From assembly GCA_013360215.1 (NCBI GenBank), contig JABWCP010000020.1:1-57977 (forward strand): DNA of 57,977 bases. The letters run 5' to 3'. Shown piece by piece: positions 1-57,977 of the stretch (its first letter is position 1; each line of letters opens with the position of its first letter). This DNA comes from a bacterium (GTDB taxonomy: Bacteria; CLD3; SB21). Both the position numbers and the translations under genes were made by a program. The notes beneath the pieces are model-generated. The model did no database searches. It worked only from the letters and a program-made list of their open reading frames with translations, and was not told the origin of the DNA.

Positions 1-536
1 CTGTCATCGGCCGTCGGCGCAATAATTTCCATAAAATCGCGTTTACGAAGGCGCGACATCGTGGCAAACTTTACACTGATATCGCGGATTTTATTTCGAT
101 TTTTTGTCCAGAAATACTGCACCCGAATGTGATCATCCGGATAGATGAATTCTCCGGGATGCTCACTGTAATAACGCTCTATTTCCGACGTCGAAATGGT
201 TACACTTTGTTCTAAATCGTTATCTATAAATTTTTGAACAAGGATTTCACGCCGCAACTTTTCCATTTGCGTTACGAAAGCTTGATCTTTGTCGATACCC
301 GCTTTCAACGCCGCATGATAAAGCGCTTCCTGATCCACCCAGTCCTGAATTAACTTTTCACGTAGCGCCGGCGATAACTGTACTGACGAATGCAAGGCGA
401 CCATATCATGCTCTTTCAATTTCGCCTGATTGACGCGCGCAAGGTAATCCTTCTCGCCCGAACATGACGACATACCGGTCATCAATATAAACCCGAACCC
501 AATCAGTATTTTATGTCGTATGAGATGACATCTCAT
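1..536 (-). CDS. SurA/PpiC-like lipoprotein, partial (3' end beyond window)
   Basis: This reading frame runs from an ATG at 536 to the left edge without a stop, so only the N-terminal 178 or so residues are visible. It starts with a short basic stretch, a hydrophobic segment (about residues 8-22) and a Ser-Ser-Cys that resembles a lipobox, suggesting a lipoprotein. The rest (VNQAKLKEHD, then a helical stretch with DQEALYHAALKAG) resembles the N-terminal chaperone part of SurA/PpiC peptidyl-prolyl isomerases; the catalytic domain would lie outside the window. It follows the 573-residue lipoprotein gene by 20 bases, with a GAGG overlapping that gene's stop, so the two are probably co-transcribed. 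The family call rests on the SurA-like N-terminal pattern and on the neighbour. Confidence 0.6.
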   Translation of the reverse strand, partial: MRCHLIRHKILIGFGFILMTGMSSCSGEKDYLARVNQAKLKEHDMVALHSSVQLSPALREKLIQDWVDQEALYHAALKAGIDKDQAFVTQMEKLRREILVQKFIDNDLEQSVTISTSEIERYYSEHPGEFIYPDDHIRVQYFWTKNRNKIRDISVKFATMSRLRKRDFMEIIAPTADD

Positions 537-556
537 TTTTGTGAAAAGCAATATCC

Positions 557-2278
557 TCACGGTTGATATGCACCATTCCAATTTATAGTTACAGGATAAC
601 GGCGTTTTAAATCGCTAATTAAGCCGTTCATTATTTTATTTCGTTCAGCCACCCAAAGTTTTGACTTAGTATCATCTCTTGCTTGTTCAAAGGATATGGG
701 CAATTGATCGGGTTTAATTTCTTTTACCACGCCAATCGAATAACTACCGTCCTCATTGGGAACAATAGGCGTATTCTCATTTACATCTAATTTTAATAGT
801 TTTCTGTGAAGAACCGTTAGCGGCCTGCCTTGTATTTGGCCGTCATTAGAAAAATGAACCCTTTCAGAAGGAATCGTAACTTTGCTGTTTATCTTTTCAG
901 ATACCGCTTCAAATCGAACGCCATTGTTTAATTCATCAATACACTGAAGAGCCGATTTATATGAAAGCGTTCTTAATTCAGAATATTGCAATGAACCGGA
1001 TTTAACAAAGTCAAGCCGATGATCGGAATAAAATTGTTGAAGTTTCTGTTCGTCAATTTGTATAAGGCTATAGATATGAGCTTCCGTATTCATTTCTAAG
1101 CGGTCCAGCTTTATTCTCTTTAGAAGAAACTCATAACGTTGAGGATCTTTCATTGCAACTTGGTTAAGTGAGTCCACTAACAATAGTCGTACTGTTTCAT
1201 TTTTAATACTCAATAGAAGGCCATTCATATTTTCCGGTCGCGAAAGCTCCATCTCCTTGATCAACGGCTTTAGATAGTCGCCCTTAAGAATCGGCCTGCT
1301 ACCAATACTTGTAAGGACAATATCTTCTAAATCTTTTGTGCTTTTATTGGACCTAATTTGGTTTAAAATTGACGCTACGGACGAATCACGAAAGACCACA
1401 TTCAATCTGCTAAACAATGTATCTGCAAAATCCTCTTTTATTTGATTCAAAAAGAACACGTCTTTTATTTGCAGCTTTTCAGACGCCTGTTTCCTCACCG
1501 CCGATAGCTTTTTTGGAGTCAATGTGACCTTATTGGAGTCTGGTAAATTAACTATCCTCATAATAGTGTATCCGTTAGGAATTTCAACCGGTCGCGAAAT
1601 TTCATCCGAAGCCCCCGCGAACAAGGCCTTCTCTAGGGTTATTGGCAACAGATTATGTGGAATTCTTTCAGGTTTTGAAGCTTGCCTTGTTTTCCTTGTT
1701 TTGTATTCCGAATACGTATTCGCTATTTCTCCGAAATTCTGAGGACTAGTAATATAATACAAAGAGTCTATTAGCAGCCGTGCTTGGTTTTGTGTGCGAT
1801 TGCTCGTGTTCTCTGCATCGCGCTGATTGTCGGAATAATAAATGTTTATGAATTGCAAAAAGACAGGACGATTTTGGTATTTATAGAATCTGTTCGCGTA
1901 TGACACATTGATATAGTTCTTATATAGAAAGTCATTGAAGCAACGTTCTTCAAATTCGGCATGCAATTGTTTCTTGATTTCATCATACTTGGCAACACTA
2001 TCTTGCCCTAACTCTTGCGTGTAAATAGCCATCAGTCGTTTCGTGATCATAGTATTCAGAGCTGAATGAATACTTTGGTAATCAGCGATAAAATCTCCGT
2101 TTTCGTTTAAAAAATCCAATTCCATCTCAAATTCTTTTGCCGTTATACTGTCAACGGTTCCTATTTTTGCGATGACATGGACATTATTATTGACCGGTGA
2201 AGTGCAGCCTGATACGAGGCATATCAACACAAACGGTAAAATCAAAACGGGAATGAAAATTTTTTTTGTGGCCATCAT
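557..2278 (-). CDS. PpiC/SurA-like periplasmic folding lipoprotein
   Basis: The 573-residue protein has a clear lipoprotein signal (hydrophobic residues 6-24 ending LVSGC), so it should be anchored in a membrane facing the periplasm. The body is helical and contains two stretches that look like degenerate parvulin rotamase units: one with NFGEIANTYSEYKTRK and PVEIPNGYTIMRIV (about 180-245) and one near the C-terminus with RFEAVSEKIN and EDGSYSIGVVKEI (about 450-530). This layout fits SurA/PpiD-type chaperones that help outer-membrane proteins fold. The GG-loop and catalytic residues are poorly conserved, so isomerase activity is uncertain. Start is one of two adjacent ATGs at 2278 or 2275. 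It probably forms an operon with the partial lipoprotein downstream. Confidence 0.65.
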   Translation of the reverse strand: MMATKKIFIPVLILPFVLICLVSGCTSPVNNNVHVIAKIGTVDSITAKEFEMELDFLNENGDFIADYQSIHSALNTMITKRLMAIYTQELGQDSVAKYDEIKKQLHAEFEERCFNDFLYKNYINVSYANRFYKYQNRPVFLQFINIYYSDNQRDAENTSNRTQNQARLLIDSLYYITSPQNFGEIANTYSEYKTRKTRQASKPERIPHNLLPITLEKALFAGASDEISRPVEIPNGYTIMRIVNLPDSNKVTLTPKKLSAVRKQASEKLQIKDVFFLNQIKEDFADTLFSRLNVVFRDSSVASILNQIRSNKSTKDLEDIVLTSIGSRPILKGDYLKPLIKEMELSRPENMNGLLLSIKNETVRLLLVDSLNQVAMKDPQRYEFLLKRIKLDRLEMNTEAHIYSLIQIDEQKLQQFYSDHRLDFVKSGSLQYSELRTLSYKSALQCIDELNNGVRFEAVSEKINSKVTIPSERVHFSNDGQIQGRPLTVLHRKLLKLDVNENTPIVPNEDGSYSIGVVKEIKPDQLPISFEQARDDTKSKLWVAERNKIMNGLISDLKRRYPVTINWNGAYQP

Positions 2279-2293
2279 AATTTGAGCTTAGGT

Positions 2294-2971
2294 TTAATGA
2301 TTAATCTGTTTCTTTTTATCCATGTTGGACCATAAAATACTGATAATCATGATCAGGAAAATGGTTCCAAAGAGAACAATCTTTGAAACATGCATATTAA
2401 AGTACTCGGCAAATAATTTGGCCCCGATCAGAAATACGATGATATAGGCACCGTCAACCAAGCGCGGATATTTTTTTATCACTTGCAAAAAAACACCCGC
2501 AACCATCCGCATCGTGATAATTCCGATGATACCGCCCGTAACGACAACCCACTGCTTGTTAGACAAGGCTACCGCAGCTAAAATCGAATCCACGGAAAAA
2601 ACAATATCCGTCAACTCAACGGCAATCACCGTGCTCCAGAATGCCGACAAACCAAAAAATTGTTTGGCCTTAGGTGTGCGTTGCGTTTGATCTTCACCGT
2701 GCTTACGAAAGTGGTCCAAGGCGAGCCAGCACAAATAAATTCCTCCGATGATCTTCACCACCGGCATATTGATCAGATAGGATGCCAATAATACGGCGAT
2801 GATACGAAATACAAACGCTCCGATAATACCATACCGCAACGCTTTCTTTTGTTCATCCGGCGGTAACGGCAACACCTGAACCGCTAAAACGATCGCATTA
2901 TCGGCGCTGAGCAAACCTTCCAGTAAGACCAGCAGCCCGATGGTTACAAGATCTGAGTATTCAAAATGCAC
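2294..2971 (-). CDS. TerC-family integral membrane protein
   Basis: This 225-residue protein has about seven hydrophobic segments and the two hallmark acidic motifs of the TerC family: SADNAIVLA (about residues 22-30) and ELTDIVFSVDS (about 120-130). TerC-like proteins sit in the inner membrane and have been linked to tellurite resistance and to metal (manganese) handling during protein export; the substrate here cannot be read from sequence. The start is a GTG at 2971 preceded by AGAGGA at six bases' spacing, a good ribosome binding site. The gene is 15 bases upstream of the lipoprotein pair and may be co-transcribed with it. The 126 bases before it are shared with the divergent subtilase gene. 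Confidence 0.88.
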   Translation of the reverse strand: MHFEYSDLVTIGLLVLLEGLLSADNAIVLAVQVLPLPPDEQKKALRYGIIGAFVFRIIAVLLASYLINMPVVKIIGGIYLCWLALDHFRKHGEDQTQRTPKAKQFFGLSAFWSTVIAVELTDIVFSVDSILAAVALSNKQWVVVTGGIIGIITMRMVAGVFLQVIKKYPRLVDGAYIIVFLIGAKLFAEYFNMHVSKIVLFGTIFLIMIISILWSNMDKKKQINH

Positions 2972-3097
2972 AATATATCCTCTATTAGTTTAACTATGGC
3001 AATTCGATTTTTTAAAGCCGAGGAATATATCGTTGTGAAATAGAACTATCAAGCGCAATTACGTTGCACCGTCCCGTGTCTTTTAGTATAATATTTC

Positions 3098-6000
3098 ATG
3101 CGCTATATATTGATTGCTATATTATTTTTTCACACCGTTGTCGCTTTTTCAGCTCGTGCCCAAAACGCATCGCATCCTTCATCACTTATTGTAAAATTTC
3201 GACCGAAAAGTCAATTATCCAAAACAATCGAAGACCGCAAAGCATGGATACAGCGTATCCAAACCGGCACTAAAGAACCGATCCATATCGGCTCCGCTTC
3301 CAACAATAATCATACTTTTTTTGATGACACCTACATAATACAACTTGCACCGAACCTTACCTCCGATGAAATAAACTCTTGGATCGCCAACTTGTCCGCA
3401 CAGTCTGATATTGAATACGTTACGATCAATCATCTTTTTCGATTGGACAATGTACGTATCAATGACCCGCTCGCCGACAGCCTTTATTGGATACAACGCA
3501 CCGCTGCTAAAAAAGCCTGGGCTCTTACGCAAGGCCGCCCCGGTATCATTATTGGGATTATAGATTCCGGCATCGAATACGATCATCCCGACCTTACCGC
3601 TCAGATCTATCGTAATGCCGGTGAGATGGGAACCGACGCATGGGGAAACGACAAAAAATCCAACGGTATAGACGATGATAACAATGGATATGCCGACGAC
3701 TGGCAAGGGTGGGATTTTGTTGACGCCCCTGCGCTCGCAGGCGACGGCGATGCCACGGATGAAGACAATGATCCTTCCGACGAAAACGGGCACGGCACTT
3801 CCGTAGCGGGCATAGCCGCCGCTACCGGCAATAATAAAACCGGCGTGATCGGTATGGCGTTCGGATGCCGTGTCATGAATCTGCGCGCCGGCGGGAAATC
3901 AGGTTTTCTCGAAGAAGACGATGTGGCGCGGGCTATCGTTTACGCAGCGGATAACGGCGCCCGAATTATCAACTGCAGTTTTGGCGACCGGGAATACGGA
4001 CCTTTATTGCGTGATGCGATACGCTACGCGTGCGATCGCGATGTCGTGATCGTCGCTTCCGCCGGCAATTCGTCCAGCTCTGCACTGCATTATCCGTCAT
4101 CATTTGATGATGTCATCGGTGTCAGCGCTACCGCCAAAGACGATTTTTTTGCCGGTTTCTCAAATTACGGTACGCGTATTGACGTGGCCGCACCGGGCGT
4201 AGATATTCTAACGACAGCAACGGACAGCGGGTATCGTTTTTTTTCAGGCACTTCGGCTTCGGCCCCCTTGGTATCGGGTTTGGCCGCGCTGATGCTGTCG
4301 CTGGATAGCACACTTTCCCGCAATGATGTACGTGCGACGTTACAGCAAAGCGCCGAAGATATCGGAGAAATCGGTTGGGAACCGTACTATGGGCATGGTC
4401 GTATCCATGCCCAACGCGCGCTGCTGTCTATCGGCGGTACAGGTGTCGCTATTCATTACCCCGCGCAAAATCAGGGCGTTCACGGAAATAACATCTCTAT
4501 CCGCATTACTGCGGCCGGTCGTTTTATGGCGTCCGTCCGGCTGTTGATCGGTAGCGGCACTAACCCTTCTTCGTGGACGGAAGTCGCGTCGTCGGAAAAT
4601 CATGCGTTTGTCAATGATGTGCTCACCGATTTGGATATAAGTGATTATTCACCCGGAACCTATTCGCTGCGACTCGAAGTGACTAACAAAGACGGCTCGT
4701 TAAACGAAACGGTGAATCGTTTTTTTATTGATCATACCGCGCCGGCGATCTCGGACTTCGTAGTGCGCCCTATGTTGTATGGCAAATATGCAGGGTATCA
4801 TATTCAGTTCCAAACGGATGATTTGTGCGAAAGTTATGTACGATTACGCATCGCCGGTTCATCGGAATCGGGATTTCCTTTGCCCATCAAAACGCTTTCA
4901 CAAAATCACAGTATTTTCATCAGCACATCCGACTTCAGAGGCCCGTATGAAGCCGCTATCGAAGTGATCAACGCGGCCGGAGATACCGCGTATTATGATA
5001 ATAACGGAGGTTATTATCCGCTCAATCTCACGCAAACGGAATTGCCGGTTTCGGCATTTCAAATAGACACTTCTTTCAAAATGCCCGCCGCCTATTTGTA
5101 TCCCCGTTCTACCGATATGGATAACGACGGAAAACCGGAATTGACGGTGAATACGTATAATAACGCCGGAGAATTTGCGTGGTTACGCACGTATGAATTT
5201 TCAGGAACGAGCGGCCATCCTGTTTCTTTAGTTCATGATTATATTTCCAACGGCGTACCCCGCGACATAGATGACAGCGCGTCCGGCGGTAAAATGCGAT
5301 TACTCGCCGGTATGGGATCATCCACCGTCGTGTACGAAAGCGTGAACGCAACCGGCTTACCGATTTCACGAACGTATAAAGATTCCAACGATTTCTGGGG
5401 ATCGCGGTTTGCCGACATGGACGGCGACGGTTTACCTGAATTGATCGGAAAAAAAGGAAGCACTTATCAAATACGAAAAAATACGGCTTCATCTTGGACA
5501 ACCTGGCAAACGCTCACCAATCCGACCGACGGTGGTAATCTGGTCGGTGTTCCCGGTTCGGCCGTCGGCGATTTTGATCATGACGGCCATCAAGAAATTC
5601 TCCTCGGTGATTACGACGGAAATATTTTCATCTACGAATTAAACGGAAACTCGGCGGCGTTGATTTGGAGCGATTCGTTGTACGGTGTGGATGCCAATGC
5701 GTTCTTGGAGAGCGGTGATTTCGACGGGGACGGATTTCCGGAATTCGCCGTCGGCGTTCACTCGGAAGATCCTTCTTCCGAAAGCGAAGCCGTCAACAGT
5801 TATTGGTTATGGCGCATATACAAAACTACCGGAAATAACTCTTACACCATCGCATGGGAACAATATTTTTATGGGTATGCGCCGTTAGCACAATTTCCAT
5901 CCGGCGCTTCGTCGCAGGATATCAATAACGATCAACGCCCGGATTTATTATTGTCTTTGTATCCGTATGCCTATATCCTGACTTACGATGCATCAAGTCA

Positions 6001-7285
6001 GCAGTATGTGTGGTATTGGCATAGCGATCATGTACTAAGCAATACTATCGCTGCGGCGGATGCAAATCATGACGGATTTTCCGAACTGTACATCGGTGAT
6101 GGCACGGCTACACGCCGATTTGTTCTACAAGATCTGACCGCCTACGAATTGCCCTCCGCGTTGGCCATATTTCCATCCGATACCGATCGCATTCAAATAC
6201 AATGGCAAATGCGCCCGGGTTTAGATTCGCTGCTCATTTTTCGAGGCACGCATGCAGATACGCTAGCACTTATCGCTACGATCGCGGCTAACGCCGAAGC
6301 ATGGGCCGATTCAGCCGTTCAAAAAAACAAACCGTACTACTACAGAGTGCAAGCGCGCTACGGCAACGCTTCATCCGGTGTATCCGGTCTTTTTTTTGTG
6401 CGCCCCAATCCGAAACCATCGGTTGTGTCGGTCGAAATGTATAATGCCAATTTTATTCGAGCCCGATTTTCTGAACCGATCAACAACGAAAGCCTGAGTC
6501 AGAATTTTCGTTACCTGTTGGATGACCGATATTATCCGGCGAGCGCGATACCTGTCGAAGGCGGACAAGCCGTGATGCTTCACTTTACGCAAGTTGTATC
6601 CGGTTCGCACCGATTGTTTTTTTATTCGCAGCACGATACCGATGGCACGCCATCGGACACCGCCTCCCGTACGTTTTTGTATGACGGAGTTACACCACGC
6701 ACACCTTTGTACGTCGTGCGGGCGACATACGAAGGCCGCAACCGCATTCGTTTGGTTTTTAATAAATCCGTGGACATCGCTACAGCGACACTCACCTCGG
6801 CGTATCGTATGAATTATGATTTTTCAATTGTCTCGGCGAGTATTGTTCCTTTGTCATCCAATACGGAAGTATTTCTGGACGTTGAAGGTAAAAAATATTT
6901 AGGCCCGATCGGTTTAGCTTTTACGATAGACGCACACGGCGTCAAGGACAGCGAAGGATATCCGATTGATTCTGTTTTTGGTTATCGTGCCGGATTATTA
7001 TTCAGCGTTGAAAAATTAGGTGATCCGTTTGTGTATCCTAATCCCCATCGCGCCGATATAGATCCGCCTTATATCACCTTCGCAGGTATTCCCGATAAAA
7101 CCGTGGTACGAATTTATTCTGTTGACGGACGATTTATAAAACAGATTGCCGAAAGCGGAAATGACGGCGGAGTGCGATGGGATTTAAAGGATACGAACGG
7201 CAAGAGAATTTCATCCGGCGTGTATATATATGAAGCGGTCGTGTCGGGAAAGAAAAAGTTAGGAAAGTTTGCTGTCGTACGATAG
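3098..7285 (+). CDS. Secreted S8 subtilisin-like protease with FG-GAP repeats and T9SS/FlgD-like C-terminal domain
   Basis: The 1395-residue protein starts with a signal peptide (about 1-21, ending FSARAQ). The peptidase S8 domain spans about 145-440, with the triad visible as D156 (IIDSG), H232 (GHGTSVAG) and S386 (GTSASAP). A long middle part carries FG-GAP/VCBS-type aspartate-rich repeats such as DMDNDGKPEL, DMDGDGLPEL, DFDHDGHQEI and DFDGDGFPEF, which usually form a calcium-binding propeller. Fibronectin-like segments follow, and the last 85 residues (FVYPNPHRA ... SSGVYIYEAV) match the type A sorting/FlgD-Ig-like domain used by type IX secretion in FCB bacteria. It is probably secreted or surface-bound; the substrate is unknown. 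Its 3' end overlaps the convergent MauE-like gene by 27 bases. Confidence 0.92.
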   Translation: MRYILIAILFFHTVVAFSARAQNASHPSSLIVKFRPKSQLSKTIEDRKAWIQRIQTGTKEPIHIGSASNNNHTFFDDTYIIQLAPNLTSDEINSWIANLSAQSDIEYVTINHLFRLDNVRINDPLADSLYWIQRTAAKKAWALTQGRPGIIIGIIDSGIEYDHPDLTAQIYRNAGEMGTDAWGNDKKSNGIDDDNNGYADDWQGWDFVDAPALAGDGDATDEDNDPSDENGHGTSVAGIAAATGNNKTGVIGMAFGCRVMNLRAGGKSGFLEEDDVARAIVYAADNGARIINCSFGDREYGPLLRDAIRYACDRDVVIVASAGNSSSSALHYPSSFDDVIGVSATAKDDFFAGFSNYGTRIDVAAPGVDILTTATDSGYRFFSGTSASAPLVSGLAALMLSLDSTLSRNDVRATLQQSAEDIGEIGWEPYYGHGRIHAQRALLSIGGTGVAIHYPAQNQGVHGNNISIRITAAGRFMASVRLLIGSGTNPSSWTEVASSENHAFVNDVLTDLDISDYSPGTYSLRLEVTNKDGSLNETVNRFFIDHTAPAISDFVVRPMLYGKYAGYHIQFQTDDLCESYVRLRIAGSSESGFPLPIKTLSQNHSIFISTSDFRGPYEAAIEVINAAGDTAYYDNNGGYYPLNLTQTELPVSAFQIDTSFKMPAAYLYPRSTDMDNDGKPELTVNTYNNAGEFAWLRTYEFSGTSGHPVSLVHDYISNGVPRDIDDSASGGKMRLLAGMGSSTVVYESVNATGLPISRTYKDSNDFWGSRFADMDGDGLPELIGKKGSTYQIRKNTASSWTTWQTLTNPTDGGNLVGVPGSAVGDFDHDGHQEILLGDYDGNIFIYELNGNSAALIWSDSLYGVDANAFLESGDFDGDGFPEFAVGVHSEDPSSESEAVNSYWLWRIYKTTGNNSYTIAWEQYFYGYAPLAQFPSGASSQDINNDQRPDLLLSLYPYAYILTYDASSQQYVWYWHSDHVLSNTIAAADANHDGFSELYIGDGTATRRFVLQDLTAYELPSALAIFPSDTDRIQIQWQMRPGLDSLLIFRGTHADTLALIATIAANAEAWADSAVQKNKPYYYRVQARYGNASSGVSGLFFVRPNPKPSVVSVEMYNANFIRARFSEPINNESLSQNFRYLLDDRYYPASAIPVEGGQAVMLHFTQVVSGSHRLFFYSQHDTDGTPSDTASRTFLYDGVTPRTPLYVVRATYEGRNRIRLVFNKSVDIATATLTSAYRMNYDFSIVSASIVPLSSNTEVFLDVEGKKYLGPIGLAFTIDAHGVKDSEGYPIDSVFGYRAGLLFSVEKLGDPFVYPNPHRADIDPPYITFAGIPDKTVVRIYSVDGRFIKQIAESGNDGGVRWDLKDTNGKRISSGVYIYEAVVSGKKKLGKFAVVR

Positions 7286-7726
7286 ACGTTCTTCTTTTGA
7301 TAATGCCCACCGCGCATACGGCGATATAAAAACATACACCGCGATTATCAGTAAAACACCATCTTCGGCTATTTTTTTCCAACCTATCACTTCATCCGGA
7401 TCATTCACATCAAAGCATCCGCACGGTATAACCAGATCGCGTATGAGCGCTGAGGTGATAGCAAAAATAAATATACTCAAAAGTAGGATGGCCCATCCGG
7501 CGGCCGCGCGAGTCCAATATCCGACCATGAGTGCTATACCGATGAATAACTCCAGCCACGCTAGCCAGACGGCTGAAATCGGTGTCACCACGGCGGGTAA
7601 AATACGATAGCCGTCTATCGCGGCGGCAAAGGCGTATGGCGATGTGATTTTTTCTAAGGCACCATAACAAAATACGATGCCGAGAATTAAACGTAACGCG
7701 GTTTTTATATGACTTTTCCAAGCCAT
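7259..7726 (-). CDS. DoxX/MauE-type redox-associated membrane protein
   Basis: This 155-residue membrane protein has four hydrophobic helices and the early motif LILGIVFCYGALEKITSPYAF, typical of the DoxX/MauE group. It carries a CGCFD motif (Cys-Gly-Cys) between the later helices, as in MauE-like proteins thought to pass electrons across the membrane. I chose the ATG at 7726 (MAWKSHIK) because the longer frame adds 33 residues that only read through the rhodanese gene. That start lies 10 bases after the rhodanese stop, so the two genes are an operon and may act together in thiol or sulfur chemistry. The 3' end runs 27 bases into the convergent subtilase gene. Confidence 0.82.
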   Translation of the reverse strand: MAWKSHIKTALRLILGIVFCYGALEKITSPYAFAAAIDGYRILPAVVTPISAVWLAWLELFIGIALMVGYWTRAAAGWAILLLSIFIFAITSALIRDLVIPCGCFDVNDPDEVIGWKKIAEDGVLLIIAVYVFISPYARWALSKEERLSYDSKLS

Positions 7727-7736
7727 AATTATTTTT

Positions 7737-8249
7737 TTATTCAGGGTTAGTGCTGCGTTTTTTTTCTTCGATCGGATAACCGGCAGTACGCCATTCTTCC
7801 ATACCGCCGGTAAAAACAAAAACATTGGTAAAACCCATTTCGATCAACTGCATGGCGAGACGGCCGGCCTGATCACAGCGCGGGCCGCCGCAATAGGTTA
7901 TCAATGTTTTGTTTTTTTCCCATTCTTTGACTATGGGCAGTTCCTTTGCGCGGCTATAATAGCACGACACGGCGTCCTGGATATGAGCCAATTTGAAAAT
8001 CGCTTCCTGGCGCGCGTCCACAAATAATCCGGCTTTGGTTTTAAAAAGCGTATAGGCTTCGTCCAGTGACAGTCTTTGCAACTTGGATGCATCCTGACGC
8101 GGCATACGCATATAAGTTTTCGAATGGTCGCGGCGTATCAATTTATCCCATGCGAAACCACTGCTGTGCCATTGATTAAATGCAATGCCGACTGACAAAC
8201 TGGAAATCGCGAGGATCATCATACGAAAAAGAGTGGAACGGAAATGCAT
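7737..8249 (-). CDS. Exported rhodanese-like domain protein
   Basis: The 170-residue protein begins with a hydrophobic segment (about 9-24), probably a signal anchor, so the domain should face the periplasm. Residues 58-160 form a single rhodanese domain: LSLDEAYTLFK, LFVDAR, the active-site loop YCGGPRCDQA with C120 as the likely catalytic cysteine, and VFTGGMEEW before the C-terminal helix. Such domains carry persulfide sulfur; a second cysteine (C125) sits inside the loop, which is unusual. The ATG at 8249 is preceded by GGGAGG at about seven bases. The binding site overlaps the base of a possible hairpin at 8260-8312. The MauE-like gene follows immediately. Confidence 0.85.
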   Translation of the reverse strand: MHFRSTLFRMMILAISSLSVGIAFNQWHSSGFAWDKLIRRDHSKTYMRMPRQDASKLQRLSLDEAYTLFKTKAGLFVDARQEAIFKLAHIQDAVSCYYSRAKELPIVKEWEKNKTLITYCGGPRCDQAGRLAMQLIEMGFTNVFVFTGGMEEWRTAGYPIEEKKRSTNPE

Positions 8250-8416
8250 AGGTTGGCCTCCCGCAGTTATGAACTAATGTACGCGAGCGTTTGTACATTG
8301 GCAAGTTGCGGGATGAAGAAAATATACTAGGACAGAGCATTAGTTGATCCGCTATCTTGTCCCATTCGACACGAGTTCACAAATTATCGGGTTATTGGTC
8401 GGCTTATTTTTGAGCT
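8250..8416. other. Gap between defence operon and rhodanese gene
   Basis: No gene is visible. The stretch holds the leader hairpin described at 8260-8312 and a weaker inverted repeat (GGACA at about 8331 with TGTCC at about 8362). It is the downstream edge of the defence operon; I found no copy here of the tRNA-Ser 3' ends that could mark an integration site. Confidence 0.4.
8260..8312 (-). promoter_or_regulatory. Leader hairpin covering the rhodanese ribosome binding site
   Basis: In the transcript of the rhodanese gene, CCCGCA (at 8307-8312) can pair with TGCGGG (at 8260-8265), and an inner stem of seven perfect pairs (8276-8282 with 8293-8299) closes a ten-base loop. The outer 3' arm runs directly into the Shine-Dalgarno GGGAGG, so pairing would hide part of it. 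There is no T tract, so it is not a standard terminator. A translational switch or thermosensor is an inference. Confidence 0.4.
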
Positions 8417-11395
8417 CTACGATATTTCCTCACTCTCCCACCACTTGAAGGGCTTTTCGTCTGTGACCTGCCGGTAGTCAACGCCGATGATCTTGAAATG
8501 CTTCTTGGCGCAATCGATCTTACGCTTTTCGTTCTTAAATTGAAGAAGGTTCGGGTCCATGTTTCCTTTGGTTTCACGAACCAACTGCAACTTGTACTTT
8601 CCGTCTTCCGAAAGCCTAATGATACCCCAATCGGGATTATAGTTTCCGATGATCTTAGGAAGTCCGATTTTGAAGTTGCCCGGGAACTTGAAATAGCAAA
8701 GGATCTTGCCGTACTCGTCATCGGGCATCACGCGGTTTTCGACAAAACGTCGTTCCACGTCCGAATCAAACTGTATCACGTCGTAAAGCGAAGTCTTCGT
8801 TCCGTTCATCAGTTCTTTTTGAACATATTTTTTGGTTGGAGGAAATATCTCGTCGATGCTTTCGTTTTGTGGGGCGTTATTCACGGCGTATTCAATGTTT
8901 CCCGCAATATGGTCAGCGAGCATATCGCGAATGATGGTAATGAATACTCCGGCGAATCCTTCCGGATTCCTGAAAATCAATTTCTTCTTTGCCTCTTTCA
9001 TCTGTTTGAAGATTTCTAATATCGTATGTCTCGTCAACGTCGTTTCCTTGGCGGCACGATCGATCAGATTGAATACGGGATACGTCGTCTCCGCTTCCCG
9101 GACAGTCTTCTCATCAATGTGTTGACCTTCGGTAGAATCCCACGCGATAGGCTGAGCTCTGGTTAACTTTTGTCCGTTGTCGAATTCTACGGACGAATCC
9201 GATCCTTCCTGAATGATCTTCAGAATCTTAAAGCCCCTCAGTCTTTCGTCTTTGGCCAGTTTTGACAAATCATCGCGCACATCAAAATAGCGTGACGCCG
9301 TTGTCTTTTGCCCTCTCGTATCGGAAATGTCAATTTCGATCTTGGCCAATTTGACTTTCACTTCCAGAAGCTTTAAACAAATGTGTGTAATTACAAACTT
9401 CCCCTTTGTGATGGAGATCCGCGGTTCTGGAAAGTCGGCGTAATTCAGTTTGGTGACACATTGTTCGATGAGTTCTTTCGTGTTCACCTTTATATCGTAC
9501 GAAGTTCGGCGTGAGAGTTTTTCCCAGAATTCACGAAATTCTTTGCTTCTGTAAATCTTGTCGTTTCGTTTGGCCAAACCGTGGCGGGCATTGGAGGGGG
9601 ACGGAGGCACCGCATCCCCGCTTTCGCGATACTCCATCTGCAAATTGCTGACGTAGTTCTCATAACTCTCATTGGCGACGACGGTCAGGATATTCACGGA
9701 TTCGTCCTGAATTCGCTCTCCGGTCTGATCGACGCACAATCGCAATCCTCGCCCGATTTCCTGCCGCTTCTTCATTTCCGACTGCGTATTATTCAACGTA
9801 CATATCTGGAATACATTCGGATTATCCCAGCCTTCTTTGAGAGCCGAATGGGCAAAGATAAAACAAACCTTCTCGTCGAAAGACAAGAGGCGTTCTTTGT
9901 CCTTCATGATCAGTTCATACGCCGCCTTCTCAAGTTCTTTTTCTTCTTTCGTTTTCTTTTCTTCTTCAATGGAAGTATCTACGACGATTTCTTCGCCTTT
10001 CTTCGTCGCCTTCTTCGCAAAATAAGCCTGCCTCACGTCTTCGGGCTTCAGATTTTCGAAAAAGGAATTTCCTTTTCGTAAACGATGGAACGCTTTATCA
10101 AACAAAAGCCGTATCAAACCATTTTCTTCTGTATAATTGGCGACTCGGTCGATAAAAAACAGCGTCAAAACCTTGATTTTTTTGTTGGCAAGTTCCGCCT
10201 GCCTTTGCATGTGTTGCTTGATCGTCTCTTCGATCTGAATTCGGAAAATCTCCTCTCTGGAAAGATTAACTTCACCGGGTTCATTCAGCAGGAGGCGCTG
10301 GCCGTTCGAGAAAACGACCACGCCGTTCTTCTTGTCGATCTCATCGACAACGATCCCTCTATGCGATTCGTTTTTCGTTTTTCGGAAAAGATCATCGTCC
10401 TTCTCGACTTCCAATTCTTTCTCGCGCTTCAGACCTTTTTCAATGATCATCAAACGCAATTTAGCCTTCAGGCCGGAACTGTATCGTATGGATTGCAATG
10501 CCAGCGACGTCTGCCCCTCATTCAGATTCTCCTCTTCACGAATACCGTAAACCTGAATCCGTTTCACGAGGTTCATCTTAAAGGCATCCACCGGGCTCAG
10601 ACGATAGATCAGGTTCGGTTTCTCTACCGGCGTCGCGCTGTATCGAAGCGCAAAAAGAGGATGCAAAGTCCGCAAAGCTTCTTTTGACTTCTGGCTCAGG
10701 TAATTCTGGGCTTCGTCCAGTATCAGGATGGGCCGCGTTTCCTGAATGTATTGGTACGGACGCCATTCACCGGGCAATTTCTCCGTCGGCTTGAAGATGA
10801 CATTGCTTGATTTATTAAATGAATCGACCGTGATGATCAGGATTTCCGTGAAAGACGACGTCGCAAAGCCTCGCAGTTTGCTGATCTGCTGGCCGTCGTA
10901 TTCGATGAGGTGAACGGTTTCATTGCTGTAGAGCGTCTTGAAGTGCTCCCGCGTGATCTGGAAGGACTTGATGACGCCTTCGTAGATGGCGATGCTGGGA
11001 ACGACGATGACGAACTTACGGAAACCGAAGTTTTTACGGAGCTCATGAATGGTCCGAAGATAGGCGTACGTCTTACCCGTGCCCGTCTCCATCTCGATGG
11101 TGAAAGACGGATAACGCCAGGAATCAGAGCCGACACCATCAAGAACGAGCCCCTCATCCACGTCAAGCGTCATATTCCGAGGAACTTCATTGCTATTTTG
11201 AATAGCGACAAGATTATCGAAAACGAAAGATTCGTCGAGCGCATGCCCTTCCGGCATATTCGGCACGACATCGGCGCCCATCTGAAAACCATTGGCGTGA
11301 TCGGAAAGCCCGTCGAAAAGCTTCAAGACACTATCAACGGCCGTCTTCTGATGCGACTGATTGGGATCAAATTTGAAACGAATGAGATTGGACAT
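8417..11395 (-). CDS. res: Type III restriction enzyme, Res subunit (helicase-nuclease)
   Basis: The 992-residue protein is the DNA-translocating and cutting subunit of a type III restriction-modification system. Visible helicase parts are Walker A ETGTGKT (103-109), the DEAQ box (227-230), SATPVEKPN (motif III region) and the arginine-finger motif REIGRGLRL. The C-terminal nuclease shows PDWGIIRL followed by RETKG, matching PD-(D/E)XK as in EcoP15I Res. Length is normal for the family (about 900-1000). The ATG lies five bases after the RhuM-Fic stop, and the cognate methylase is two genes upstream in the same operon. All motifs look intact, so it should be active if Mod supplies a recognition site. 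Confidence 0.93.
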   Translation of the reverse strand: MSNLIRFKFDPNQSHQKTAVDSVLKLFDGLSDHANGFQMGADVVPNMPEGHALDESFVFDNLVAIQNSNEVPRNMTLDVDEGLVLDGVGSDSWRYPSFTIEMETGTGKTYAYLRTIHELRKNFGFRKFVIVVPSIAIYEGVIKSFQITREHFKTLYSNETVHLIEYDGQQISKLRGFATSSFTEILIITVDSFNKSSNVIFKPTEKLPGEWRPYQYIQETRPILILDEAQNYLSQKSKEALRTLHPLFALRYSATPVEKPNLIYRLSPVDAFKMNLVKRIQVYGIREEENLNEGQTSLALQSIRYSSGLKAKLRLMIIEKGLKREKELEVEKDDDLFRKTKNESHRGIVVDEIDKKNGVVVFSNGQRLLLNEPGEVNLSREEIFRIQIEETIKQHMQRQAELANKKIKVLTLFFIDRVANYTEENGLIRLLFDKAFHRLRKGNSFFENLKPEDVRQAYFAKKATKKGEEIVVDTSIEEEKKTKEEKELEKAAYELIMKDKERLLSFDEKVCFIFAHSALKEGWDNPNVFQICTLNNTQSEMKKRQEIGRGLRLCVDQTGERIQDESVNILTVVANESYENYVSNLQMEYRESGDAVPPSPSNARHGLAKRNDKIYRSKEFREFWEKLSRRTSYDIKVNTKELIEQCVTKLNYADFPEPRISITKGKFVITHICLKLLEVKVKLAKIEIDISDTRGQKTTASRYFDVRDDLSKLAKDERLRGFKILKIIQEGSDSSVEFDNGQKLTRAQPIAWDSTEGQHIDEKTVREAETTYPVFNLIDRAAKETTLTRHTILEIFKQMKEAKKKLIFRNPEGFAGVFITIIRDMLADHIAGNIEYAVNNAPQNESIDEIFPPTKKYVQKELMNGTKTSLYDVIQFDSDVERRFVENRVMPDDEYGKILCYFKFPGNFKIGLPKIIGNYNPDWGIIRLSEDGKYKLQLVRETKGNMDPNLLQFKNEKRKIDCAKKHFKIIGVDYRQVTDEKPFKWWESEEIS

Positions 11396-11400
11396 GCGTC

Positions 11401-12423
11401 TTACTGGTTGATGAGATTGATGATGAGTGTGATCATGATATCTTTCTGGGATGGGTCGCTTTGAGCGACAAGGAGGGCCAGCGCCACCAGCGCGTTGTCA
11501 TTGATCTTTTGTTCACCGGATTTACGCAGCAAATGCATATTCCGATTCAGGAACCAGACAAACAAAAACGACCCGATGCGTTTATTGCCGTCGATAAAAG
11601 GATGGTTCTTGATCACAAAGTAGAGCAGGTGTGCGGCTTGCTCTTCGATGCTCGGATATAAATACTTTCCGTCAAAGGTCTGAACGACACTGCCGAGAAT
11701 TCCTTTAAAGCTATCGTCTTTTTCACGCCCAAAAAGATCCGATGCGTCTTTGGCGGCGAGCAGGGAATTCTTCAATTCGTCAATGGCAGACCGGGCTTCG
11801 TCATAACGTAAGACAAACGTAATCTGCCGATGGACGTCGTCAGCAGCAAGGGTTTGTTTGTCAAATTGGTTGAGAAGTGTGAATGTGCGGGTGTAGCCGG
11901 TCAGTACTTCCAAAAGGCCCCGAGCTTCCTGAAGTTTCAGATCGGTCTCTTTAGCGGACCGCTGTATCAGGTCAATCGCCTTCTGGAGCTCGGCCATATT
12001 CTTTGCCTGATCCTTAAGCCTTTGCTCATTAAGCGTATACCCGCGTAGAATATGCTCCTTGAGTACACGATTTGCCCAGATTCGAAACTGAGTCGCTTTT
12101 CTGGAATTGACTCGATAGCCTACAGAAATTATCATGTCAAGGCTGTAAAAGGCAACCTCTCGTTTCACTCGTCTCCGGCCTTCGGATTGAACTATTTCCA
12201 TTTTGGAAATAGTTGCTCCAGGCTTCAATTCTCCCGAAGAAATAATGTTTCTTATATGTTTATTAATTGCCGGAACTTCTGTGCCGAAAACATCGGCAAT
12301 CTGACTTTGTGTCAGCCAGATAGTCTCGTCACGGTATGTGATTTCGACCTCACGGGAACTGTCTGAGTCCCGATAGAAAACGATTTCACCGCTTTTATTG
12401 AGATTGATGACTTTATCTTTCAT
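11401..12423 (-). CDS. RhuM-Fic fusion protein (RhuM DNA-binding-like N-terminus, Fic/Doc C-terminus)
   Basis: The 340-residue protein has a RhuM-type N-terminal half (ETIWLTQSQIADVFG at about 33-47, INKHIRNI, SLDMIISVGYRVNS, FRIWANRVLKEHILRGY), a predicted coiled or helical linker with LKDQAKNMAELQKAIDLIQ, and a Fic domain ending with HPFIDGNKR at 273-281. The Fic motif keeps the catalytic histidine. The GNK instead of GNG is closer to Doc, which phosphorylates EF-Tu, than to standard AMP transferases, so the chemistry is open. It sits between mod and res with gaps of 11 and 5 bases and must be co-expressed with them. No separate antitoxin is visible. Similar RhuM/Fic fusions are known near restriction genes; their role there is not settled. 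Confidence 0.85.
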   Translation of the reverse strand: MKDKVINLNKSGEIVFYRDSDSSREVEITYRDETIWLTQSQIADVFGTEVPAINKHIRNIISSGELKPGATISKMEIVQSEGRRRVKREVAFYSLDMIISVGYRVNSRKATQFRIWANRVLKEHILRGYTLNEQRLKDQAKNMAELQKAIDLIQRSAKETDLKLQEARGLLEVLTGYTRTFTLLNQFDKQTLAADDVHRQITFVLRYDEARSAIDELKNSLLAAKDASDLFGREKDDSFKGILGSVVQTFDGKYLYPSIEEQAAHLLYFVIKNHPFIDGNKRIGSFLFVWFLNRNMHLLRKSGEQKINDNALVALALLVAQSDPSQKDIMITLIINLINQ

Positions 12424-12434
12424 AATATCTTACT

Positions 12435-14294
12435 TTATATCGTCTTCAAAACACCCATATCGGACAACCTCACCTTATCCGAGTCCGATATGGCGCTGTC
12501 GAGGCAAATGAAAACATCTTTCTCATCCAACTTAATTTCTTCAATGGTGTCCTTATACACTTTGTTATCTAAGCACACTAGCAACTTGTGGTCGCAGAAA
12601 TCGGACAAAATTTCATAAATTTTATTCTTTCTGTACCTTTTTAAAACGTCAATTTTACTATCAAGAGAAAAACCTTCAATCAAGATAATTTCAAGTATAA
12701 GATTTTCAGGTTCCCAGTTATCCAATAACGGAGTTTCAAAACCTAAAAACGTTTTCTCAAGACTCAACATGTCAGAAGGAATAAATTCAGACCATGATCT
12801 AAAATTTGACTCTACTAGCCTTAAACAATGAAAGCCCAGATCGTTATCTTTCTTCTTTGCTAGTTTCTTAAACTGTTGACTACTTTTCTTAATTCTTTCA
12901 ATAGCCAAATCAGAAATAGTCTGACAGTGTGACTTTTTCCTTATATCATCATCATCAATTTCCTCGGGCATTTGGACTAGAATATATCTTCTCTTTCCAT
13001 TATCCTCATTATTTAGACTCATTAGAGCGTGAGCAGAGGTTCCAGAGCCTGCAAAAAAATCCAAATAGATACCATCTTTGTCATCAGTATTGTTAACCAT
13101 AATTGAAAACAAAAACTTTACGAGGTCTGACGGTTTGGGAAAATCAAAAGCATCGAATCCAAATAATTCTCGAATTTCTTTAGTTCCATCTTGATTAAAT
13201 GGACCAGATACCATAAGCGACAGAGGCTTCCCTTTTCTCATATTTCCGTTTTCATCTCGAAGGTATTGTTTAAAGCGTACGCTAAATTTCCCGTCAGATT
13301 CATTGATTACAATTTCGTCATTATCCATGGCCTTTAGAAGTCTTTCCTTCGACCAAATCCACTGTTTATCTGGCCAAATCTCTTTTCCTTTCCATTTTAA
13401 CGGATAGACTAAATTAGGCCTGTCATCTTTGCTTTTTGTTGCCAATGGTTGCGTAACGTAGCCACCACGGGTTTCATACTTGTTATCTTTGTTCTTGTAT
13501 TGTTCAATTTCTTCTGGTGATAGATTTGAGCTCAGTTCATCAATATTTGATTTGGAATAGCAAAGTATATATTCATGAAGCCGTCCTATTCCTTTTGTCT
13601 GCGCTCCTGGTCCATACTTATTCTTCCAGACAATTTGTGATTGAAACTGTTCTTCACCAAAAAGTTCATTCAATATTGTTCGTAAATTTGTGATCTCATT
13701 ATCATCAATACTAACAAAAATCAAACCATCATCCCTTAACAAATTTCGAGCAAGCCTCAATCTGGGATACATCATACTGAGCCATTTCGAGTGAAAGCGG
13801 CCGTCGGCGCGCGTATTTGTCGTCATTGGCTTTCCTTCTTCGTCTACTTGTCCGGTCCGGCGCAGGTATTCTTCCAGAGGTTCTTTGAAGTCGTCTTCAT
13901 AGACGAAGTCGTTGCCCGTATTATACGGCGGATCGATGTAGATCATCTTGATACGCCCGGCGTAGCTTTTCTGGAGGATCTTGAGGACTTCGAGGTTTTC
14001 GCCTTCGATGAAGATATTGCGGGTGGTTTCTTCGTCCACGCCTTCGCCGGGACACGGGATGAGTGTGCCCTTGCTGGGAATGGAAGCGAGTTTACGGGCT
14101 TCTTTCTTGCCGGGCCAGAAGAGGCCGAAGTGTTCGACCTCCGGATTGTCTTCTTCCGTGTAGTTACCGAGCGCTTCTTTGAGCGTCTCCCAGTTGATCT
14201 TCCCGTCGGCAAAGGCCTCGGGCGCGATTTGTTTTAGTTGCTTGATTCGTTCTTCATCGAAGACGAATCCGGGTCGTAGTCTTTCGTGAGGCAT
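12435..14294 (-). CDS. mod: Type III DNA methyltransferase, Mod subunit
   Basis: The 619-residue protein shows the catalytic DPPYNTG motif (121-127) before the AdoMet-binding DFFAGSGT (412-419), the order of beta-class amino-methyltransferases such as type III Mod. Between them lies the variable region expected to recognise DNA. It should methylate adenine and give Res its specificity. The base composition changes sharply inside the gene: about 50-60% GC up to residue 170 or so (13,780-14,294) but about 25-30% in much of 12,600-13,740. The gene starts 33 bases after the nuclease gene and ends 11 bases before the RhuM-Fic gene. The reading frame is intact. Confidence 0.93.
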   Translation of the reverse strand: MPHERLRPGFVFDEERIKQLKQIAPEAFADGKINWETLKEALGNYTEEDNPEVEHFGLFWPGKKEARKLASIPSKGTLIPCPGEGVDEETTRNIFIEGENLEVLKILQKSYAGRIKMIYIDPPYNTGNDFVYEDDFKEPLEEYLRRTGQVDEEGKPMTTNTRADGRFHSKWLSMMYPRLRLARNLLRDDGLIFVSIDDNEITNLRTILNELFGEEQFQSQIVWKNKYGPGAQTKGIGRLHEYILCYSKSNIDELSSNLSPEEIEQYKNKDNKYETRGGYVTQPLATKSKDDRPNLVYPLKWKGKEIWPDKQWIWSKERLLKAMDNDEIVINESDGKFSVRFKQYLRDENGNMRKGKPLSLMVSGPFNQDGTKEIRELFGFDAFDFPKPSDLVKFLFSIMVNNTDDKDGIYLDFFAGSGTSAHALMSLNNEDNGKRRYILVQMPEEIDDDDIRKKSHCQTISDLAIERIKKSSQQFKKLAKKKDNDLGFHCLRLVESNFRSWSEFIPSDMLSLEKTFLGFETPLLDNWEPENLILEIILIEGFSLDSKIDVLKRYRKNKIYEILSDFCDHKLLVCLDNKVYKDTIEEIKLDEKDVFICLDSAISDSDKVRLSDMGVLKTI

Positions 14295-14327
14295 GATTTC
14301 TTATTATCCGTTAAAGGTTAAGATTTT

Positions 14328-15170
14328 CTATTCTGCTATTTCCGGTATGGATTCCGGCGGCGGCGAAGCCTGCAGATTGGCATTGATGAATTCTTCCTGT
14401 TCCACATCGTCGGCGATCTGATTGAGATATTTCTTGAAATGCGATGCGCTGCGCCCGCCGGTGCTCAGCACATATTCGCGATACGAAGAACAGGAGAATC
14501 GTGCATCACAGTTACGACATACCCGTGTCGCAAAAAGCGACTTCGTGCCGGGGATTGGCTCTTTTAGCACTTTCAGTTTTGGCGGTTCAAATTCCTTTCC
14601 CTCGATCTGATCGACGACACGTCCGAAGTCCGTGATGGTCTCTTTGACGTTCTGCTGTTTGAACGGAATAGGTATTAAAGGTTGCCATGCCGCCAATTCG
14701 CGTTCGATGGCGCTCAGATTGCCGGTATTGAGCGCATTGCGGAGCGTCACAGGATAGGCCGTCGAGATGACGGCGGTATGGTCAAGCGGATTGCCGCGGA
14801 GTTCCTGCCAGATGTGGGCATAGACATTGAGTTGCTTTTCGTAGAAATCCATATTGCCGCGGATGTAGTCGGGATCGTGCGTCTTGATGTCATACATCCA
14901 CGTCTCACCTTCCTCTTTGACGATATCCACGACGCCTTCGATGGTAAATTCACGTCCTTTGGGCGTTTTCTGGTCCGGCAGTGTCAGCTTGACTTCCGTA
15001 GATGTGACTTTGGAGGCCACATCTTTGAGTTTTCTGAAATAGTAGAGAACCTGATTGAGAGCGTATTCTTTGCTGTCCGCGGTCAGTGCATGGCCGCCTT
15101 CCATCGCCAGCATCTCGTGATTCTCTTCGAAAAATTCCTTTATTTTTTCTTCAATCTCTTGATCGGTCAT
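14328..15170 (-). CDS. PD-(D/E)XK nuclease with AddB-like C-x2-C-x5-C; second part of a split helicase-nuclease
   Basis: This 280-residue protein carries the core of a RecB/AddB/Cas4-type nuclease: TEVKL (E59), EGVVDIV (D82), YDIKTH (D94, K96) and a QLNVYAHIW helix. Near the end is C218-x2-C221-x5-C227, the same spacing as the last three Fe-S cysteines of AddB. The first cysteine and the opening GxxxH element of such domains are absent here; both occur at the very end of the helicase encoded just upstream. The start ATG overlaps the helicase stop as ATGA, so translation is probably coupled. It may be a stand-alone partner that completes its cluster with the helicase, or one half of a broken gene. 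No frame disruption is visible inside it. Confidence 0.82.
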   Translation of the reverse strand: MTDQEIEEKIKEFFEENHEMLAMEGGHALTADSKEYALNQVLYYFRKLKDVASKVTSTEVKLTLPDQKTPKGREFTIEGVVDIVKEEGETWMYDIKTHDPDYIRGNMDFYEKQLNVYAHIWQELRGNPLDHTAVISTAYPVTLRNALNTGNLSAIERELAAWQPLIPIPFKQQNVKETITDFGRVVDQIEGKEFEPPKLKVLKEPIPGTKSLFATRVCRNCDARFSCSSYREYVLSTGGRSASHFKKYLNQIADDVEQEEFINANLQASPPPESIPEIAE

Positions 15171-17737
15171 ACTTTTTGACTTTCTCTCTGCTGGATCAGA
15201 AAATAATGAAGATCTTCAATCGTCTTATGAACAAGACTTCCGAAAAACATCGTCTGGGAACGGGAAGGAACAAATCCGTATTTTCGAAATACCATATATT
15301 GTCTTGGACACTTCTGGAACAGAAGATAATCTCCCGTGTATGAATAAACTTTTCCGAGGTCCTCGTGGTCATCCACAGCTTGCGGTAGGGCTTTGATGTC
15401 GATTTCTTTAAGCGTCGGGAGGCGGTCTTCGGCAAAAATTTCTTTAAAGACCGGAGATGCTCCTTTTGTTCCTTTGTATCTTGGGATGATGAGCAGGTTC
15501 TTAGGCCTGGACAAAGCGACATAAAAGGTTCGCATGTTGTCAAAAACGCTGATTCGGTCAAGAGGCTCGCCTTCCTTTTTCAGGCATTCGCGAACAATGT
15601 GTTCTACCTGGGAAGCTTTCCTTTCCGTTTTGAATACGCTTCCCAGGACAACCACCGGAAATTCAAGGCCCTTAGCCTGATGGATGGTAAGAAAAGGAAT
15701 GCGCCCTTTTGGAAAGGGATCATCGGCATCTTCGTATTCCGACTCGCCAAGACGAAAGAGCGCATAGAGATAACTCGTAAAGAAACTATTTACGAACTTC
15801 TTCTCTGAAAGATAACCGGCCGTAATGACCGTCGCATATTTTTCCATGAAGCGGGCAAGATACTGCGAGATCAGGCCAAGATTGCAGATCGGACCCTCGT
15901 CGGAGCCCCGCTCTGCCAGATCGAACATCTTTCTAAAATGCTTGAAACCGCAAAGTTGGTAGAAAAGATCGAGAACGGACCAGTCAACTGAAGTCATGCG
16001 GTTGAAGATGTATTGGACCGGGAAGGGTTGTTTTGCTACTTCACGTTTCTTGATAATATTCTCAAAAGCCTTGCTTTGTATGATTTTTCGAGCCCGTTCA
16101 GACAATGTTCCGATCCTCAGGATATCACGCACCATCGGGTCCCACTTGAACTCGGTTTTCAAATCAATCTTTTTTCGTTTGGCATAATTCATCAGCGCAT
16201 CGTAGTCAGCACCGATCAGATCAAGTTCTTTTTGTTTGTCTTTGACGTATTCTTTCAAGGCATCGTCAGACTTCATCAGTTCTTCTGCCTTCGATTCATA
16301 GGCGTCGATTAAAACAAAAAAATTTGCCAGGTTTCCCCGCCTTTGGGTTCTTTCCGGACGGCCCAGTATTTTTGCGAATAGGCCGAACATGGCCACCGCT
16401 TCTTCTACTTCAACAAAAGTCCCCGCACGGGGCGCATAGACAGACAGGCCGACGTTTTCCAATGCCGCTTTTAGTCCTGCTGCTTTTTTGGTTTTTAGAG
16501 AAGGAAAAAGAAATGCGATCTGATTGGGGTCGGAAACCCTCTTCGATGTGATCAATTTTTTCGTAAAGGCCGCGATTTCTTCATAGACAAGTTCTGGTTC
16601 CAGAAAGGAACTCACGGCGACCGAGGGTTCTTTATCCGTACTTTTAGCTTTGATCTTCTTATCTGCAATACGGTGAAATCCTTTGCCATCGTCCTTTTTC
16701 CAGTCATTGCGATCCATGAAACTGGTATAGAAATCGACAATTCGTTTGCGAGACCTGTAGTTAATATCCAGATCTATTCGACGAGGCTTTGCTTTGATAT
16801 AACTTTTGCAGCGCTCTTCAAACTCGACAAAATTTTCAACCGTCGCTCCGCGAAACCGGTAAAGCGCCTGATCATCGTCACCTACGATGCAGATATTCTG
16901 ACTTCCCTTGGCAAGATGAAAATAGATTTTTTCCTGGATCGCATTCGTGTCCTGGTATTCATCGATGATCACGTGCCTGAAGATTTTGTGACCATTTTCG
17001 GATTTGGTAAGAGACTCATACGCGGCCTGTTGAAGCAGAGAAAAATCAGTGGATCTGATTTTTCTGTTGGCCCCCAAAGAATTCAGATAATAATCATACA
17101 TTTTTGATATTTGGATCAGGCTCTCATCCTTTGTCCTCAAATGTGCCGGACGCACTAGTTCCTCCGACATACGATTGAAGAAACTTATCGCATTAGTGGT
17201 CGCCTCGTGTCGGGAGCCGTTATTCCCGTTCTTGAGATAGAGATTCACAGCCCTATTGGCGTCCTCAATTTCCTTGAAGCCTGCATGTTTAATCATTTCA
17301 GGCCAATGCTCACGATACACATGAAAATACTGATCCAGTTCGTCGAGAAGGACAGGCGGATGGGCACGATGTCCGTCATTCGAAAGCCGCCTATCTGAAA
17401 TGAGTTTTTGACAAATGGAATGCACGGTTCCGATAGACATCTTTGAGATATCGTAAGGCTTCCCGGTCTTGTTTGTCACCAATCCGAGTAGAGCGATGAG
17501 GCCTTCTTTGAGTTGAAAAGCCGCTTTTTCGGTAAAGGTGCTTAAGAAGATTTCCTGAGGATCGACTTGATGGAATACGATCAGATTCAACGTTCGCCAC
17601 AAAAGCACCCTTGTCTTGCCTGACCCCGGACCGGCCGCCAGAAACAATGGTCCGTCAACATACAAGATAGCCTCCCGCTGACTATCGTTAGGCTTGAAAT
17701 CTTTCATTTTCCAGAGTTCTTCGATTGACAGAGACAT
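15167..17737 (-). CDS. UvrD/Rep-type superfamily 1 helicase with truncated nuclease-domain start
   Basis: The 856-residue protein has a complete set of SF1A helicase motifs: Walker A AAGPGSGKT (34-42), DEYQDTN (259-265), VGDDDQALYRFRGA (285-298), the motif V-like TIHQAKGLEFPVVV, and a late ALSRPKNLL. After the helicase core comes YTGDYLLFQKCPRQY (C810) and GSLVHKTIEDLH (833-844), which is how a RecB/AddB-type nuclease domain begins; the protein then ends 12 residues later, before any catalytic residue. The remainder of that domain is encoded by the next gene, which overlaps by four bases. It heads the defence operon. No clear ribosome binding site precedes the ATG at 17737, so the start is less certain than the rest. 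Confidence 0.88.
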   Translation of the reverse strand: MSLSIEELWKMKDFKPNDSQREAILYVDGPLFLAAGPGSGKTRVLLWRTLNLIVFHQVDPQEIFLSTFTEKAAFQLKEGLIALLGLVTNKTGKPYDISKMSIGTVHSICQKLISDRRLSNDGHRAHPPVLLDELDQYFHVYREHWPEMIKHAGFKEIEDANRAVNLYLKNGNNGSRHEATTNAISFFNRMSEELVRPAHLRTKDESLIQISKMYDYYLNSLGANRKIRSTDFSLLQQAAYESLTKSENGHKIFRHVIIDEYQDTNAIQEKIYFHLAKGSQNICIVGDDDQALYRFRGATVENFVEFEERCKSYIKAKPRRIDLDINYRSRKRIVDFYTSFMDRNDWKKDDGKGFHRIADKKIKAKSTDKEPSVAVSSFLEPELVYEEIAAFTKKLITSKRVSDPNQIAFLFPSLKTKKAAGLKAALENVGLSVYAPRAGTFVEVEEAVAMFGLFAKILGRPERTQRRGNLANFFVLIDAYESKAEELMKSDDALKEYVKDKQKELDLIGADYDALMNYAKRKKIDLKTEFKWDPMVRDILRIGTLSERARKIIQSKAFENIIKKREVAKQPFPVQYIFNRMTSVDWSVLDLFYQLCGFKHFRKMFDLAERGSDEGPICNLGLISQYLARFMEKYATVITAGYLSEKKFVNSFFTSYLYALFRLGESEYEDADDPFPKGRIPFLTIHQAKGLEFPVVVLGSVFKTERKASQVEHIVRECLKKEGEPLDRISVFDNMRTFYVALSRPKNLLIIPRYKGTKGASPVFKEIFAEDRLPTLKEIDIKALPQAVDDHEDLGKVYSYTGDYLLFQKCPRQYMVFRKYGFVPSRSQTMFFGSLVHKTIEDLHYFLIQQRESQKV

Positions 17738-18083
17738 CGTTTAGAATAAAATTGATCGCTATGATTTGTGTAAAAACGTAATGCGCTTAGAATCAAATGT
17801 CAATAGATTTGGACGGTGTATAACATAAGCGCTGCACACACGGCAACCGCCAGAACTGTCTTTTACGTTAAATGCACTTCGCTCAAATATTGTTTTTTCG
17901 CATGTTGTCTTTTTTTTGAATTCAACTTCGAGACGATTATTCTCAATTGTATGACGCTGTTATTCAGTTCTATATCATTCTACTGCATTTAATGGATATT
18001 AATGAGCGATAGACTTGTTTAAGGTGTTTATTCGCAAGAACAAAGAGTTAAATTTTGGAGTTTCACATCTACTCCCTCAACAA
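17738..18083. other. Non-coding upstream region of the defence operon
   Basis: About 345 bases without a convincing gene lie between the operon's first start codon and the tRNA terminator. The promoter of the operon should be here but I cannot place it. A short GC-rich block at about 17,814-17,853, with AGCGCT and GGCAACCGCC, stands out from its AT-rich surroundings and looks unlike either neighbour. Confidence 0.4.
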
Positions 18084-18110
18084 AAAAAGCTCAGATTACT
18101 CTGAGCTTTT
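18083..18110 (-). terminator. Rho-independent terminator after tRNA-Ser(GCU)
   Basis: On the minus strand, AAAGCTCAG and CTGAGCTTT form a nine-pair stem around a six-base loop, followed by a run of T. It starts a few bases after the 3' end of the tRNA-Ser(GCU), so it probably ends that transcript. Confidence 0.8.
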
Positions 18111-18111
18111 G

Positions 18112-18202
18112 CGGAGAAGGGGAGATTCGAACTCCCGATACGGCTTTACAACCGTATGGCGGTTTAGCAAACCGCTGCCTTAAGCCACTCGGCCACCTCT
18201 CC
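18112..18202 (-). tRNA. tRNA-Ser (anticodon GCU)
   Basis: Read on the minus strand, the 91-base sequence folds as a long-variable-arm tRNA. The acceptor stem GGAGAGG pairs with CTTCTCC (one G-U), the discriminator is G, the anticodon loop is TTTGCTAA-like with GCT in the centre, and the variable arm has a strong stem (ATACGG with CCGTAT). The T loop is TTCGAAT. The long variable arm and the anticodon agree on serine, reading AGC/AGU. CCA is not encoded. Confidence 0.93.
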
Positions 18203-18239
18203 CAATGCATTCGTATATGGATCACATCCAAAAGAACAG

Positions 18240-18322
18240 CGGAGGATGAGGGACTCGAACCCCCAAGTCCTTTCGGACGGCAGTTTTCAAGACTGCTGAC
18301 TTACCAATTAGCCTAATCCTCC
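18240..18322 (-). tRNA. tRNA-Ser (anticodon UGA)
   Basis: The 83-base minus-strand sequence has a perfect acceptor stem (GGAGGAT with ATCCTCC), discriminator G, anticodon stem GCAGT/ACTGC around CTTGAAA (anticodon TGA), a variable arm GTCC-GAAA-GGAC and T loop TTCGAGT. The extra arm marks it as type II, and the anticodon reads UCA (serine). It is rather short for a serine tRNA, and the D stem is only three pairs. CCA is not encoded. It lies 37 bases upstream of the other tRNA-Ser, probably in one transcript. Confidence 0.9.
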
Positions 18323-18406
18323 ATTCCAAAAAGGCCATTTACCTACCGTCTTAAAAACGGGACGCAATATAGGTGAAACCATCATTGCAGTCAACTATTT
18401 ATTCGC

Positions 18407-19525
18407 TTAAATCACTTTGAGGCGTGTATTAGCAAAAAAAGTTTTCTGCCCCAACGCCTTCGACCGATCTTCCGCCGTACCGTAGTGAATAATGCTTACC
18501 ATAGAAGCCAGATTGCGCGCAACCTGCATAAAAGCTTTGGCATTCACCGAATCCGGTTTCGCCAAAACGATCGGCGTACCGGCATCGCCCGCCATACGCG
18601 TCTCGATATCCAGCGGCACTTCACCCAAAAAAGGTACTTCATATTTTTCAGCCGCCTTTTGCGCTCCCCCATGCGAAAAAATATCCGTACGGTGATTACA
18701 ATTGGGGCACACATAATAACTCATATTTTCGATAATACCGAGAATCGGCACATTGACTTTTTGGAACATCCCCACGCCGCGTTTGGCATCCAAGAGGGCG
18801 ACATCCTGCGGCGTTGTCACGATGACGGCGCCGACAAGATGAACAACCTGCGACAGCGTAAGCTGCGCATCTCCTGTACCGGGCGGCATATCCACGATCA
18901 GATAATCCAGTTCGCCCCAGGCCACATCGCGCATCAACTGGGTCAGCGCCTGTGCGACCATAGGACCGCGCCATACAAGCGCTTGCTCCTCCGGCATAAG
19001 AAATCCGATGGACATCATCTGAATGCCGTGATGCAGGATCGGGTCCATACGCTGACCATCCGTGGAACCCGGCTTCTCCGAAGTCCCCATCATCAGCGGA
19101 ATACTCGGCCCGTAAATATCGGCGTCCAATAATCCGACTTTCGCACCCAACATACCAAGCGCTACCGCGAGATTGGTCGCGACGGTGGACTTTCCCACAC
19201 CGCCTTTACCGCTCGCTACAGCAATGACGTTTTTAACACCGGGCAATAAATTACTTTGGTTCATGGAACCTTTATTTGCCGGAATCCGCGACGTCATGGT
19301 GATTTCCACCGAGGTCACGCCGCTGATCTTAGCCACGGCATCATGACTTTGCTGTTTGAGCAAATCTTTGACGGGACAAGCCGGTGTGGTCAATTCGATC
19401 TTGAACGCCACTTTACCGCCGTCAATGACGATGTCTTTTACAAATCCGAGCGATACGATGTCTTTATGCAAATCGGGATCTTGTACTATTTTCAATGCAG
19501 CCAATACTTGCTCTGACGTCAACAT
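18407..19525 (-). CDS. mrp: Mrp/ApbC-type Fe-S cluster carrier ATPase
   Basis: The 372-residue protein has an N-terminal MIP18/DUF59 domain (about 1-85, with DPDLHKDIVSLG) and a P-loop ATPase of the Mrp/NBP35 family with SGKGGVGKS at 105-113, the deviant Walker A with its extra lysine. The later YVCPNC supplies the C-x2-C thought to hold a bridging 4Fe-4S cluster between two monomers. It likely carries and delivers Fe-S clusters in the cytoplasm. AGGAG lies about 12 bases before the ATG. It is the last gene of the lysS-mlaE-mlaF run, 22 bases after mlaF. Confidence 0.93.
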   Translation of the reverse strand: MLTSEQVLAALKIVQDPDLHKDIVSLGFVKDIVIDGGKVAFKIELTTPACPVKDLLKQQSHDAVAKISGVTSVEITMTSRIPANKGSMNQSNLLPGVKNVIAVASGKGGVGKSTVATNLAVALGMLGAKVGLLDADIYGPSIPLMMGTSEKPGSTDGQRMDPILHHGIQMMSIGFLMPEEQALVWRGPMVAQALTQLMRDVAWGELDYLIVDMPPGTGDAQLTLSQVVHLVGAVIVTTPQDVALLDAKRGVGMFQKVNVPILGIIENMSYYVCPNCNHRTDIFSHGGAQKAAEKYEVPFLGEVPLDIETRMAGDAGTPIVLAKPDSVNAKAFMQVARNLASMVSIIHYGTAEDRSKALGQKTFFANTRLKVI

Positions 19526-19547
19526 ATTTTACTGAGCTCCTGGTGTT

Positions 19548-20309
19548 TTATATACCGTCTTTCAAAACCGGCTGTATCGGACCTTCGATGCGGCCTTCGA
19601 TAAACTGCTGGACGACGGGATCGTTTGTAGATTTCAGTTGGTCGATAGTTCCGTTAAATCGCACCTGACCGTAGTGCAGCATCGCCACGCGATCAGAAAT
19701 CGTGTACACACTGCGCATATCATGCGTGACGACGATAGAAGTAATCTTGAGTTCTTCATTGAGCCGCACGATCAAGTCATCAATGATCGCCGACATGATG
19801 GGATCCAAACCGGTGGTCGGTTCATCATACAGTACGTATTTAGGATCCATGGCAAGCGCACGGGCCAAGCTCACGCGTTTTCGCATACCACCCGAGAGTT
19901 CGGATGGTTTGTATTTTTCAATACCCGGCAAGCCGACCATATCCAGCAATTTGGCAGCTTTGACGCTCATTTCCTGTTTGCTCATTTTGGTATGCTCATA
20001 CAGACCGAGAGTGATATTTTCTTCGACGGTCATCGAATCAAATAACGCACCGTTTTGAAACACGAGCCCCATTTTTTTTCGCACTTCGGAAAGTTCGTCA
20101 CGCGTCAGTTTTCCTATTTCTTCATTTTCGATAAGAACGCGCCCTCGGTCCGGTGTCAATAAGCCGACGATGTGTTTGAGCAAAACACTTTTACCGCAAC
20201 CGCTGCGCCCGATAATGGTCGTAACTTTACCGGACTCGATTTCGAGGTTGACGCCGCTGAGAATTTTTTTATCGCGGAAATATTTGTATAAATCAAAAAC
20301 TTGGATCAT
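19548..20309 (-). CDS. mlaF: MlaF-like ABC transporter ATPase
   Basis: The 253-residue ATP-binding subunit shows Walker A GRSGCGKS (34-41), the Q-loop VFQNGALFDSMTV, signature LSGGMRKR (138-145) and Walker B VLYDEPT (159-165). The FQNGALFDS and GGMRKR variants are typical of the MlaF/Ttg2A group, which powers lipid movement between the inner and outer membrane. It follows the MlaE-like permease by 11 bases. No MlaD (MCE domain) gene is present beside it, so the substrate-binding part must be elsewhere or absent. Confidence 0.92.
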   Translation of the reverse strand: MIQVFDLYKYFRDKKILSGVNLEIESGKVTTIIGRSGCGKSVLLKHIVGLLTPDRGRVLIENEEIGKLTRDELSEVRKKMGLVFQNGALFDSMTVEENITLGLYEHTKMSKQEMSVKAAKLLDMVGLPGIEKYKPSELSGGMRKRVSLARALAMDPKYVLYDEPTTGLDPIMSAIIDDLIVRLNEELKITSIVVTHDMRSVYTISDRVAMLHYGQVRFNGTIDQLKSTNDPVVQQFIEGRIEGPIQPVLKDGI

Positions 20310-20320
20310 ACTTTTTTTTA

Positions 20321-21136
20321 TTATAAGAGCAACACGGAGGCGACCAAATAATCATTGACGAGAATCGCCGCGCTGGATAATACAAACGCTTTGATCGTGG
20401 CCATACCTACGCCCTCGGCACCACCCTCTGTCGCAAAACCGACAAAACATCCGACGATCGCTGTGGAGGCACCAAAAAATACGGCTTTGATAAGACCGGA
20501 AAACAAATCGGTCATGGTCATAAATTTTTGCACGCTTGACAAAAACGCCTGCGGCGAAACATCCATCGTCGTAAATCCGATAAACATCGAACCGCAAATC
20601 GCAACAATGTCCGTAAAGATAATCAGAACCGGCATCATCAGAAGTCCCGCCAGTATACGCGGCAATGCCAGATAACGAATCGGATTGATCGCAAGCATCT
20701 CCAGCGCATCTATTTGTTCCGTCACCTTCATCGTACCGATTTCTGCAGCGATGGATGCCGCAAATCGTCCCGACAAAACCAAACCCGTAAGCACCGGTCC
20801 AAGCTCCGTCGTGATCGCACGTGACGTTGCTGAACCCAGCAACAGATTGGGTGAAGCTACACCCTGAAGTTGATAACCGGCTTGGACGGCAGATGTCATA
20901 CCTGCAAAAATCGCCGTAACACATACCAGCGGCAGTGAATTAACGCCGACCAGATTCATCTGCTCGACGATCAAATGGCGATCTTTGAAAACATACCGCA
21001 AATTGCGTGCAGCCTGAAAAACGAGAATGGCCGATTCGCCCAAACCCGTGAAAAAAGAAATTGTCTTTTTTCCAAGCTTGTCGAGCAGTGTATAACTGCC
21101 GATCGTGAGAATAATATTTCGAATATATCCAAACAT
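20321..21136 (-). CDS. mlaE: MlaE-family ABC transporter permease
   Basis: This 271-residue integral membrane protein has five or six hydrophobic segments and MlaE-family motifs: FAGMTSAVQAGYQL, TTELGPVLTGLVLSGR and AAEIGTMKVTEQIDAL near residues 75-145. MlaE is the membrane part of the retrograde phospholipid transporter that keeps outer-membrane lipids asymmetric. It is encoded three bases after lysS and just before the matching ATPase gene, so all three should be on one transcript. Confidence 0.92.
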   Translation of the reverse strand: MFGYIRNIILTIGSYTLLDKLGKKTISFFTGLGESAILVFQAARNLRYVFKDRHLIVEQMNLVGVNSLPLVCVTAIFAGMTSAVQAGYQLQGVASPNLLLGSATSRAITTELGPVLTGLVLSGRFAASIAAEIGTMKVTEQIDALEMLAINPIRYLALPRILAGLLMMPVLIIFTDIVAICGSMFIGFTTMDVSPQAFLSSVQKFMTMTDLFSGLIKAVFFGASTAIVGCFVGFATEGGAEGVGMATIKAFVLSSAAILVNDYLVASVLLL

Positions 21137-21139
21137 AGT

Positions 21140-22660
21140 TTATTCCGGTCGCATCGTCGGAAAAAATAACACATCGCGTATGGAATCCTGACCCGTCATG
21201 ATCATGACAAGGCGATCTATACCGATACCCTCACCCGCTGTCGGCGGCATGCCGTATTCTAAAGCCCGCAGAAAATCTTCATCCAAAACCTGTGCTTCTT
21301 CGTCGCCCCGCGCACGCAAACCCATCTGCGCTTCGAAGCGCTCACGCTGATCCAACGGGTCATTGAGCTCGCTGAAAGCATTGGCCACTTCGCTGCCGAG
21401 AATAAACAATTCAAACCGCTCAACCACGCCATTTTTGGAACGATGTTTTTTGGCCAGCGGAGAAATCTCAATCGGCTGTTCGGTGATAAACACCGGTTGG
21501 ATCAAATGCTCCTGCACTTTCGCGCTAAAAATTTCGTCAATCAATTTTCCGCGATCCATGGATTTTTCGGTCGGAATATGCAGCGTTTTGCAAACCTCGC
21601 GCAACGCGGCTTCATCCATAGCCGACACATCGATCTGTGTATATTTTTTGATCGCATCAAACATAGAGAGCCGCTCGTACGGCGGTTTGAAAGATACCGT
21701 ATGCCCCATGGATTCGATGCTATCTTTACCATGTACCCGATGGCAGACAAAACCAAGCATGTCTTCGGTAAAAGTCATGAGATCATTAAAATCCTGATAC
21801 GCAGCATAAAACTCCAGCATCGTAAATTCGGGATTATGCGTGCGATCCATACCTTCATTACGAAAAATCTTGGAAATTTCGTACACGCGATCAATACCTC
21901 CGACGATGAGCCGCTTGAGGTACAGCTCCAACGCGATACGCATATACAGCTTGATGTCGAGCGCATTGTGGTGCGTCACAAAAGGCCTGGCGGATGCACC
22001 GCCATACAACGGCTGTAAAATCGGCGTTTCAACTTCCAGGTAACCGTGCTTATCCAAAAATTCGCGAATACCTGAAATCACGCGCGATCTTTTTTCAAAA
22101 GTATCCCGCACTTCGGGTCTCAGGATCAGATCGGCATAACGTTGACGATATCTCAACTCCACATCGTCCATCGCGGAAAAACGCTGTACCGTACCGTCGT
22201 CGTTGATCTTTTCTTTTCCGGCCGGAAGCGGACGCATGCTCTTGGAAAGCAATACGACTTCTTCCGCTTTAATAGTGATTTCGCCGGAGTGCGTCTTAAA
22301 AAGTACGCCTTTGACTCCGATATGATCGCCGATGTCATACAGCTTACTAAACGCTTCATACGCGGCTTCACCGATGGCATCTTTACGCACATAGATCTGA
22401 ATTTTTCCCTGCGGGTCCATAATATGTGCAAACGCCGTTTTGCCTTTGCTGCGCAACGACATGATACGACCGCATACGCGTATCCGACGCACATCCGGAT
22501 TGTCTAATTGCGTGTCATCTTTGACACCGAGTGCTTCAAAATTTTCTGTCAACTCCTGCGACATCGCATCCCGTTCATATTTGTAAGGATACGGATTGAT
22601 TCCGACTTCACGAAGTTTGTCTAATTTTTCCCGTCGTACGCGTAATAATTCTTCTTCCAC
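21140..22660 (-). CDS. lysS: Lysine--tRNA ligase, class II
   Basis: The 506-residue enzyme has an N-terminal OB-fold (RIRVCGRIMSLRSKGKTAFAH at about 58-78) for the anticodon and a class II catalytic core: RPFVTHHNALD, FRNEGMDRTHNPEFTMLE (motif 2) and GEGIGIDRLVMIMTG (motif 3) near the C-terminus. Length and motifs are standard for bacterial LysS, which charges tRNA-Lys in the cytoplasm. It is 36 bases after the methyltransferase gene and three before mlaE. Confidence 0.97.
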   Translation of the reverse strand: MEEELLRVRREKLDKLREVGINPYPYKYERDAMSQELTENFEALGVKDDTQLDNPDVRRIRVCGRIMSLRSKGKTAFAHIMDPQGKIQIYVRKDAIGEAAYEAFSKLYDIGDHIGVKGVLFKTHSGEITIKAEEVVLLSKSMRPLPAGKEKINDDGTVQRFSAMDDVELRYRQRYADLILRPEVRDTFEKRSRVISGIREFLDKHGYLEVETPILQPLYGGASARPFVTHHNALDIKLYMRIALELYLKRLIVGGIDRVYEISKIFRNEGMDRTHNPEFTMLEFYAAYQDFNDLMTFTEDMLGFVCHRVHGKDSIESMGHTVSFKPPYERLSMFDAIKKYTQIDVSAMDEAALREVCKTLHIPTEKSMDRGKLIDEIFSAKVQEHLIQPVFITEQPIEISPLAKKHRSKNGVVERFELFILGSEVANAFSELNDPLDQRERFEAQMGLRARGDEEAQVLDEDFLRALEYGMPPTAGEGIGIDRLVMIMTGQDSIRDVLFFPTMRPE

Positions 22661-22696
22661 AATGCCCTCTGTATGATTGCTATACTTCTGATATGG

Positions 22697-23308
22697 TTAA
22701 TGCTTTTTTTGATAAATTACAAATCGTTCTTTTTCCCTTCGCTTGGGAACCGAATGCGTCGGTATTTCATCCAGCAATGATGTAAACTTCGATGAAAAAT
22801 GCCGATCCACATCGTCATACCGCACGGTAAACGGCGGCCCGTCCGGTCTTTCGTCCAACGGAAAAAACAAACCGATCAGGTACCCGCCCGGTTTGAGGAT
22901 CGTATGAACAATCTGCACGTATTCGTCCCGTCGTATCGGGTCAATCGCACAGAAACATGTATATTCCAAAACAAAATCAAACGCTTCGTTGTGCGATTCA
23001 TGCAGCTTAAAAATATCTTTTTGCAATGTACGAATGCCGGGATAATTTTTCTGAAGCGATTGCAACGGCGATTCGGCAAAATCAACCGCTGTCACGTCAA
23101 AACCATGCTGCGAAAAAAGCGCCGCATCATGCCCTGTACCACAACCCAGTACCGCAATGGATCCCGTGCCAAGTTGATTGCGATGCGCAAGCCATTCCGC
23201 AAATACCGGCGTTGCATGCCCGATATCCCAACGCGGGCGCTCGTTTTGATAAATATGATCCCAAAAATCAGGGTTATTGACCGTACCAGTCTGTAAATTC
23301 TTCGACAT
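22697..23308 (-). CDS. TPMT-like SAM-dependent methyltransferase
   Basis: The 203-residue protein begins like the thiopurine S-methyltransferase family (FWDHIYQNERPRWDIG, then PVFAEWL) and contains a class I AdoMet-binding site AVLGCGTGHDAALF (about 53-66) and a VTAVDFAESPL acidic strand. Such enzymes methylate small thiol or halide/chalcogen acceptors; the acceptor here is unknown. It lies nine bases after the DUF2304 gene. Confidence 0.85.
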   Translation of the reverse strand: MSKNLQTGTVNNPDFWDHIYQNERPRWDIGHATPVFAEWLAHRNQLGTGSIAVLGCGTGHDAALFSQHGFDVTAVDFAESPLQSLQKNYPGIRTLQKDIFKLHESHNEAFDFVLEYTCFCAIDPIRRDEYVQIVHTILKPGGYLIGLFFPLDERPDGPPFTVRYDDVDRHFSSKFTSLLDEIPTHSVPKRREKERFVIYQKKH

Positions 23309-23317
23309 CAGATCAGA

Positions 23318-23713
23318 TTAATTTACGCTCCTTTTTTTAAACTCGTCATTAATTTTGTTTAACTCAGCTTTCAACAAAGCGACCTCTTGCGCGAGTATTT
23401 TATTGCGTTCGGTTAGCGAAGAAATAACTACCGAAAAATGAATCATCATAAGTAATCCGAAACCAAGCGCCACTAAAAACAATAACGCCGGAGCGTATCC
23501 AACACCCAAAAGGTGAGCCAATTTATCCAACCCATTGCGCCATATTGATAATACGATCATAACTATCCCGGCCACTAACCACAGAAGCGCGTACCTTTCT
23601 TGTAGCTTTTTTCTACGTATCAGCTCGATTATAAAACCAATGATAAAAAGACTACCCACCACGGCGATAATCTGAATTCTAAAAATTTCAACTCCGGTAT
23701 TTAATTCAGGCAT
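23318..23713 (-). CDS. DUF2304 membrane protein
   Basis: This 131-residue protein has three hydrophobic helices, the family pattern RYALLWLVAGIVMI at about 40-53, and a C-terminal coiled coil (LTERNKILAQEVALLKAEL). DUF2304 proteins are often encoded next to family 2 glycosyltransferases of the polyprenyl-phosphate type, as here (22 bases after the GT2 gene). A role as a membrane helper of that enzyme is an inference from context. Confidence 0.8.
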   Translation of the reverse strand: MPELNTGVEIFRIQIIAVVGSLFIIGFIIELIRRKKLQERYALLWLVAGIVMIVLSIWRNGLDKLAHLLGVGYAPALLFLVALGFGLLMMIHFSVVISSLTERNKILAQEVALLKAELNKINDEFKKRSVN

Positions 23714-23735
23714 ATCTATACCTCGCGATTCTCAC

Positions 23736-24455
23736 CTAACGTTGGTTTTGTTTTTTAAAAACGTTGACACCTATAGCCAGTAATACTTTGGCCATATAAT
23801 AAACCGAAGACATCGAACCTATTGAGGAAGTACCACCTTGCCGTTCACGCATGACGACCGGCGTTTCGCAAATTTTAAACCCGCGTAAACCCAATACGAT
23901 GACAGCTTCCGGTTCCGGATAATCGGATGGATATTCCTCGGCAAGCAACGCGATAGCCTGTTTATTATATGCGCGAAAGCCGGATGTATTATCCGTGATA
24001 CGTTGGCCGATGATTGCCGAATTAACCCATTCAAAAATACGAATCCCGATACGACGAAGCCATGTGGACTGAAATCCTTCTCGGTTTAAGAAACGCGAGC
24101 CGATCACCATATCAGCGGTACCTTCTTGCAAAGGGCTTATCAATTTATGAATAAAGGACGGATCATGCTGACCGTCCCCGTCAATCTGTATAGCCATATC
24201 AAATTTTTTGTCGCGTGCATATCGAAAACCGCATTGTACTGCACCGCCAATACCTAGATTATATGGCAAATCCAAAACAACCGCGCCGGTTGTACAAGCA
24301 CAATCGGAAGTGTTGTCCGTAGATCCGTCATTAACTACGAGCACTGTCGCACGAATATTCGACAACGTATCCGTAGCTTTTTGAACTCGAAGCACGACAT
24401 CTGCTATATTCGAAGCTTCATTGTACGCCGGAATAATCACCAAAAGACGATTCAC
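23736..24455 (-). CDS. Family 2 glycosyltransferase (polyprenyl-phosphate sugar transferase type)
   Basis: I start this 239-residue protein at a GTG at 24455, which overlaps the upstream stop as GTGA; the frame is open further but those residues only read back through the upstream gene. The GT-A fold shows PAYNEASNI, VVNDGSTDNT, the nucleotide-binding QIDGDGQHDP (DxD type) and a late TDNTSGFRAYN. This pattern fits dolichyl/undecaprenyl-phosphate mannosyl- or glucosyltransferases that make lipid-linked sugars at the membrane. The adjacent DUF2304 gene and the ArnT/PMT-like membrane protein, which could use such a donor, support this. Confidence 0.88.
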   Translation of the reverse strand: MNRLLVIIPAYNEASNIADVVLRVQKATDTLSNIRATVLVVNDGSTDNTSDCACTTGAVVLDLPYNLGIGGAVQCGFRYARDKKFDMAIQIDGDGQHDPSFIHKLISPLQEGTADMVIGSRFLNREGFQSTWLRRIGIRIFEWVNSAIIGQRITDNTSGFRAYNKQAIALLAEEYPSDYPEPEAVIVLGLRGFKICETPVVMRERQGGTSSIGSMSSVYYMAKVLLAIGVNVFKKQNQR

Positions 24456-26008
24456 TGGATTTCCACTTTTTGTAATTGTCGCCGAACATTCCAACCCGTT
24501 ACTATGACAAATCCAACCATTACTATCACAGACAAAAGAATCAGGGTTTTCGAAACTCCGGCATAATAGAGATACATGAACCAATAGTCAATGAGATACG
24601 TTACTTTGGAACGGTCCTCTTCCGAGAGCGGGATGCGCTCATCCGTGGCGCGAATGGACAACACACCAATATCCCCGTTCCAGTGTTTACTGATAGCCTC
24701 GCCCATAAGTTCCCAGTGACCGACCACTGGGGAATAATTGGGAACAAAATGTGATTTATATAAAAACTCCGGATCAGAAAATTCCCGCGTATACGGATAT
24801 TCGCCCAAATATCGGTAATAACTTCCCAGATAGATGGTCATTCCGCCAAATTGGATCAGCAAACCGATTACCGCGAGCATTTGTATCATAAAATGCAAAG
24901 TTCGGTTTTTTTTGATAGTTTCATACACGTAAGTTCCTATGACTATAAAAAGCAAAGGAACTATCGGAAGAAGATATCGCGGCCCCCAACTCCCGTCGCC
25001 GGCCCACGCTACAAATTTAGCATGGAGCGCTATGAATGTGCAGCACACTATCGCTATTACTGTAAATAACTTGAACTCTCTTTGTAAAAAACAACGTGCC
25101 GCCGGGAATATAAGTATGGTAAGCGGTGCGTAGAGAAATAAACTTTTTCCGGAACTAAAAAGTAATCCGTATACCCCGACTAAAAAAGGATTTGAAAAAG
25201 GGTTTTGTATTTTGGAATAACCCGATGTAAAAGGCCCACCGAAAATTAACCAATTGTAGCATACGGCCATTCCGATAAAAACACTCACCCAGGCACTGAA
25301 GATACTTACCGGTATAACCACATTTGCCGCTCGCAACCAATCCTTAACACGAAGACGGTTATCATATAAAACCCATACCAGATATGAACCAAAAACCGGT
25401 ACAAAAATCAAAAATGAAGGTTTGATCAATACAAGCCAACCTGCAGCAATTCCGGCCAAATGCAGATGCTTTCGCAATGAAGTTCGACCAAATGTAAAAA
25501 TTTCCATTATGGCCATCAGTACGCATACTGTTATCAGGGGTTCGCGCATCGAAGATTTAGAATACACAAACACATTAGTTGTAAACAACAACGCCGATGC
25601 CCATAAGAAAGCAAAACCCCAGGATACTCCCATGAAACGTAGGTAATGTATCATCAAAAGGCCGAGCAGAGCACATAAGATCGGATTGATCAGAGTGAAA
25701 ATGCCCTTGAGAACAAAAAGCGAATACGCTTCAGGAATTGAAAGTATTTTGGTTACCAATAAGCCGAGGGCATACATCGGTGCACCCAGTAACGTATAAC
25801 CGACACCACCTCCGACATAAAATCGGCCATCCACGCCGAATGCACCGTTATTGACGATACCGGTCGGTATAGCCAACGTTCCCCTCTCGACTACACTTTG
25901 CGCTTCGAGAAAATATGCCGTCTCATCGCTGGATGCAATCCTCCCGCCCGTGAAGAGTAAATTCACCGAAAGAAAGAAAATAAAAAGATGAATATATGTT
26001 TCTTTCAT
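24452..26008 (-). CDS. Multi-spanning GT39/ArnT-like membrane glycosyltransferase
   Basis: The 518-residue protein has about ten to twelve hydrophobic helices. Its first loop contains SSDETAYFLEAQSVVERG, resembling the acidic substrate loop of GT-C enzymes (PMT, ArnT), and later loops contain GDGSWGPRYLLPIVP, a feature seen in the same group. Such proteins move a sugar from a lipid-phosphate donor to an acceptor on the periplasmic side. It overlaps the GT4 gene by ATGA and the GT2 gene by GTGA. Acceptor and sugar are unknown. Confidence 0.8.
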   Translation of the reverse strand: MKETYIHLFIFFLSVNLLFTGGRIASSDETAYFLEAQSVVERGTLAIPTGIVNNGAFGVDGRFYVGGGVGYTLLGAPMYALGLLVTKILSIPEAYSLFVLKGIFTLINPILCALLGLLMIHYLRFMGVSWGFAFLWASALLFTTNVFVYSKSSMREPLITVCVLMAIMEIFTFGRTSLRKHLHLAGIAAGWLVLIKPSFLIFVPVFGSYLVWVLYDNRLRVKDWLRAANVVIPVSIFSAWVSVFIGMAVCYNWLIFGGPFTSGYSKIQNPFSNPFLVGVYGLLFSSGKSLFLYAPLTILIFPAARCFLQREFKLFTVIAIVCCTFIALHAKFVAWAGDGSWGPRYLLPIVPLLFIVIGTYVYETIKKNRTLHFMIQMLAVIGLLIQFGGMTIYLGSYYRYLGEYPYTREFSDPEFLYKSHFVPNYSPVVGHWELMGEAISKHWNGDIGVLSIRATDERIPLSEEDRSKVTYLIDYWFMYLYYAGVSKTLILLSVIVMVGFVIVTGWNVRRQLQKVEIQ

Positions 26009-27123
26009 ACGACGCGTCTAATTTCGTCTGTCATTTGCGCTGCTTTGATTGACCAACTGTTTTTCGCAGCTAAAGATTTAAGCTTTTCTGTATCTGCCTT
26101 ACTACGTAGAGCTTTGCCAACATATTGAACAAAGTCTTCGTCGGAATCCGCAATATAAACATGTGGAGCTAAATTACGAACTTCTTCAGAGAAGCCAAAC
26201 GTTACAGTTGGTTTACCGCAGGCTAGAAACTCATAGAGGGTATTTGGGTTTGCCCCCCAAATACGACGGTTATTGCGGAATGGTAAGATACACACGCTTG
26301 CACTGTGCATATACGAAGGTAGTTCAGCATGTTTTTTTTCTGAGATCAATATCAGCCCGTAAACTTGAGCCAGTATCCGTAGCTGCTCACCGGTAACCGC
26401 ATGTTTGATCGGGCCTAATACGACAAATGCCGCCTCAGGGAGTGATTCGATCAGTCGTGTTAATAATTCAACATTGAACCATTCTGCTACAGCTCCGCTA
26501 AAAAATACTACAGGTCGGTCTGTGGGCATTTCCACTGGCTTAATAGTAGGCTTCGAATCAAATAATTTAAAATCTACACCGTTTCCGATAACCGACACAC
26601 GCGATGGATTATGAGGTAGGATGTCCTCTACTAATTTTTTGGAAACTGTGGTAGTCACATTCGAAAGTCGAATGGTTTTTTTAAAAAACTCCTTTGCGGT
26701 TGGGAGTAATAGTGTAAACCCCAACGGATAATCATTGCAATCGTAAATCACAGCTTTTTTTTTCATGCGTCGAATGATATCGGCATAGTAAATATTGGAT
26801 GTTGCAATGACCCTTTCCGGCGCATCAAATCCTGTTTTTCGACATAACCATAACACCCACAATGAAGCTATCCATTCGATAACCGTACGAAACGGCCAAA
26901 GCACTTGCAACTTGTTAATCAGAGGGTAAGGTGTAGCTTTAAAAAAAGGAACGGTGGCATAAGTGACCCGCCCCTCACGAATAGGGTGAAATTGATTATT
27001 TTTACCTAACACAAAACTTTCGATAAACAGCACTTCCCAATCCGGCGGAAAATTTTCAATGATCTGCTGCTTACGCGTTTTGAGATACGTCCATTTTATT
27101 TCTGAAAACCAAACAACTTTCAT
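26005..27123 (-). CDS. GT-B fold glycosyltransferase (family 1/4-like)
   Basis: I prefer the ATG at 27123 (MKVVWFSEIKW), giving 372 residues; a GTG at 27141 would add six residues and overlap fmt. N-terminal features include the long loop to about 190. The C-terminal half shows VIGNGVDFKLF, the strand VVFFSGAVAEWFNVELL, LILISEKKHAELPSYM and the donor-binding PNTLYEFLACGKPTV, where the last glutamate contacts the nucleotide sugar in family 4 enzymes. It probably works on a polysaccharide or glycolipid with the next two genes, to which it is translationally coupled. Confidence 0.83.
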   Translation of the reverse strand: MKVVWFSEIKWTYLKTRKQQIIENFPPDWEVLFIESFVLGKNNQFHPIREGRVTYATVPFFKATPYPLINKLQVLWPFRTVIEWIASLWVLWLCRKTGFDAPERVIATSNIYYADIIRRMKKKAVIYDCNDYPLGFTLLLPTAKEFFKKTIRLSNVTTTVSKKLVEDILPHNPSRVSVIGNGVDFKLFDSKPTIKPVEMPTDRPVVFFSGAVAEWFNVELLTRLIESLPEAAFVVLGPIKHAVTGEQLRILAQVYGLILISEKKHAELPSYMHSASVCILPFRNNRRIWGANPNTLYEFLACGKPTVTFGFSEEVRNLAPHVYIADSDEDFVQYVGKALRSKADTEKLKSLAAKNSWSIKAAQMTDEIRRVV

Positions 27124-27130
27124 AGCATCA

Positions 27131-28069
27131 TCATTCTGCACAAATGCCTGTCGGTAGCTGTCGTCCGTTTAAAAAATCAGTTACATTCATTCGTTTTTTG
27201 GACGGGGGTTGCAATTCCAAAATCGCGACCACTCCATCACCGGTTTGAATCCATATTCCGTCTTGTTTATTAGAGACTATGATCGTACCGGGAGCCGACT
27301 GCTCGGCTTTTTTGACCGTTTCAATACGAAATATTTTGTACGCTTCACCATCAATGGTCGTCCATGCGCACGGATAGGGAGATAGTCCCCGCACCATGTT
27401 TTTTATTTCCCGAGACGATCTGGTCCAGTCAATACGGCATGTTTCTTTGAATAGTTTAGGTGCCGTTGTCGCCAATTGATCATCCTGCACGCGCGTCACC
27501 ACCTTATTCTCCGCGATAAGGTCAGCGGTTTCTAAAAACACGTCCGCGCCTATTTCTGATAAACGATCATGCAATTCGCCCACCGTTTCATTTTCACCGA
27601 TGATGGTTTTTCGTTGAAGAATAATCGTACCGGTATCCACTTTTTTCTGAATAAAAAAAGTAGTGACTCCGGTTTCGGATTCACCACGTATGATCGCCCA
27701 ATTGATCGGCGCTGCTCCACGGTATTTGGGCAGTAAAGAAGCATGCAAATTGATGCATCCCAAGGAAGGCAATTCAAAAACTTCGGGTGGTAATATTCGA
27801 TACGCTACGACCAAAAACACATCCGCATTATAAAAACGTAAAGACGCAATGAACTGCTCATCTTTGAGATTGTCAGGTTGTAGTACAGGCAGACCCAGTT
27901 CGACGGCCAATTCTTTGATGGGCGTAAAACTCACTTGCTGACCGCGACCGCGAGGAAGATCCGGCGTCGTAACAACAGCTACGACTTCGTGATGACTTTG
28001 GGCTAGTCGGCGGAGCGAAGGAACGGCAAATGCCGCCGTTCCCATAAATACAATGCGCAGTTTTTTCAT
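27131..28069 (-). CDS. fmt: Methionyl-tRNA formyltransferase
   Basis: The 312-residue enzyme formylates initiator Met-tRNA with 10-formyl-tetrahydrofolate. Diagnostic parts are VFMGTAAFAVPSLRRL at the N-terminus, the catalytic-region strings LGCINLHASLLPKYRGAAPINWA (about 104-126), and the C-terminal FRNIET-like oligonucleotide-binding domain with RGLSPYPCAWT. Length and order are standard. It is the first gene of the run leading through the glycosyltransferases to lysS and mrp; no def gene is adjacent in this window. Confidence 0.96.
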   Translation of the reverse strand: MKKLRIVFMGTAAFAVPSLRRLAQSHHEVVAVVTTPDLPRGRGQQVSFTPIKELAVELGLPVLQPDNLKDEQFIASLRFYNADVFLVVAYRILPPEVFELPSLGCINLHASLLPKYRGAAPINWAIIRGESETGVTTFFIQKKVDTGTIILQRKTIIGENETVGELHDRLSEIGADVFLETADLIAENKVVTRVQDDQLATTAPKLFKETCRIDWTRSSREIKNMVRGLSPYPCAWTTIDGEAYKIFRIETVKKAEQSAPGTIIVSNKQDGIWIQTGDGVVAILELQPPSKKRMNVTDFLNGRQLPTGICAE

Positions 28070-28501
28070 AGCGCGGCAAAGGTAGCATGTTTTACGGGAA
28101 AAATGAAGCAGATTTTACAGAGTATGCAGATTATCTTTGTTAGAATAGAATTGCGTATGACAAGCAGTAATCCAACCAATCAAGTCATTATGTGCGAACA
28201 AATCAAAATTTGAAACTTCAGATTATACTCTGATAATGTGATTTTTATCAGGCGAATCTGATGACGATACTACCGTAAAGCAATTTGAACATTGTCACAA
28301 TTGACGACAAAAGCCTTCTCTGTGGGCTTCTACAGCGATTTCGCCTTTGTTTGTATCTATAACCTATATTGATTGTGTAGCGACTGTTTGCAGTTTCTGA
28401 TTATTTGTGTACTGACAGTGATCATAGGAATGTCTGACAACATGAGCTACCATTATCATTTCATATAATATGTAATCGTCTTATCAATAACGGAGTTATC
28501 A
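28070..28501. other. Intergenic region between divergent fmt and nitronate monooxygenase
   Basis: These 432 bases separate two divergent genes and must hold both promoters. No open frame is convincing. There are short AT-rich inverted sequences near 28,220-28,262 (TCAGATTATACTCTGA-like). GGAG lies eight bases before the ATG at 28502. Confidence 0.4.
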
Positions 28502-29938
28502 ATGAGTTTACCTTTAATTATCCAAGGTGGAATGGGTGTTGCCATTTCCGACTGGCGATTAGCCAGGGCTGTTTCTATAACCGGTCAGTTAGGTGTTGTG
28601 TCCGGCACAGGGATCAGCCGTATTTTCACTTCGCGGCTTATGCAGGGTGATGTGTCGGGTATGATACGCGAAGCGCTATCCCATTTTCCCTCTAAGGAAT
28701 CCGTACAATCCGTTCTCGAACGCTATTTCATTCCTGGTGGAAAATCTACTGAAGATCCTTATAAATCACAGCCGGTTTACTCGTTGAATCCATCCGTTTT
28801 TTTGGAACAGCTAACTACGCTGGCCAATTATGTAGAAGTTTTTCTTGCAAAACGTGAACATACTGGCATTGTCGGCATCAATCTTCTTGAAAAAGTACAA
28901 ATGCCTAACCTCGCTTCGCTCTATGGAGCTATGTTGGCAGGCGTTGACTATGTATTGATGGGAGCGGGAATCCCTACTCAAATTGCAGGAATATTGGACA
29001 AACTTAGAAATCACGAACCCGTCAGTTACCGCTTAGACATTCAAAATTCATCCCCAAATGACGAAGTTCGCTTTCATTTTGATCCGCAAAAAATTTTTCC
29101 AGACATCGCAAAATTGACAAGCACACTCAAGCGCCCAAAATTTATTCCGATTGTTTCATCCACCGTACTTGCGCAAGCTTTGATCAAACGAAGTGAAGGC
29201 AAGATCGATGGTTTTATCGTCGAAACGCCGACAGCCGGAGGTCATAATGCGCCGCCACGCGGATCCATGCGACTAAATGAACGGGGAGAGCCGATATACG
29301 GAGAAAAAGATAAAGTTGATATCGCGAAGTTAAAAGAATTAGGCCTGCCTTTTTGGTTAGCCGGAGGTTTCGGACATCCGGAAAAACTGAAAGAAGCCGT
29401 TAATAACGGAGCCGCAGGAATTCAAGTCGGTACTTTATTTTCTTTATGCGATGAATCCGGAATGGATGCCCTACTCAAAAAACAAACCTTACAAAAAATC
29501 TTGGATAAAAACGTAAAAATAATAACCAACCCCGTTATTTCCCCTACCGGGTTCCCTTTCAAAGTCACGCAAATCAAAGGCACGGCATCGGATACTGAGG
29601 TGTATTCTGCCCGTGAACGAATATGCGATTTAAGTCTTTTGCGAACGGTATCCAAAAACGATGACGGAACTATCGTCTATCGCTGTCCCGCCGAGCCAGT
29701 GGAAGAATATGTACGCAAAGGAGGCCACGCAGAAGATACTATAGGTCGTACCTGTCTTTGCAATAATCTGGTGGCCGCTGCCGGATTTCCCCAAATCCGA
29801 AAAAACGGCTATGTCGAACCGCCTCTGGTGACATCCGGCGATGATTTAGAAAGTGTGAATATCTTCATCTCAAAAGATAAATTAAATTATTCGGCCAAAG
29901 AAGTTATCAATTACCTTATGAAACAAAATAATCGATAA
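28502..29938 (+). CDS. Nitronate monooxygenase / NPD-like FMN oxidoreductase
   Basis: The 478-residue protein follows the 2-nitropropane dioxygenase/enoyl reductase FabK-like TIM barrel: LIIQGGMGVAISDWRLARAV at the start, VDYVLMGAGIPTQI, VETPTAGGHNAPP (flavin/active-site loop with a histidine), LAGGFGHPEKLKEAVNNGAAGIQVGTLF. The C-terminal 150 residues with TCLCNNLVAAAGFPQ belong to a longer subgroup. It would oxidise a nitronate or act as a flavin reductase; the substrate is unknown. GGAG at eight bases supports the start. It stands alone on the plus strand and ends before a terminator. Confidence 0.85.
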   Translation: MSLPLIIQGGMGVAISDWRLARAVSITGQLGVVSGTGISRIFTSRLMQGDVSGMIREALSHFPSKESVQSVLERYFIPGGKSTEDPYKSQPVYSLNPSVFLEQLTTLANYVEVFLAKREHTGIVGINLLEKVQMPNLASLYGAMLAGVDYVLMGAGIPTQIAGILDKLRNHEPVSYRLDIQNSSPNDEVRFHFDPQKIFPDIAKLTSTLKRPKFIPIVSSTVLAQALIKRSEGKIDGFIVETPTAGGHNAPPRGSMRLNERGEPIYGEKDKVDIAKLKELGLPFWLAGGFGHPEKLKEAVNNGAAGIQVGTLFSLCDESGMDALLKKQTLQKILDKNVKIITNPVISPTGFPFKVTQIKGTASDTEVYSARERICDLSLLRTVSKNDDGTIVYRCPAEPVEEYVRKGGHAEDTIGRTCLCNNLVAAAGFPQIRKNGYVEPPLVTSGDDLESVNIFISKDKLNYSAKEVINYLMKQNNR

Positions 29939-29960
29939 TCGAATGGGGAAATTTGAAAAT

Positions 29961-29990
29961 AGTGATTGACTCTATAGTGATTGACTCTAT
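29961..29990. repeat. Perfect tandem duplication of a 15-base unit
   Basis: The unit AGTGATTGACTCTAT occurs twice in direct succession (29961-29975 and 29976-29990), just after the nitronate monooxygenase stop and before the terminator. It is non-coding and may be a simple slippage duplication. Confidence 0.9.
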
Positions 29991-29998
29991 TACGGTGC

Positions 29999-30030
29999 AA
30001 AAAAACGAGGTTTGGTAACCTCGTTTTTTT
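29999..30030 (+). terminator. Rho-independent terminator, probably bidirectional
   Basis: A stem of CGAGGTT (30006-30012) and AACCTCG (30017-30023), extended by flanking A and T runs, lies between the convergent nitronate monooxygenase gene and the hydrolase pseudogene. The T run on the plus strand and the A run on the other side let it serve both. Confidence 0.85.
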
Positions 30031-30118
30031 ATGTAAAATCGTAACGATATTTTGGTTTAAGAATGGTTTGTGTTTTTTACTACGCTAATGGGAATGCAAA
30101 TTTGTGCAAAGCCATAAG

Positions 30119-30917
30119 TCACTTTGACTTTCGTTGAAATGAGTCGATCTGAAAAAATACCTCTTCAGGCATCGGCAAATGGCCTTTACCCGGTATTACA
30201 TGTTCAGCAATATTGGCAGAACTCTGACGTTGCGCTATGGCTTTACCTTCAAGCCACTGACCGTAGAACCGCCCGCCGGATGACCAGGAAGAATCCAAAC
30301 TGCCGACGAGGTTGATCAGAGGTAAATTACGATTTTCCCCTGCAATCGGAAGTACCGTTTCTCCGAGACAACGATTTCTTAAATTACCGGTCACAGTGAC
30401 CGCGGCATTTAATTTTCCGGATGCAATAATGTCATCGCCCACGCCAAATGAGCGCCGCCTCAAAGCCAGTAATATGTATGCGCGCTTCGCCGTTGTACCA
30501 TTGTGTAACATCCTGTAATACGGCATCAAGTCCTTGCAAATCAAAAGCACAAGTTCCTTCGCGATCAATTTGATCCCAGGTGTCCGATGTATAAGGAAAT
30601 ATATCAGGATTACGCAGACCCTGATTCCCATTCGTTACGATAAACGGTGCCACGATGATGTAAGGTCGTTCGCCGCGCGCTTTTATGAAACGAAGTGCAT
30701 TTTCTTGGAACTGTTTTTCTACGGCTTCGCAGACTACCAACACTGGCCATGTTTTTGTATTACTCCACTCTTTGGGTAGTGATAAGTAATACTGCATCGC
30801 ATGATCTTTAGCTTTCAAGAGCAAAAGATTTTCTCGATGAGCCTTGACATCGATCGACACTAAAAAGAAAGTTACATACAGAAATGCAGTCGAACTTTTT
30901 AAAAGATTTAAACTCAT
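30119..30917 (-). pseudogene. Broken alpha/beta-hydrolase (PHB depolymerase/esterase-like)
   Basis: One hydrolase is spread over three frames. The first (ATG at 30917, signal-like MSLNLLKSSTAFLYV) runs through LPKEWSNTKTWPVLV and YIIVAPF to ITGFEAA, then reads into a stop at 30432. A second frame supplies AHLAWAMTLLHPE, and the third continues KLNAAVTVTGNL to VIPGKGHLPM (histidine of the triad) and the stop at 30119. This needs indels near 30,450-30,461 and 30,408-30,420. The nucleophile elbow reads G-F-E-A-G, with Glu where Ser is expected, so it may have been inactive even before. Sequencing error is possible but would have to occur twice. Confidence 0.75.
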
Positions 30918-30942
30918 ATCTTTTATTTTATAATAAACACTA

Positions 30943-30972
30943 CCCCGCCAAGTTTGACGGGGTAGCTCGTTT
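30943..30972 (-). terminator. Terminator after the M61 peptidase cluster
   Basis: CTACCCCG and CGGGGTAG form an eight-pair GC-rich stem around about ten bases, read on the minus strand and followed by a T-rich stretch. It lies between the last M61 gene and the hydrolase pseudogene, which is also why I start the latter at 30917. Confidence 0.75.
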
Positions 30973-31023
30973 AAAAAAAATCGAAAGGACAAATCATTAA
31001 ATCCTTACATATCTGTCGAAGCG

Positions 31024-32862
31024 CTATTTTCCTTTAAAAGATTTCAACCACCACGAATGAAACTGTTGTTGTTCCGCTGAGGGTTCTCTGACCGGAGTTA
31101 TTACATGATTTTCCATGATTTCAATTTTACCGGCTGTACCTTGCAATATCATTTCTTTGGCATCGCGCTCGATTTTCCACGCAAAGGATTCGCCGGGTTG
31201 CATGGTTTGGCGAATTTGCTGCATCGCAGGATCGCGCAAATCATAAAGCTTATCCTGATACCACATCCCCAATATCACATCCCCTTCGCGAATTCCCGTT
31301 TGGCGATTGACTTCGTTCGTCGTGTCAACACCGCTAACCACAACTTTATCGTGGTCTAACGACAACGAGAAGGTACCTCGCACGGAACGAAATCTACCGG
31401 TCGGCTTTGATTTAACGTAATCATATCCTGCTTTTGCAATGTATTCTCTCACCGGTAGAGGCTCGTTACCCTGGATATATCGTTTAATAAAATCATCGAT
31501 TTCAGGGTACGTCATCTTGACGATGATATCAAAAAATTCTGAATCCGGAAAAGCTTTATCCGGTCCGTATTTTTTGGAAAGCTTCAATACGACATCGCGC
31601 AACCCTGTTTTTCCTTTCGAAAGCTCTAACAATCGCATATCGAGTAACATGGCCGTCAAAGCACCTTTGGCATAGATATTTTGATACTGCGCGTTTAAGT
31701 GCCCATACGAACCTAAGGATAGATCCACCAAGCTGACGCGCGGATCATAATTGTCGTTGACACTCATTTTTTGAGAAACTCTCTCACAGAACTCATTTGG
31801 TTGAACTAATCCGCTGCGCACCTGCATAATCTGTGCTGCCCATTCCGTAACCCCTTCATAGAACCACAAATGGCGTGATGGCGTGGGTTGTTCAAAATTA
31901 AATCGTTCGATGATTTCACTATGAATGTTAAGCGGCGTGACAATGTGAAAAAATTCATGCGCCGCCGTACTTCTGATGATATCCACAAGTCCGGAACCCA
32001 TACCTCCGCCTGAAGGAAAAGAAGTGCTCTCCGGTAGAATGTAAAACGAGGAATAACTGTGTTCCCATGCACCCCAAGCCGGCAAAGGATCTGAGGTAAA
32101 CTTATATAAGAAGGCATAACGTTTGACCGGCAGTCCTCCTAGAAATTGCTCTGCTGATATCAAAATATCTTTAAGGTGCGAAAGCAGACTGTCAGCCGCC
32201 ATCGTTCCATTTTTGGCATGACAAAATACATCCACCTGAGCTCCGCCGATTTTCATACCGGCTTTAGTCAGCTTACCAAACAAAAACGGAGAGTCAACCA
32301 CTTCATCGAAAGTTTTAGCTTTATAGGTTCCGTTTTTTTCTTCAAGCGCTGTACCGACCAGCCATCCTTGGGGATAATTGTATTTGATCTGCATCGGATT
32401 TGACTGAAAGCCCTGAAAATATCCGAAAACCATCTGACCGTTGAGTAAAACATTATCCGTTTCGATCGAAGATCCGCTCATCGGACCCACTTGATCTTCT
32501 TTGATTATTGTATCATACGAATCCTCGACTTGATATCGGATCGTATGTAGTTTTTTGGCACCCGCGATGACATACTGATTAACGCTGCGATGTATAACCG
32601 GCAACACACGCCCTTTTTCATCATACGCCGTAAAACCACCGACAAAACGACCGATATCCATTACTTGGTACGTGCCAGGTGCCGTCGAGGCAAACTGAAA
32701 CACCGTCGTGTCGTTTTGAATTCCTTTAACGTGCAACGTAACAAAAAAAGAATCTTTTTCTATTTTGGTCAAATCAACATCGTATCGCAAATCTAGTTTA
32801 TCTCCGGCAAGTACGGAACCTGCGGTTATTATAATCGATGCAATGGTGCTTAATATTTTCAC
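31024..32862 (-). CDS. M61-family metallopeptidase, copy 1 of 3, with PDZ domain
   Basis: The 612-residue protein has a signal peptide (about 1-19), a beta-rich N-terminal domain, and the zinc site HEFFH at 302-306 with YEGVTEW downstream (E336 the likely third ligand), as in M61 glycyl aminopeptidases. A PDZ-like segment (GIREGDVILGM, with LRDPAMQQIRQTMQPGE) occupies about 500-580. It should act outside the cytoplasm. Start is GTG at 32862 with AGGAG eight bases upstream. It is the third and last of three tandem paralogues on the minus strand, 22 bases after copy 2. Substrate unknown. Confidence 0.9.
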   Translation of the reverse strand: MKILSTIASIIITAGSVLAGDKLDLRYDVDLTKIEKDSFFVTLHVKGIQNDTTVFQFASTAPGTYQVMDIGRFVGGFTAYDEKGRVLPVIHRSVNQYVIAGAKKLHTIRYQVEDSYDTIIKEDQVGPMSGSSIETDNVLLNGQMVFGYFQGFQSNPMQIKYNYPQGWLVGTALEEKNGTYKAKTFDEVVDSPFLFGKLTKAGMKIGGAQVDVFCHAKNGTMAADSLLSHLKDILISAEQFLGGLPVKRYAFLYKFTSDPLPAWGAWEHSYSSFYILPESTSFPSGGGMGSGLVDIIRSTAAHEFFHIVTPLNIHSEIIERFNFEQPTPSRHLWFYEGVTEWAAQIMQVRSGLVQPNEFCERVSQKMSVNDNYDPRVSLVDLSLGSYGHLNAQYQNIYAKGALTAMLLDMRLLELSKGKTGLRDVVLKLSKKYGPDKAFPDSEFFDIIVKMTYPEIDDFIKRYIQGNEPLPVREYIAKAGYDYVKSKPTGRFRSVRGTFSLSLDHDKVVVSGVDTTNEVNRQTGIREGDVILGMWYQDKLYDLRDPAMQQIRQTMQPGESFAWKIERDAKEMILQGTAGKIEIMENHVITPVREPSAEQQQFHSWWLKSFKGK

Positions 32863-32884
32863 CTTCGTCTCCTGATTCTGTAGA

Positions 32885-34684
32885 TTAATTACTTAGCCAA
32901 CGTTTACGAAAAGCCAATTGGTCCGACGTCGGTTTCTCGACGGGAAGTATGACATGGGGCTTGATATTTTTTTTGACACCGGCCTTGGCTGTAAGCTTGA
33001 TCTCTTCACTGCCACGTTGTACGATCAAGCCAAATTCTTCGCCGGGCTTAACGCTATTCATAGCTTTTTGGACACCCGGTTTGCCTAATCGAAATTCCGT
33101 ACTGTCTTTGATGAAGCCAAGGAAAGCATCGCCGTTTTGCAAGCCCAGTTTGGCCGTCACGGCATTGGATGCATCCACGTCTTTAAATGTTATCTTATCC
33201 GTACCATAATCAAAATCAAACTTGCCCATGTCCGTTTTTTCTTCATTCGTTTCAAACTTTGCATGATAGGCATAACCCGCCAAATTCAGCATTCTTTCTA
33301 CGGGCAATGGTTCGTATCCTTTGATATAACGATCAATAAAATCTTTCATGTCGGGGTGCGTCATTTTGACGACAATGTCAAAAATTTCTTTTTCCGGAAA
33401 TGCTTTTTTCGGTCCGTACTGCTTGGCCAGTTTTTTAACCAAATCATTTAAACCCATTTTACCCTTGGTGAGTTCGAGCAGTCGCATATCAAAAAGCATC
33501 ATCGTCAATGCACCGCGGACGTAAATATTACCATACTGTGGCGCCAATTCACCAAACGATCCGTGCGCGAGATCGACTAAACTAAGATCCGAACGAAAAT
33601 AATCACTGGTAACTAATTTATTCGTAATACGCTCTGTAAATTCATCCGAAGTAATCATGCCGCCGCGCACTTGCATGAGATGGGAAGCCCATTCCGTCGT
33701 TGCCTCGTACAACCAAAGATGATCGGAAGGCGTCGGTTTTACAAAATTGAATTGCTGGATAATTTCACTGTGAATATTGAGCGGTGTTACAATATGAAAA
33801 AATTCATGCGCGGAAAAATCTTTCACCGTTTCACCATAAACACTCATCGGTTTTTCAGGCATGACGTATTCTGAGGAATAGCTATGTTCCCATGCACCAT
33901 AAACCGCCGGCACGTCTTGACGAAAATGATATAAAAACGCATACCGCTTTACAGGCAATTCACCTAAAAATTTTTCCGCAGCGACCAGCATCGCTCGCAA
34001 TGCTTCAAGCAACGAATCAGCCGTAACGATATTATTTTGCGAATAACAGTAGATACCTACTTCAGCACCGCCAACCTTGGTTTTCACTTCGGTCAATCGC
34101 CCTAATAAAAACGGCGAATCTACGATGTGATCAAACGAATCAGCCGAATATATGCCGTTTTTTGGAGTAAGCGCAGTTGCAATTTTCCAATCTTTCGGGC
34201 AATCAATTTGCACTTGTATCGGATTAGCCTGATACCCGTGAAAGTATCCAAAAACCATCTGGCCGTTAATAAGCGCATTGTCTTTTTCAATATTGGATCC
34301 GGCCATCGGATAAATGGGGTGAACGGTTAAATTGGTGTCATTAACATCTTCTACGCGATACGATATAATAGCCAAATTTTTAGCGTCATTGATTACATAT
34401 TGATTAATGCCGCGTTGTACGACGGGAAGCGATTTCCCTTTGCTGTCGCTGGCCGTAAAACCATTGACAAAGCGACCGACATCCATCACCTGATATGTAC
34501 CGGGCGCTGTCGAAGCGAATTGAAATACCGCCGAATCATTTGACCATCCTTTTACAGCCAGTGTCACATAAAACCGATCTTGCATAGGTTCGGAAATGTC
34601 TACACGGTAATTTAGTTTGATATCCCCTGCGATAAGCGACCCGGAAAAGGTAACAGCCATTACCCATAGTTTCATCCAACGCAT
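32885..34684 (-). CDS. M61-family metallopeptidase, copy 2 of 3, with PDZ domain
   Basis: This 599-residue paralogue has the same plan: signal peptide (about 1-19), the APGTYQVMDVGRFV segment shared with the other copies, HEFFH at 293-297, LYEATTEWASHLMQ with the third-ligand glutamate, and a C-terminal PDZ-like part (GLQNGDAFLGF, VKPGEEFGLIV). In the YEG position it has EAT rather than EGV, a small change next to the zinc ligand. GAGGAG precedes the ATG at 34684. The 98 bases before it, after copy 3, are long enough for a separate promoter. Confidence 0.9.
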   Translation of the reverse strand: MRWMKLWVMAVTFSGSLIAGDIKLNYRVDISEPMQDRFYVTLAVKGWSNDSAVFQFASTAPGTYQVMDVGRFVNGFTASDSKGKSLPVVQRGINQYVINDAKNLAIISYRVEDVNDTNLTVHPIYPMAGSNIEKDNALINGQMVFGYFHGYQANPIQVQIDCPKDWKIATALTPKNGIYSADSFDHIVDSPFLLGRLTEVKTKVGGAEVGIYCYSQNNIVTADSLLEALRAMLVAAEKFLGELPVKRYAFLYHFRQDVPAVYGAWEHSYSSEYVMPEKPMSVYGETVKDFSAHEFFHIVTPLNIHSEIIQQFNFVKPTPSDHLWLYEATTEWASHLMQVRGGMITSDEFTERITNKLVTSDYFRSDLSLVDLAHGSFGELAPQYGNIYVRGALTMMLFDMRLLELTKGKMGLNDLVKKLAKQYGPKKAFPEKEIFDIVVKMTHPDMKDFIDRYIKGYEPLPVERMLNLAGYAYHAKFETNEEKTDMGKFDFDYGTDKITFKDVDASNAVTAKLGLQNGDAFLGFIKDSTEFRLGKPGVQKAMNSVKPGEEFGLIVQRGSEEIKLTAKAGVKKNIKPHVILPVEKPTSDQLAFRKRWLSN

Positions 34685-34782
34685 CGAACGTCTCCTCTAT
34701 AAAAAATGATGATATCGTTTCAAGTGTTTGAAATACGTTAATGGTTACGAAATGTTTCTTGGTTTTTTTAAAAATACCGGAT

Positions 34783-36591
34783 TCAGGGGATATGGAGCCA
34801 AATGCGACGGAAACGAAGCTGTTCCGGAGTGGGATCGGATACGGGGCGAATACGATGTTTTTCGATAACAGGGGCACGACCGGCCAAAGCATTTAACGTC
34901 AACGTTTGTGAACCGCGGCGAACAACCCAGGCAAACGATGCGCCTTCGTCTATAAATGAGAAAAATTCAATAAGCGAAACATCGGTCAAAGGCAGATCAA
35001 TGTTATTAAGTACCATTTTTTCGATGATGTCGCCAACTTGCAAACCCAATCCGGTACAAACCGAATCGTTGGGATCAACGGAGGTAACGATTACCATCGT
35101 GTCTTTTTGCATCACTTCAAAAAGCCCAAGGTGATTACGCATCCGCGTTGTTTCATACTTGGATTCGTATTGATAACCTGCCTTGATAAGATATTCCGCT
35201 ATAGGCAGCCGCTCCGATCCGCGAATGTAGCGATCCATGAATTCACGCACCTCCGAATAGGTGTGATCAACAATGATATCGTATAAGGAACTGTCGGTAA
35301 AAGATTTCCCCGCACCATATTTTTTTACAAGTGCCATGATCACATCGCGAAGTCCACGTTTACCATCGGAAAGTTCCAATAATTTCATATCCAATAGTGC
35401 TGCTGTAAGCGCACCGCGTTCGTAGATATTAGCATATTGATCTTCATACACATCATACGCGCCGAGGCTCATCGTTTCGAGACTGATATCCGGCTTGTAT
35501 CGATCGTTGCGCAGTAGTTTTTCGCGTAAGCGCTGCATATATACGCTGTCGGGGATGACTCCGGTGCGTACCTGCATGATATCACTGGCCCACTCGGTAA
35601 CGCCTTCATAAAGCCAGAGATGACGCGAGGGTGTCGGACGATCAAAGCGATACGGGACGATTTTTTCACTGTGCAAATTGAGCGGCGTGATGATATGAAA
35701 AAACTCATGTGCCGCTATGCTTTGTACGATGGGCCGAAGGCCTTCGAGTTTCATTTCCGGGATGACATAAAACGACGAATAATTATGCTCCAGCGCGCCG
35801 TATATCGGCCCGGTATCTTCACGAAAATGGAATAAAAAAACATAACGATCTACCGGTAATGTGCCAATAAATTTTTTTGATGCATTCAGTATATCTTTGA
35901 GTTGCGAGCGTAACCAGGTCGCGTTAACACGATTTTTTTCAGAATAACAATAAACCGATATCTTGGTTTTATCCATTGTCCAATGAGCCGTCGTAAGGCG
36001 ACCGGCCATAAGCGGCGCATCTACCAAATCATCGTAAGTCGGTGCTATGAGGTAACCGTCTTTAGAAACTAACGCCGTACCCAATTTCCAATCAGCAGGC
36101 ATCGTAACGCGTAAACGATATGGAATATTTTGAAATTCAGAAAAGTACCCGAATGTCATGAACCCGTTGATGACGATATTGTCCGGCTCTATATTCGTGC
36201 CACCCATCGGATGTATGGGGTTTTCACCGATTCGTTCACCGAAGCTGTCATTAACCTTGTACACAATGCGTGCAAGGCGCCGTGCTTCGTCTATACGAAA
36301 TTGATTTACCGACGTACGTGTGACGGTAAGTTCGCGCCCTGATGTGTCCAACGCGGAGAAACTTCCTACAAAACGGCCTGCATCCAATATCGCATACGTA
36401 CCGGGCGCCGTCATCGGGAACTGAAAAAGTGCGGATGAATGGGGATATTTTTTTATATCAAGCTGAACAAAAAACGAATCGTCGTCCAATGACGTCAGAT
36501 CCATGCGGTAAGTCAACTCAGGTAATTGCGCAAATGCCGAAACAGCTATGTGCGCAAATATAACCCATAAGAAAAATACCCGCCGCGTCAT
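34783..36591 (-). CDS. M61-family metallopeptidase, copy 3 of 3, with PDZ domain
   Basis: I start at the ATG at 36591 (MTRRVFFLWVIF, signal peptide ending SAFAQ), giving 602 residues; 28 further upstream residues would only read through csaA. HEFFH is at 295-299, followed by RHLWLYEGVTEWASDIMQ. A PDZ-like part (GLQVGDIIEKM, EGASFAWVVRRG) ends the protein. The start overlaps the csaA stop as ATGA, so this peptidase is translationally coupled to coaX and csaA. It is the first of the three tandem paralogues in transcription order. Confidence 0.9.
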   Translation of the reverse strand: MTRRVFFLWVIFAHIAVSAFAQLPELTYRMDLTSLDDDSFFVQLDIKKYPHSSALFQFPMTAPGTYAILDAGRFVGSFSALDTSGRELTVTRTSVNQFRIDEARRLARIVYKVNDSFGERIGENPIHPMGGTNIEPDNIVINGFMTFGYFSEFQNIPYRLRVTMPADWKLGTALVSKDGYLIAPTYDDLVDAPLMAGRLTTAHWTMDKTKISVYCYSEKNRVNATWLRSQLKDILNASKKFIGTLPVDRYVFLFHFREDTGPIYGALEHNYSSFYVIPEMKLEGLRPIVQSIAAHEFFHIITPLNLHSEKIVPYRFDRPTPSRHLWLYEGVTEWASDIMQVRTGVIPDSVYMQRLREKLLRNDRYKPDISLETMSLGAYDVYEDQYANIYERGALTAALLDMKLLELSDGKRGLRDVIMALVKKYGAGKSFTDSSLYDIIVDHTYSEVREFMDRYIRGSERLPIAEYLIKAGYQYESKYETTRMRNHLGLFEVMQKDTMVIVTSVDPNDSVCTGLGLQVGDIIEKMVLNNIDLPLTDVSLIEFFSFIDEGASFAWVVRRGSQTLTLNALAGRAPVIEKHRIRPVSDPTPEQLRFRRIWLHIP

Positions 36592-36914
36592 GAAATCCTC
36601 AAACCGTTTGCAACAGGTCGCTCGGTTTGAAGCAATACAACCCCTTCCGGTGTTACCACGCCGAGCACAAGACATTCCGAAAAGAAATTGGCAATTTGTT
36701 TGGGTGGGAAATTGACAACAGCGAGGATTTGTTTTCCGATGAGGGCTTGTTTGTCATACATATCCGTGATCTGTGCACTCGAGCGTTTGATGCCTGCCAC
36801 TCCAAAATCAATTGTGAGTTGATAAGCGGGCTTCCGTGCTTTGTGAAAATCATTTACTTCGATGATCGTACCGGTGCGAATTTCCACCTTGTCAAAATCG
36901 TCGTAGCTGATCAT
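36588..36914 (-). CDS. csaA: CsaA-type tRNA-binding/chaperone protein
   Basis: The 108-residue protein is a stand-alone tRNA-binding OB-fold: FDKVEIRTGTIIEVNDF, YQLTIDFG, KRSSAQITDMY, LIGKQILAVVNFPPKQIANFFSECLVLG. Length and motifs match CsaA, a cytoplasmic dimer described as an export-related chaperone. Its start overlaps the coaX stop by four bases (ATGA) and its stop overlaps the next peptidase gene in the same way. Confidence 0.92.
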   Translation of the reverse strand: MISYDDFDKVEIRTGTIIEVNDFHKARKPAYQLTIDFGVAGIKRSSAQITDMYDKQALIGKQILAVVNFPPKQIANFFSECLVLGVVTPEGVVLLQTERPVANGLRIS

Positions 36915-37669
36915 AGTTTTCCGCTCAGATAGGCTAATCCCTGAATACCCAAATCGGGTTTGATTTCATGAATAGTGCGCGAAACTTTGGCAAATTTGGC
37001 GATCATGCCGCCGCTGGCCAAAACAGGCATATCCGGTTTTCCTAATTGCTCACGCATACGCGTTACGAGCCCGTCTATCATACCCGCATAACCAAAGATC
37101 ACACCGCTGCGCACCGCATCATCAGTATTTTGACCGATCGGCGAATTCGGTACATCCAAATAAACTGTTTTAAGTAATGCCGCTTTTGCAATCAATGATT
37201 CGACCGAACCTTTGATACCCGGCGAAATAGCACCGCCTTGAAAAACACCATCGCTCACGGCAAAAACCGTCGTCGCCGTGCCTGCGGAAACAATGATGAC
37301 ATCTTTTCCTTTCAGACGAACCGCCGCTTCGGCTAATATCAAAATATCCGCACCAACCTGATGATTGATTGCCGGATGAAATCCATAACTCAAAGGTGAC
37401 TTAACATCAATAAAAGATGATTTCACTCCACGGGTTTCTTCCAATAACTGAAACGCTATGGTGACCGACGGCACGACACTGGCGATTAGCAGCTCCGGTA
37501 TCGTATCCAATTTGGCCTCACGGCAAACATTCTGAAGTTGAAAATAATATTCATCAACGGAGCGTTCCGAATCCGTACGAAACCGCCATACGTCCACAAC
37601 ACGCTCGCCGTCCAGCACGCCGATTTTGATATGCGTATTCCCGACGTCAATTCCCAGTCTTGTGCTCAT
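36911..37669 (-). CDS. coaX: Type III pantothenate kinase
   Basis: The 252-residue enzyme starts with the ASKHA phosphate-binding motif DVGNTHIKIG (8-17) and continues with the conserved PLSYGFHPAINHQVGADIL stretch, VSAGTATTVFAVS and GGAISPGIKGSVESL. It phosphorylates pantothenate, the first step of coenzyme A synthesis, without feedback by CoA. It overlaps both neighbours (GrpB-family gene and csaA) by four bases. Confidence 0.95.
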   Translation of the reverse strand: MSTRLGIDVGNTHIKIGVLDGERVVDVWRFRTDSERSVDEYYFQLQNVCREAKLDTIPELLIASVVPSVTIAFQLLEETRGVKSSFIDVKSPLSYGFHPAINHQVGADILILAEAAVRLKGKDVIIVSAGTATTVFAVSDGVFQGGAISPGIKGSVESLIAKAALLKTVYLDVPNSPIGQNTDDAVRSGVIFGYAGMIDGLVTRMREQLGKPDMPVLASGGMIAKFAKVSRTIHEIKPDLGIQGLAYLSGKL

Positions 37670-38223
37670 ACTTGCACTCCCAATTTTTTTCCGACCGCTT
37701 GAATAAATTCAAATTTGCCTTGTGCGTACGTATTTTTATCTTCAGGTACGTTTTCAGATAATTTATATTTTAAATCCGCATACGCATCCCGCAAAGCCTT
37801 ATCACGGCGCAAAACATCACGAAACGTAATATGACGTCCCCAAAACGGCGACGTTCTGGCAGCCGCATGAATATGAAATAAATGATCGCGCGCTCCGTAA
37901 TCCGGATTCCAATTTATGGATTTCTCTTCGACATTATTTTTTGGTCTAATAAAAAAACGTCTTTCTGGAATATATTTTTCGTACTCCGGTATATACCGAT
38001 AATCCGCATCCGTCAATTTAGACACCATCGCTTGGAGTTCGATCATATCGTCAGTTCCGATCAAAATATCCACGACAGGTTTAGCCGCTAAACCCGGTAC
38101 AGCGGTACTTCCGATATGTTCGATACTCAAGGTCTTATCAGGCCAAAGTTTCGTTAACCGCCGGGATTCGGATTCAAATAGGACAGCCCACTGCGCATCA
38201 TACGCGATAACATGAATTTTCAA
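37666..38223 (-). CDS. GrpB-family protein
   Basis: The family's hallmark IEHIGSTAVPGLAAKPVVDILIG is visible near residues 33-55, with LRDAYADLKYKLSE and YAQGKFEFIQ near the end; GrpB proteins have a nucleotidyltransferase-like fold and no firm role. The frame is open to an ATG at 38307, but those 28 residues are unlike the family, which normally begins just before YDAQWAVLFE. I therefore propose the TTG at 38223 (185 residues), with no clear ribosome binding site. It leads the coaX-csaA-M61 operon. Confidence 0.8.
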   Translation of the reverse strand: MKIHVIAYDAQWAVLFESESRRLTKLWPDKTLSIEHIGSTAVPGLAAKPVVDILIGTDDMIELQAMVSKLTDADYRYIPEYEKYIPERRFFIRPKNNVEEKSINWNPDYGARDHLFHIHAAARTSPFWGRHITFRDVLRRDKALRDAYADLKYKLSENVPEDKNTYAQGKFEFIQAVGKKLGVQV

Positions 38224-38325
38224 TGATATAATACAGATAAGGTTATAGGAAAGTGAATATCCCGTATTGCAATAAACATAACCAATGCGTATTATTTTTT
38301 CAAACAATAACAGGAATGATTTCTG

Positions 38326-38754
38326 ATGAAATTTTTAATACTCAATGGCCCCAATCTTAATCTGCTTGGCGAGCGCGAACCGCACATCTACGGGACTCAG
38401 ACTTTGGCAGATATAGAGGATAATCTCAAAACCGTTTTTCCGGAACATACGCTCGAATTCAAACAATCCAACATGGAAGGGGAATTAATTGATTTATTAC
38501 ACGCTGTGCGTAAAACGCACAACGGCGTGGTTTTTAATCCGGGGGCATATTCGCATTATGCTATCGCGTTACAGGATGCTATTACATCTATTCAAATTCC
38601 CGTCGTGGAGGTGCATTTATCCAATATTCATGCACGCGAAGAATTTCGCAGCCGCAGCGTAGTAGCCCGGGCATGCATCGGTCAGATCACCGGTTTCGGT
38701 AGCTATGGGTACGAGATGGCCATTCGTGCGCTGATACAGCATCACACAAAGTAA
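38326..38754 (+). CDS. aroQ: Type II 3-dehydroquinate dehydratase
   Basis: The 142-residue enzyme has the signature LNGPNLNLLGEREPHIYG (catalytic tyrosine Y22), NPGAYSHYAIAL and VEVHLSNIHAREEFR. It removes water from 3-dehydroquinate in the shikimate pathway. The length is typical of the dodecameric type II form. AGGA lies about ten bases before the ATG. It is divergent from the GrpB-family gene and stands alone. Confidence 0.97.
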   Translation: MKFLILNGPNLNLLGEREPHIYGTQTLADIEDNLKTVFPEHTLEFKQSNMEGELIDLLHAVRKTHNGVVFNPGAYSHYAIALQDAITSIQIPVVEVHLSNIHAREEFRSRSVVARACIGQITGFGSYGYEMAIRALIQHHTK

Positions 38755-38782
38755 TCGATAGATATCGCATTATTTTACAATC

Positions 38783-39247
38783 TCAGGCCGCCTCTGTTAT
38801 TACAAATTCCGCTTCCACGATCACTTCGGTTTTCATAGAATTGGCAATCAGGCATTTTTTATGTGCATCATGCATAATGGTGCGCGCTTTTTCTAAATCC
38901 GCTTCGTTATCTACAGCGATTTTGGGACGCACTACGATTTTTGTAAACCGATAACCGCCTTCGACAAATTCTAAAATACCGTTGGCCCGGCTTTGATAAT
39001 CGGCAATGTGTAATCCGGCTTTTTCCGTAAATGAAATAAACGTCGTCATGGTACAAATTTCAGCCGCCGCGACGAACAAATCTTCCGGCGTCCAGACATC
39101 GGTTTCACCTTTAAACTCCGGCGGGCTGGCAACACGAAAAGCCGGCTTATCTTCGGATGAAAGCATCGCTGCACGCGTTGCTATACGATGCAAACCGGTA
39201 TGATAGGTAAATGTTTTATATTTGGGTTTGGGGGCTACTGCTTCCAT
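38783..39247 (-). CDS. OsmC-family peroxiredoxin-like protein
   Basis: The 154-residue protein carries the two family cysteines, in AAEICTMTTF (C88 region) and AHKKCLIANS (C131 region), with TDVWTPEDLFVAA before the first. OsmC/Ohr/YhfA-type proteins reduce organic hydroperoxides in the cytoplasm; whether this is an active peroxidase is an inference. AGAGGTG precedes the ATG at 39247. It converges on aroQ. Confidence 0.88.
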   Translation of the reverse strand: MEAVAPKPKYKTFTYHTGLHRIATRAAMLSSEDKPAFRVASPPEFKGETDVWTPEDLFVAAAEICTMTTFISFTEKAGLHIADYQSRANGILEFVEGGYRFTKIVVRPKIAVDNEADLEKARTIMHDAHKKCLIANSMKTEVIVEAEFVITEAA

Positions 39248-39332
39248 AATGCACCTCTATAATATTGGAATAGTTTTTATTTATATATAACTATATAGAT
39301 ATATAGAGATCGATCAAATGACTTTTATCATA

Positions 39333-39364
39333 AAAAAACCCGCCAAAAATATCTGGCGGGTTTT
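39333..39364 (-). terminator. Rho-independent terminator after sucD
   Basis: On the minus strand AACCCGCCA and TGGCGGGTT form a nine-pair stem with an eight-base loop, then a T run. It lies about 22 bases after the sucD stop. Confidence 0.9.
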
Positions 39365-39386
39365 ATAGATTCTTTATGAAAGATAA

Positions 39387-40430
39387 TTATTTTTTCTTCT
39401 TCTTATCTTTCTTTTTGTCTTTTTTCTTATCGGATTTTTTAGACTTCTTATCCGATTTCTTATCCTTTTTCTTGTCCGTTTTTTTTGCTTCAACTTTTAC
39501 GGCAGGTTTTGCCGAAGCCGCACTTTTTACTTTAATGCCAAGCACCTGCGCTACGGTCACGCCGAGATCGGCAGGGCTTTTGACGACGTGAATTCCAGCC
39601 GACTTCAGCGCTTTCATTTTTTCTTCCGCTGTACCTTTGCCACCGCTGATGATCGCACCGGCATGGCCCATACGACGACCCGGAGGCGCGGTCTGGCCCG
39701 CGATAAATGCAACCACGGGTTTTTTAAAATTCTTTTTAACCCATGCGGCCGCTTCTTCTTCAGCCGTACCGCCGATTTCACCGATCATAATGATCGCATC
39801 CGTATCTTTATCTTCGGCAAATAGTTTGAATGCATCCACGAAACGCGTACCGATCACAGGATCACCGCCGATACCGATACAGGTGGATTGACCGATTTTC
39901 AATGCCGTTAGCTGTCCCACCGCTTCATAGGTCAGTGTTCCGGAACGGGAAATAACTCCGACGCGACCGGGTTTGTGAATAAATGCCGGCATGATACCGA
40001 CTTTACATTTACCGGGCGAAATCACACCGGGGCAATTCGGCCCGACGAGATGCACACCTTTATCTTTGATGAAATTGTAGGCACGCACCATATCCGCGGC
40101 AGGGATACCTTCGGTAATACAAATAATCACTTTGATACCTGCTTCGGCTGCTTCGATGATGGCATCGGCAGCAAAAGCCGGAGGAACAAAGATCACCGAT
40201 GTATTGGCCTTGGCTTTTTCCACCGCATCTTTGACCGTGTTAAAAACGGGTACACCATACTTCAGTTTATCTTTTTCATTTCCTTTATATACAAGACCAC
40301 CCTTGCCCGGTGTTACACCGGCGACTACGTACGGACCATACTCTGTCATCTGACTTGTATGAAAAGTACCTTCTTTACCCGTAATACCTTGTACCACAAG
40401 ACGGGTCTTTTTATCTACCAAAACACTCAT
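39387..40430 (-). CDS. sucD: Succinyl-CoA ligase alpha subunit with a lysine-rich tail
   Basis: Residues 1-300 are a standard Suc[26 protein letters not shown], and the phosphohistidine loop [16 protein letters not shown] with H256. It makes ATP/GTP from succinyl-CoA in the citric acid cycle. From about residue 301 there is an extra tail; its last 32 residues (316-347) hold 22 Lys, 6 Asp, 3 Ser and 1 Thr in KKDKK-like repeats and run to the stop. This is not part of the fold. GAGGAGA precedes the ATG. sucC is not next to it. Confidence 0.95.
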
Positions 40431-40455
40431 ACCATTCTCCTCAAAGCTGTATTGA

Positions 40456-40914
40456 TCAATATATTCTTACGACTATTTGCAAAATTACATTGGCCCAAAT
40501 ACCGGCAAGTACATCATCCATCATGACGCCCCATCCCTTCGGTAAGTCCTGCAGGCGATTAATGCCAAACCATTTGGTAATGTCAAAAAAACGGAAAAGA
40601 ACAAAAGCGCCGATCATTACAATCCACGTTTTCGGAAGAAACCATAAGGCGATCCAAAGTCCAACGACTTCATCAATGACAACACACGAAGGATCGTGCC
40701 CGTACACCTTTTCCAGACGCGTCGCGGAGACCACGCCAAGCCCGAAAACTGCGGCGATAATAATAAAAAAAACAGCGTGAATCAATAAGGAAGATGACGA
40801 AGGAAAAAAAATGAAGTATATAGCCAGTGCCAAAAGACTTCCCCAAGTACCCGGCGCTTTCGGAAGATAACCCACCCCCAACGCCGTACCCAGGAGCTTA
40901 TGCGCATTCAGCAT
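40456..40914 (-). CDS. pgpA: Phosphatidylglycerophosphatase A
   Basis: This 152-residue membrane protein shows the PgpA pattern [16 protein letters not shown] near residue 17, [17 protein letters not shown] (about 74-90) with the acidic catalytic residues, and [16 protein letters not shown] at the end. It removes phosphate from phosphatidylglycerol-phosphate. It directly follows pgsA (gap five bases), which makes that substrate, so the two steps of phosphatidylglycerol synthesis are encoded together. Confidence 0.94.
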
Positions 40915-40919
40915 CGGAT

Positions 40920-41531
40920 TTACGTGTTTTTGACTTGTGAAGGTGAATGAAGAGAACGAAGGCTTTCACGGTTTTCATACAAATACAAAAGACCGGATAT
41001 CACGGTGACCGTCGTCACCACCAGCATCCCTACGTAGATCACTTCGTAGTGCGTGACGATGTAGATGAAATAATTTAGTTGCTCACTGATCGTCATATGT
41101 ATCAACGATTGCATGGCAATAAAAATTAAAATCAATCCGATCATCAACATCTGAAAAGCCGTTTTGAGCTTGGCAAAAAAATTAGTCATCATCGGTTTAC
41201 CGCGACGTATCGCATACGAACGGAGGCTGGTTATCATAAAATCGCGGATCACAATCACCATCACCATCCATAGCTTTACAAATCCGAGATAAACGAATGA
41301 AAAAAATGCCGATAATACCAGTATTTTATCAGCCAAAGGATCAAGGAATTTACCCAATCCGGAATGGTAACTGTATTTGCGCGCCAAATAACCATCTACC
41401 CAATCGGTCACCGATGCAAAAACAAAAAGAGCAACGGAGTAAACCTGATACTCATCGGACAGCAAACAAAAAACAAATACCGGAGTTAGCAGGATGCGAA
41501 GGATAGTTAATATGTTAGGTATAAAACGCAT
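40920..41531 (-). CDS. pgsA: CDP-diacylglycerol--glycerol-3-phosphate phosphatidyltransferase
   Basis: I start at the ATG at 41531 (MRFIPNILTILRI), giving 203 residues; an ATG five codons earlier is possible. The CDP-alcohol phosphatidyltransferase motif is complete: D-W-V-DG-x2-AR-x8-G-x3-D-x3-D in TDWVDGYLARKY and LGKFLDPLADK. Several membrane helices follow. It makes phosphatidylglycerol-phosphate in the inner membrane. pgpA follows at once. Confidence 0.94.
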   Translation of the reverse strand: MRFIPNILTILRILLTPVFVFCLLSDEYQVYSVALFVFASVTDWVDGYLARKYSYHSGLGKFLDPLADKILVLSAFFSFVYLGFVKLWMVMVIVIRDFMITSLRSYAIRRGKPMMTNFFAKLKTAFQMLMIGLILIFIAMQSLIHMTISEQLNYFIYIVTHYEVIYVGMLVVTTVTVISGLLYLYENRESLRSLHSPSQVKNT

Positions 41532-41618
41532 GGCTAAGATAAACATTGTTTGGATAACCGGTGTTGGCTATCTTGGTGGCATATTACTCTAAAAGCGTTC
41601 AACAATCAAGTTATTTCT

Positions 41619-42401
41619 GTGCGTAAAACATGGCAGTGGATAGATACGGGGAAGCAGCCCGGAAGTTTCAACATGGCTTTTGACGAATATTTAGCGGCAG
41701 AAGTCGGCTCCGGTTTGCGGCCAACCACTTTACGTTTTTTCCAATGGCATCCGTATTGCATTTCACTGGGCAAACATCAGAATATATCCGAAATCAATTC
41801 TGAAAAAGCGCATCACGACGGACTTGAAATTGTCTTTCGGCCGACGGGTGGGCGTGCCATTCTCCATGCACAAGAATTGACCTACAGTATTGTCTATCGT
41901 GACGATATCCGCGGTTCGGTCGAAGAATCCCACGCGCATATCAGCACGGCGATTGCTATTGCTTTGCGCCGATTGGGATATGAAGCCTATTGTACGACCG
42001 AGCAGACTGATTTCAAGCAGCATTATCGAAATCCCTCTTCCGCGTTGTGTTTCTCCAGTTCCGCTAAATCAGAAATTCAGATTGAGGGGAAAAAAGTCGT
42101 TGGCAGTGCGCAGCGGCGATATGCGCAGGCTACGCTCCAGCATGGTTCGATCCTAATCGGAGATTTTCACCGAAAGCTGGCCGATTATATCCATGCCGAC
42201 GCGGCTACTAAAAATATTTTGCAACGCGTTATGAATGAAAAAACTACCGAGCTGAATCAGTACATAGCCGTGGATATTGCTGCTCTCAAAGAATCGCTCC
42301 GGGAAGCTTTTTCCGAATTTTTTTCGGTAGATTGGACAGAGGGCGCGTGGCAAGCCGATGCGATCGCATCACACCATCAGCGCTCCGCTTTCATGGTGTG
42401 A
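41619..42401 (+). CDS. LplA/LipB-family lipoate ligase or octanoyltransferase
   Basis: The 260-residue protein (start at GTG 41619; the longer frame adds 23 residues unlike the family) has WIDTGKQPGSFNMAFDEYLA at the N-terminus, the RPTGGRAILHAQELTYSIV motif and the acyl-lysine site GKKVVGSAQRRYAQATLQHGSIL. These define the biotin/lipoate protein ligase family, LipM/LplA side. It attaches lipoate or octanoate to E2 or GcvH proteins. Exact class (ligase, LipM or LipL) cannot be fixed from motifs. Its last 33 bases overlap the convergent RluA-family gene. Confidence 0.85.
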   Translation: MRKTWQWIDTGKQPGSFNMAFDEYLAAEVGSGLRPTTLRFFQWHPYCISLGKHQNISEINSEKAHHDGLEIVFRPTGGRAILHAQELTYSIVYRDDIRGSVEESHAHISTAIAIALRRLGYEAYCTTEQTDFKQHYRNPSSALCFSSSAKSEIQIEGKKVVGSAQRRYAQATLQHGSILIGDFHRKLADYIHADAATKNILQRVMNEKTTELNQYIAVDIAALKESLREAFSEFFSVDWTEGAWQADAIASHHQRSAFMV

Positions 42402-43139
42402 AGACGCCGCAACAGCCGCATATTTTCGAAGCTGATTCAATGTACTTTGCAAGTCTTTGGGCAAAGGCGCTGAAACAGTAATTGGCCTGTTTTCCCATGG
42501 ATGCAAAAAAGTAAGCGCTGCAGCGTGAAGCGCCAATCTCCCCGGCAAGGCTTTTTCATCCGAATCGCCGGTTCTCTTATAGTTTTTTTTCAACTGCGAT
42601 AAAAATATTCCGGTCTCACTACCGTAATGCATATCCCCGACGATCGGCGTACCTTTCGCAAGACAGTGGATTCGTATCTGATGGGTACGCCCTGTTTTTG
42701 GACGTGCTTCAAGCCATGTCCATCGTGTAAACGACTCTATCACGCTAAACTCTGTTTCTGAAGGTTTCCCATGCGTACGATCAATTTTCATCAATCCGCG
42801 TTCTGCTTCACCGATCGGCACATCCACGTTGTATTGTTTTTCCTGCACGCGGCCGGAAACTAATGCCAAATAATTTTTTTGGATGGTATGTTTTTCAAAT
42901 TGTAAACTGACGGATTGGTGCGCTTCCTTATGTTTAGCGAAAAGTACTACACCGCTGGTCGGTTTATCCAGACGATGCACTTTGAATACGAAACCCCTTT
43001 CATCACGGAGTAAATCCGCTAAATTCGGCGCTTTCGTATCAAACCGATCTGCAATCGTCAAAAGCCCGGACGGTTTATGTACTGCAATGAAGTGTTCGTC
43101 CTCAAAGAGTACAACGATATCCCTAAATGACATACTCAT
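42369..43139 (-). CDS. RluA-family RNA pseudouridine synthase
   Basis: The 256-residue enzyme shows the family's IAVHKPSGLLT opening, the catalytic HRLDKPTSGVVLFAK (aspartate in RLD), LEARPKTGRTHQIRIH, and GLALHA-like LALHAAALTF. It converts uridine to pseudouridine in rRNA or tRNA; the target cannot be told because no S4 domain is present. The 3' end overlaps the lipoate ligase gene convergently. Confidence 0.93.
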   Translation of the reverse strand: MSMSFRDIVVLFEDEHFIAVHKPSGLLTIADRFDTKAPNLADLLRDERGFVFKVHRLDKPTSGVVLFAKHKEAHQSVSLQFEKHTIQKNYLALVSGRVQEKQYNVDVPIGEAERGLMKIDRTHGKPSETEFSVIESFTRWTWLEARPKTGRTHQIRIHCLAKGTPIVGDMHYGSETGIFLSQLKKNYKRTGDSDEKALPGRLALHAAALTFLHPWENRPITVSAPLPKDLQSTLNQLRKYAAVAASSHHESGALMV

Positions 43140-43187
43140 ACTTTAACGGAATATTAAAATAGGTGAGAAGAAAAAATGATCCGTTTC

Positions 43188-44540
43188 TTACCAGCGTTCA
43201 CGCGCAGGGCGACCTTCGCTAATATCCGTTGACATGTCAATATAACGGCTCAATCTAAACATAAGTTGACGTGCCGGGCCCTTGAATTGTTCCACCCGCG
43301 TCAGAGCCAATTCGCCCTGCACCGTTTCATATTGATCGCGGTATTTGGGTAAAACCGTATTTTTATAAAATTCAGGGAAGCGGCTGTTGACCTCGATAAA
43401 CTCACCTTTGTCATAGGTATATACATCATACCAGGAGGCAATCGCACCTTGGCTGAAGTATGAATTCGTCGTATGAATCACTTCATCGGTACCGTCACCG
43501 TTAAGATCCCGTGCATCGCCGAATGCGCCAAAGTCTGCGCCGCGAAATTTGTCCCCATCCCAAAAAATAATCACCGTACTGTTTTTTCCCCAAGGGTTCC
43601 CATGCTCGACAAAACGCAAAAATACATCCGGACCAAATCGGTTATCCAAATTGACAATTTTGATGTCCGAACTGTGGAACGAATTTTCGGAGTATTTGCG
43701 TTCAAAAGCCCAAACCCATTGATCCCCTTGTTTTTTTAGAACGCGGAAAAAGCATCGCTCTTTGGTATCTTCCATATTACGCGGCATACCGGCGATAAGT
43801 AATTCGTCCGTGCCATCCGCATCAAAATCCACGTAAAATCCGCGCGTTTCGCCTACGTACGCCACAGCCGGCGAAGGCGTCTCGGACGTATCAATGAGGT
43901 GCATTCGCATTAATTCACCCTGCCGGAGGGTTTTAAATAAATGCCGGTATGATTGGGTCATATGTTCATACACCGCGTCCGACGGACCGGTTGATAAAAA
44001 TTCGACAAAAGAAGCATAGATATCGCCGGCAAATTGCACGGGAAAATAAGTCAAGGATAACGTGGAAGCGTCACAACGATCTGCCCACGGCGCATTGATC
44101 TGACTCCGGTCAACATCGTTGCGCAAAGGTGGTGCAATCATATAGCCGGTCAACCCCGACTTGGTCACCACCCGGTGCGGTTCACGTATCGTATCACACA
44201 CGTAAGTATGACGCAAGACCGAACGTTCAATCGTATATTCATCGGTCGGGATATTGAGAAGGGACGACTCCTCGGCCAACGCTTTTACTGAAATATAGCG
44301 ACGCGTTTCCGCATCATATAGTTCAACGCCCTGCGCATCTTCACGAATACTCCAGGTCGAAGGAATTTCAACTGAAAAACCGAATTTTGTATTGGCATAA
44401 GTTTTCCACTCGGCAGGCTTCGTATTGGTACGAACAAAATCCACCGGATGGCATACCAAAAAATTAAACACCACCACCATGCCGATCGCTAAAACGGCCA
44501 CGGAAAGATGGTACGTCCATTGTTTTGCGCGCTGACTCAT
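43188..44540 (-). CDS. Membrane-anchored protein with PsbP-like and FG-GAP-like parts
   Basis: I do not recognise this 450-residue protein as a whole. It has one N-terminal membrane segment (about 12-32), a segment TKFGFSVEIPSTWSIRED typical of PsbP-like/DUF1795 domains, and two aspartate-rich strings DFDADGTDELLIAG and DLNGDGTDEVIH that resemble FG-GAP repeats and may bind calcium. It is probably periplasmic and anchored in the inner membrane. It follows the GT9-like gene by 29 bases. No catalytic residues are visible. Confidence 0.75.
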   Translation of the reverse strand: MSQRAKQWTYHLSVAVLAIGMVVVFNFLVCHPVDFVRTNTKPAEWKTYANTKFGFSVEIPSTWSIREDAQGVELYDAETRRYISVKALAEESSLLNIPTDEYTIERSVLRHTYVCDTIREPHRVVTKSGLTGYMIAPPLRNDVDRSQINAPWADRCDASTLSLTYFPVQFAGDIYASFVEFLSTGPSDAVYEHMTQSYRHLFKTLRQGELMRMHLIDTSETPSPAVAYVGETRGFYVDFDADGTDELLIAGMPRNMEDTKERCFFRVLKKQGDQWVWAFERKYSENSFHSSDIKIVNLDNRFGPDVFLRFVEHGNPWGKNSTVIIFWDGDKFRGADFGAFGDARDLNGDGTDEVIHTTNSYFSQGAIASWYDVYTYDKGEFIEVNSRFPEFYKNTVLPKYRDQYETVQGELALTRVEQFKGPARQLMFRLSRYIDMSTDISEGRPARERW

Positions 44541-44569
44541 ATATACAACCCAGGCAGGTTATCTGAAAA

Positions 44570-45112
44570 CTAAATCACCGTTTTCATCTGTGCTAAACAT
44601 CCGAACAGCGTCGCGTCAAAGGTAGGCGCATCGTGGGCTTTGATCAGCAGGTTGTGAAAGCGTTCGCTGCGCGGTTCGGTAAATGCGCCGGCCAGGACCG
44701 ATACGCCACAGGCACGTAGTGCCCAGGCCATCGCCCAGTCGGCCGTAAAAGTAAAATCAAGGATCATATCGTATTCTTTTGCGCGAATACGATCTACGGC
44801 TTCTCTGTTTAATGTCCGCAACAAACCAAAATCGGTCTTAGCTAATATCGTTACGGTCGCTTGGCGTTCGGTCAGAAATGCGGAAACTTCTTGCGGCGTT
44901 TCCGGATGTAGCAAAAACTCCAATATACAACCGGACAGTGTTTTTTGTATTTGACCAAAAATGGTTTCGGCGCGTGATTTATCGATGGCCATCGGAAAAT
45001 ATACCAACACACGTTTGATCTCAGATAAACGCTGTGGAAAATCCATCACCTCCGTCGGTTTGAGGAACCGCGAACGCCATAAAAACCACTGTGCCGATAT
45101 AAATTCCATCAT
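44570..45112 (-). CDS. Small protein of unknown function, GT9-like or DUF6913-like
   Basis: The 180-residue protein has alternating strands and helices: RVLVYFPMAIDKSRAETIF, an internal DMILDFTFTADWAMAWALR, then a C-terminal helix. This resembles half a glycosyltransferase family 9 fold and, more closely, the short proteins called DUF6913 in Bacteroidota; I am not sure of either. No signal peptide. It sits between the SurA-like chaperone gene (19 bases) and the membrane-anchored protein gene. Confidence 0.65.
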   Translation of the reverse strand: MMEFISAQWFLWRSRFLKPTEVMDFPQRLSEIKRVLVYFPMAIDKSRAETIFGQIQKTLSGCILEFLLHPETPQEVSAFLTERQATVTILAKTDFGLLRTLNREAVDRIRAKEYDMILDFTFTADWAMAWALRACGVSVLAGAFTEPRSERFHNLLIKAHDAPTFDATLFGCLAQMKTVI

Positions 45113-45131
45113 ATTCTTTTACAAAAACATT

Positions 45132-46442
45132 CTATAAACGAACATCAATAAAGAACTTGGATTTGATTTTTTCGAGCCATTTGTCCATTTCTTTGGCCTG
45201 TTTTTGACGCAGGGCGAAATTTTCAATGGTTTGCCAGTCTTCATTAAGATTCAACTTGCGTGTATCACGACGGTCATGTAACTGTACTATGAAGAAACCA
45301 AAAGGAGTTTCAAACGGTTCGGAAATTTCTTCGTTTTTTAGAGGATCCAGCGCTTTTACAAACGATTTATCCTGCAACGTAGCGATCTCTATCCATCCCA
45401 TGTTACCGAGATTGCCTTTTTTGGCAGGATCATCCGAATACTGCAGCGCCGCTTTTTCAAATGATATTTTGCCTTCCAAAATATCCTGACGAATGCGGCC
45501 CAATTTTTCGCGCGTACGGGTTTTATCTTCGGGACCATTGGCCACGCCCAATAAAATGTGGCGTACGTGAATGCGTTCACCGCTCTTTTCAATCATCTGT
45601 ATGATGTGATAACCAAATTCCGATTTGACAACATCGGAAATTTCACCCGGCTCGAGACGTACGGCCGCATCGGCAAATTCTTTTACAAAGTCGTTGCGAT
45701 TGAACCAGCCCAAATCACCGCCTTTTTTTCCGGAACCCGGATCGGTGGATACCGCCTTGGCAATCGTTGCGAAGTCCGCACCTTTTTTGATCGAGTCAAG
45801 ATACATTTGCGCCATGCGTCGCGCTTCGGCAAACGCTTCATCGCCGGCTTTCACTTCAAGTAAGATCTGGCTGAATTTTACCGATGCTCCGATCTGAGGC
45901 AAGCTGTCCTGAAACTCTTCAAAGAATTTTTCTATTTCGCTACGCGACACCTTGACATCGTTAAACTTAGTGCTTTGTATGCGTTGGGCCAGCATCTGTT
46001 TACGAATATTCGGTCGGTACAAGCGTTTGAGTTCTTTCACAGATTTGCCCATGGCCCGTTCGAGTTCGTCTTCACCGCCGGCTTGCTGGACGCGCTCGCG
46101 AATCTGCTGTTCCAGCGATTGTTCGACTTGGGCTTCATCTATCGTGATACTGTCAAACCGCGCCTGAGCGAGCATGATCTTTTGCTGGATCATGGTCTCT
46201 AATACACGTCTCATGATTTTATCAAATTCTTCGGTATTACTCGGATTGATGTGTAGATTCATCGCTTCGAAGTACGCATACTGTTGCACTTCCGACATCA
46301 TGATCGCTTCATCATCCACAACCGCGGCAATTTTGTCAATTAACTGACGCCCCGTCTGCGCCGATAGTGATCCGGTTAAAATAACCGACACGGCCACCGC
46401 ACCCCAAAAAAATCGACGAAAGAAAAACTTACTGATAATCAT
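45132..46442 (-). CDS. surA: SurA-type periplasmic chaperone/peptidyl-prolyl isomerase
   Basis: I start at the ATG at 46442 (AAGGA nine bases upstream); an in-frame ATG ten codons earlier lacks such a site. The 436-residue protein has a signal peptide ending SLSAQ, a helical chaperone region with IDKIAAVVDDEAIMMSEVQQY, and two parvulin domains (VKFSQILLEV to FGYHIIQMIEKSG and IHVRHILLGV to FGFFIVQLHD), the full SurA layout. It should escort outer-membrane proteins such as the barrels encoded at 54-57 kb. Confidence 0.92.
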   Translation of the reverse strand: MIISKFFFRRFFWGAVAVSVILTGSLSAQTGRQLIDKIAAVVDDEAIMMSEVQQYAYFEAMNLHINPSNTEEFDKIMRRVLETMIQQKIMLAQARFDSITIDEAQVEQSLEQQIRERVQQAGGEDELERAMGKSVKELKRLYRPNIRKQMLAQRIQSTKFNDVKVSRSEIEKFFEEFQDSLPQIGASVKFSQILLEVKAGDEAFAEARRMAQMYLDSIKKGADFATIAKAVSTDPGSGKKGGDLGWFNRNDFVKEFADAAVRLEPGEISDVVKSEFGYHIIQMIEKSGERIHVRHILLGVANGPEDKTRTREKLGRIRQDILEGKISFEKAALQYSDDPAKKGNLGNMGWIEIATLQDKSFVKALDPLKNEEISEPFETPFGFFIVQLHDRRDTRKLNLNEDWQTIENFALRQKQAKEMDKWLEKIKSKFFIDVRL

Positions 46443-46484
46443 GCCATTCCTTATCTCTGTATCTACATCCAATGTATTTATTTC

Positions 46485-46862
46485 TTAGTCAATACAACCT
46501 TTGTAAAACGGACGAAAAGGTTGAATATCCATCCGCAAAATATCTTTGATCACTATGGAGTCTTGATCAAAACAGGCACGCACTTCTTCCATACTTTCTG
46601 TTTTAAATACAACAAGGCCAAATTCGCCATACCGTGCTCCAAGCGCGATCTTACCTTCCGCATGCAAGCGTTTGAGATTGGCTCCGTGTTCTTTGAAGTG
46701 CGGCTGCTCGTAGGCCGTTTTGGTCGTATCCCAGTTTTTCCCGGTGGTAAAAACAGCGGCTACGTAAGGCTTCGGCGCAGCTTTCGGTATTTCTTTTTGC
46801 GCCCAACCCGAAACGACACAACTCCACATCAGAGCCGAAATATATAAAAACTCTTTTTTCAA
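46485..46862 (-). CDS. Exported YciI-like protein
   Basis: The 125-residue protein has an N-terminal signal (KKEFLYISALMWSCVVSGWAQ) and a YciI-type ferredoxin fold: PYVAAVFTTGKNWD, PHFKEHGANLKRLHAEGKIALGARYG, LVVFKTESMEEVRACFDQDSIV. The His in the EHGANL helix corresponds to the conserved family residue. Function is unknown. I propose a TTG start at 46862, overlapping the aldehyde dehydrogenase stop as TTGA with GGGTGG upstream; an ATG at 46877 is also possible. Confidence 0.75.
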   Translation of the reverse strand: MKKEFLYISALMWSCVVSGWAQKEIPKAAPKPYVAAVFTTGKNWDTTKTAYEQPHFKEHGANLKRLHAEGKIALGARYGEFGLVVFKTESMEEVRACFDQDSIVIKDILRMDIQPFRPFYKGCID

Positions 46863-48334
46863 TTGAGATCCACCCATACGGATTTGACCTGCGTGTAAAA
46901 TTCGTAAATCGCTTCCATACCGCATTCGCGCGTAAAACCGGACATTTTGTATCCGCCGTATGGCATCGCCGCATCGTACATGTTATATGTATTGATCCAT
47001 ACCGTGCCGGCTTTGATTTTTTTGGCTAACGTGTGCGCCTTCTTGATATCACGCGTCCATATCCCTGCGGCAAGCCCGTAGTACGTGCGATTGGCTTTTT
47101 CGACGACATCATCAAAATCTTTGAACTTCATCGTCGCCAGGACCGGCCCGAAAATTTCTTCGGTAGCAATTTTCATGGACGTATCCACATTTCCGAAAAC
47201 GGTGGGCTGGAAAAAATATCCATCGTTGCCGATACGATTTCCTCCGGCAAGAAGCGCCGCACCTTCGGATTTACCGGCTTGCACATAACTCATCACTTTA
47301 TTCATTTGCAGTTCTGATGTGAGCGGACCGAGTTTGGTCTCGGGATTCAACGGATCACCCGGCATCATTTTGGCCGCACGTGCAGCTAATTTTTCTATAA
47401 ATTCATCATGAATACTTTCTTCGATCAGAAGACGAGAACCTGCCGTACAGACTTCACCTTTGTTGTAAAAAATAGCGGCCGCCGCCATCTTGATCGTCGT
47501 ATCCAGATCCGTATCCGCGAAAACGATATTCGGTGATTTGCCGCCCAACTCCAGTGAAAGACGTTTCATCGTCAACGCCGCAGTTTTCATAATTTCCTGC
47601 CCTGTCGTCGTGCTCCCGGTAAAAGCAATGCCATCCACATCGGCGTGTGTGACCAGTGCGGCACCGGCCGTTTTTCCAAATCCGGTTACGACATTAAACA
47701 CACCTTCGGGAAAACCCGCTTCCGCAAAAAGTTCGGCCAGCTTAAGTGTCGTGAGCGGCGTAAATTCCGACGGCTTCACTACGACCGTATTGCCCGCCGC
47801 CAAAGCCGCAGCAATCTTGCGTGCTGCCGTGATCAACGGAAAATTCCACGGAATGATCAATCCCAAAACACCGAGCGGCTCACGCAGAGTATAGTTAAAA
47901 TAATTACCGTTAACAGGTATTGTTTCGCCCTCGATCTTGGTGGCAGCACCCGCGTAATACGCAAAAATATCCGCCGTTACAGGTATCTCAATGTTTTTAG
48001 TTTCGGAAATTGGTTTACCACAATCCACAGTCTCAAGGTATGCTAACTCATCAGCGTTTTGGGTAATCAATTCACTGACTTTCCACAACAATTTGCCGCG
48101 GCGACTTCCGCTCATGCGTGCCCACTTGCTCCCGTCAGAAAAAGCTTTACGCGCTGCCGAAACGGCAACGTCAATATCGTTTTTATCGCCTTCGGAAATA
48201 GCACATATCGCTTTACCCGTAGCAGGATTGATCGTTTCAAATGTTCGATTTGAAGCGGCATCAACAAACGTATTGTTTATGAAAAGTTTAGTGTTTTTGA
48301 CGTCAAAAATCTTAACATCGGCGGGAGCAGGCAT
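46859..48334 (-). CDS. Aldehyde dehydrogenase (betaine-aldehyde-like)
   Basis: The 491-residue enzyme is a complete NAD(P)-dependent aldehyde dehydrogenase: PWNFPLITA (oxyanion asparagine), KPSEFTPLT, FTGSTTTGQEIM, general base E262 in LELGGKSPN and nucleophile C296 in GEVCTAGS. The substrate cannot be set from motifs. An inverted repeat about 110-125 bases upstream could be an operator. The exported YciI-like gene is translationally coupled downstream. Confidence 0.93.
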   Translation of the reverse strand: MPAPADVKIFDVKNTKLFINNTFVDAASNRTFETINPATGKAICAISEGDKNDIDVAVSAARKAFSDGSKWARMSGSRRGKLLWKVSELITQNADELAYLETVDCGKPISETKNIEIPVTADIFAYYAGAATKIEGETIPVNGNYFNYTLREPLGVLGLIIPWNFPLITAARKIAAALAAGNTVVVKPSEFTPLTTLKLAELFAEAGFPEGVFNVVTGFGKTAGAALVTHADVDGIAFTGSTTTGQEIMKTAALTMKRLSLELGGKSPNIVFADTDLDTTIKMAAAAIFYNKGEVCTAGSRLLIEESIHDEFIEKLAARAAKMMPGDPLNPETKLGPLTSELQMNKVMSYVQAGKSEGAALLAGGNRIGNDGYFFQPTVFGNVDTSMKIATEEIFGPVLATMKFKDFDDVVEKANRTYYGLAAGIWTRDIKKAHTLAKKIKAGTVWINTYNMYDAAMPYGGYKMSGFTRECGMEAIYEFYTQVKSVWVDLN

Positions 48335-48582
48335 TCGAACTCCTAAAAATTCAGTGTTTGTTTTCGTAAGCTATTGGATTACAACGGGATAAAGTACATT
48401 GATCGTAACCGAAAGTCAAGTTTTTTCACAGTTTATCAACAAGAACAAACGTATGTTTGTATCATTGTGAATAACATTGTTTATAATCTTACCAACGCTT
48501 GTATATGTTGAGTTTGGACGTTACGCATTTTATTTCAACATCAAATTTTTGTCTGTTTTCACTTCATTTCTTTGCGCAAAAA
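48335..48582. other. Upstream region of the aldehyde dehydrogenase gene
   Basis: About 250 bases with no gene, AT-rich. It should carry the promoter of the aldehyde dehydrogenase operon and includes the inverted repeats listed at 48,445-48,460. Confidence 0.4.
48445..48460 (-). promoter_or_regulatory. Possible operator palindrome
   Basis: ACAAAC-GTAT-GTTTGT is a perfect six-base inverted repeat with a four-base centre, about 115 bases before the aldehyde dehydrogenase start. A second pair, TTCACA (48425) and TGTGAA (48466), encloses it off-centre. TetR-type operators look like this, but no regulator gene is near. Confidence 0.35.
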
Positions 48583-48614
48583 AAACCGCGTATTTTTTTA
48601 GATACGCGGTTTGA
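48583..48614 (-). terminator. Rho-independent terminator after thioredoxin-like gene
   Basis: On the minus strand AAACCGCGTAT and ATACGCGGTTT form an eleven-pair stem with a short A/T loop, followed by a T run. It lies about 20 bases after the stop at 48635. Confidence 0.88.
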
Positions 48615-48634
48615 ATAAATACTATTTATTTTTT

Positions 48635-49903
48635 CTACGGCATAGCCTGATATCGTTTTAGATTGCCTTCAAATTCTTTTCGCATGCGTGAGCGTTCGGG
48701 AATCATATTCACCGCGAGTTGCCCAAAACGTACGGCATTCGCTTTATCGCCGACGGCTTCACAAAGATTGGCGATGGTATCGGCTTTGTAAGCGTCCTGA
48801 TATTCAAGTACAGTTTCGTCCCACGTTTTGATCATCGCGGCGGCAAATTCGCGCATCATGATTTTGACTTCAAACGCCGTCCAGCCGACATTATTCATAT
48901 CATCCAGAGAGGCGTTGGTACCGTACGATGACAACCATGTTTTTAGTACATTTTCGGCGCGATCTTTTTCTTTCCATTTTATGTGAATCTTTACCGCTTC
49001 AGACACACCGTTGGCATCGCCCAAATCAATCCCACGCAGGCGCGTTTCGTCTTCCGATTTGTCCGTTTGACCCGAACGGTATTTAATTTCCATAAAATTT
49101 TCCGCATAACTCTGCCGTTTTTCCGCATCCAGTTTAGCGTACAGAGCGTTTGCTGTTTCCCATGCTTTTTCTTTCTGATTGCGGCGCGTAAGATAAAAGG
49201 CATAGTTAAACGCCAGCGAAATCAGATCGTAATCATCTTCAACCTTACTTGTGCGAATAATTTCGTCCGCCTCTTTAGCGGCACTTTCCAACCCATAATC
49301 CAAACCACGATAGGCGTGTTGTTGTTTTAATGCCGCACTTTGTTCGTCCGACATCCCCGGCATAGCCATAAGTTCGGCATAGAATGGTTCAGCCGATCGC
49401 GGATCAACCGACAAATAATAACGCACAATTTTTTCACCGAGTGTCAGATTTTTATTCGCATTGTATTCGGCTACCCACACCGGGAGTACATCTTTGGCTT
49501 CGGCGATGCGCATTAGATCGGCTATATAACCTTCGATATCTTCATTGTAACCTACTTTGCGTTCGATTTCTTTCCCGTCGGCGTACATAAATACAACGGA
49601 CGGATAACCGGTGATGTTGTATTTTTTTGCCAGTTCAATACCTTCGCCTTTTTCCGCATCTATTTTATAACATACCATTTTTTCGGTAACGGGTAAAAAC
49701 GCCGCACTGCGATAAACATTTTTTTCCAAAAGTTTGCATGGTCCGCACCACGCCGTATAAAAATCAATCATCACCACTTGTTTTTTTTCGCGTGCCGCAT
49801 CCAACACCGACTTGACATCACCGTAAACAAATCCCGGTATCTTATCGCCGGCATACACATTAAAACCAACCCCAAGCATCAATAGTATGATTAGTTTTTT
49901 CAT
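48635..49903 (-). CDS. Exported thioredoxin-fold protein with helical C-terminal domain
   Basis: The 422-residue protein has a signal peptide (about 1-18, ending VYAGD) and a thioredoxin domain (about 30-140) with WCGPCK at 52-57 and the cis-proline loop NITGYPSVVF. The remaining 280 residues are helical, with TPR-like stretches such as AFYLTRRNQKEKAWETANALYA. It likely acts in periplasmic thiol exchange. GGAGAGA lies before the ATG. It is followed downstream by a terminator and is a single-gene unit. Confidence 0.85.
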   Translation of the reverse strand: MKKLIILLMLGVGFNVYAGDKIPGFVYGDVKSVLDAAREKKQVVMIDFYTAWCGPCKLLEKNVYRSAAFLPVTEKMVCYKIDAEKGEGIELAKKYNITGYPSVVFMYADGKEIERKVGYNEDIEGYIADLMRIAEAKDVLPVWVAEYNANKNLTLGEKIVRYYLSVDPRSAEPFYAELMAMPGMSDEQSAALKQQHAYRGLDYGLESAAKEADEIIRTSKVEDDYDLISLAFNYAFYLTRRNQKEKAWETANALYAKLDAEKRQSYAENFMEIKYRSGQTDKSEDETRLRGIDLGDANGVSEAVKIHIKWKEKDRAENVLKTWLSSYGTNASLDDMNNVGWTAFEVKIMMREFAAAMIKTWDETVLEYQDAYKADTIANLCEAVGDKANAVRFGQLAVNMIPERSRMRKEFEGNLKRYQAMP

Positions 49904-49982
49904 ATTCTCTCCATGATATTTATTATTAATACGATCCTTTTGTACGTTGTTGAATAATAAAAGTTAAATACTTTTTTACATT

Positions 49983-51200
49983 TTACTCGTACCGTAGCGC
50001 ATCAATTACATTGGCCTGCGAGGCTTTGAGCGCGGGATAAAACCCGAAAAAAATACCGACGAGTACGGAAAGTCCGAAACTCAGAAGTACGGAATCCGGA
50101 GTAACAACCGTGCGCCATCCTGCATTCCACTGCAGAACATACGCCGAGCCGATACCAATACCGACACCGATCAATCCGCCAAACAAACAAATCACCATCG
50201 CTTCAATAAGAAATTGCAGGAGAATATCCTTGCGTTTGGCGCCGATCGCTTTTCGAATACCGATTTCTTTGGTGCGCTCCGTGACGGATACAACCATAAT
50301 ATTCATGATACCGATACCACCGACGATGAGCGAAATCGCCGCGATCGAAGCTAAAAGTATCGCCATCGTATCGCTTGTCTCTTGTGCCGTTGCCAAAATA
50401 TCCGCTTGATTGCGAATGCTGAAGTCGTTTTCCGCATCACCGCGCAGTTTGTGGGTTTTGCGCAGAGCGCGTTCGATATCAAACGTCGTCTCATCCAGCA
50501 TGTTTTCGTCATACACCTGCACCGCTATCGTCGTAACAAAATCCAATCCGAAAAGCCGCGTCTGTGCCGTCGTCAGGGGAACCATGATCTGATCGTCCTG
50601 ATTCTGCCCCATACCGGTCTGTCCTTTACCGGCAAGCACACCGATCACGGTAAAATTTTGTCCGTTGATTTTGATAATACTCCCCACCGATTGAGCATTT
50701 CCAAAAAGTGTTTCTTCCACGGTCTGGCCCAATACGGCAACTTTGACGTTTCCTTTGATTTCTTCGGCGGAGAAATAACGACCTTCAGCCAAAACAAAAT
50801 TTCGCACTTTCAAAAATTCGATGCGCGTGCCGGTGATCGTTGTGTTGGTATTCTTCGATTCATATTTGACTTGCGCATTGCGGGACAATTCCGGAGAAAC
50901 AGCCGACACATATTCCGAATTTTTCAATATGGTCTCCGCATCGTCTTCCGTCAATGTTTGCGAACTGCCCGCCGCAAGCACCGTACGACCGACATTTTGA
51001 GAACCCGGCCGCACCAATAGCTGATTGGTACCCAGTCCTTGGAGTCTTTCCTGAATCCGGCGGCGAGACCCTTCACCGATCGCCACCATTGTGATAACAG
51101 CCCCCACACCGATAATGATGCCGAGCATCGTCAGAAATGTACGCAACCGATTGGACGTCAAAGCCCAAAGCGCGCTGCGAAGACTTTCGAGAATATTCAT
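49983..51200 (-). CDS. MacB-like ABC transporter permease (no ATPase domain)
   Basis: The 405-residue protein has an N-terminal helix with RLRTFLTMLGIIIGVGAVITMVAIGEG, a large periplasmic domain (about 45-275) and three C-terminal helices including IGIRKAIGAKRKDILLQFLIEA, the FtsX/MacB fold. E. coli MacB is fused to its ATPase; this protein is permease only. It lies 39 bases after the MacA-like adaptor gene, and no ATPase gene is found in the pair. It probably mechanically transmits force to expel substrates through the adaptor. Confidence 0.9.
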   Translation of the reverse strand: MNILESLRSALWALTSNRLRTFLTMLGIIIGVGAVITMVAIGEGSRRRIQERLQGLGTNQLLVRPGSQNVGRTVLAAGSSQTLTEDDAETILKNSEYVSAVSPELSRNAQVKYESKNTNTTITGTRIEFLKVRNFVLAEGRYFSAEEIKGNVKVAVLGQTVEETLFGNAQSVGSIIKINGQNFTVIGVLAGKGQTGMGQNQDDQIMVPLTTAQTRLFGLDFVTTIAVQVYDENMLDETTFDIERALRKTHKLRGDAENDFSIRNQADILATAQETSDTMAILLASIAAISLIVGGIGIMNIMVVSVTERTKEIGIRKAIGAKRKDILLQFLIEAMVICLFGGLIGVGIGIGSAYVLQWNAGWRTVVTPDSVLLSFGLSVLVGIFFGFYPALKASQANVIDALRYE

Positions 51201-51239
51201 GATGTATGATAGGGTATTGTTACTACAAAACGTTCAAAC

Positions 51240-52520
51240 TCAGCGCGAAAATGAAGTACGCTCTTTCATGCGATCTTTAAATCGTTCGCTTTCTTTAAGC
51301 GCTTGTGAATAGACGACCAGCATGACACGCGACGAATCGTCCAATCCGGATAACACTTCCGAAACATCCGCATTGGATAAACCGATGCGCACCGGATGCG
51401 CACGCAATGTTCCGGCTTCGGAAAGTACGACAAAACGCAGACGCGTCGAATCACTGCCGGAATTTTGTTCACGCATACGCTTACGTCCCATACCGCGCCC
51501 GCTGGAGTCCTGCGTGCGATCGCCTCGCTTTTCCGGTAATACCACTCCGGCTTCTTCTAAAATTTTTTTATCCGCCTGTACCTCCGCGTACGTACGCAGC
51601 AAGTCGTTGCCTATCAACAACGCATCGTCTTTCCCTGCAATATCTACGGTCACGGTCGCATTCATACCGGCTTTGAGTTTGTTCCCACGATTAGGTACGA
51701 GCAATATCACATCAAAGGTTGTTACGTTTTGAATGACCGTGGATTGTGCCGCCACACGAACCACTTCACCGAAAAAAACATCACCGGGATATGCATCCGC
51801 CACGATACGTCCACGCTGACCGACGCGAATTTTCCCGATATCTACTTCGTCTACGGCGGCCGTAAGATACACGCGATCCATCGCCGCGAGCCTGGCAATC
51901 GTCGTTCCTCCACCCGCATTGGATACAGCCGAAGCCACGATCTGACCTTCCGATACGGTACGCGACAAGACGATGCCGTCAATCGGTGAACGTACGGTCG
52001 TTTCCGCCATTTTTTGACGGGCTAAAACAAGATTGGATTGGGATTTGACCAATGTGGCTTTGGCGCGCACATACTCGACATTGATCTGATCGTATTCGGA
52101 TTGGGCAAGCAAATTTTTTTCAAACAAATCTTTAGCGCGGCGCCAGTTATTTTCCTGCTGTATCAACACGGCCGAAGCTACTTGCGAATCGGCAATAGCT
52201 TGTTCCAACGCATTGCGGGTATCCGTCTGATCAAGCCGAGCAATCAATTGACCGGAATGCACGACATCGCTCGCTTCGATGGGAATTTTTTCCACCAATC
52301 CGCTGGCTTTGGATTTGACTTCCACCACATTGATCGGGTTGATAACGCCGGTCGCCGACACATCCACATTCAGTCGTCCACGCTCCAACGCGGCAGGACG
52401 GATAACCAACGCACTTCCCGATGCGTTGCGCTTAGTTTGGTCGCCACCGTTACCCTTCCACAGGTAGAGCGCGCCGACACACAAACATAAAACGATGGAT
52501 CCTATAATATACTTTTTCAT
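51240..52520 (-). CDS. MacA/HlyD-family periplasmic adaptor
   Basis: The 426-residue membrane fusion protein has an N-terminal signal or anchor (about 4-22), a lipoyl-like half (VVEVKSKASGLVEKIPIEASDVVHSGQLIARLD), a helical hairpin with ALEQAIADSQVASAVLIQQE, and the second lipoyl half with VRSPIDGIVLSRTVSEG. Beta-barrel and membrane-proximal parts follow. The middle of the C-terminal region has an unusual basic insert (GDRTQDSSGRGMGRKRMREQ). It bridges the inner-membrane permease encoded next to an outer-membrane channel, which is not encoded here. Confidence 0.9.
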   Translation of the reverse strand: MKKYIIGSIVLCLCVGALYLWKGNGGDQTKRNASGSALVIRPAALERGRLNVDVSATGVINPINVVEVKSKASGLVEKIPIEASDVVHSGQLIARLDQTDTRNALEQAIADSQVASAVLIQQENNWRRAKDLFEKNLLAQSEYDQINVEYVRAKATLVKSQSNLVLARQKMAETTVRSPIDGIVLSRTVSEGQIVASAVSNAGGGTTIARLAAMDRVYLTAAVDEVDIGKIRVGQRGRIVADAYPGDVFFGEVVRVAAQSTVIQNVTTFDVILLVPNRGNKLKAGMNATVTVDIAGKDDALLIGNDLLRTYAEVQADKKILEEAGVVLPEKRGDRTQDSSGRGMGRKRMREQNSGSDSTRLRFVVLSEAGTLRAHPVRIGLSNADVSEVLSGLDDSSRVMLVVYSQALKESERFKDRMKERTSFSR

Positions 52521-52565
52521 CTCAACTTTTTTCCCGCTCGATAAAGAGATATTAAAAATACAAAA

Positions 52566-53936
52566 TTATTTTTTAGCAGGATGCAAATCGTTTTCGTGAA
52601 TAGAAAACGACCAGCGTTTTTTATTATGTTCATCCCAGGTTTCCATAGTCATTACACGGTCTTTACGTTTCCCCGAAAACCGTATAACGCCAAAAGTATG
52701 CGCATCCGTTATTTTGGTGCCGTCCACCAATTGCGGATTGGTTCCTACCGTATCGCCGGAACTGATGCCGCTGGTCAATGGCGACGACGTAAAATCGTAC
52801 AGCGTATAAAAATTGGGATCTTCCCACTTAAGAAGTTCGGTGTGGTGAATGTCACCGCTCAAAAATACGACGCCTGTGATGCCGTTGTCTTTGATAAATT
52901 TCAGAAGATCGGCACGCTCATTTTTATAAAAATTATAACTCTCATACGTCGTGTTCGCATTGAGCACCTGATTACCGCAAACGATCACCTTGAAAGGCGC
53001 ATTGCTAAAAAGCAAACCGTCTTTGAGCCACTGAAGTTGTGTTTTGCCCAGCATGGTTTTGTCCGGACCATCCATCATATCATCCGGTGCACGATGATAC
53101 CGGTCATCCAGCATCCAAAAATCAATATCCTGCCATTCAAATTGAAAAAAAACGCCCGGCGATTCAGATAATCCGTAGTTAGGATTGGCCCAATACAGCT
53201 TAAATGCTTCGAGCGTATGCTCTTTGTGAGCATAACTGCGATCGGAATTATTCGGGCCAAAATCATGATCATCCCAAATGGCATAGTTATGCGTGTTTCC
53301 AAGCAATGGCTGCAGTTCTTTGATAGCGCGGGTGTGGCGATTGCGGTAGAGGATTCCGCTGCGCGAATTCCAGTCCACTTCGCGCAAATAAACATTATCG
53401 CCGATCCATAACATAAGATCAGGTTTCACATTACCGATCACGCGCATAATTTCGGATGTATTGCCATAAGCCCGACCCGGACGATCATACGGCGGGTCAT
53501 TCACATAAAGGCATGAACCAAACGCCAGCGTGAAATCCGGCGCATCGGTTCGCCACTCAAATAAAGCCTGCGTTTGAAATGAATTGGCATACGGTAATGT
53601 CGGTGTTTTTCCGTCAAGCACGATTTCATAACCATAACGCGTACCCGGCTCTAACGCTTCGAGCACGATATGGGCTGTAAAATCGGATTCTTTCGCGGTA
53701 CGAATTGGTTCCGAAATCTTTGAAATTTTCTTTTGGTCCTGCGTTTTTACTGCTTCTAAACTCCAATATCGAATGCGCACTTCCGCGGCTTTTTTGGTCT
53801 GTACCCAAATCATCACTTCCCGTTTTTCCGCATAACCGAGCATAGGACCGGCTTGCAATAAATCTTCACCTCCGGCAACCCCGTTAACTACACCGACCAT
53901 CCAGAGCATCGCACTTAACCGTAAAAACCAAGACAT
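52566..53936 (-). CDS. PhoD-like alkaline phosphatase/phosphodiesterase
   Basis: The 456-residue protein has a signal peptide (about 1-22), an N-terminal fibronectin-like domain, and a metallophosphatase core: LAFGSCLYV, DLMLWIGDNVYLRE, YAIWDDHDFGPNNSDRS, IVCGNQVLN and FLSGDIHHTELLKW. These match the alkaline phosphatase D group (PhoD-like), with the Fe/Ca-binding acidic and histidine residues in place. It should hydrolyse phosphoesters in the periplasm or at the surface. It is separated from macA by 45 bases and from the patatin gene by 84 bases. Confidence 0.9.
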   Translation of the reverse strand: MSWFLRLSAMLWMVGVVNGVAGGEDLLQAGPMLGYAEKREVMIWVQTKKAAEVRIRYWSLEAVKTQDQKKISKISEPIRTAKESDFTAHIVLEALEPGTRYGYEIVLDGKTPTLPYANSFQTQALFEWRTDAPDFTLAFGSCLYVNDPPYDRPGRAYGNTSEIMRVIGNVKPDLMLWIGDNVYLREVDWNSRSGILYRNRHTRAIKELQPLLGNTHNYAIWDDHDFGPNNSDRSYAHKEHTLEAFKLYWANPNYGLSESPGVFFQFEWQDIDFWMLDDRYHRAPDDMMDGPDKTMLGKTQLQWLKDGLLFSNAPFKVIVCGNQVLNANTTYESYNFYKNERADLLKFIKDNGITGVVFLSGDIHHTELLKWEDPNFYTLYDFTSSPLTSGISSGDTVGTNPQLVDGTKITDAHTFGVIRFSGKRKDRVMTMETWDEHNKKRWSFSIHENDLHPAKK

Positions 53937-54020
53937 AAAGAAGAAACCTTTCAGAAGATTATTTGATTCGGCTCTAATATAAACGCATGACTTAATGAAG
54001 CATAGTGTTTTTTAAAAATT

Positions 54021-56237
54021 TCAAAATGGTCGACCGATCATAATATATACGATACCTTCCTGATGCGGTGCACGCGCATACGCAAGATAAAGCGGGCCTA
54101 CGACTGTATCTATGCCAACCACTACGGCTCCCGAAAATTTAAGATCACGCGATGTGATTTGCGAATGCTTATCCCAAGCGTTGCCGGTTTCAACAGAAAA
54201 TCCGGCATACAAGCCTTCTCTGTAGGACATGTTCGGCGCAGACAATCGCCGGTAATACATGAAACGTGTCATTCCAAAATGACGTCCTTTGATCTGTCCC
54301 GGTCGGTACCCGCTCATCCTCAAAAAACCGCCGAGTTCGGACAACTCATATATAGGACTGGATGTCCCGAGATCGGATCCGGCTTCAAACGCTCCCATTA
54401 TCGAATTACGATCCCATGTGTGCACGACCATCCCGGCACCGCGCAGAGTCTGATAAGCGCCATCCGATCCCCACTTTTTTTGTGAAGAAAAATACTCGCT
54501 CTGCCAGATACTGCCTTTTTTTGGAAAATCCGGATGATCGGTCATATCAAATTGTGTGCGGATACGAATTCCTGACCGTTCGGCATTTATGGACTTCCGT
54601 GTTGCGCTTGAAGTGTTGTGGGCATCAATGTGACCCCAAATTGCGCCGGCACGCAGTTCGCCGGCATTCCCAAAAGATATTCCAAAGTCATGACCGGCTT
54701 CGGCCGCATATCCGTTGTACTGCGCTATCTCGACGCGCTGCTGATAAAATCCGGATTCAAACCGTTGGGCACGCCCATACGGCGCCATAAAAAAATTTCC
54801 TTTGAAATCCAACGGTTGATACCATTCCGTAAAATAGGTCGGGTTTTGTCCGACACGAAAAAGATGTTTCCATTCGGCGCCGAGTTGATTTCGTCGCGAC
54901 ATCGTATAGTCCGCCAACGCATTAACGGAGGAATGGCCTTCCAAATCCGTGGCCATCGTGAGGCCAAATCGCAGATAGTTGGGGCCCCACGACTTCCATC
55001 GCCCGTCAATCAAAAGACCGCGACTCGTATCTTCGGTCACTATATCAAAATCCACTTTCTCAAAATCACCGAGCGCATAGATGCGTGTCAGATCGGCTTT
55101 GAGCGTTTTCATGTTCAGCGAAGAACCGGGCTGCGTTTTAAGGCGATGATAAATCCGGGGATCTTGGCCAATATTTTTACCGATGCGGATAAAATCAATA
55201 CGATCGTGTGTTTTGCGGCGCGTGTGAATTTTTTTCCTAAACTCGTTGTAGATTTCATCGCTCACCGAAAAACGACGCAGCATCGGAATCCACTGCCGCG
55301 CGGCTTTTTCGCCGTCGGTAATAATGGCATCCGCCTGCAAATAATCGGCGACGGAAACTGAACCGATATCCGGTCGTATTAATACGTCTTTATTCGTAAG
55401 TAATGCGGCTTGCTGGTTCACATTTTCAGTTGTTACCATATTCATCACCTGCGCCGTAATCCCCAGTACTGAATTCAAATGCGAGCGATCCATGAGCGGC
55501 GCTCCGATATCCACCGCTATGATCACATCCGCGCCCATCGCCTGCGCAACGTCAACGGGCAGATTCTGGACAAACATGCCGTCAACTAATAATCTTCCAT
55601 TGATCTCCACCGGTGCTAAAACACCGGGGATAGACATGCTGGCGCGCATTGCTTCGGCTAAATTACCGCCTCGAAGGACTACGCGTTCACCGGTGGCAAT
55701 GTCCGTCGCAACCGCCCGATAGGGCACAGGCAAGGCGTCGAAATCCTGAATACCGCTGACCGGTAGCGTGATCGCTTTCAGCGTAAAACTCAATTTTTGA
55801 CCGGCAATCACACCTTGCGGAAATACGACGTTCCATGAACGAAACCCCACTTCAAAGCCCATGAGGTTTTCATTCTCCTGCGTTTTTTTTCTAAATGAAC
55901 GGAAGTCACGGGACGGTTTGTCGTTTAGCATATCTTTCCAATCAATGTCGCGCGCAAATTTTTCGATCTCTGCGACATCCATACCCGACGCATACATCCC
56001 GCCAACGACAGCACCGGCACTGGTTCCCGCAATCACGTCCACAGGTATACGCAATTCATCCAAAATTTTTAAAACACCGATATGCGCCATACCGCGCGCG
56101 CCTCCGCCGCTGAGTACCAAGCCGATACGCGGACGGTAAGTAGTATCTATAGTATCCGCAGGCATACCCAACAAAGAAGGAGCGATCAAAACTCCCGCGA
56201 TAACAATGCATAAAAATTTTTTCAATCGGAAAATCAC
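54021..56237 (-). CDS. Patatin-like phospholipase fused to an Omp85-type barrel
   Basis: The 738-residue protein has a signal peptide, then a patatin domain with GGGARG (44-49), nucleophile S73 in GTSAG (71-75) and the dyad aspartate D219 in VDGM. A linker containing a POTRA-like region (FIRIGKNIGQDP to about 440) leads to a C-terminal beta-barrel ending in VYIMIGRPF, with the aromatic C-terminal residue typical of outer-membrane proteins. This is the PlpD/FplA-type arrangement, a surface or periplasmic phospholipase carried by its own barrel. The start overlaps the stop of the upstream barrel gene (ATGA). Confidence 0.9.
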   Translation of the reverse strand: MIFRLKKFLCIVIAGVLIAPSLLGMPADTIDTTYRPRIGLVLSGGGARGMAHIGVLKILDELRIPVDVIAGTSAGAVVGGMYASGMDVAEIEKFARDIDWKDMLNDKPSRDFRSFRKKTQENENLMGFEVGFRSWNVVFPQGVIAGQKLSFTLKAITLPVSGIQDFDALPVPYRAVATDIATGERVVLRGGNLAEAMRASMSIPGVLAPVEINGRLLVDGMFVQNLPVDVAQAMGADVIIAVDIGAPLMDRSHLNSVLGITAQVMNMVTTENVNQQAALLTNKDVLIRPDIGSVSVADYLQADAIITDGEKAARQWIPMLRRFSVSDEIYNEFRKKIHTRRKTHDRIDFIRIGKNIGQDPRIYHRLKTQPGSSLNMKTLKADLTRIYALGDFEKVDFDIVTEDTSRGLLIDGRWKSWGPNYLRFGLTMATDLEGHSSVNALADYTMSRRNQLGAEWKHLFRVGQNPTYFTEWYQPLDFKGNFFMAPYGRAQRFESGFYQQRVEIAQYNGYAAEAGHDFGISFGNAGELRAGAIWGHIDAHNTSSATRKSINAERSGIRIRTQFDMTDHPDFPKKGSIWQSEYFSSQKKWGSDGAYQTLRGAGMVVHTWDRNSIMGAFEAGSDLGTSSPIYELSELGGFLRMSGYRPGQIKGRHFGMTRFMYYRRLSAPNMSYREGLYAGFSVETGNAWDKHSQITSRDLKFSGAVVVGIDTVVGPLYLAYARAPHQEGIVYIMIGRPF

Positions 56238-56872
56238 CGCTTAAATTTTACTCCCAATGTAAACAGGCGATCGTGAAATGACCAACGAGGTTCATTCGGG
56301 TCCATATCTGTCAAACCCAGAGAAAAGCGAAAAGCCACATCTACACTTAACTTAGGCGAAATGGCATAATCTATAGCCGCGCCTAACTCTCCGGCCGCAC
56401 TCCAACGATTGGCATAACCGGTTTGACCTTCGAAATCCGTAGCATTCCCATTTTTTTCGATATAGTGCGTTTTAACCGCATAACCGACTTTTACACCAAA
56501 ATAAAATATCGGCGATACGCCCCAATAGTCCGAACTAGACTGCAACACCATCAGCAGGGGCGCTTCGATGACCGTCGCTGACCATCGCGCGTAGCTGCTA
56601 TCCGTTCGCGCATCCGCTTTTTTTCGAATCCAAAGCAATTCACCCCGATATCCGATCCATGAAACAAAATTACGTTCTACGAATACCCCGACGACCGGTC
56701 TCGCGTAACCCTGAGTCGTAGTACCGCGATACGAATGACGCGCATCGGAAAAATTAACGCCGCTAAAAAAACCGGTCGACCATGACTGTGCGTTCAAAGG
56801 TACACTCAGTGTCATCATACATACGAGAGGAAATATGGTATTGATTTTGTACATCAGAGTGGGAGAAATCAT
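56234..56872 (-). CDS. Outer-membrane beta-barrel protein (PorT-like)
   Basis: The 212-residue protein has a hydrophobic leader ending LNAQS and beta-rich repeats: TGFFSGVNFSDARHSY, VVGVFVERNF, IFYFGVKVGYAVKT, SAAGELGAAIDYAISPKLSVDVAFRFSLG, ending in GVKFKR. This is the PorT/opacity-type eight-stranded barrel plan. No function can be given beyond the outer membrane. It is coupled by ATGA overlap to the patatin-barrel gene, so the two are likely made together. Confidence 0.8.
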   Translation of the reverse strand: MISPTLMYKINTIFPLVCMMTLSVPLNAQSWSTGFFSGVNFSDARHSYRGTTTQGYARPVVGVFVERNFVSWIGYRGELLWIRKKADARTDSSYARWSATVIEAPLLMVLQSSSDYWGVSPIFYFGVKVGYAVKTHYIEKNGNATDFEGQTGYANRWSAAGELGAAIDYAISPKLSVDVAFRFSLGLTDMDPNEPRWSFHDRLFTLGVKFKR

Positions 56873-56917
56873 TATGCTACACGAATGTAATCATGCTTAT
56901 ATATATCTACAAACAAA

Positions 56918-56948
56918 AACTCCCTGCCTCTAGAACGGCAGGGAGTTT
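56918..56948 (-). terminator. Rho-independent terminator after the right-hand barrel gene
   Basis: On the minus strand AAACTCCCTGCC pairs with GGCAGGGAGTTT around an eight-base loop, followed by TTTGTTTG. It lies about 26 bases after the stop at 56974. Confidence 0.9.
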
Positions 56949-56973
56949 AATAAAAGAATTTGAAACAAACTTC

Positions 56974-57534
56974 TTAGTTCGCCCCAAGCACAATACCGAC
57001 ACCTACAGTGATTCGAGAATAAGTAACGTCGCCAGATAAATCAAAATCGCTTATTTCATATCCGCCTTTGTTAATAGAATACATGGCTTCAACGAAGAAC
57101 TTCTTATTCAAGATATAGCCTCCGCCAAGGCCATAACAGAGTCCTCCTGACAATTCTCCACTACCTTTGTAATCGCTATCACCCATATGGAGGTTGTAAC
57201 CCAATGTAACTTTTCCGTAGGCACCATTACCATATTCCGGGAAAAAAGTTGCCACTCCATAAATAGGAACGAAATTGAATTTACCATTAGCATCTTTTGC
57301 ACCGCGAGGTAATTGATACTGGATACCCCCTCCGGCCGCGACATTATTATGTACAGGCTTCATAAATTCAGCGCCGACGGTAAATCCCATCTTAGTGTCA
57401 ACAGAACCACTTAAATCACCAGAACCCTTGGATTTTCCCGGAAAATCAGCAACAACCTTAATATTGCTTTGAGCCATAACCACAGCCGTATTAAGAACTA
57501 CGGCCATGACAATCCATTTGATCAGACTTTTCAT
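56974..57534 (-). CDS. Secreted or outer-membrane beta-barrel protein of unknown function
   Basis: The 186-residue protein has a signal peptide (MKSLIKWIVMAVVLNTAVVMAQ, cleaved after MAQ) and glycine- and aromatic-rich beta strands (GFTVGAEF, GAYGKVTLGYNLHM, GGLCYGLGGGYIL, ITVGVGIVLGAN), as in small outer-membrane barrels. I recognise no specific family. AGGGAGA before the ATG at 57534 is a strong ribosome binding site. An inverted repeat lies about 36-51 bases upstream, and its own terminator follows, so it is a single-gene unit. Confidence 0.8.
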   Translation of the reverse strand: MKSLIKWIVMAVVLNTAVVMAQSNIKVVADFPGKSKGSGDLSGSVDTKMGFTVGAEFMKPVHNNVAAGGGIQYQLPRGAKDANGKFNFVPIYGVATFFPEYGNGAYGKVTLGYNLHMGDSDYKGSGELSGGLCYGLGGGYILNKKFFVEAMYSINKGGYEISDFDLSGDVTYSRITVGVGIVLGAN

Positions 57535-57569
57535 ACTTTCTCCCTAAATTATTATGAATGACTACAATC

Positions 57570-57585
57570 TGTCCTATACAGGACA
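57570..57585 (-). promoter_or_regulatory. Possible operator palindrome before the barrel gene
   Basis: TGTCCT-ATAC-AGGACA is a perfect six-base inverted repeat about 36-51 bases upstream of the barrel gene's start, a place where a repressor or activator could act. No regulator is encoded nearby. Confidence 0.35.
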
Positions 57586-57977
57586 TATCAAAAATAAATT
57601 TAATTTACATATATACGTTACTACACCTAAATATAAAATAACTTAATAGAGGTAAACGAATAGAATATTTTATTTCGACAGTTTATAAACGTTATTTTCA
57701 GCAAATTACATTGATTTAATCGTTTGTAAGCCAGTCCGTCGCGAACAATTCGTTCCTAATTATTCAGATAAAATAAACAATATTGAAATGAACTTGGATT
57801 ATAGATAAGGGACATTTTCCTTTCCTTGATTAATTTAAACAACGATTTATAAAACTGCAAACAAAAACTCCCTGAGGTATGGGAAACGGAAGCAACATCG
57901 TACCCCCCTTTGGATAGAAGGGAAAGAAGGATTGAGATTGGTGATAGAACATTGCAGGAAGTCTTGCGAGCGTAGCG
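57586..57977. other. Right-edge non-coding region with partial terminator copy
   Basis: No gene is visible. From 57,858 to 57,874 there is an exact 17-base copy of the left arm of the barrel gene's terminator (also at 56,910-56,926), but here without its partner arm. A C-rich then purine-rich stretch (about 57,902-57,930, CCCCCCTTT opposite AAGGG) follows. Confidence 0.5.

Follow-up and report, generated by a model that had tools for sequence, protein, structure and literature searches.

The closest described relatives of the locus analysed here are UvrD-Cas4-like fusions (pfam12705), which lie beside the Mod and Res genes of type III restriction systems and have been described as a likely defence component (Hudaiberdiev et al. 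2017, PMC5704561). In the passages found there, separate UvrD and Cas4-like genes appear merely as an independent, non-defence case, and a nuclease domain divided between two genes is not mentioned. The four-cysteine domain concerned is of the iron-staple type found in AddB, Cas4, and Dna2 (PMC3466216, PMC7430649). We found no description of a divided iron-staple domain in the open-access literature; supplements were outside the scope of this search and a prior mention is possible. Like that fusion (PMC5704561), our locus, near Mod and Res, combines a UvrD-type SF1 helicase with a Cas4-like iron-staple nuclease that follows it; unlike the fusion, which is one polypeptide, it encodes two, and the break lies within the nuclease domain. 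The evidence below makes it very likely that the pair represents a conserved form of the UvrD-Cas4-like helicase-nuclease that is encoded by two genes, that arose by one ancient fission and in which coupled chains jointly build one nuclease alongside Mod/Res.

The pair lies on the reverse strand of the window, i.e. the entire 57,977-nt stretch of DNA that was analysed, as do all other protein-coding features for which coordinates in the window are given. The helicase (15167..17737; 856 amino acids) is identified by trees and by matches to the UvrD-type N- and C-terminal Pfam domains (PF00580, E 2.1e-53; PF13361, E 2.8e-17), after which FQKCPRQY...FFGSLVHKTIEDLH runs up to the stop codon. Its residues 797-856 (15170..15349) are the opening part of an iron-staple PD-(D/E)XK domain, based on PF12705 positions 9-50, the alignment to fused homologues and invariant residues, and comprise the helices carrying C810 (codon 15308..15310), the predicted first metal ligand, and the FGSLVHKTIED motif with H837 (codon 15227..15229), the predicted histidine of nuclease motif I. 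The small nuclease chain (14328..15170; 280 amino acids) starts with the helix that follows the last one of the helicase in the same domain and supplies the remainder of it, including the predicted catalytic residues (14883..14996) E59 (14994-14996), D82 (14925-14927), D94 (14889-14891) and K96 (14883-14885), and C218-x2-C221-x5-C227 (14490..14519), the predicted last three metal ligands. The two genes share the four bases ATGA (15167..15170): the nuclease start codon ATG occupies 15170-15168 and the helicase stop codon TGA 15169-15167. An earlier sequence-only reading had described both open reading frames and this overlap exactly so; it had also read the helicase tail correctly as FQKCPRQY (C810) plus GSLVHKTIEDLH, the stretch in which H837 lies, had located E59, D82, D94-x-K96 and the three cysteines in the small protein, and was right that this protein has no fourth cysteine.

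To place the pair among its relatives, 84,980 species genomes were scanned, yielding 225 confirmed relatives; the 80 best of these were retained. The scan relied on one peptide pattern upstream of the junction, which introduces no bias towards split or fused forms but misses members without the pattern. Among these best 80 of 225, the 24 closest relatives (44-64% identity) are all split, at the same place as the window pair. The phyla given in their record titles are Ignavibacteriota, Bacteroidota, Kryptoniota, Cyanobacteriota, Chloroflexota, Bacillota, Fibrobacterota, Omnitrophota, and Spirochaetota, about ten phyla being represented in all; nine of the 24 are named isolates and the remainder are mostly metagenome-assembled. 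The possibility raised beforehand that close homologues would all prove fused is thus contradicted, only a distant sister group (~30% identity) being fused. The sequence-only reading had also proposed looking for the same ATGA split in other genomes, and here the place of the split recurred in 24/24 while the ATGA itself is not universal at the junctions. The genome and viral scans contributed a further 70 loci; in 68 of them, helicase tail and nuclease share one open reading frame (three of these frames are shortened on the N-terminal side), and the remaining two are broken at other places in the helicase. Fused members were found on viral contigs. Within the split clade, the scan, which was not exhaustive, revealed no fused member, and no member of this clade was among the matches listed for plasmid and phage collections, where the homologues (~25-36% identity) are fused or broken mid-helicase. 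In eight other genomes of the window's class and phylum, no copy was found.

Two fused-type helicase-nucleases, on an Enterococcus plasmid (L006, 5266-8164) and a Peribacillus plasmid (L002, 6773-10537), are broken mid-helicase; these breaks look like ordinary frameshifts, unlike the conserved split. A viral contig (L116, IMG/VR 3300030606_000448, 6001-11556) encodes a split-type nuclease core with Mod and Res but without a helicase match; the frame upstream of the core resembles, by eye, an S8-peptidase-type protein, and the locus is rearranged or chimaeric.

The plasmid and phage homologues are single proteins of ~960 amino acids that combine a UvrD-type helicase with a C...C-x2-C-x5-C nuclease and are mostly followed by mod and res genes. 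These fused homologues show that the nuclease domain was originally in one piece. In a tree rooted with Escherichia coli UvrD and the window genome's own PcrA, all split members group in a single clade (SH-aLRT 100) nested within the fused family, and one change of state suffices to account for the split. Of note, this tree was obtained by a quick search with long outgroup branches, and support for the deeper placement was only 80-86; a single long-branched archaeal member (L016) adjoins the split clade and its placement is unsure. When helicase and nuclease parts are analysed in separate trees, the same clean division between split and fused members is recovered (SH-aLRT 100 each), and split and fused helicases together form one group against UvrD/PcrA (SH-aLRT 100). 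We suggest that a single gene broke once in the ancestor of the clade, in the loop between the helix with the motif I histidine and the rest of the domain. Because the window and the 24 relatives have two open reading frames in place of helicase and nuclease in one polypeptide, they represent a split variant of the UvrD-Cas4-like family rather than members of the fusion.

Of the 247 positions of PF12705 (PDDEXK_1), only 71 to 246 are matched by the small protein (E 7.5e-7) and only 9 to 50 by the helicase tail (E 0.0022, under the family cut-off), while reading through the in-frame TAA of the relative L018 gives one match from 9 to 246 (E 8.7e-16). A PF12705 domain with PD-(D/E)XK motifs and four cysteines is thus obtained only when both chains are combined. 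The end-to-end alignment with fused helicase-nucleases that had been proposed was carried out: together the two window chains cover the whole domain with no part missing, and they are separated in the loop that follows the FGxLVHxTIED helix. In all 25 members the iron-staple pattern C...C-x2-C-x5-C and the nuclease motifs are present and distributed over two chains, with C810 and H837 on the helicase chain and E59, D82, D94, K96, C218, C221, and C227 on the small chain invariant (25/25). The invariance of these nine residues, together with the identical place of the split in 25/25, excludes chance. In the fused homologues of alignment A1, H837 and the cysteine aligned with C810 are invariant as well. 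The sequence-only reading had called the domain AddB-like, which is apt for its type (iron-staple, of the Cas4/AddB/Dna2 group) but not for the protein, which belongs to the UvrD-Cas4-like family; membership in AddB was rejected in the absence of an AddB model among the NCBIfam matches. CRISPR Cas4 was also considered and rejected, as the L018 read-through scored 16.8 bits with TIGR00372, whose cut-off is 65, and the window nuclease gave no match.

For structure prediction, the two chains were treated as one and taken from L018, not from the window pair; AlphaFold was given the read-through domain as a single chain, together with an alignment that combined fused members with split chains left unaltered. 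The resulting domain model is confident (pLDDT 90.4, pTM 0.85) and places the break at residue 60, in the loop between helices 30-55 and 63-85. Its nearest solved folds, all with modest TM-scores, are AddAB, AdnAB, and the Cas4-family ACE1 (TM 0.54 by query for AddB 3u44_B). The full-length read-through model (pLDDT 87, pTM 0.86) is nearest to UvrD, AddA, and RecB. A sequence search of the PDB gave no convincing solved relative.

In the proposed arrangement, the small chain would fold onto the C-terminal helices of the helicase to give one PD-(D/E)XK domain, to which the helicase chain would contribute the first cysteine and the motif I histidine, and the small chain the aspartate, the Asp-x-Lys and the last three cysteines. 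One cysteine from the helicase and three from the small chain may then bind the metal, lock the nuclease and staple the chains together. Two separate proteins thus probably must join for one working nuclease, physical assembly and nuclease activity both being inferred. On balance, we favour the further idea that a metal cluster with ligands from two genes, itself an inference, acts as an obligatory inter-subunit staple and assembly checkpoint, so that the active site would exist only after the coupled chains have assembled. In a single-chain relative, change of any of the four cysteines renders the protein insoluble (PMC3466216), which fits a staple that would be essential between the chains. 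The identity of the metal is the point at which an alternative survives best: the split domain could assemble while its four cysteines hold zinc or another cluster rather than 4Fe-4S. Zinc occupies this site in the related DUF3799 nuclease (PMC3466216), PF12684 weakly matches the helicase tail, and some Cas4 proteins contain 2Fe-2S (PMC5704561); yet AddB, the Dna2-like Bad, and the Cas4 protein Sso0001 share the cysteine pattern and are iron-sulfur proteins (PMC3466216, PMC7430649), and we regard a different metal as unlikely but not negligible.

We also considered that the two proteins work apart, the small chain being a free-standing nuclease and the helicase tail a relic. Both genes are complete and could be expressed at different levels. 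However, the cysteine, the histidine and the surrounding residues of the tail are conserved in 24-25 of the 25 members, and the 62-codon tail has a dN of 0.05-0.12 compared with 0.09-0.20 for the C-terminal 780 codons of the helicase in the same seven pairs, lying under the helicase average in each of them (7/7). Because NG86 dS values were near or beyond saturation, no omega values are claimed. The small chain, moreover, contains no more than three cysteines, and its PF12705 match is missing positions 1-70. Independent function of the two proteins is therefore improbable.

The junction between the genes varies among members in its letters, which include ATGA, TGATG/TAATG, an in-frame TAA or TAG followed by ATG, and overlaps of 8-20 nt. 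With the nuclease start codon assigned by script as the one closest to the helicase stop, the overlap is 1 nt in nine of the 25 pairs, 4 nt in seven, 8 nt in four, 11 nt in one and 20 nt in one; two pairs abut with an in-frame stop (L018, TAA-ATG; L019, TAG-ATG) and one pair is 1 nt apart. The step between the frames is -1 in 16 members, 0 (stop codon between) in two and +1 in seven. An ATG or GTG start lies within ~20 nt of the helicase stop in every member and no gene intervenes between helicase and nuclease in any of the 25, in contrast to the distance from nuclease to Mod, which reaches 0.4-2 kb in six of the 21 loci with a measurable Mod start. A core resembling a Shine-Dalgarno sequence upstream of the nuclease start, inside the helicase gene, is clear in only 12/25, and translational coupling is consequently inferred from the gene geometry. 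We suggest that the halves have since the fission been kept touching or overlapping, and that a ribosome ending the helicase would probably reinitiate at once on the nuclease start; judged from the junctions alone, repeated re-tuning of the stop-start junction under selection for closeness can explain the variety.

The same junctions bear on programmed ribosomal frameshifting or stop read-through, by which some fused helicase-nuclease would be made beside the short form. The window junction adjoins a run of five A (CAAAAAG) and the -1 shift noted in the sequence-only reading does join its two frames, and in L018 and L019 an in-frame stop directly precedes the ATG. The -1 step, however, holds for the window and not as a general rule: the occurrence of -1, 0 and +1 steps in sister sequences excludes one shared programmed frameshift, and a common signal was also rejected on the differing junction letters. 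Given, in addition, the nearby start codon in every member and helicase tails that vary in length and sequence beyond the last helix, recoding appears improbable. Finally, a sequencing or assembly error or a recent frameshift, such as a missing A in CAAAAAG, with the real gene being fused or a pseudogene, would fit the adjoining five-A run and the -1 step but is refuted for the family by the conserved split, which recurs with differing junction letters and frames in 24 relatives (nine of them named isolates) from ~ten phyla; neither chain has lost any motif, and such an error can be dismissed for practical purposes.

Downstream of the pair, the same operon encodes a type III Mod methyltransferase (12435..14294; PF01555; PADLOC MTase_III, E 1.6e-170), a RhuM-Fic protein (11401..12423; PADLOC candidate PDC-S23) with a RhuM N-terminal and a Fic/DOC C-terminal part, and a type III Res restriction subunit (8417..11395; PF04851, PF19778; PADLOC REase_III, E 4.9e-184). 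A Mod with an N6/N4 methylase domain and a Res with helicase and endonuclease domains meet the definition of a type III restriction-modification system. The RhuM-Fic protein, which lies between Mod and Res, is not matched at any locus of the 24 split relatives, and Mod and/or Res like those of the window are present in 21 of these. Mod and Res of split members are 38-54% and 43-59% identical, respectively, to those of the window, unlike most fused members, which have Blastomonas-like Mod/Res. In Thermoactinomyces mirandus (L019, 5067-13512), the split pair lies not beside Mod/Res but beside a BREX-like set (DUF6079, DNA methylase, PglZ), and in L032 it lies beside HsdM; the partnership with Mod/Res is thus not strict. 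Because Mod and Res divide in the same way as split and fused members, and because the pair accompanies other methylation-based defence in these two loci, we infer that the pair travels as a unit. Additional genes were seen in two loci, namely a GmrSD-like protein between nuclease and Mod (L031, 10016-11980) and a PIF1-like helicase between Mod and Res (L027, 5786-7228).

Upstream of the operon are tRNA-Ser (GCT) and tRNA-Ser (TGA) genes (window 18075-18371). Two relatives in the same family (L135 and L136) retain the Mrp gene together with the tRNA-Ser pair, and in one of them (L135, genome G006) a type I restriction system lies on the same side, beyond tRNA-Ser(GCT); the site therefore appears to be a changing defence locus or hotspot. 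In L136 (genome G004), the 3' part of tRNA-Ser(GCT) occurs a second time as a 77-bp copy (10185-10261) that resembles an attachment-site repeat. The window itself was searched for a repeat of this kind derived from the upstream tRNA-Ser, without result.

With respect to function, the SF1 motor, 3'-5' by family, would unwind DNA and feed it to the reassembled nuclease. The Mod/Res partner genes suggest, as the most likely task, degradation of DNA that they recognise or cut, and a role in defence is inferred on this basis. Enzyme domains are usually regarded as gene units that cannot be broken. A study for finding frameshifts takes as its working assumption that a conserved domain is not divided between two genes (PMC3711429), and under this assumption split pairs like that in the window can be classed as errors. 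In the present case, a domain that is both catalytic and metal-binding has apparently been divided once, has spread through ~ten phyla and has been kept. The uncharacterised UvrD-Cas4 component of type III restriction systems thereby gains a defined branch encoded by two genes. Should the cluster link the two chains, the pair would be a natural split nuclease with an activity testable by assembly and a clean system for studying how overlapping genes promote subunit assembly; gene fission would then have turned a structural cluster into an assembly checkpoint of a restriction-associated nuclease.

Among better-known enzymes, the pair resembles AddB of AddAB in the four-cysteine staple across the domain with C-x2-C-x5-C at its end; unlike AddB, the window helicase is UvrD/PcrA-like and its nuclease domain is in two chains. 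The Bad/Dna2 helicase-nucleases also join an iron-staple nuclease to an SF1 helicase but differ in having an N-terminal nuclease, an SF1B 5'-3' motor and a single chain (PMC7430649). As a defence complex of a nuclease and a helicase component, the putative assembly is comparable to Hachiman HamAB and Gabija. In Hachiman HamAB and Gabija, as far as the available descriptions extend, nuclease and helicase are separate whole proteins, whereas the two proteins of the window pair share one domain.
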